IMG/VR virus record: IMGVR_UViG_3300044858_000047
Location: 1 to 23,320 of that record
Source of the DNA: a virus
Length of the DNA stretch: 23,320 nt
Reading direction: 5' to 3' (one strand)
Shown: positions 1 to 23,320 of the stretch, piece by piece
Numbering within the stretch: the stretch's first letter is position 1
Layout: every line of letters starts with the position of its first letter
Notes under the pieces: generated by a model
Databases searched by the model: none
Told to the model about the DNA's origin: nothing
What the model saw: the letters and a program-made list of their open reading frames with translations, nothing else
Made by a program: the position numbers and the translations under genes

Positions 1-617
1 CCCAGAATCAGACCTTCAGCACCAGTTTGCAGTGCAGCAGATGCAGCAGTCTTTGATGGGTCTTGGGGCAGACCTAGTTCAGCACGGCGCTCCGCGCCGC
101 CACCGTAGGCTTGCAAGAATAGTGGTGACAGCGCACCGGCTGTACCGCCAACGAGCGTGCCGACAGGACCAAAGGGAGAACCCGCCATCGCACCAAGACG
201 ACCACCTGCAAACGCTTCAGCAAGCTGTGGTGACTGCTCTGCAATAAAGCTAGGTGCCTGACGCAGCACTTCACCTGCTGCCGGGAAGATACCTTCTTCA
301 GCGTACTTTTTCTTGACGGCCTCCAGACTGAGCGCCGATGGTGTTTCTTGCTCTAGCTTGCGTGCCCGTGCCGCGCCGCGTTGCGCAGCTGCTTCTGCTC
401 CAAATGGAGACTCAAGGGCGGTTAGCTGTGATGACAGCAACTTCTTTGCACCGCCGATGCCGCTTTCTAATATGCCAACATCTTTACGTGGCGCTTCTTG
501 TTGCTGTTGCGCAAGGAAAGAATCAAACATTCCCTGCGCTTGTTCAGGAGACGTACCGACCGGAACTTCAAATCGCGCAATCCTGCCATCAGGCATCTGG
601 AACCGTGCTATCGGCAT
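1..617 (-). CDS. Large internal virion protein, N-terminal part (runs off window)
   Basis: An open frame runs from an ATG at 617 (AGGGG 7 bases upstream) to the window edge, at least 205 codons with no stop. It begins MPIARFQMPDGRIARFEVPV and GTSPEQAQGMFDSFLAQQQQ, a start I recall for very large virion-associated proteins of environmental phages, where it acts as a small N-terminal domain. Next comes a Gln/Ala/Lys helical part, then FAGGRLGAMAGSPFGPVGTL and VGGTAGALSPLF, a Gly-rich hydrophobic segment with GxxxG spacing that could cross a membrane. In short-tailed phages, a long ejection protein with such segments builds the trans-envelope channel. The 3' end lies outside the window, so the enzyme domains, if any, are unseen. 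Confidence 0.65.
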   Translation of the reverse strand, partial: MPIARFQMPDGRIARFEVPVGTSPEQAQGMFDSFLAQQQQEAPRKDVGILESGIGGAKKLLSSQLTALESPFGAEAAAQRGAARARKLEQETPSALSLEAVKKKYAEEGIFPAAGEVLRQAPSFIAEQSPQLAEAFAGGRLGAMAGSPFGPVGTLVGGTAGALSPLFLQAYGGGAERRAELGLPQDPSKTAASAALQTGAEGLIL

Positions 618-635
618 TTCTTTACCCCTGAAGGT

Positions 636-2309
636 TTACTGTGTCTCAAAACCTACGAATCTACCACCGCTTGGCGCTGGTGCAGGCGCAGCCGCACTAC
701 CCATCTGTCTGTTCAACGCTTGCTGCAAGTACTTATTAAATATTTCCTGATACTTAGCCGGGTTTTTCATCAACTCCGCCTTTAGCATCGGGTTAGCTGC
801 CATCTCGGCCTTGATTGCGTTGGTAGCGTTATCCCAAGCCACATTGTACGGATCAAGCCTAGCGCCACCGACTGACCTATATGCGTCGGCTTGAATTCTA
901 GCCCGCTTCTCCGCAGCTATATCACCCATACGCTGCTTCTCAAGTTCAGCCCCAACTTGGAATTGAACCTGTCTGTCACGTGCATAAATCTGGTTCTGGT
1001 TGTTGACGATGTCCGCAGCGGTCTTGAGGTCGGTATTAAACGCTGTTGCAATACCTTCAATCTTTGTTTTTTCAAGATTAAGCTCGGCTTCTGCTGCTTT
1101 CTCTCTGAATGTGTTTGCTTCCTTCCAATCGCCACGAGCTTCAGCACGACGTGCTTCTTCAATCGCAGCGGCTTGACGACGGCGCTCTTTGGCAGCTTCT
1201 TCTAACTTCTCCAGACCTGCCTGATACTGTTTAGTGCCGACCTGCGCACCTTCAGCGATGTTCTGGATGGCGTACTGTGACTTACCGCCAGCGATTGCCA
1301 GACCCGCATTGATCAGCGCCATGTTGAGGTTACGAGACTCTTTGCCTTTGGCTTCGCCTTCCTCTTTTTCCAGCAGCTTCTCCAGACCCTCCATAGCCTT
1401 GCCCTGCGGCTTGGTGCGCTCGCGTTCTTCAGCTAACTCTTCAAACCTACCTTTTAGACGGCTACCTAACTCATCGTACTGCGCACCGACATCAGGACGC
1501 ATACCTTTTACACGCTCAATTTCTGCTGCGAGATCACCTTCTTTACCCGGCGTGAACGTAGGTAATGCTGCAATACCGGAAGGCTCTTCTTTAGTAGCAG
1601 CTTTACCAGCGCCTTTACCGGCACTTTTACCAGCGCCTTTGCCTGCGGATGGTGTACGTGCATCAACAAACTTCGGTGCTTCAGGGGAAGACGTAAGCTG
1701 CTCTGTGGGTGTCAGTGCGCCTGCTGCGCCAAAGTCCTGACCTTTATAGCCGCCACCGCCAACGTCCAACGCTTCTTTACGCAGGCGCTCCAACGACTCT
1801 GGCGCTTGCTCATACGCAAAAATGCCGGGACGCTCTTGCTTGCCATACCGGATAAGTGGTGTTTTGCTCTCGAACGGTATCTGCTGCACGTTCTCCCACC
1901 AGTTACCGACACGCTCTTTCATACGACCAAAGTCAGGCAAGTAGCTACGCAGCTTCTCATTACGCAAGCGGTCAAGTTCTTCCTGTTGTGCGGCAGTCAA
2001 CCCGCCCGGAGCAAACGCAACGATGCCGCCATCGGCATACTCTTGCTGGACAGGCAGGTTCATGATGCCGACGTTCTCGGGGAGCATGGCAACTTTTTGC
2101 TCCATCTGCTCTTTAACCGATGGCTCTTGTGGACGTTGTGCAGCTTCTTGTCCTTTGGCTGCATCGACCATCGGTTTTTTGATTTGCAGCGCCATCATGG
2201 CTGCGGCTTGCGGGATGGAGTTATCCTTGCCGCGCATGACTTCTACCAAACGCTCAACCGGATAACGCATTGCCGCCTCAAAGTAGGCGTTGATGTTTGC
2301 GCCAATCAT
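636..2309 (-). CDS. Coiled-coil putative internal virion protein
   Basis: A 557-residue protein overlapping the Gln-rich gene by four bases. Residues 1-60 are helical (AMRYPVERLVEVMRGKDNSI, then PQAAAMMALQIKK). YADGGIVAFAPGG at 91-103 is a motif I recall from many phage internal proteins. Residues 221-240 are SAGKGAGKSAGKGAGKAATK, a Lys/Ala/Gly tract like a histone tail. From about 255 to 460 it is a long charged coiled coil with MALINAGLAIAGGKSQYAIQ in it. The C-terminus is Pro/Ala-rich and ends GRFVGFETQ. No enzyme domain is seen. It likely forms part of the internal core that is ejected into the host; inferred from context. Confidence 0.6.
   Translation of the reverse strand: MIGANINAYFEAAMRYPVERLVEVMRGKDNSIPQAAAMMALQIKKPMVDAAKGQEAAQRPQEPSVKEQMEQKVAMLPENVGIMNLPVQQEYADGGIVAFAPGGLTAAQQEELDRLRNEKLRSYLPDFGRMKERVGNWWENVQQIPFESKTPLIRYGKQERPGIFAYEQAPESLERLRKEALDVGGGGYKGQDFGAAGALTPTEQLTSSPEAPKFVDARTPSAGKGAGKSAGKGAGKAATKEEPSGIAALPTFTPGKEGDLAAEIERVKGMRPDVGAQYDELGSRLKGRFEELAEERERTKPQGKAMEGLEKLLEKEEGEAKGKESRNLNMALINAGLAIAGGKSQYAIQNIAEGAQVGTKQYQAGLEKLEEAAKERRRQAAAIEEARRAEARGDWKEANTFREKAAEAELNLEKTKIEGIATAFNTDLKTAADIVNNQNQIYARDRQVQFQVGAELEKQRMGDIAAEKRARIQADAYRSVGGARLDPYNVAWDNATNAIKAEMAANPMLKAELMKNPAKYQEIFNKYLQQALNRQMGSAAAPAPAPSGGRFVGFETQ
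1590..1649 (-). repeat. Lys/Ala/Gly tract of AGKG/AGKS units
   Basis: A short internal repeat in the coiled-coil gene, coding alternating GAGK and SAGK tetrads over 20 residues. At DNA level it repeats the plus-strand word CCAGCGCCTTT with small changes. Confidence 0.7.
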
Positions 2310-3667
2310 GCTGTCTTCCTCATCACGTTTTGCACAGCCAACTCAGCCAGACCTGCCGGAGCTTTCTCCATGTGATCATCAACGCTGCCACCCTCTGCAA
2401 TCTTGATCATCGGGTTAGAGCCGCCAAAGAGACCATAACCTGCCAGACCTAGACCGGCTATCTGCGACAACGCGGAAGGCGGCGCTTGATACATCTGGTA
2501 TGAAGTCTGTGACAACGGACCACCACGCAGGATGTCGGACATGAACGACAACTGCTGTTGCTGATAGCCACGCTGATTGAGGAAGTCTTGATAAGCCTGA
2601 TCCAACGCCGCCTGATCTCGGGCGGTCATCTGTGAGCCTGCTTTTGCCTGCGCTTCGGCTGCGGCGGCTTGCTGACCAAACTGTTGCTGACCTAACTGAC
2701 CCAACTGACCTGCCGCAGCAAGCTGTTGCTGAATACCCTGCATACCATAACCGGCACCAAACTGACGTGACTGCTCGGCGGCGCGTTGTGCGTCCATAAA
2801 CGCTTGCTGATTAGCCAACTGCGCTTGCATACCAGTTTGTGCACCCAGCTGCTGTACACCAAGTAATGCCTGCAAGTTCTGACCGCCCGCAGTAAGTCCT
2901 GCTTGTTGATTAGCCAACTGCGCACGTAGACGAGCATCTTGCTCTGCATTGAACTGCTGTACGGCCTGTTGATAAGCGGACTGACCACCACGCGCTTGAA
3001 TGTCGCCTAACTGCTGTGCCAAGTTACGCTGACGTTCTGCTTCTACAATTGCTGAACGCGCTCCGCCAAACGCACCTTGTCTAACCGCTTGCCCTTGTAG
3101 CTGTTGCCCCAGAATGTCAGAAGCACGGGTAGCCTCACGCTTTTCAATATCAGTTACTGCTTGCTGATACGGCGACATGTAAGCACCCGCCATACCCGGA
3201 CGTGTAAAACTTTGCGTACGAACTCTTTCAGGGCCGCCTAGCTGATACTGCTGTAGCTGTGGGGCATTAACACCCATCGCGGTGAAGCTGCTGGGTTGAT
3301 AATTTGCCTCTCCAGCGCGAAGACCGGCAAGTCCAGCCATCTGCGTTGCAGTGCCCAACTGTTGTGCAGGGCCAAGATTGGCAATATTTTGGTATGACTG
3401 TTGTTGTAGTGGGCTGAACTCAGCTACACGCTGCCCGCCGTAGGCTTGATAAGGGGCACTCGTTAGCGCCTCGGCTTTACCCAGCATGCGTTCGACATAC
3501 GGCTTGGCATACTCAGGAATTGTCGTGGTGACGTTGGTAGTGTTCGTGGGCTGCGGCGGGGGGCTACCACCACCATGTAGCTTGATCTTGCCACCTTCTT
3601 TTTTGAACGCATCAGCAGGCAGATCAGGTATGCCCAGCAGTGCCATTGAACGGTCATTAAATCTCAT
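2306..3667 (-). CDS. Gln-rich putative internal virion protein
   Basis: A 453-residue protein. I use the ATG at 3667: AGGAG is 7 bases upstream and the start overlaps the GNAT-like stop (ATGA); a longer reading lies inside that gene. After MRFNDRSMALLGIPDLPADA it has PEYAKPYVERMLGKAEALTS and APYQAYGGQRVAEFSPLQQQ, then a very long Gln/Ala-rich helical core (QQLGDIQARGGQSAYQQAVQ). A Gly/Leu segment (SALSQIAGLGLAGYGLFGG) near the end may be amphipathic or membrane-seeking. KIAEGGSVDDHM follows, with a GG motif like its neighbours. Such proteins are typical ejection-protein candidates in short-tailed phages. Role inferred. Confidence 0.6.
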   Translation of the reverse strand: MRFNDRSMALLGIPDLPADAFKKEGGKIKLHGGGSPPPQPTNTTNVTTTIPEYAKPYVERMLGKAEALTSAPYQAYGGQRVAEFSPLQQQSYQNIANLGPAQQLGTATQMAGLAGLRAGEANYQPSSFTAMGVNAPQLQQYQLGGPERVRTQSFTRPGMAGAYMSPYQQAVTDIEKREATRASDILGQQLQGQAVRQGAFGGARSAIVEAERQRNLAQQLGDIQARGGQSAYQQAVQQFNAEQDARLRAQLANQQAGLTAGGQNLQALLGVQQLGAQTGMQAQLANQQAFMDAQRAAEQSRQFGAGYGMQGIQQQLAAAGQLGQLGQQQFGQQAAAAEAQAKAGSQMTARDQAALDQAYQDFLNQRGYQQQQLSFMSDILRGGPLSQTSYQMYQAPPSALSQIAGLGLAGYGLFGGSNPMIKIAEGGSVDDHMEKAPAGLAELAVQNVMRKTA

Positions 3668-4068
3668 AATTTTGCTCCTGCAACTCGGTACTTTTCTTTC
3701 AGTCCGAACCTCTGCCAAAGCCGGGTAGCAGACTCCCGCGATGCACACTCAATATAGGTAGCACCAAATGCTTTTAGTAAGTCCGTAAACTGCGCGTAGG
3801 TCTCATGACCCGTAATTAACTTACCGCCCATTGTTACAACAAACGCTACGCGATCTGAAGGTCGGTTGTAGAACTGCACTGTTGCAGCTCCAACAACATT
3901 ATCTTCATCGTCTACTGCAACAAACAAAGTCCATGTGCCATTACTGACATACACCTGTGCATGTTCTAACGTGTAGTCATCCTGATACTCAAGCGCGACT
4001 TCAATAAAATAGGCAACCTGCGGCCATATTTGATTTACATAATTAATGTCTACGTGCTGTATTCTCAT
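3664..4068 (-). CDS. GNAT-like acetyltransferase-fold protein
   Basis: A 134-residue protein overlapping the 629-residue gene by four bases. The pattern fits a small GNAT fold: an N-terminal VNQIWPQVAYFIEVALEYQ, then WTLFVAVDDEDNVVGAATVQ (typical beta-bulge strand pair), a DRVAFVVTMGGKLITGHETY stretch, TDLLKAFGATYIECASRE and LWQRFGLKEKYRVAG. A classic Q/R-x-x-G-x-G/A acetyl-CoA loop is not clearly seen, so the enzyme may be inactive or use another loop. GNAT-like genes of this size occur in phage structural operons; the substrate is unknown. It lies among internal virion genes and might modify a virion or host protein. Its stop overlaps the next gene. Confidence 0.6.
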   Translation of the reverse strand: MRIQHVDINYVNQIWPQVAYFIEVALEYQDDYTLEHAQVYVSNGTWTLFVAVDDEDNVVGAATVQFYNRPSDRVAFVVTMGGKLITGHETYAQFTDLLKAFGATYIECASRESATRLWQRFGLKEKYRVAGAKL

Positions 4069-5954
4069 GCAGGCAAATGTTTATCTGCTTTAGTGTTTGC
4101 AGCTATTTTATTTTTACCAACCGTCTTACCCCGCGCCTTCTGCACTCGATCCATCATGGCGTACAGCTTGCGAGCACCCGCTTCAGTTGAACCGTTACCC
4201 AGTTCAGACACGATACGCGCTGGGATTACAAATTCACCATCAGCAAGACGAGCAGGTTGGCGGTTGCCAATAACAGCAGGAATAGAATCAGAAACTCCAT
4301 CGCCGGGTCCTTTCAGTAGACGACCGCCATCGGAATAGCCACCAAGGTCAGACACACCACCGCCTGCGGCGTAGCCAGCTTGCTCAGCCAGCCTGCGGTT
4401 CATCATCGGGTAGAACTCGGTCAAGCCAAGCCGCTCTTCTGGCGTTTGATATGCAGGGATATTGAGCGGTGCCATTTGTCTTTGTGGCATGAGTGCAGCA
4501 ATACCGGGGCCACCAACGGGAGGGGCAATACCACCAGCAGTCTTAGGTCCTGTGTACAGTGCAGGTAAGTTTTTATTTGTGGTATCTGCGTAACGCGGCG
4601 CACTTAGCTGCGTCATCGTAAATGTTTTAGGATCGTACGAGTACTTGTACTCGCCTTCCATTTTTGGTTCTTTCGTATCGCCACCCGAAGCAAACTTTTG
4701 TTCACCGCTATATGCACCAACTGCTGGCTCGCCGCTTGGCGAAAGTACGTTTACAGCTTCAGGACGCTGCACCAAAGGATTTGAGTACAAAGGTGTTTGT
4801 AGTTGTGCCTGTGGATACATCATGTTGCTACCCACAGCGTTCATTGCGGACATTGTTTCAACTGGACCGCCAACTGCCAACCCCATAATGCCGCCTTCTG
4901 CTGCTTTGACTGGCTCTAGCGCAGTAAACGTCGGGTCAAAGTACAACTGCTCTCGTGAGTCTGTGGTCGGACTGGTTGCGTAAGCCGCCATGTTGGGGTT
5001 GTACGCAAACTCGTACGGGCGGATCATGCCCTTGTCTTGTACAGGCTGTTTAGGTTTTGGTTGTAGCGCGTTGTACGCCATGTATGCCGCGCCTGCTGAA
5101 GCGTATGGGTGCTCTTCTAAATAGTCTTTCGCCCCTTGTAAGCTTGGGTTTTTTACTAGGTTCTTAAAGTTTTGCAAAAAATTAGCGCCGCGTTCAATCG
5201 GCGTAACGGACCCCGGAACTAACGGAACTTGTGTAGTGCTGACAGGTAAACCAGATGTTACGTTTGGAATTGCTGGACCCCCCGCTACATTGCCATACGT
5301 GGCTGCGGGCAAATTAGAGGTAACGTTGGGCAGCGCAGCGCCTTCGGTAAACGTATTTAGATAAGGCGCTTCTGCCACAGGTTTGAACGCAAGCGAATCC
5401 GCCCGTCCTGCTAGTTTTGGACCTAACTGCGTTAGGTTTTGTCCCAATCCTTGACGGCTGAATTCAGCTAGTACTTGGTTTTGCCCTAACACGTTTGGTG
5501 CAACTTGTGAAACTGATGGCAATACTGATTGCATGCCGCCCAACGGACTCATACCAGCAGTTTGGAACAATCCCGGCGCAGCTTTTGTAGCTGTAGGAGC
5601 AAACGAAGACAATCCGCCCAACGCTGGAGATGCTTTAGCAAAGATACCGGGCGCAGCAGGAGTAAACGAAGACAGCCCACCCAACGCAGGTGCGGCTTTA
5701 GCAAAGATACCGGCAGTCGGCGCAACGGCGGAAGGCAACGCACCCAGAATACCCGGCGCGGCTAGGTTGGCTCCTGCGTAAGACAGGGCTGGCATCGCGG
5801 CCATTGCACCACCACCCAGCGCGGTACCAGCAGTTATGCCCGCACCGAGTGCACCCGAAGCACTTGCAGCAACTCCAGCTTTAGCTAAAGCGGCAGCACC
5901 GGCGGTTGCGCCTACAGTGCCTGCACCGGCAGCAAGAGGGGCTAAAAAGGCCAT
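4065..5954 (-). CDS. Large Ala/Gly-rich putative internal virion protein (LADGEFVIPA type)
   Basis: A 629-residue protein. The first 60 residues are almost all Ala, Gly and small residues (LAAGAGTVGATAGAAALAKA and more), a possible membrane-active or flexible segment. Residues 82-123 are two tandem 21-residue repeats (GIFAKAAPALGGLSSF type). The middle is Pro/Asn-rich. Near 352-363 comes AAEGGIMGLAVGG. From about 543 the C-terminal domain reads GGRLLKGPGDGVSDSIPAVI and ends with ARLADGEFVIPARIVSELGN and AGARKLYAMMDRVQKAR. I recall this last domain as very frequent in environmental phages. Place in the block after the nozzle gene fits an ejected internal protein; that role is inferred. Confidence 0.65.
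   Translation of the reverse strand: MAFLAPLAAGAGTVGATAGAAALAKAGVAASASGALGAGITAGTALGGGAMAAMPALSYAGANLAAPGILGALPSAVAPTAGIFAKAAPALGGLSSFTPAAPGIFAKASPALGGLSSFAPTATKAAPGLFQTAGMSPLGGMQSVLPSVSQVAPNVLGQNQVLAEFSRQGLGQNLTQLGPKLAGRADSLAFKPVAEAPYLNTFTEGAALPNVTSNLPAATYGNVAGGPAIPNVTSGLPVSTTQVPLVPGSVTPIERGANFLQNFKNLVKNPSLQGAKDYLEEHPYASAGAAYMAYNALQPKPKQPVQDKGMIRPYEFAYNPNMAAYATSPTTDSREQLYFDPTFTALEPVKAAEGGIMGLAVGGPVETMSAMNAVGSNMMYPQAQLQTPLYSNPLVQRPEAVNVLSPSGEPAVGAYSGEQKFASGGDTKEPKMEGEYKYSYDPKTFTMTQLSAPRYADTTNKNLPALYTGPKTAGGIAPPVGGPGIAALMPQRQMAPLNIPAYQTPEERLGLTEFYPMMNRRLAEQAGYAAGGGVSDLGGYSDGGRLLKGPGDGVSDSIPAVIGNRQPARLADGEFVIPARIVSELGNGSTEAGARKLYAMMDRVQKARGKTVGKNKIAANTKADKHLPA
5586..5711 (-). repeat. Tandem 63-base repeat (2 copies) in the 629-residue gene
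   Basis: Two adjacent 63-base units encode GIFAKAAPALGGLSSFTPAA plus P, and GIFAKASPALGGLSSFAPTA plus T. The copies differ mainly at third positions. Weaker copies may continue on either side. Confidence 0.75.
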
Positions 5955-6001
5955 GATTTCACCTCATTGTCAATTGCAAGAAGTTTAGCACTTCAATGCG
6001 G
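5955..6001 (-). promoter_or_regulatory. Short intergenic spacer with Shine-Dalgarno and inverted repeat
   Basis: A 47-base gap before the 629-residue gene. It holds GAGG 7 bases from the ATG and a small inverted repeat, GAAGT (5980-5984) and ACTTC (5990-5994), with a 5-base loop. No T tract follows. I see no promoter. Confidence 0.35.
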
Positions 6002-7387
6002 TTATCGGCTAACTTCTTCCCAGTCCATAGAGGCTAAGATTGTTGCGCTGTTGCTTGACGCAGCAGCAATTAGCGTTAGTTCAAAAGGGGTTCCAGTCAG
6101 CCCGTTACGCTCTAGTTGGTTAGCAAACAGGGCTTCCTTCAAAATATCGATAGTGGTAGCGCCTTGGTTTGAACCCTGCGTGTAACCAGACGCCAGAATG
6201 TTCCCGCCGGTAAAGGATGTGCCTGTAATGTTGTACTCGACTCCAGAGTTAGTCCCGGCGCTGACCCAAGTGCCGCCCGTCGTAGCTCCATTACCCACCA
6301 CTCGCCATTCATAGTTCACGTTGTTGCTCAAAGCCAATACCGATATTGCTGTCAATATGACAATTGCGTCTAACCGTGCGGTCTTTAAGCGCAACGAAAT
6401 TACTGGGTAATAAGTTCCAGCAGTGGTCAGCGTTGTCGGTGTTGTAATTGGGATGCCAACCGATTGTTGCAAACCTGATAAGGCAAAGCCACCTTCTGAG
6501 ATTACCGTCGAACAAACCTGCTTTAGCGTACTGGCACCCGACGTCGCCGCCGTATTCTTCATTTCATACCGCAAAGGCAGAGAGGCCGTCGTGATGTACG
6601 TCGTTGTGGTCAGGTTGGCATGGTTGAAGTTGTGCGCTGGGACAAACACGCCGTCAATAATGAACCCCATACGGGCTGTACCAAGCCCCAACCACTCGAT
6701 GTCCATGTAGAGAATCTGCGACTTGGACAAATCAAGCGTAATACCGGACGGGCCGCTACCGTCCAACGGGTCTTGATTCCAGTTAGCTTGTGCTACTTGT
6801 GTATTTGTGACAACGCCCGTTACAGAACTGCGTTCCACGAAATAGGCACTGGAGCCATCACGCTCAATGTAAAACCCGTTAGCTGCACCGTAGTAACCAA
6901 CACGCTGACGTAGCCCAGTCTTTGCTGCACCCATGACAAAGGTACTCATTACTAGCAAGCTCTTACCCGGCTGATACGCAAAGACCTTAATTGTTTCTCT
7001 TACTATCTCATCATTGTTTGCACTACCCACCGTCAGGTTGACCAACCCTTCATCCGCACTGAACGTAGCGGCGGCGGTGCCTGTAGTGCCTGTTGACCAC
7101 AGGTTGTTGTCTGAGTACCGATGAGAAGAATCGAACAAGGTAAACGGGTTACTCACCCGCACCCGCCCAAACGCATCTACGTTTGTTCCACCGATAGAGA
7201 CAGGGAGTGTCGATGAATTAGCCATAAGCTGCGCGATAAAGTTGTCCAGCGTATTGAAGTACTGACGCAGGATGTTGTTGAGTGTGTCGTGATACGTACG
7301 GTCGTACTGAACTGGCGCGAACGGAAGCGCCGGAGCCTTTGTCGGAAAAAGCGTAATCGACTCCGTGACAACAATCTGTGTGCTCAT
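6002..7387 (-). CDS. Beta-rich virion protein, possible tail fibre or receptor-binding component
   Basis: A 461-residue protein overlapping the nozzle gene by four bases. Near residue 28 it has the helical block YDRTYHDTLNNILRQYFNTL, which I recall as a conserved N-terminal piece in phage structural proteins, probably an attachment helix. Residues from about 70 on (DAFGRVRVSNPFTLFDSSHR) form a long beta-rich region with AYQPGKSLLVMSTFVMG and GYYGAANGFYIERDG, typical of lectin-like or jelly-roll sandwiches. A second domain with WRVVGNG and WVSAGTNS follows. No enzyme motif. It likely sits on the tail or capsid surface; a receptor-binding role is possible. Confidence 0.55.
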   Translation of the reverse strand: MSTQIVVTESITLFPTKAPALPFAPVQYDRTYHDTLNNILRQYFNTLDNFIAQLMANSSTLPVSIGGTNVDAFGRVRVSNPFTLFDSSHRYSDNNLWSTGTTGTAAATFSADEGLVNLTVGSANNDEIVRETIKVFAYQPGKSLLVMSTFVMGAAKTGLRQRVGYYGAANGFYIERDGSSAYFVERSSVTGVVTNTQVAQANWNQDPLDGSGPSGITLDLSKSQILYMDIEWLGLGTARMGFIIDGVFVPAHNFNHANLTTTTYITTASLPLRYEMKNTAATSGASTLKQVCSTVISEGGFALSGLQQSVGIPITTPTTLTTAGTYYPVISLRLKTARLDAIVILTAISVLALSNNVNYEWRVVGNGATTGGTWVSAGTNSGVEYNITGTSFTGGNILASGYTQGSNQGATTIDILKEALFANQLERNGLTGTPFELTLIAAASSNSATILASMDWEEVSR

Positions 7388-9522
7388 TTGCGCCCATCTG
7401 GTCTGACATCAATACGCGGCACGCCAAGCTGCCACTGAGTACCCAACGTGTTTGAGCTAATCCTGAACGCCATCTGTCTGCCCCGTGCGCGGGTATAGAC
7501 AATCTCGGTAAACTGCTGCACGTTGTAAGTCTGCTGCCCGGCATAACTTTGTGTAGAACTAACTGTATCGTTATACGACGTGCTGTAGCCAGAACCGGGG
7601 TTTTGCCGTGGACGCATCGTAAACGTAACGAACGGGGTCTCTTGGGTCAAACCAGAAGTATTTGACCCGTCAAAAGTAATATCTGGCAACATCCGCCAGA
7701 CAAACCCATAGTTATGTCCGTCGTTAATATCAAAGTCCGATGACTGCACGTAAGCATTGATTGGACTTGGTGGGTTGGTCGATCCGTCATCTACCGCCGC
7801 TTCGTGGTACACAAGAAGATTATTACCTGTTGCAGCCATTGGGTAACTTCTTAGCGGGGAATCCAGCCAAGCGGTGCGATCTAACGAACCGTAATACCAG
7901 ACACGGTCAAGGTAGTTAAAGATGACGTAGCGGTCGATGGTGTTTGAATTTGCCGAACAATAGAACCACCAGACTTCTGAGTAGCCTTCGTTAGTGCCAG
8001 CATAAATTTGGAAGAACTGTTCTCTATTGATGTCCGAATAAATATAAGTACGTACCGAGCACGGTAACGTCTCGACACGACCGGAGTAGACATAAAACTT
8101 ATCGACACCCATCCAGTACACCACACCAGACGCCGTTGCCATCGCGTTAGGCGAAGCAATAGATATGTTGTCTGCTAAAAGCGTAAAACCCCAAACTAGC
8201 GGTGGTCCGAGGTATTGCATCGAGTAAATAGCCGCATCCGTCCAGACGTTGATTTCCTGACGGGTCTGTAACGCTGTAATGATTGCTGAACCGTGCGATA
8301 ACCTATAGCTACCCGCTTGGTTTGTGGCTGTTGGTGTCCAGTCGGTGTAGCTTTCCTGCGCCGTCCAACGGATTAGCATTGGGTCAATCGCGGCATCTGG
8401 ATCATACGCACCATAATCAGTGCAACCAAATGCAATCGTGATACGCGTCGAATCAGACACCATAATCTCGTTAATTCGACTTGGTACGTCCGTACCAGAG
8501 ACTAATGTGCCGCGAGTAGAAAATGCAGGTGTTGGCGCGGAGCCGGGTTGCCACAGATATAACGCACCACCACGGGGACTAAACAGCAAGTCTTCACCGA
8601 AGTTAGTTTGGCTCCACAGGTATAGCGGTAGAAGAACGCCAGAAGAAGAGGCGATACCCCAACCTGTAAATGAACCCGCTTGATAGGCAAGTGTCCCAGA
8701 TGTGTGTGATGCAGCCGTCGTCCCGCTTACACCTCGAACGCATCCCGTAAAGTCGGTTGCGGTTTTACCAGAATATGTTATGAGTTCATTGTCAATTAAC
8801 AGCGTGCCGGTTGTAGTAAACGCCGCAGTGCTGTTGACAGTAATAGTCGTTACTACGTTATCTATCGAACCATTAAGCGCAGATGCGGAAACAGAAGAAC
8901 TAAACCCACCAAAAGGACTGGTTCCAAAACCGACACCGCTAACACTAAACGCAGATCCACTATTAATTTGATAGGCAGCAACAACGCTTGCTCCACCGTT
9001 ACCTACGTCTGAAGCGTTTGCGTTTACTGTGGCTGCTATGGTGTAGACAGACGAAGAGATAACAGAAACAATCTGGTATTCTTTATTGAGAACTGCGGCA
9101 GTTATGTTTCCGCCAAGAGATACGGCACCTGAAAAAGTAACAAAGCTGTCTTCCGACAAACCAGCGGCTGCGCCGTCAGTAACGGTCAGAATGTTGGAAC
9201 CTGTAGTAGCAGCAAACGTAGCGGTGCCCGTTGTTGTATTTTTTATCGGCGTTATGTCGTAATAGTCACCACCGCTTTCAATATAGAACTTCAGGTTAGT
9301 ACCGACACCTAAAAGGTTAGCGCCTTTTAATGTGATCCAGTTCCACAACGAGCGACATACACCCAAAAAGGTGTTATAGGAAGCAGCCGTCCAACCACCC
9401 AGCTTTTCTGGGTAGCCAGAGCGAAAGCGCACCTTATCGCAGTCGTACCAACCGCCCTCGTTAGAAAGCGTGGTGCCTTCACGGTTTACACCGGGGCGAA
9501 ACTGTAGTTTCTGTAAAGGCAC
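7384..9522 (-). CDS. Tail nozzle-like structural protein
   Basis: A 712-residue protein with a GTG start directly after the Rz stop; GGTG is 6 bases upstream. It begins MPLQKLQFRPGVNREGTTLS and NEGGWYDCDKVRFRSGYPEK, a pattern I recall from phage tail-tube-like proteins. Two beta inserts follow: about 98-186, and the ELI..GTTAASH module at about 220-280. The second half has repeated aromatic-rich strands (VVYWMGVDKFYVYSGRVETL and similar), fitting a beta-propeller as in T7 gp12 and P22 gp10 nozzles. A nozzle would extend the tail tube below the adaptor. The name comes from pattern and position; it could also be a tail hub of another kind. Confidence 0.65.
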   Translation of the reverse strand: MPLQKLQFRPGVNREGTTLSNEGGWYDCDKVRFRSGYPEKLGGWTAASYNTFLGVCRSLWNWITLKGANLLGVGTNLKFYIESGGDYYDITPIKNTTTGTATFAATTGSNILTVTDGAAAGLSEDSFVTFSGAVSLGGNITAAVLNKEYQIVSVISSSVYTIAATVNANASDVGNGGASVVAAYQINSGSAFSVSGVGFGTSPFGGFSSSVSASALNGSIDNVVTTITVNSTAAFTTTGTLLIDNELITYSGKTATDFTGCVRGVSGTTAASHTSGTLAYQAGSFTGWGIASSSGVLLPLYLWSQTNFGEDLLFSPRGGALYLWQPGSAPTPAFSTRGTLVSGTDVPSRINEIMVSDSTRITIAFGCTDYGAYDPDAAIDPMLIRWTAQESYTDWTPTATNQAGSYRLSHGSAIITALQTRQEINVWTDAAIYSMQYLGPPLVWGFTLLADNISIASPNAMATASGVVYWMGVDKFYVYSGRVETLPCSVRTYIYSDINREQFFQIYAGTNEGYSEVWWFYCSANSNTIDRYVIFNYLDRVWYYGSLDRTAWLDSPLRSYPMAATGNNLLVYHEAAVDDGSTNPPSPINAYVQSSDFDINDGHNYGFVWRMLPDITFDGSNTSGLTQETPFVTFTMRPRQNPGSGYSTSYNDTVSSTQSYAGQQTYNVQQFTEIVYTRARGRQMAFRISSNTLGTQWQLGVPRIDVRPDGRK
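8683..8865 (-). other. ELI..GTTAASH beta module in nozzle-like protein
   Basis: Encodes residues about 220-280 of the 712-residue protein, with LLIDNELITYSGK and CVRGVSGTTAASHTSG. The same marker order appears in the adaptor-like protein at 19210-19437. A shared module within one virion suggests domain duplication or a common insertion fold. Confidence 0.65.
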
Positions 9523-9993
9523 TTAGTTCACCTTTTGTCTGGCGGTGTTGTACTGGGTGTAGCACTGTTTGAGGGCGGCTCTGAGTTCGTCGGCTTCGGC
9601 AGCGAGCCTGACAAGAAACTCCCCATCCTCTCTGTAAAGCTCTTTTCCGCTACAGGATGCGGGTCTAGCGCCGGTGGTACCGGACATCCCACTTGCTTCG
9701 GTGGGACGGGCCTGCCTGTCGCGCAAGCTGTTAGTAAGAGCGGCAGCACGAGCATTAATATTCCTGATCTCAGCATCTTTATCCCTCCGCAGCTTGTCCG
9801 CTGCCTCCTGCATCTCTTGCTCGCGCTTCCTAGCTTCTTCCTGTGCTTTGGCGTAGGCGGCGTACTGCTCTGCCTTCTCCTTATCCCACGCTTGCTGTAC
9901 CTCGGCTCTACCCGCAGAATTGCCTTTATAATACCCGCCCCCAGCCGCCGCGCCAACAGCCAGCACGAAGCCCAGTATCACCCACGGGTTCAT
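9523..9993 (-). CDS. Rz: Rz-like inner-membrane spanin subunit
   Basis: A 156-residue protein with an N-terminal membrane anchor (about 4-21, WVILGFVLAVGAAAGGGY), then a long periplasmic coiled coil from about 28 to 95 (EEARKREQEMQEAADKLRRD and more) and a C-terminal helix after LYREDGEFLVRLAAEADELR. This is the layout of phage Rz, which spans the periplasm and joins the outer-membrane lipoprotein Rz1 to disrupt the outer membrane after endolysin action. It overlaps the small secreted gene by four bases (ATGA). A complete Rz1-like gene lies inside it in another frame. Rz sequences diverge widely, so the call rests on topology and the nested partner. Confidence 0.85.
   Translation of the reverse strand: MNPWVILGFVLAVGAAAGGGYYKGNSAGRAEVQQAWDKEKAEQYAAYAKAQEEARKREQEMQEAADKLRRDKDAEIRNINARAAALTNSLRDRQARPTEASGMSGTTGARPASCSGKELYREDGEFLVRLAAEADELRAALKQCYTQYNTARQKVN
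9528..9776 (-). CDS. Rz1: Rz1-like outer-membrane lipoprotein nested in Rz
   Basis: An 82-residue lipoprotein coded entirely inside the Rz-like gene, in another frame. Its own ATG has GGAGG 7 bases upstream, which gives the start directly. The signal peptide MLRSGILMLVLPLLLTAC has lipobox LTAC with C18 as lipid site, and the +2 residue is Ala, compatible with outer-membrane sorting. The mature part is Pro-rich (RPVPPKQVGCPVPPALDPHP), as typical for Rz1. The frame is open further upstream but only as an overlap shadow. It ends 5 bases before the Rz stop on the coding strand. It would bind the Rz-like protein across the periplasm. Confidence 0.85.
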   Translation of the reverse strand: MLRSGILMLVLPLLLTACATGRPVPPKQVGCPVPPALDPHPVAEKSFTERMGSFLSGSLPKPTNSEPPSNSATPSTTPPDKR

Positions 9994-10178
9994 TTTGGCG
10001 GTACCTTTGTGCCGTCCAACTTCTTATGGGTCTTGATCTCTTTGCAGACCTGCACTTCCTTGCCCTTGTTGTCCTTCTGCTTGTTGCAGACCTTCTTGGT
10101 CTCTTGAGCATGGATTTGAAAAGCCAAGAACAAACTTAGCAGAACAGTAATAGCCATACGAGCGTAGATCAGCATCAT
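9990..10178 (-). CDS. Small secreted protein in lysis cassette
   Basis: A 62-residue protein overlapping the holin-like gene by four bases (ATGA); CGGAG is 5 bases upstream of the ATG. Residues 1-24 form a signal peptide (ARMAITVLLSLFLAFQIHA) with a likely signal peptidase I site after the A-like IHA. The mature part, QETKKVCNKQKDNKGKEVQV followed by CKEIK, holds two cysteines (31, 45), probably a disulphide in the periplasm, and is Lys-rich. It lies between the holin-like and Rz-like genes. I recall similar small secreted proteins in environmental phages. Function unknown; periplasmic lysis helper is a guess. Confidence 0.65.
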   Translation of the reverse strand: MMLIYARMAITVLLSLFLAFQIHAQETKKVCNKQKDNKGKEVQVCKEIKTHKKLDGTKVPPK

Positions 10179-10645
10179 GAAATCTCCGGGTGTGGTGGTT
10201 GTACAGGCGCTGGTTTACCGCCATAACCTGTGGCTACCGGCGCGGGTGAACTAATAGGGTCGATGGTTGGCTCCATACGCACGGGTGCGTGGACAGGTGC
10301 AGGTGCTTTGGGTGCCGGTGGTGTTGGTTTGTCGTCCCGCTCTTCCTTGGTTGACAGCCCCGGCGGTACAAACTGCTGGAGCGCATCCTTACCCTTGACG
10401 GCAAGCAGGGTTGCCAAAGACCCCAAAATATATTTAGACATGTCCGACAGGATCAGGAAAAACTGCTTGTCCGCCGGAGCCATGCCCGTCATCGGTTGCG
10501 TTACAAAAACAACACTATAAAGTGAGATGCCCACCATCATCACGACCGTGAAGCAAAAAGTGACGGCGATGCAAAACTTAATTACCGCATCGTGTTGTTC
10601 CTGACTGAGTGCAAGGAACTGGCTGATCAGTTTTAGGGGGTTCAT
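10175..10645 (-). CDS. Holin-like two-span membrane protein
   Basis: A 156-residue protein overlapping the lipoprotein gene by 68 bases. Two hydrophobic segments lie at about 24-48 (FCIAVTFCFTVVMMVGISLY) and about 72-86 (YILGSLATLLAVKG). The N-terminus is a polar helix, and the last 60 residues are a Pro/Ala/Lys-rich tail (TPPAPKAPAPVHAPV and further) likely to be extended. A two-span layout next to endolysin and spanin genes fits a holin, which would make the membrane hole that lets the endolysin out. Holin families are too varied for a firm name; the assignment rests on membrane topology and location. It could instead be a lysis regulator. Confidence 0.6.
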   Translation of the reverse strand: MNPLKLISQFLALSQEQHDAVIKFCIAVTFCFTVVMMVGISLYSVVFVTQPMTGMAPADKQFFLILSDMSKYILGSLATLLAVKGKDALQQFVPPGLSTKEERDDKPTPPAPKAPAPVHAPVRMEPTIDPISSPAPVATGYGGKPAPVQPPHPEIS

Positions 10646-10829
10646 TTGTCTCTACCTTTGCATCCTCTGGTTTAACAAGCTGGTCAGGGCAAGTGCCAGT
10701 CGAACTACAGTACGGTCTCTTACACTCTTTCTTTTCCCAGTTTTGTGGGTCTTGGCATGGATACCTGAACCGGTCGCACCCGCTAAGCCAAACGAGTATC
10801 AGAGCCAAACATATTAAGCGCCATCTCAT
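10578..10829 (-). CDS. Small cysteine-rich lipoprotein of lysis cassette
   Basis: An 83-residue lipoprotein. I chose the ATG at 10829 because GGGAG is 7 bases upstream and the sequence then has a proper signal peptide (MRWRLICLALILVWLSGC) with lipobox LSGC at C18. A longer reading is rejected for lack of a ribosome site. The mature part begins CDRFRYPCQDPQNWEKKECK and has further cysteines at 25, 36, 41 and 47, which may form disulphides or bind metal. Aspartate at +2 would favour inner-membrane retention in enteric bacteria. It sits between endolysin and holin-like genes; it overlaps both. It might be a lysis accessory protein; it differs from the Rz1-like protein by its many cysteines. Confidence 0.75.
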   Translation of the reverse strand: MRWRLICLALILVWLSGCDRFRYPCQDPQNWEKKECKRPYCSSTGTCPDQLVKPEDAKVETNEPPKTDQPVPCTQSGTTRCGN

Positions 10830-11436
10830 AGTGATGCTCCCTATCTGCCAATCCAATATAACCACCGTTGATCCGCTTTGTCAGTTGCTTGATGTCGCCA
10901 GCGTCTGCCAACGCGTTTAACTTATTCGTCTCCCAAAACCAGCACGCACTCTGGGCTGCACCCTCGAACGTCTCTAAGTATTCCGACGCTTGCTCCGGGG
11001 TCAGGTCGATTGATGCACCAAACCAAAAGTAGTTGTCCTTGCCAGTCAATTGCAAAATCCCGCGCCCACGGAATGCGAACCCCTCGGCACTCGCCTCGTC
11101 GCCGTTACCCATCCGGTTGGCGTACACACGGCTGGCGATTTTCTTAGGGTTTCGCTCGTACTGCTTGGCAAGCTCAAGGGTGGGAAAGTACTTCGGGAAG
11201 ACGCGCATCAAGCCGGAGGCTGAGTAGTTCAGGTTCTCGGTGACAAACACGAAGCCGCCCGACTCATGGGCACACTGTGCGAGGAACGCAGCAACGCGCT
11301 TCGGGGTGTTGATCTGGTATTCTTCTAGCAGAGACTTGCCGCCTAGCTCAGTCTGCGGGCCAAACAGCGTGTCGTACCACTGCTGCGCGTACTTGGTATG
11401 TGGGGCGAACTTCTTGAATTGTGCCAACGTGATCAT
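10783..11436 (-). CDS. GH19 endolysin (chitinase/lysozyme-like)
   Basis: A 217-residue glycoside hydrolase family 19 endolysin that would cut the peptidoglycan glycan chain. The two acidic residues E58 (AQCAHESGGF) and E67 (VTENLNYS) are nine apart, as reported for the catalytic glutamates of the SPN1S phage endolysin. RMGNGDEASAEGFAFRGRG and ILQLTGKDNY are the standard later blocks, and INGGYIGLADREHHYEMAL lies near the end. There is no signal peptide or membrane anchor, so release needs a holin or other membrane hole. It overlaps the previous gene by four bases and the next lipoprotein gene by 47. Length fits single-domain phage GH19 enzymes. Confidence 0.9.
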   Translation of the reverse strand: MITLAQFKKFAPHTKYAQQWYDTLFGPQTELGGKSLLEEYQINTPKRVAAFLAQCAHESGGFVFVTENLNYSASGLMRVFPKYFPTLELAKQYERNPKKIASRVYANRMGNGDEASAEGFAFRGRGILQLTGKDNYFWFGASIDLTPEQASEYLETFEGAAQSACWFWETNKLNALADAGDIKQLTKRINGGYIGLADREHHYEMALNMFGSDTRLA

Positions 11437-11738
11437 TTGTCGTACATCCTTTCAATCAGTATTTCCCTACGCAACTCTCGCATCTTTCTGACTTCTTGTA
11501 CCGCCGCTTCGGTAGCGTTGTACATGTCGTAATACATAAATGCCAACACCGGCATGATAATGAAGAACATTAGCAGTACCGCTAGTACCACTACAATCAA
11601 AGACCAAGGGACATTCTCATCGTCACGCTTCTGCTTGTCAGCCACATTAGCCCCACCGCCCACGCCACTACGAAAACGACTGCTGAAATCCACATTGCCT
11701 TGGCCCGCAGTTCCGCTTTTGTTTTTCTTCGTCGCCAT
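11433..11738 (-). CDS. Small membrane protein overlapping the gene upstream
   Basis: A 101-residue protein with a disordered, basic N-terminus (MATKKNKSGTAGQGN), one membrane span at about 43-68 (VPWSLIVVVLAVLLMFFIIM) and a charged helix AVQEVRKMRELRREILIERM. The ATG at 11738 would give a 142-base overlap with the 228-residue gene in another frame but has no strong ribosome site. A GTG at 11645 with a weak GGTGGGG upstream would reduce the overlap to 49 bases and keep the span and helix. I list the longest form and treat the start as uncertain. Its stop overlaps the endolysin start (ATGA). Holin or accessory lysis protein is possible; not proven. Confidence 0.6.
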   Translation of the reverse strand: MATKKNKSGTAGQGNVDFSSRFRSGVGGGANVADKQKRDDENVPWSLIVVVLAVLLMFFIIMPVLAFMYYDMYNATEAAVQEVRKMRELRREILIERMYDK

Positions 11739-12283
11739 GCTGCTATCTGCGCCAGTCTAAGTTCCTCTGCGTGAGCCTCCTCCTGCTCGGCGACGATCCT
11801 CTGCCACATCTCTTCAAACTTACTCCACAGTCCAGACAACTCCGGCGGGCTGCGGTACACCATCGTCTCTCGAATTTCAGCCAGCATCGCGTCCAGTCGG
11901 GTGGTTATAAGTATGCGTTTCAATGCACGTCTACCAATCGACTCATCACCCTTGTACACCTTCTTTGCGTCCAACTGCTCTTTCAAGAACAATTTGCTAA
12001 TCGCATCGTACGAGTCCATCAACACACCCAACTGATTGCCAATATCCGTGAACACATCGTTCGGGTCAGCCTTGGCTATCTCCTGCACCCGCTGCACTTC
12101 GGCGTGGTACTGCTGTTTTTGTATAGGTGTCGGGTCAACTATTTTGTTGTACTGCTCCTTCAAATCCTTCAGTACGTCGCTAACATCACCCGCTGCGCCT
12201 TTGATGTCTTTGTAGAGCTTGCAGCCAGCCTTGACCGCAGCAACAGCAGCATTGGCAGCGGCGAGTAGGGTTAGTGGGTCAAT
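11597..12283 (-). CDS. Membrane-anchored helical protein, ATT start
   Basis: A 228-residue protein. The only start consistent with a ribosome site is ATT at 12283: AGAGG lies 6 bases upstream, an in-frame stop lies 6 bases upstream, and no ATG, GTG or TTG occurs in frame until 12163 (a TTG, residue 41), which would cut off the coding N-terminus. It then reads MDPLTLLAAANAAVAAVKAG and CKLYKDIKGAAGDVSDVLKD, a start I recall from related phage proteins. The body is long and charged-helical; residues about 197-217 (MWISAVVFVVAWAVGLMWLT) form one membrane span. It ends with about 142 bases overlapping the next gene in another frame. Position ahead of the endolysin suggests a membrane role in lysis or the cell envelope; function unknown. 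Confidence 0.75.
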   Translation of the reverse strand: MDPLTLLAAANAAVAAVKAGCKLYKDIKGAAGDVSDVLKDLKEQYNKIVDPTPIQKQQYHAEVQRVQEIAKADPNDVFTDIGNQLGVLMDSYDAISKLFLKEQLDAKKVYKGDESIGRRALKRILITTRLDAMLAEIRETMVYRSPPELSGLWSKFEEMWQRIVAEQEEAHAEELRLAQIAAWRRRKTKAELRAKAMWISAVVFVVAWAVGLMWLTSRSVTMRMSLGL

Positions 12284-12313
12284 TTGTTACCTCTATTTAA
12301 TGATACTTACAAC

Positions 12314-12889
12314 TTAGCCACAAAAATCTATCCAACCCGTAATGATGTATTTAATGTTAGATATTGGTGGATTACCCCGGTGTGTATGCGTAAAACCTCC
12401 CGGAAATATAACCATAGTTCCTTTTTTAGCAGGTATTCGTTTTGGGTAATACAAAAACTCTGTCTCTCCACCTTCTAACACATCATTCAAATAGCACGTA
12501 AAAGTTAAAATACGTGATGAAGTAATTTTATCTGCCTGCTCAGCATGCCATACGTGATAACCACCACCTATTTGCGTGCGCTGTAGTTTAAATTCATAAA
12601 TTTTATGAGGCGCTAATGTACTTAAAGTGTGGTACTCATCCGCATATTGTTTATAAGCAACCGACCAAAGCGCTTCTGAAAAAGACTGTATCTGGGGGTA
12701 ATTAATTAAATCAAGAACCCTAGTTGCAAATAAGCTATCGTCATGTTTATTTAATTTACTGACTTTGTCATGTTGCTGTCTGCTAACGGTAAACCCTAAT
12801 TTGTCACACTTTTCAAAAAAATCTATTAGCTCATCACAAGCCGAGTCAGAAATTACATTTTCATAAATACCAATAAAATTATTAGTCAT
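12314..12889 (-). CDS. 2-oxoglutarate/Fe(II)-dependent oxygenase (prolyl hydroxylase-like)
   Basis: A 191-residue protein of the prolyl 4-hydroxylase-type fold. It would hydroxylate a protein or other substrate while turning 2-oxoglutarate and O2 into succinate and CO2. The iron triad is H115-x-E117 (in GGYHVWHAEQ) and H170 (in FPGGFTHTHRGNPP); K180, ten residues on in IKYIITGW, fits the 2-oxoglutarate carboxylate contact. SRILTFTCYLNDVLEGGETE is the typical core strand pair. HxE rather than HxD is used. The gene is clearly more AT-rich than its neighbours (60-base lines at 12601 and 12721 count 35% and 32% G+C by hand; the line at 11101 counts 57%), suggesting recent acquisition. Similar enzymes occur in cyanophages; the substrate is unknown. 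Confidence 0.85.
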   Translation of the reverse strand: MTNNFIGIYENVISDSACDELIDFFEKCDKLGFTVSRQQHDKVSKLNKHDDSLFATRVLDLINYPQIQSFSEALWSVAYKQYADEYHTLSTLAPHKIYEFKLQRTQIGGGYHVWHAEQADKITSSRILTFTCYLNDVLEGGETEFLYYPKRIPAKKGTMVIFPGGFTHTHRGNPPISNIKYIITGWIDFCG

Positions 12890-12910
12890 AAAGTTTTTTA
12901 TGTTTAGTTA

Positions 12911-12928
12911 GTGCTAGTGAGTTAGCAC
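12911..12928 (-). other. Inverted repeat between cupin and oxygenase genes
   Basis: GTGCTA (12911-12916) and TAGCAC (12923-12928) form a perfect 6-bp stem with a 6-base loop, right after the cupin stop. There is no T tract directly after it on the minus strand, so it is a weak terminator candidate at best; it could shield the transcript or mark an insertion junction. Confidence 0.4.
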
Positions 12929-12929
12929 G

Positions 12930-13196
12930 CTATTTTTGTATGTTAACAATCCTACTGTTGTCTTCCAATGCAACAAACTCATGTGACTGATTGCTAGGAA
13001 AATCAATTACTGCACCTGCGCTATATTCTGCTTCCCACTCGTTACCATGCGCTCTGATCTTTCCACGCGCTACAATCGTTATATGTGCGTCGCGTTCAGT
13101 ATGCGTGTGCATCGGTAATACATCACCGGCTTTCTCGAACGTATAGACAATCCCAGAAAGCCTACCAGCAATAATCGAATTACTCAGCAATGACAT
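12930..13196 (-). CDS. Small cupin-fold protein
   Basis: An 88-residue single-domain cupin. Motif 1 reads G24 x5 H30 x H32, then H38 x6 G45, where H38 takes the place of the usual glutamate; motif 2 reads G61 x5 P67 x N69 x2 H72, where N69 takes the place of the usual glycine. H30, H32, H38 and H72 would be able to hold a metal ion. No N- or C-terminal extension is present. It overlaps the preceding gene by 17 bases and lies 40 bases before the oxygenase gene, so it may act with it or modify or bind a small ligand. Catalysis is not shown; sugar or small-molecule binding is also possible. Confidence 0.8.
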   Translation of the reverse strand: MSLLSNSIIAGRLSGIVYTFEKAGDVLPMHTHTERDAHITIVARGKIRAHGNEWEAEYSAGAVIDFPSNQSHEFVALEDNSRIVNIQK

Positions 13197-13485
13197 TAGG
13201 TTGACCGCCTATAACTCTTGCTCTTGCCGCCGCCATTTCTGCGGCTACTCGTTCTTTTTCTGCTTGCCAAACTGTTATAGCTTGTTGATAAGGCGTAAAG
13301 TCTGTTATTTCTTGGTTTGTAACGATATTTCCAGTTGCAAGGTCTTTATACTCGACTACGCCACGTGTGTCGTACCATTGAATAGCATGAATAGCCGGGT
13401 CCATAAAAGACAGATCAAGACCACCAAAACCTTCCCCGTCTACAGATACAGATGAATCATCAGTAAGAACAATAGTTACTCTCAT
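13180..13485 (-). CDS. Possible tail-fibre assembly or companion protein
   Basis: A 101-residue protein that overlaps the previous stop (ATGA). It shows a beta-rich N-terminus (MRVTIVLTDDSSVSVDGEGF), then AIHAIQWYDTRGVVEYKD, EITDFTPYQQAITVWQAEKE, and a charged helix at the end. The IQWYDT.G.VEY ... ITDF.PYQ.A...W pattern is one I recall directly downstream of tail fibre genes in several phages, where small fibre-assembly chaperones are often found. The chaperone role is a positional guess. It overlaps the cupin gene by 17 bases, so the fibre block and the accessory pair are co-translated. Confidence 0.55.
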   Translation of the reverse strand: MRVTIVLTDDSSVSVDGEGFGGLDLSFMDPAIHAIQWYDTRGVVEYKDLATGNIVTNQEITDFTPYQQAITVWQAEKERVAAEMAAARARVIGGQPNVIAE

Positions 13486-13793
13486 TTTTTAGCTCCTATA
13501 AGAACCTGTTGAGCAGGGGTAACGCCTGCGGCAGCAAGCAGCACTTGTTGACCTACTTCGTTAGCTTTTACCATTTCATTTCTAAACGATTCGACAGCCG
13601 CGCCAGTTTGTCGTTGTTGCTGACTGTTCTCTAGCATAAGAATCGGCATCCAAGAAATAGCGCAACCCCAATGGTCAATTTCTTCGCCTGAGTTTGGGTT
13701 ATTGCCGCGAATTTGAATAAACCAAGAACAATCAAGCTCTTTGCATGGGGCAAAGCTATTTAACGGGCAATTATTTTTAGGTTCTAGTTTCAT
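13482..13793 (-). CDS. Four-cysteine small phage protein next to tail fibre
   Basis: A 103-residue protein starting two bases after the fibre stop. Cysteines at 9, 17, 22 and 44 sit in CPLNSFAPCKELDCSWFIQI and HWGCAISWMP, a pattern I recall from many environmental phages. They could bind zinc or an iron-sulphur cluster. The second half is a long helix (QTGAAVESFRNEMVKANEVG). The ribosome site is weak, so translation may depend on the fibre gene upstream. A chaperone or fibre companion role is possible from position. The metal site is inference; function unknown. Confidence 0.6.
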   Translation of the reverse strand: MKLEPKNNCPLNSFAPCKELDCSWFIQIRGNNPNSGEEIDHWGCAISWMPILMLENSQQQRQTGAAVESFRNEMVKANEVGQQVLLAAAGVTPAQQVLIGAKK

Positions 13794-13795
13794 AA

Positions 13796-15001
13796 TTAAT
13801 CTTTGCTCGCAATGATGAGGTCTACATACTGCACAGCAAGATTGATTGCATTACCAGAGAAAGTTGAACTTGTAACACTTGGCGAACCAGAAATGGTTGG
13901 CGAACCTGTCAATGAGTGGTTGTGCGCGGTACCTGAAAAAGTAGGTGCCGAAAATGAGTGGTTGTGAGAGCCGCCACCACCTGTAGCGCCGGTGTTAAGA
14001 TTAAAAATACCAGCGGTCAAGCTTGTTGCGGTAACATTTTGGACGCAATCAAAACCGGGAATTGAATGGGTGTGGCTTGGAATCTGTGAAGTAGCCAGTG
14101 TTGTGCTACCCACCGAGCCACCAGACAACGTACCACCCGCAGTTGCGTTTGCAACAGCCAAGGTACCAATACCAACGCCTAACGTACCGGCACTAACAGA
14201 TACCGAAACAGTACCTGACGGCGTCTGGCTTGCAAATGCTGTAGTGAAACCTACTGAACCACCAGAACCGGCTGTACCAGTAACAACACGAAGTGCCTTG
14301 TTATCGTGTGTTGTTTGTTTTGTCCATCCGGTTGGGGCTGCGGTCTGCTGGAACAACATAAGCGTACCAGCCGGGAATCCTGAAGCAGTTTGAAACGACG
14401 GTAATGCACCAGCACCGTTTGATGTTAATACTTGCCCTGCGGAACCGACACCCGCAACAGATTGAAAAGCGCCAGTCGAAGTGGTTCCACCACACAGCAC
14501 AGCGTATGCGGTAGCGGAAGAAACTCCTGTACCCCCATCAGCAACCGCTAAGTCCGTACCTAACGACAACGCAGGTAAGTAGTCCGTCGCTGTCACAACG
14601 TTTGTGCCATCAGCAAAAATAATTGTTTCTCTACCTGCTGGAACTGCTACACCCGTACCCGCCGCAGTCGTGTTGCCAATCACCGTTGAGCAGTAGATGG
14701 TTGCTTGATACGCACTTGAGTTACGAATAACGTAAAACTTATCTGCTGGCGGGATATAGACGTTAAAGTTTGCGCTGGTCGTGGTCGTCAGGTTAATCAC
14801 CATATTGCGAGACTGATCAGCAGAACCGTTATTTGCCGTTAGTGCCTGATTTGCCGACGTGATACTGACCGACACATAACCAGCAATAGCATCCTCGATT
14901 AATGTGCCGAGGTTGGTATTAGTAGTTGTGCCCCACGTACCGGCTTGCTCACCGGTAGCAATCAGCTCGATGCGAAGATTGGGAGAGTATGTAGAAGGCA
15001 T
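13796..15001 (-). CDS. Tail fibre protein with HxH motifs
   Basis: A 401-residue protein; AAGGA is about 7 bases upstream of the ATG. The N-terminal domain (about 1-150) begins MPSTYSPNLRIELIATGEQA and GTWG, and likely attaches to the tail. Residues 154-159 carry ADGGTG, a common tail-fibre linker. Residues 209-226 (FPAGTLMLFQQTAAPTGW) start a collar-like head domain, followed by three HxH pairs (310/312, 346/348, 360/362), which in known trimeric fibre tips bind metal ions along the axis. The C-terminus INLAVQYVDLIIASKD closes the domain. It would bind the host receptor. Two small genes follow directly, as often seen for fibre chaperones. Confidence 0.85.
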   Translation of the reverse strand: MPSTYSPNLRIELIATGEQAGTWGTTTNTNLGTLIEDAIAGYVSVSITSANQALTANNGSADQSRNMVINLTTTTSANFNVYIPPADKFYVIRNSSAYQATIYCSTVIGNTTAAGTGVAVPAGRETIIFADGTNVVTATDYLPALSLGTDLAVADGGTGVSSATAYAVLCGGTTSTGAFQSVAGVGSAGQVLTSNGAGALPSFQTASGFPAGTLMLFQQTAAPTGWTKQTTHDNKALRVVTGTAGSGGSVGFTTAFASQTPSGTVSVSVSAGTLGVGIGTLAVANATAGGTLSGGSVGSTTLATSQIPSHTHSIPGFDCVQNVTATSLTAGIFNLNTGATGGGGSHNHSFSAPTFSGTAHNHSLTGSPTISGSPSVTSSTFSGNAINLAVQYVDLIIASKD

Positions 15002-15018
15002 GACGTTTCCTTACGACA

Positions 15019-16155
15019 TCAAACAGTATCAATCAAAGACCAGTTTGGTGTCTGGTCATCGTTTATTACTTCCCACAAGTAGCGTGCTGAAGGTGCATCA
15101 ACTAACCGCGCTTGTGTTTGTATTGCTGTTACGAAGTTAGATCCTGCAATAACGGAATCTAAAAACTGTGCTACTTCGGCTTGCGTTGCTGCAAAGTCAG
15201 TTTGAACAGACTGCGAATTATTGAACTGAATGTCTTCGTCTATATCCGCCGAAAAATCAACCTGCGCTGCCTGTGTATTGCTACCTGATATTGATTCGCT
15301 TACAGTGCGAGTAACAGTAGTGGTTGCGGATTCTGAACTACTAAACGATGCGGTTTCACTTCTTGCAGCAAATGCTGTCTGTGCTCCAACATTTATTGCA
15401 TTAAGCTGAACATCTTCGTCAATGTCTGCACTAAAGTCTGCTTGCGCTGTAGCCGCCGCGCTTGCATTAATTTGTTCAGCTTGCGTTGCTATAAAATTTA
15501 CCTGCGCTGCTACCGTTTCACTTACGTTTATTGCTTCGTCATAAAAGCCGAAAAACACCAGCGATGGCACTTGAGCAGCAATCATCTCAACACGATCTTC
15601 AACAACGCTGATAAATGCGAGCGATGCAATATTAAGATCGTACGCACCTACCCCATCAACAATTGCGGAGGCTAATGGGAACCCGCCTTGGAAGACGCTA
15701 CTTACATTTACCTCTTCCTCAATTAATGCGCTTGCAGTCTGTACGCCAGAACTTACAGCATCGAACGTCGCAGACTCCGCAATAGCTCCAGTAAAATCAA
15801 CCTGTCCCGCTTCAGTACTGCTAAATGATGCGGTTTCATCCTGCGCTGCAAGTGCGGTTTGTGCTGCTGCATTTATTGCATCTAGCTGTATATCCTCGTC
15901 AATCTGACCGTCGTAAACCACCTGCCCGGCAACGGTGCTATCTACACTTATAGACTCACTGTTTGTAGCAAATGTGATTCGCTCATCATCTGGCGAATCT
16001 AAAAGAGAAACGGTCTCCGCCTGCGCCGCTACAAATGTACCGATGCAGGTTTGGGTAAAGGAAACACGGACGGTCTCAGCAACGTCTACAGCAAATGCTG
16101 ATAACCCCCATCCAGTTTCCCCCCACGTACCGGAACTCCAGCCGCCGTCAACCAT
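15019..16155 (-). CDS. Repetitive fibre-like protein with about 20-residue repeats
   Basis: A 378-residue protein. An aromatic Gly-rich head (MVDGGWSSGTWGETGWG) is followed by about 16 tandem units of 19-21 residues, each with an E near position 6 and often Q-[VTA]-x-F at the end. Examples are SADIDEDVQLNAINVGAQTA and AARSETASFSSSESATTT. The C-terminus, YLWEVINDDQTPNWSLIDT, carries the W-x-x-I-x-D-x-QTPNW pattern I associate with phage fibre-type proteins. Such periodicity suggests a beta solenoid or stacked trimeric shaft. It precedes the HxH tail fibre gene, so it is probably a second fibre, spike or fibre adaptor. No catalytic motif. Two 89-base stretches repeat at DNA level. Confidence 0.65.
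   Translation of the reverse strand: MVDGGWSSGTWGETGWGLSAFAVDVAETVRVSFTQTCIGTFVAAQAETVSLLDSPDDERITFATNSESISVDSTVAGQVVYDGQIDEDIQLDAINAAAQTALAAQDETASFSSTEAGQVDFTGAIAESATFDAVSSGVQTASALIEEEVNVSSVFQGGFPLASAIVDGVGAYDLNIASLAFISVVEDRVEMIAAQVPSLVFFGFYDEAINVSETVAAQVNFIATQAEQINASAAATAQADFSADIDEDVQLNAINVGAQTAFAARSETASFSSSESATTTVTRTVSESISGSNTQAAQVDFSADIDEDIQFNNSQSVQTDFAATQAEVAQFLDSVIAGSNFVTAIQTQARLVDAPSARYLWEVINDDQTPNWSLIDTV
15335..15423 (-). repeat. Diverged 89-base repeat, copy A, in fibre-like gene
   Basis: This stretch matches 15815-15903 at the same length, offset by 480 bases. Both encode the block IDED-[IV]-QL-[DN]-AIN ... AQTA ... ETASFSS. It reflects duplication of roughly two repeat units inside the fibre-like protein. 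Confidence 0.7.
15815..15903 (-). repeat. Diverged 89-base repeat, copy B, in fibre-like gene
   Basis: Partner of the copy at 15335-15423. Shared words include GATGCGGTTTCA and ATTTATTGCAT on the plus strand, with scattered substitutions, mostly at third positions, so the copies have diverged under coding constraint. Confidence 0.7.
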
Positions 16156-16158
16156 TGT

Positions 16159-16338
16159 TTAAGCAGCGGTCAGTTGCGCCTCTTCAAACCAACGAGATTG
16201 CGTAGCGCCATTCGCGTCAGTCCACGAAACGAGGTAGTGAAAATTACCATCCTCATCCATGCGCAAAGCCTCAACAGGACCTTGCGGAACGGTAGCAACG
16301 AGTTTTACGGTATCGCCTTTTTTAAATGTGGTAGCCAT
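16159..16338 (-). CDS. SH3-like small protein, 59 residues
   Basis: This gene is easy to miss because it encodes only 59 residues. The ATG at 16338 has AAGGAG 5 bases upstream, and the TAA stop at 16159 is 3 bases before the next ATG. It starts MATTFKKGDTVKLVATVPQG and continues with DGNFHYLVSWTDANGATQSR, WFEEAQL. The order GD.V.L, then a turn, then Y.VSW.D..G..QSRWF.E..L resembles small SH3/KOW-like barrels such as the DUF2158 (YodC-like) family. It may be a fibre-attachment or regulatory adaptor. The fold is inferred from pattern; function is unknown. Confidence 0.8.
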   Translation of the reverse strand: MATTFKKGDTVKLVATVPQGPVEALRMDEDGNFHYLVSWTDANGATQSRWFEEAQLTAA

Positions 16339-16351
16339 AATTACTCCTTAA

Positions 16352-16924
16352 TTAAACAGCATCAGCCGAGAAGGTGTAAGTGACGTTCAGCGTGTCGCCG
16401 TTAGCCACGACCTTATCACCACCGGTGAAGTCACCTTCCGAGAACAGGATGCCCGAGGTACCAGATGCAACGGTAGCCAAGAACGCACCTGCAACAGTCG
16501 TGGTGTTGTTGATGTTAAACACAGCAGGGCTTGCCGAGTTGTCGATCACAGACGGGTCAGCGGTAGTTGCGGTGCCAAACGTCACAGCCTTACGGCTGCC
16601 CGAATAGTTTGTATCTTCAGTCCAGCCAGCGTGCGAAGTCAGCGTATCACCGGCGTTATATGTAGTGCCAGAACCCGGACCTGTGATCAGGCCAAGATAC
16701 CAAGCAGCGGTATAGGTTGAACCCTTGAAATACTTGGTGTTCAAATCTTGCAGACCTTGGTTGACGACAAGATTGTGGAATTCATCTTCCCACTTTTTCT
16801 GACCGTCAGGGCCAAAGCACTCGACCTTGAATACACCACCGAGCTTAACGCGACCGTCACCAGTCGTGGACATACCCACACCAGCTTGAACAGCCTCACC
16901 CATTTGCGATTTTGCGATAGGCAT
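16352..16924 (-). CDS. Beta-rich virion protein (GGVFKVECFGPDGQ type)
   Basis: A 190-residue protein; AAGGAG lies 8 bases before the ATG. After a polar N-terminus it has GGVFKVECFGPDGQKKWED, then HNLVVNQGLQDLNTKYFKGS, YTAAWYLGLITGPG, and a C-terminal SEGDFTGGDKVVANGDTLNV ending in TYTFSADAV. The last part looks like a small beta-sandwich domain with the GD-KVV-GDTL-V-YTF pattern found in many phage structural proteins. No enzyme motif is seen. It follows the adaptor block and precedes fibre genes, so a tail surface or neck role is likely. The exact role is unknown. Confidence 0.6.
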   Translation of the reverse strand: MPIAKSQMGEAVQAGVGMSTTGDGRVKLGGVFKVECFGPDGQKKWEDEFHNLVVNQGLQDLNTKYFKGSTYTAAWYLGLITGPGSGTTYNAGDTLTSHAGWTEDTNYSGSRKAVTFGTATTADPSVIDNSASPAVFNINNTTTVAGAFLATVASGTSGILFSEGDFTGGDKVVANGDTLNVTYTFSADAV

Positions 16925-16936
16925 GATTACTACTCC

Positions 16937-17368
16937 TTATGGAAAACGAATTAAAGCCGTCGTAGCCGTATTAGCTGGCATTGTGACGGTGTTGCTGGTT
17001 GAAGTAAACGTCTTATCTGAACCGAAGTCCAGCACGGCTACAGATTTGTTACTACGAGTCACGTTGTAGATTAAAGCCCCACGAGCCACAAAGTTAGCAC
17101 CGGGCCATGACACATCCGCAAAGTCCACAAACACCGTACCCGCGTTCGGGCCTGTGGTTTCTGTGCCAAGTGTCACGCCGGTCATAGTCACACCACCTGC
17201 GGTGTAGCCCGTGCCGGTCACTTCATTCGTAACTGTGTATACCGTTGTTAGAGGTCCGATATCAGCATACGCTGTGTACAGCGCCATCTTCAGCGTATCG
17301 GTCAGCAGGTTCTGCCCAGCTTGGAGCATCTCCTGTTTGAAGCTATTTGTCAGTCCTTGTTCGATCAT
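16937..17368 (-). CDS. Beta-rich virion protein (MIEQGLTNSFKQEML type)
   Basis: A 143-residue protein overlapping the adaptor stop by four bases. A short N-terminal helix (MIEQGLTNSFKQEMLQAGQN) is followed by LKMALYTAYADIGPLTT and a beta-rich body with ATP-free, Gly/Thr-rich strands, then WPGANFVARGALIYNVTRSN and KSVAVLDFGSDKTF. No catalytic or transmembrane features. I recall this as a common protein in environmental podovirus-like genomes, located between adaptor and fibre genes. A tail or fibre-attachment role is inferred from position. Confidence 0.6.
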   Translation of the reverse strand: MIEQGLTNSFKQEMLQAGQNLLTDTLKMALYTAYADIGPLTTVYTVTNEVTGTGYTAGGVTMTGVTLGTETTGPNAGTVFVDFADVSWPGANFVARGALIYNVTRSNKSVAVLDFGSDKTFTSTSNTVTMPANTATTALIRFP

Positions 17369-18084
17369 GGGTTGACCTTAATCTTTGCCTGACCGTCGCG
17401 GTAAGCATCACCACGCTCCAGACCTGTACCCAGACGATTGAGCTGTCCAAGCGCCTCTTGGTACTTCTTCTCGTACTGAGCGATCATATCTACTTCGCCC
17501 TTCAAGAAGGTGTACGCCTCAACCAAGGTGCCATACAACAACACCGGCGAGTAGTTGTCGCCCAGCCACGTGCGTCCATCAGCAGCTACTGTGATTGACT
17601 CAGGGTAGTAGTAATAATGCAACTCGACGTTGTACAGGATGTCAGGAGTTGGGCCTAGAATGAAGCTGAGTTCATCCGTGATGGTGCTAGATATAACAGT
17701 CGGACCAAATAGTGCGTAGTACTTTGGGATACCCGTCTCGTTCGGATTTGGGTATGCCGCACGAATAAAGTTCACATCTTTGTTCAACAAGTACTCGTAG
17801 TTACCACTAGCGTCAATTACCGCCATCGAGAAGACTGACAAGAAATCAGTCGGACAGGACAAGTACTTATTACCGCCGGTAGTTATACCCGTTACGTTCT
17901 TGCGGAGTGCAGGAATCTGCACCGTGTTATAAACGCGCTCTTCAGCCTGCTGGATGAACAAGTCAATCTGCTCAGTCCCATCAGACGTGGTTGTACCGGT
18001 CCCTGCGACGTTCGTCCACGTGTTTGTGGGGAAATCGTTTTGCAGGTAGTCCTTAACCGCAATGAACAGCTCGTTATAAGTCAC
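17365..18084 (-). CDS. Phage head-tail adaptor (SU10-adaptor-like)
   Basis: A 239-residue protein with a GTG start at 18084, supported by GAGG 6 bases upstream. It begins with helical TYNELFIAVKDYLQND and continues LFIQQAEERVYNTVQIPALR, YLSCPTDFLSVFSMAVID, and a C-terminal helical half with VLLYGTLVEAYTFLKGE and YEKKYQEALGQL. This order matches, from memory, the adaptor family described in SU10-like podophages, which binds the portal and joins the tail nozzle. It would act as a dodecameric ring. The stop overlaps the next ATG (ATGA). Two adaptor-like genes in one cluster may mean one is a tail-accessory ring; which one contacts the portal cannot be told here. Confidence 0.7.
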   Translation of the reverse strand: MTYNELFIAVKDYLQNDFPTNTWTNVAGTGTTTSDGTEQIDLFIQQAEERVYNTVQIPALRKNVTGITTGGNKYLSCPTDFLSVFSMAVIDASGNYEYLLNKDVNFIRAAYPNPNETGIPKYYALFGPTVISSTITDELSFILGPTPDILYNVELHYYYYPESITVAADGRTWLGDNYSPVLLYGTLVEAYTFLKGEVDMIAQYEKKYQEALGQLNRLGTGLERGDAYRDGQAKIKVNP

Positions 18085-18092
18085 GGTTCACC

Positions 18093-18284
18093 TCAACCCA
18101 TCGGGCCTCGTGCCATTGTGCCCTTAGTAGCCGCGCCGGTACCACGAATCTTGATGCCAGTCGTCTTGGGTGCCTTGAAGTTGCCTTTGCTGATACCCGC
18201 AGCTATGTTCATCTCGTTCATGTAGTCAGCACCGTTCTGGGTCTTGACCTCAGCCTTTTGTGGTGCCGGTTTGATCTTCTCCAT
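18093..18284 (-). CDS. Small protein with IRGTGAATKGTMARGPMG tail
   Basis: A 63-residue protein; AGGAGG is 6 bases before the ATG, which shares one base with the previous stop (TAATG). The N-terminal half is ordinary and polar; the C-terminal half ends GIKIRGTGAATKGTMARGPM plus G. I recall KIRGTGAATKG-type endings in small proteins of several phages. The ATKGTM piece resembles the ATKGKTKGTM of the 135-residue protein. Such a recurring basic tail looks like a short binding peptide, but the partner is not known. The gene sits just ahead of the adaptor gene. Confidence 0.65.
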   Translation of the reverse strand: MEKIKPAPQKAEVKTQNGADYMNEMNIAAGISKGNFKAPKTTGIKIRGTGAATKGTMARGPMG

Positions 18285-18466
18285 TACTTGCCTCCTTGGT
18301 TCTTCACTCGCGCCATATTGCGACCCATACTCTTTAGCATCTCATTAGTCACGCCGCCCTTCGCCATTTTCTTGGCTCCGTGCATACGCTGTTCATGGCC
18401 TTTGACCGCCTTTTTAGCAACCTTTTCCATCATTGGCTTGTCTTTTTTAATGTCTGAGTGTTTCAT
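18284..18466 (-). CDS. Small basic protein (KKMAKGGVT motif)
   Basis: A 60-residue protein with AGGAG 6 bases before its ATG. It reads MKHSDIKKDKPMMEKVAKKA, then HEQRMHGAKKMAKGG, and ends NMARVKNQGGK. Lys and Met are abundant and there is no hydrophobic core, so it may be unfolded on its own. KKMAKGG also occurs in the 135-residue protein at 21050-21457, linking it to the same pool of small head-region proteins. It ends in a TAATG junction with the next gene. Function unknown. Confidence 0.65.
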   Translation of the reverse strand: MKHSDIKKDKPMMEKVAKKAVKGHEQRMHGAKKMAKGGVTNEMLKSMGRNMARVKNQGGK

Positions 18467-18475
18467 GTTTTGCTC

Positions 18476-18898
18476 CTACGAGATAGTTACATTGCCTACT
18501 ACACCAGCAGAAGTCAAAGCATTTGGCGTTAACCCTGCGTCGTTTGCTCTCGATCCACCTACTGGTGCCCAACCCCACTGAATGATTCGGCTACCTTCTG
18601 CTGGTACACCATCCGAGTCTACTGCGGTGCCGGGTGTCACTGTCAACTGTAATCCTGTAGCTCCTGACTGGTAGTAGCTCAAGTCTTTACGGGGATCACG
18701 CAGCGCCTGCGGATCATCTACCGGATACATACCTAACTGCAACTGCGGCTGATCCGGGTCCCAACATGACGGACACACCAGCAAGTTATAGACCTTAGTC
18801 TTGACTACCTGCTTGCGTAACTCCTTGAGTTTGTACCTCTGTCCGCAGCGGTCACACTCCGCAATCGCATGTTTACCAGAGGCAAACCTATTTCCCAT
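18476..18898 (-). CDS. Zinc-ribbon-like phage protein
   Basis: A 140-residue protein that starts in a TGATG junction with the adaptor-like gene. Residues 15-18 (CDRC) and 42-45 (CPSC) form two CxxC pairs about 24 apart, the spacing of a zinc ribbon; between them lies a basic stretch (KLKELRKQVVKTKVYN). After this come WDPDQPQLQLGMYPVDDPQA and a Gly/Thr-rich beta-like tail ending GVVGNVTIS. I recall the RFASGKHAIAECDRCG opening as common in environmental phages, next to adaptor genes. It may be a small connector component or an assembly factor stabilised by zinc. The metal site is inferred from cysteines only. Confidence 0.7.
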   Translation of the reverse strand: MGNRFASGKHAIAECDRCGQRYKLKELRKQVVKTKVYNLLVCPSCWDPDQPQLQLGMYPVDDPQALRDPRKDLSYYQSGATGLQLTVTPGTAVDSDGVPAEGSRIIQWGWAPVGGSRANDAGLTPNALTSAGVVGNVTIS

Positions 18899-19848
18899 CA
18901 GACACCACCAGTAATGTACTGCTGACGCGGCACCAGACGATCTGCGGCCTTCTCACGGTCTTCGCTTGCTGCCAGCTCCCACGCTTCGTCGTACTGTGAC
19001 TTCAGAACAGGTAGCCTGTCCATCGCGCCGGGTACTTTCAGCGCCAGATAATAGGCCAACCCTGCTGTCAGGCATGGCAAGAAACGAAACGGAATGTCCA
19101 TCGTCTTGGTACCACCACTACCCGCATCCTGCACGCGACGCAGCCGCCAGTAAACGAACTGATATGACGTTGCGGAGTCTGGGGTCGGCCACACAGTAAT
19201 GCTGTTCTTCTGCACCAAATCGATTGCTGCGCTGGTCAAATGGCTTGCTGCGGTTGTGCCGTTCTGCCCACGTACACAGTTCAGCAGATACGCTGGGTTG
19301 CCGTTTGCTGCAGCCTGCGTCTGGTTATAGCCAATCAACTCCGAGCCAATCCGCACGAACCCTGCAAACGGTACACCTTCCAACGACGTGATCGGGATCG
19401 ATGTTGCTAAAGCACTAATAGTGCTCTGGACGGTACCTGCCAGCCGCGAATCTGCACCGGTCATACGCTGAATCCAGACCTGAATTGGTCGGCCTTGGAT
19501 CAACTTGTTTGGGATCGTGGCGTACGTAGAGACGCTTATTCGTGTGATTGTGAGATCGGCTTGGTTGGACGGGATGTTCGCATTAGTACGAATAACATGG
19601 TCCAGTAGATCAACAGTATCGTCAGGAAGTGCATAGGTTGGTTGCCCTTGTACAAGTGGAATGGACAATTGTTCAAATGTCCACATATTCAGACCACGGT
19701 TCGCCCAATCGGCAAACAGCAGGTTCAAGGAGCGCCGCGCCGTGCGCAAGTCATAACCCGTACGCAGTTCGCCACCGGCGCGTTCGAACGCTTCCTCAAC
19801 GATGTCGTTCAGGTCAAGATTGAAACTTGCTGTGCCGGAAGTGGTCAT
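18898..19848 (-). CDS. Head-tail adaptor-like structural protein
   Basis: A 316-residue protein. Residues 10-60 form a helical part (DLNDIVEEAFERAGGELRTG and then YDLRTARRSLNLLFADWANR) ending in NMWT, a layout like phage adaptor/tail-accessory proteins that bind under the portal (P22 gp4 type). A beta part follows with QPTYALPDDTVDLLDHV. Residues about 138-213 hold an inserted module with IGSELIGYN and CVRGQNGTTAASH, also present in the nozzle-like protein at 7384-9522. The C-terminal helix includes LKSQYDEAWELAASEDREKA. No enzyme motif is seen. Position between head genes and the second adaptor supports a connector role. Assignment to the adaptor class is by pattern, not by alignment. Confidence 0.65.
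   Translation of the reverse strand: MTTSGTASFNLDLNDIVEEAFERAGGELRTGYDLRTARRSLNLLFADWANRGLNMWTFEQLSIPLVQGQPTYALPDDTVDLLDHVIRTNANIPSNQADLTITRISVSTYATIPNKLIQGRPIQVWIQRMTGADSRLAGTVQSTISALATSIPITSLEGVPFAGFVRIGSELIGYNQTQAAANGNPAYLLNCVRGQNGTTAASHLTSAAIDLVQKNSITVWPTPDSATSYQFVYWRLRRVQDAGSGGTKTMDIPFRFLPCLTAGLAYYLALKVPGAMDRLPVLKSQYDEAWELAASEDREKAADRLVPRQQYITGGV
19210..19437 (-). other. ELI..GTTAASH beta module in adaptor-like protein
   Basis: This part of the 316-residue protein encodes residues about 138-213. It shares the order hydrophobic strand, ELI-Y, C-V-R-G, GTTAASH with a segment of the 712-residue protein (8683-8865). The same two marker blocks in two proteins of one tail suggest a mobile structural module. 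Confidence 0.65.
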
Positions 19849-20093
19849 TACTTACCTTTATTCCTGTGCGGTGCTACTTTCTTTGCAATCGTCTTCGGCT
19901 GGGCTACGAACTGTTTGCCCGCCTTCTTTCCCGCCCGCTTTGCCCTTGTTGTGGCTGCGTACTCTGCTGGACTCAGCGCTTTGATGGCGCTCTCTGGCAG
20001 GTACCTTTCGCCAGTCTTCGAGGATGGCTTTCCACTCTTTGTCCGCCATTTCTGCTCCGTCCACGCCTTCAGGCTTTGCTGCGGGGCTTTCAT
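19848..20093 (-). CDS. Small conserved basic protein (KWRTKSGKPSSKTGERYLP type)
   Basis: An 81-residue protein whose ATG overlaps the previous stop (ATGA); GGATGAG precedes it. It has the ordered pattern W.E.KWRTKSGKPSSKTGERYLP, then AIKALSPAEYAATTRAKRAG, and a strongly basic end (KTIAKKVAPHR). I recall this as a recurring phage and large-virus family without assigned function. With about a quarter of its residues Lys or Arg and no hydrophobic segment, it may bind DNA or the capsid interior, but nothing in the sequence proves that. It ends exactly at the ATG of the adaptor-like gene, with one shared base. Confidence 0.7.
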   Translation of the reverse strand: MKAPQQSLKAWTEQKWRTKSGKPSSKTGERYLPESAIKALSPAEYAATTRAKRAGKKAGKQFVAQPKTIAKKVAPHRNKGK

Positions 20094-20380
20094 CTCATCC
20101 TGCCTCGTGTCTTACCACGTTGCGCTATACCATCTGCACGGGCTGATGCTGACTTCACAGCACCGCCTTTTTTCATACCGTCCAGTTCAGACAACGCCTT
20201 GCTCATGCGCTCTCTTGGGGGCGGACGTGGCTCGGCTCTGTCTTTCTTGAATTTGCCATCGAGGTCTTTCAAGCCTGCTTGGCTTTCCATCTTGTCAAAC
20301 TCTTCTGGGCTAACGTCCTTGACTTCGCCTCGGGTACGCTTGGCTTCTATCTCTTGAACAAGTTTGCGTAAATCACCCAC
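20090..20380 (-). CDS. Small basic protein with GGAVKSAS..GKTRG tail (GTG start)
   Basis: A 96-residue protein. The frame is open further upstream, but that part overlaps the previous gene; GGAGG lies 5 bases before a GTG at 20380, giving the start MGDLRKLVQEIEAKRTRGEV. The start overlaps the previous stop by 8 bases. The body is a charged helical region (SPEEFDKMESQAGLKDLDG, then a Pro/Arg-rich RPPPRERM), and the last 25 residues repeat the tail of the 125-residue protein (GGAVKSASARADGIAQRGKT, then RGRMR). This looks like a tail duplicated or shuffled between otherwise unrelated small proteins. Function unknown. Confidence 0.65.
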   Translation of the reverse strand: MGDLRKLVQEIEAKRTRGEVKDVSPEEFDKMESQAGLKDLDGKFKKDRAEPRPPPRERMSKALSELDGMKKGGAVKSASARADGIAQRGKTRGRMR

Positions 20381-20660
20381 GGTAGCCTCCGCCCTTTGCT
20401 TTGTACTTCTTCGCCAACAACTGCGCCTTACGGGCGCTCCACTGGCCTGCCGCCGTACCCTGCACCGCTTGGCCTTTGATGCTCTCAAACAGCGACTTAC
20501 GCATGCCCGGCTTGGTGTAATTGCCAGATTCGTTCACGCGAGACTTCGTCTTGCCGCCTTCTTTGTACTGCGTGAAGTCGGTATTATCCCGACGGGCTTG
20601 CTTCTTCCCGCCGGGCATCTTTGACGGGTTGATAGCACCCATCCCGCGTGAGGCTCTCAT
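20373..20660 (-). CDS. Small conserved phage protein (MRASRGMGAINPSKMP type)
   Basis: A 95-residue basic protein starting at the ATG of a TAATG junction; GGGAAGA precedes it by 7 bases. An earlier TTG in frame is rejected because it falls inside the previous gene without a better ribosome site. It begins MRASRGMGAINPSKMPGGKK and ends with GQWSARKAQLLAKKYKAKGG. The stretch ESGNYTKPGMRKSLFESIK followed by GQWSARKAQ..A..YKA.GGGY is a pattern I recall from many environmental phages and from large DNA viruses, without a known function. Its charge suggests nucleic-acid contact. It overlaps the next gene by 8 bases. Confidence 0.7.
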   Translation of the reverse strand: MRASRGMGAINPSKMPGGKKQARRDNTDFTQYKEGGKTKSRVNESGNYTKPGMRKSLFESIKGQAVQGTAAGQWSARKAQLLAKKYKAKGGGYRG

Positions 20661-21037
20661 TAGCAAATCTTCCCGCGAGTTTTACCACGTTGCGCGATAC
20701 CGTCAGCACGAGAAGAAGCGGATTTAACTGCGCCGCCTTTTTTGTAGCCTTTAACATCCATACGAGCTTTCATTTGCTCATCATCGTCTAGACTGGTCAT
20801 TCGGTTGCTGCCAAAGGCTTTACCAACTGCGCGAACTGCGTCGCCCATCCGGTCAAGACCCTTATCCATATCACCGCTAACTGTGCCGGGCGGATTAAGT
20901 CTAAGTTCTTTTTCGTACTTACGAACTTGTTCGTTATATACCTTTTCACGTTTTCGTTCGGCAGCCGCAGCGTCTGCTTTATTTAAAAGTCTTTTACGCT
21001 CGTCTATATTTTCTTTTGCTTCTTCTCTGTAACCCAT
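20660..21037 (-). CDS. Small coiled-coil protein with GGAVKSAS..GKTRG tail
   Basis: A 125-residue protein. AGGAGG lies 5 bases before the ATG at 21037; a GTG directly before it is too close to that site. The N-terminal half is a charged helix (REEAKENIDERKRLLNKADA and onward), probably coiled coil. The middle, RMGDAVRAVGKAFGSNRM, looks amphipathic. The last 25 residues, beginning GGAVKSASSRADGIAQRGKT and ending RGKIC, are nearly identical to the tail of the protein encoded at 20090-20380, also at DNA level. The stop overlaps the next start as TAATG. Function is unknown. Confidence 0.65.
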   Translation of the reverse strand: MGYREEAKENIDERKRLLNKADAAAAERKREKVYNEQVRKYEKELRLNPPGTVSGDMDKGLDRMGDAVRAVGKAFGSNRMTSLDDDEQMKARMDVKGYKKGGAVKSASSRADGIAQRGKTRGKIC

Positions 21038-21049
21038 CACGGCCTCCTA

Positions 21050-21457
21050 TCAGCAATACTTCTTAGCCATACCGCCTTTTTTCATGCCGGTAGAGCCTGC
21101 CATCTTGACCATAGTGCCTTTGGTCTTGCCTTTGGTAGCAACGCCGTCACGGCTAGGAGCAGCAGTCTTCACAGCGCCCATCTTCGATGCAGCCATACCG
21201 CCAGCAGCGTAGCCGCCCTTTGCCATCTTCTTCATGCCAGCTTCTTTCATCTCATGTTTGAGCATCGCTTTGGGAGCGCCTTTCTTCTTCATGAAAGCCA
21301 CTTCCTTCTTCATCATTGCCTTGGACTCAGCCATACCGCCTCCTGATTTAGTGAACTCTTTTCCCACAGATTGCGGCACACCGGCCTTCTTAGCGAACGC
21401 AGGGTTGTGGGCAACCGCCTGCATAAACCTTTCCTGCTTTTTGCTGACTGTAGGCAT
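21050..21457 (-). CDS. Lys/Met-rich small protein with GKTKG tail motif
   Basis: A 135-residue very basic protein separated from the previous stop by one base. The N-terminus MPTVSKKQERFMQAVAHNPA followed by FAKKAGVPQSVGKEF is a recognisable phage pattern of unknown function. The rest is low-complexity and rich in Lys, Met, Gly and Ala (KKMAKGGYAAGG at about 76-87). Residues 94-116 hold the motif GAVKTAAPSRDGVATKGKTK, related to the C-terminal tails of the 125- and 96-residue proteins downstream. It ends with cysteine. There are no membrane segments and no catalytic motif. A DNA- or capsid-interacting role is plausible from its charge, but this is inference. Confidence 0.65.
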   Translation of the reverse strand: MPTVSKKQERFMQAVAHNPAFAKKAGVPQSVGKEFTKSGGGMAESKAMMKKEVAFMKKKGAPKAMLKHEMKEAGMKKMAKGGYAAGGMAASKMGAVKTAAPSRDGVATKGKTKGTMVKMAGSTGMKKGGMAKKYC

Positions 21458-21458
21458 A

Positions 21459-21647
21459 TCAGACCTTTATGATCCAACCCTTGCCAAGCACAAGCCCGGC
21501 AACAAAAAGGCCAACCCAAATAAATACCTTTTCGACAACAGTTTTACCGATCTTCTTGTAAAACTCAGAAGACATTTCTTCAATGGCGATCTTTGCCGCT
21601 TCTTTGGCAATAGCTCGCTCACGTTCGGTTAATTCGATGTCAGCCAT
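21459..21647 (-). CDS. Small single-span membrane protein
   Basis: A 62-residue protein starting one base after the previous stop (TGACATG). The first 35 residues are a charged, probably amphipathic helix (ELTERERAIAKEAAKIAIEE). Residues of about 40-60 form one hydrophobic segment, KVFIWVGLFVAGLVLGKGWI. No signal peptide or lipobox is seen. A holin-like or membrane-anchoring function is possible, but it is far from the lysis genes near 9.5-12 kb, and a single-span helix with a charged N-terminus is not diagnostic. It is placed in the cluster of small genes after the capsid gene. The function is unknown. Confidence 0.6.
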   Translation of the reverse strand: MADIELTERERAIAKEAAKIAIEEMSSEFYKKIGKTVVEKVFIWVGLFVAGLVLGKGWIIKV

Positions 21648-21648
21648 G

Positions 21649-21903
21649 TCAGCACTTCCAAGCTCTTAAACTTTTGTTAATACGACTGTTCGGGTCATTC
21701 GCGGTCTTGGCTGAAGTCAGCTTCTTCTTCATACCTTTCATCCGCGCACAGAACGAGTCTCTGCGTGGACCACCTTCCGGCTGTGGTGCTTTCAGACCGG
21801 GCTTACCCGGATTGGCTGCGTTATAAGAGGCACGTCCCTTGGCGTTCAAGCCGCCCTTGGGGTTCTTACCTTCCTTGCGCTGCCATGCCGGGGTCTTAGC
21901 CAT
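21649..21903 (-). CDS. Small conserved phage protein (WQRKEGKNPKGGLN type)
   Basis: An 84-residue basic protein. The ATG at 21903 lies inside the end of the previous gene (ATGGCTAA, 8-base overlap), and a longer reading to 21945 lacks phage-like sequence. It starts MAKTPAWQRKEGKNPKGGLN, continues LKAPQPEGGPRRDSFCARM and ends NDPNSRINKSLRAWKC. This pattern (WQRK.G.NP.GGLN, RR.SFCARM.GMKKKLT, DP.SRINKSLR.W.C) is one I remember as a widespread phage family of unknown function. Two cysteines, one at the very C-terminus, are notable. The charge and the lack of hydrophobic segments suggest nucleic-acid or capsid contact, but that is a guess. It belongs to the run of tiny Lys/Arg-rich genes of the head region. 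Confidence 0.7.
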   Translation of the reverse strand: MAKTPAWQRKEGKNPKGGLNAKGRASYNAANPGKPGLKAPQPEGGPRRDSFCARMKGMKKKLTSAKTANDPNSRINKSLRAWKC

Positions 21904-22168
21904 AGAACACCACAATAGTTGCGGTTGCCAGAGTAGCGTGGACATCCGTATTGAACTTGATGCCTTCGCCGGGGAACAAGATGTGTACTGAACCCTTCAC
22001 TGCGGGTGCAGTAAAAGAAAACCGCGTAGTACCACCCGACCCACCGTCTTTCAGGACAACCGTACCGCCCTCATCGTAGCTGACAGTCACCGCTTTTACA
22101 CGGGTCGTATCAGCATACGCAGTGTTGGTCGAAGTTACCTGTGCCGATTTAACGTCTGTTTGCATCAT
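21896..22168 (-). CDS. Small beta-rich phage protein, probable virion component
   Basis: A 90-residue protein. The start is the first of two adjacent ATGs, with AAGGAGG 7 bases upstream, one of the best ribosome sites in the window. The sequence has the look of a small beta sandwich: VKAVTVSYDEGGTVVLKDG, then TRFSFTAPAV, ILFPGEGIKFNTDVHATL and a C-terminal IVVFYG. No catalytic motif is visible. It lies 15 bases after the decoration-like gene and overlaps the next gene by 8 bases, so it is probably co-translated with it. I recall similar proteins ending in VFYG near capsid genes of uncultured phages. The function is unknown; a structural role is inferred from context. Confidence 0.6.
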   Translation of the reverse strand: MMQTDVKSAQVTSTNTAYADTTRVKAVTVSYDEGGTVVLKDGGSGGTTRFSFTAPAVKGSVHILFPGEGIKFNTDVHATLATATIVVFYG

Positions 22169-22183
22169 GGCGATGCCTCCTTA

Positions 22184-22666
22184 TTAGACGTTCTGCTGAC
22201 CAGCCAGAGGATCGGCTACGAAGTATTGGATAACGCCAGACATGTCGCCGGTACCTGCGCTACCACCTGCACGGGCGGTAATATAGACCAACTCAGTAGC
22301 CGACATGACGAGACCCAAGCTGGTACCAGAACCGGTTGCACCCGGAGTAATTGTGCCAACGACGTTGCTCGCGTTATCTAGCAAGCCCGCTGGGGTACTA
22401 GTGCCGGTGTTGTAGAGCGTAAAACCTACGTCAGTCTCGCCAGTCGCAGCATCGCCAGTAAAGGTGATCGACATGATGCGAGCGCCAGCAGGTAGGATCA
22501 GCGCGGGAGCGCCAGAAGCGGAAGAAACAACGACGTTAGTAGCGCTTGCCGCAGCTACATCGGCGATGTAGAACGTGGCAGCCATAAGGCCAGAGCCACA
22601 GTACGCGGTGCGAGTTGTGTCGCCGCCGCCCGAACGCCAAATACTTTGGGTGGTAGATAGTGCCAT
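22184..22666 (-). CDS. Probable head decoration or minor structural protein
   Basis: A 160-residue protein. I chose the ATG at 22666 because GAGGA sits 8 bases upstream; a start 15 bases earlier has no such site. It begins MALSTTQSIWRSGGGDTTRT and is rich in Gly, Ala, Thr and Val with alternating hydrophobic residues, which suggests an all-beta fold. There is no signal peptide or membrane segment. It is the first gene after the capsid gene and its terminator, the place where many phages encode a capsid decoration protein or head fibre. I recall similar MALSTTQS-type proteins next to capsid genes in environmental phages. The role as decoration protein is inferred from position and fold only. 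Confidence 0.55.
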   Translation of the reverse strand: MALSTTQSIWRSGGGDTTRTAYCGSGLMAATFYIADVAAASATNVVVSSASGAPALILPAGARIMSITFTGDAATGETDVGFTLYNTGTSTPAGLLDNASNVVGTITPGATGSGTSLGLVMSATELVYITARAGGSAGTGDMSGVIQYFVADPLAGQQNV

Positions 22667-22777
22667 TTGAATTGTCCTCACATGCGAGTTAGGTGCAAAC
22701 GATCTGCATGTCGTCAGGCGGGGGGCCTGTTCGTAAGCACCGGGAATACCCCCGGATTTACTGCCTTTATATACTAC
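22667..22777 (-). promoter_or_regulatory. Structured intergenic leader between terminator and next gene
   Basis: This is the largest gene-free stretch in the window, together with the terminator about 140 bases. It holds two further short inverted repeats: CCGGG (22740-22744) with CCCGG (22751-22755), and CAGGC (22715-22719) with GCCTG (22725-22729) around a GGGGG loop. Neither is followed by a T tract, so they are not typical terminators. The region ends with a Shine-Dalgarno (GAGGA) 8 bases before the next ATG. A promoter for the downstream genes would be expected here, but I see no convincing -35/-10 pair; a TATAAA at the terminator edge has no good partner. Confidence 0.45.
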
Positions 22778-22806
22778 AAAAAGGGGGGCGTAAAGCCCCC
22801 CTTTTT
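22778..22806 (-). terminator. Rho-independent terminator after capsid gene
   Basis: A perfect 7-bp GC stem (GGGGGGC at 22783-22789, GCCCCCC at 22795-22801) has a 5-base loop and is flanked by five A on one side and five T on the other. Because A and T tracts flank both arms, it can act in either direction. It starts right after the capsid stop codon, so on the minus strand it would end or attenuate capsid transcription before the downstream operon. Confidence 0.9.
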
Positions 22807-22807
22807 A

Positions 22808-23320
22808 TTACGCGCCTTGCGAACCGTACATGCCCAGCGGGTCAGACCAGCCGAACGAGTAACGCTCACGAGCCTTGTAACGGACGTTGCCGGTATCAAA
22901 GTCACCGTCCATTTTTGTATCGAGCGGGATACGAATAAAGTGCTTCATACCGTTCGGTACATCAGTGGTCAAGAACCATGCGTTCGGATCGGTCAGGAAG
23001 TGGTTAATTGCATAACCCTCTGGGATCGAACCATTGTTCTTCAGTGCGTTCACGTCGTTGTCGTTGGTACCAACACGGAGATTGGTTTCCAGCAGGCGAG
23101 TCGCAACGAACTGCAGTGACGGTGGGATGATCAGCTTACGCGGACGTGCAGCGATCAGCAGGCTGCGTTCGTCAGTCCATGCTGCGATCTGGATCACAGC
23201 GTTTTCCAACGAGGTTTCGTTCAGGTCAGCAGCCGTGGTCGGGATGTTGCTGTTGGTGCCGCCAGAAACGAGTGGGTGCGCGTTCGAGAACAATGCCTTG
23301 CCATCGCCACCAGCATAGGA
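22808..23320 (-). CDS. Major capsid protein, C-terminal part (5' end outside window)
   Basis: The frame is open to the window edge, so the N-terminal part is missing; about 170 codons remain. The visible part begins SYAGGDGKALFSNAHPLVSG, and the GDGKALFSNAHP stretch is one I associate with phage major capsid proteins (HK97-fold type). Further on come AAWTDERSLLIAARPRKLI and a C-terminal RYSFGWSDPLGMYGS. An internal TTG could be mistaken for a start, but the frame continues upstream with good coding sense. The protein would form the icosahedral shell. The stop codon is followed within 2 bases by a strong hairpin terminator, which fits a very highly expressed gene given its own transcript end. 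Family assignment is from motif memory; the gene being capsid is supported by its place at the head end of the structural operon. Confidence 0.8.
   Translation of the reverse strand, partial: SYAGGDGKALFSNAHPLVSGGTNSNIPTTAADLNETSLENAVIQIAAWTDERSLLIAARPRKLIIPPSLQFVATRLLETNLRVGTNDNDVNALKNNGSIPEGYAINHFLTDPNAWFLTTDVPNGMKHFIRIPLDTKMDGDFDTGNVRYKARERYSFGWSDPLGMYGSQGA

Follow-up and report, generated by a model that had tools for sequence, protein, structure and literature searches.

The locus analysed here raises the question of why small phage head-region proteins with unrelated N-terminal parts carry the same tail. The window, which is the whole stretch of DNA analysed, comprises 23,320 bases of the IMG/VR virus record IMGVR_UViG_3300044858_000047, with the late genes on the minus strand. 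A first-pass annotation had pointed out three small proteins of 96, 125 and 135 aa, and all three are real genes on the minus strand with ribosome-binding sites. The 96-aa protein (20090..20380) starts with GTG behind a GGAGG site and has relatives in loci L127, L132, L151 and L152; its N-terminal part is unrelated to those of the other tagged proteins. It ends in the class A tag KKGGAVKSASARADGIAQRGKTRGRMR (20093..20173, minus strand, HMM E 1.4e-14). The 125-aa protein (20660..21037) starts with ATG behind AGGAGG, has a helical N-terminal part and a disordered tail and ends in the class A tag KKGGAVKSASSRADGIAQRGKTRGKIC (20663..20743, minus strand, HMM E 2.5e-16). Its AF2 model is helical, with the tail largely of low confidence (pLDDT mostly under 50), and no significant match of this model was found in the PDB. 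The common tail of these two proteins was borne out, as 23/27 residues are alike and the observed score was reached in 0/2000 shuffles. Their N-terminal parts are indeed unrelated, with a likeness at the level of shuffled sequences (p 0.76). For the 135-aa protein (21050..21457), which begins with the N-module MPTVSKKQERFMQAVAHNPAFAKKAGVPQSVGKEF (phrog_16759), the proposed tail match was recovered (E 1.8e-5 in the window), but not its membership of the same class. Its tag variant GAVKTAAPSRDGVATKGKTKGTM (21110..21178, minus strand) is internal, away from the extreme C-terminus, and is followed by KGTMVKMAGSTGMKKGGMAKKYC. Thus, it belongs to a separate class B.

The first two tails had also been reported to match at the DNA level over 62 bases. 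This match is real (50/62), but it adds no independent evidence, since codon positions 1 and 2 account for almost all of it. Identity of the two class A tags was 0.93, 0.96 and 0.37 at codon positions 1, 2 and 3, and the same codon is used at only 9/23 identical residues. Since positions 1 and 2 are alike and position 3 is not, selection acts on the peptide, and a relic or recent duplication as the origin of the tail was ruled out. For the 94 loci with at least two tags, same-codon use at identical residues was 0.434 within a locus, compared with an expectation of 0.376 from local codon usage, and with 0.397 for tags of different loci. The tags are near synonymous saturation within one genome with the peptide kept. 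Hence, the tails are old and held by peptide selection.

In class A proteins the tag KKGGAVKSASxRADGIAQRGKTRGKhh is C-terminal; the computed consensus is xKGGxVxxASxRADGIAQRGKTRGRxx. At least 120 stretches were listed by a search with a degenerate DNA pattern, and at least 532 relatives were confirmed by protein search. Across about 200 related virus loci, 459 distinct proteins (median of tagged proteins 132 aa) were found to carry the tag core. In 307 of them the chain ends exactly three residues past TRG (class A), and in about 130 it ends 9-26 residues past TRG (class B). The N-terminal parts fall into at least 157 unrelated clusters, 108 of these singletons. When 80 of the tagged proteins were aligned, little more than the start Met and the tag was conserved. 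Many of these heads look low-complexity or disordered, and some open with a hydrophobic segment (e.g. L041, L165). No convincing match to known effector or enzyme families and no convincing known domains were detected for the cargo heads. For the tag itself, no family in Pfam or PHROGs covered it above noise and the PDB gave no match beyond chance. The tag strings are unnamed in the literature searched, which largely leaves aside subscription journals and preprints. A tblastn search with the tag and the 125-aa protein against annotated phages returned nothing, probably owing to low-complexity masking; isolate relatives were found via the capsid and stabilisation proteins.

The exchange of heads and tags can be followed in the close relative L127. 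In the slot of the 125-aa gene it carries an unrelated head, joined to tag DNA that is 100% identical to the window. From GYKKGG as far as the stop this identity covers 90 bases, and it runs on into the next gene. Upstream of the swapped head the two sequences are nearly identical as far as the start codon. The next tagged gene of L127, two genes downstream, shows the reverse: the head is 96-97% identical in DNA and the tag is different, with divergence beginning right after MKKGG and the start of the following gene alike again. Across the loci, seven pairs (12 genes) of head swaps with tag DNA at least 95% identical and nine pairs (13 genes) of tag swaps with heads at least 88% identical were identified. 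The breakpoints are KKGG and the start codon. At the level of sequence, this is direct evidence for modular shuffling of heads and tags, and the peptide module shuffled between small head-region proteins that had been suggested for the window is confirmed. With breakpoints at KKGG, the repeated tail could be regarded chiefly as a recombination joint which holds fusions in frame and favours the exchange of cassettes, without a binding role. A joint selected as DNA would keep its third positions, however, and the tags are near synonymous saturation with the peptide kept; this explanation appears very improbable to us.

Which residues the tag tolerates was examined by relaxing one position at a time in 42,802 ORFs of the same loci, because the search pattern itself fixes the core. 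Among 323 canonical tags the core residues D, G, G and T showed 0 variants. At position 7, K is replaced only by R (6), H (4) and F (2), while R and K interchange freely at position 9; specificity therefore exceeds charge. A further position accepts I or C, and the last pair of the tag is hydrophobic. Outside the search pattern, R at -2 (91%), S at -4 (87%) and A at -5 (83%) are conserved. These results bear on the possibility that the tag is an RG-rich, Lys-rich nucleic-acid-binding tail, which would anchor small basic proteins on the packaged genome as a protamine-like condensation set with its specificity from DNA. The tag is strongly basic, the untagged neighbours are also small and basic, and the internal proteins of T4 contact DNA via lysines (PMC3012670). 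However, the invariant D, G, G and T, the preference for K over R and the exact distance to the C-terminus exceed what charge needs, as do I or C at one position and the hydrophobic last pair. The heads are only mildly basic (K+R 18.6%, D+E 13.8%). We consider a nucleic-acid-binding tail unlikely.

Prevalence was determined without bias with relatives chosen by their capsid protein instead of the tag. In the window, the C-terminal 170 aa of the major capsid protein (22808..23320, minus strand) provide the context and the selection marker. The first-pass annotation had named absence of the tails from close relatives as a sign of chance or relic duplication. Such an absence was clearly not observed. 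Of 35 contigs that extend at least 4.5 kb beyond the capsid gene on its downstream side, 32 have the tag, and the remaining three have variants (GKTRA at the end, NGIAVRGKTRG and GGGIESKGKTKG); all are downstream of the capsid gene. No tags were found upstream of it in 343 kb of these relatives. Tag-positive capsid proteins group in a single clade (support 100/99), among them that of the cultured Planktothrix phage Pag-Yong1, whose tagged protein is UMO75986; it also includes two rows scored untagged by the strict pattern, both of which have variants. DSL-LC04, HTVC023P, HTVC027P, 023Pt, CRP-901 and QDWS535 lie outside the clade and are without the tag. A phage gene exclusive to all tag-positive genomes, as a candidate for the receptor, was not found; a receptor must therefore be a shared protein or a host factor.

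The head-region location that had been assigned to the tagged genes was also verified. In the records mapped, they occupy a fixed place between the cement and DUF6321 genes and the adaptor gene, in the conserved order GroES, scaffold, capsid, cement, DUF6321, tagged genes with the 95-aa and 81-aa genes, adaptor, zinc ribbon, 60-aa, 63-aa and connector. Most large records contain 2-5 tags (range 1-5), generally within a single cluster; G009 is an exception with a further tag elsewhere. In the window (all on the minus strand), an untagged basic protein of 95 aa (20373..20660, phrog_17747, with a KEGG motif) is interleaved with the tagged genes, an untagged basic protein of 81 aa (19848..20093, phrog_14910) closes the cluster and the adaptor protein (18898..19848) bounds it. 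The DUF6321 protein (21649..21900) is without a tag here, and in 10 other ORFs the tag is appended past the natural end of the same domain. Taken together, the tail is a modular C-terminal tag that is conserved as a peptide, sits on unrelated proteins, is swapped between them and lies in the head gene block.

Two further tags were found to behave like the DGIAQRGKTRG tag. The 63-aa protein of the window (18093..18284, minus strand), in which the piece ATKGTM had correctly been noticed, ends in a second, different C-terminal tag, RGTGAATKGTMARGPMG (18096..18146, minus strand). Among 87 distinct proteins with this type 2 tag, 81 have exactly 8 further residues behind RGTGAATKG. At most one RGTGAATKG tag was seen per relative examined, downstream of the capsid gene and with variable N-terminal parts. 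The third tag is termed marine after the cultured relatives, not after the sampling sites of the contigs. Its pattern GGAAxRGxxFxG is C-terminal in 89/90 distinct ORFs and always 2 residues from the end; its forms are RGGGAALRGTKFxGVF and, in L437-L516 and L542-L556, RGGGAA[LI]RGTKFxGV. Related marine tails in the same loci belong to 34 clusters of N-terminal parts. Among the contigs found by the marine tag alone, 98/120 encode a portal that is related to the portals of this group; their tagged gene lies mostly between portal and GroES, in the head block. The cultured HTVC023P has two marine-type tails, in gp32 and gp51 (L219:6656-7393 and 17481-17864), and one protein of L442 combines the class B N-module of the window with a marine-type tail.

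The position of the marine equivalents is relevant to a docking function outside the capsid. The tag could attach its proteins to an assembly or tail component, or to a host factor after infection, so that they would not be internal. The tagged cluster lies directly before the adaptor gene, and the hydrophobic start of some heads (L041, L165) would fit as well. The marine equivalents, however, are mostly at the other end of the head block, between portal and GroES, and the x-x-GG motif of the proteins is common to ejection-type proteins. External docking therefore seems rather improbable. The C-terminal position with its hydrophobic end might also suggest a degradation or processing signal. 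The tag sits in the head block, though, its last residues differ between marine and freshwater forms, and known degrons are, to our knowledge, much shorter and less conserved. Hence, such a signal hardly comes into consideration.

The best explanation, whose chances we regard as about even, is that the tail is a virion-targeting tag, most likely for the capsid lumen, of a changeable set of small head proteins. Invariant residues, a fixed distance to the end, unrelated carriers, the head block and the near-universal presence in one capsid clade look like an address read by a receptor, and a different tag in its place in the sister group is also what such an address would look like. As the head is assembled, small late proteins whose set can change would be brought in by their C-terminal tag, most probably into the capsid interior. 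The tag would be read at a single site common to all of them, on a head component (capsid protein, scaffold or portal) that is conserved in this capsid clade, and the head of each protein would be the cargo. The KKGG joint would double as a recombination site between head and tag, so that cargo could be exchanged and the address kept. Against a virion tag it has to be considered that the heads may be structural or DNA-binding proteins instead of effectors, and that the tag is basic like a DNA-binding tail. The earlier suggestion that the tail serves to bind the capsid, DNA or a common partner is an interpretation of the same kind; from the tag and its gene context we infer that tagged proteins enter the virion, that the tag has a binding partner and that cargo is delivered to the host.

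Comparable addresses are known from other systems. The capsid targeting sequence (CTS) of T4 is a short terminal peptide on diverse, exchangeable small head proteins (IPI-III, Alt); it is N-terminal, comprises 10-20 residues and is removed by the prohead protease (PMC3012670, PMC5694885). The tag is likewise a short conserved peptide common to unrelated head proteins (head genes by position), but it is C-terminal and about 20-27 residues long. We know of no sequence similarity between the tag and the T4 CTS. Encapsulin Family 1 targeting peptides with the consensus SDGSLGIGSLKRS load different cargo into an HK97-fold shell (PMC8346489). They are C-terminal peptides on several cargo types as well; the tag, in contrast, is not SDGSLGIGSLKRS-like and concerns a phage head, into which it would load its cargo. 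The tag would work like both, but is a member of neither, differing from the first in position and from the second in sequence.

A wider reading is possible but more doubtful. Aquatic phages of this capsid/portal group might have a general C-terminal address system of at least three tags (freshwater DGIAQRGKTRG, freshwater RGTGAATKG and marine GGGAALRGTKFxGV), each read by a head component of its own lineage and bringing rapidly exchanged cargo into virions, which would deliver it to the host. Should the tag indeed load cargo into virions, it would provide a sequence rule predicting which unknown small proteins of abundant environmental phages enter the particle. Hundreds of orphan proteins would thereby become packaged, possibly injected candidates that can be tested. 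Moreover, the tag would add a portable C-terminal label for packaging to those of T4 and encapsulins, and be a clear example from nature of cassette exchange with address and cargo evolving separately. It would explain how these freshwater phages package a changing set of proteins.

Tagged proteins can be linked to packaged proteins indirectly, through a domain of a multi-module protein, the class B N-module and an aromatic/Met-x-x-GG motif. An untagged 825-aa multi-module protein adjoining terL (L361:1300-3777) was observed, with linkers of the form K.GG..HMA[DE]GG. One of its domains circulates in other loci as a tagged protein of its own. Packaging and injection are assumed for the polyvalent proteins of phages (PMC5512222). 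They are alike in that the domain of a tagged protein is also a module of this large protein beside terL, and different in that their modules are fused in one chain (PMC5512222), whereas separate short proteins are tagged here. The DUF6321/phrog_3477 C-terminal module is a further small basic module, which occurs alone or ends large phage proteins; this 80-aa domain is unrelated to the tag and can itself carry it. The class B N-module was found at the start of a GAP32 protein annotated as virion structural (GAP32_317). The N-module SKKQERFMQAVAHNPAFAKKAGVPQSVGKEF (21340-21457, minus strand) also constitutes a 58-aa protein in phiKZ-like jumbo phages (PA7) and occurs within a 52-aa protein of BUCT555. 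In the untagged 60-aa protein of the window (18284..18466, minus strand) the piece KKMAKGG is present as described. This protein (KHSDIKKDKPMMEK...KKMAKGG) has the module KHEDVK..MMQKAV..HE.R.HKG...KGG in common, as judged by eye, with class B proteins, e.g. of L004 (KHEDVKMDKKMMQK...).

The THAYRNMSQAEY domain of L146 was considered as ADP-ribosyltransferase-like. This reading was not supported, with an AF2 pLDDT of 41 and no match in Pfam or PHROGs; profiles matched PDB entries weakly, chiefly repetitive designed proteins. Among the bacterial genome contigs with matches (15 loci), real tags were seen in the scan only in L201, and the others gave chance matches or none. L201 is a contig in a gammaproteobacterial MAG with several tagged genes, and may be a phage contig binned with its host. 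Finally, the aromatic/Met-x-x-GG motif was counted 11-20 times per genome versus about 3-4 times in shuffled proteins, i.e. it is about 4 to 7 times commoner than in shuffles. It is common to tagged, small head and ejection-type proteins (window 636-2309, 2306-3748 and 4065-5954).
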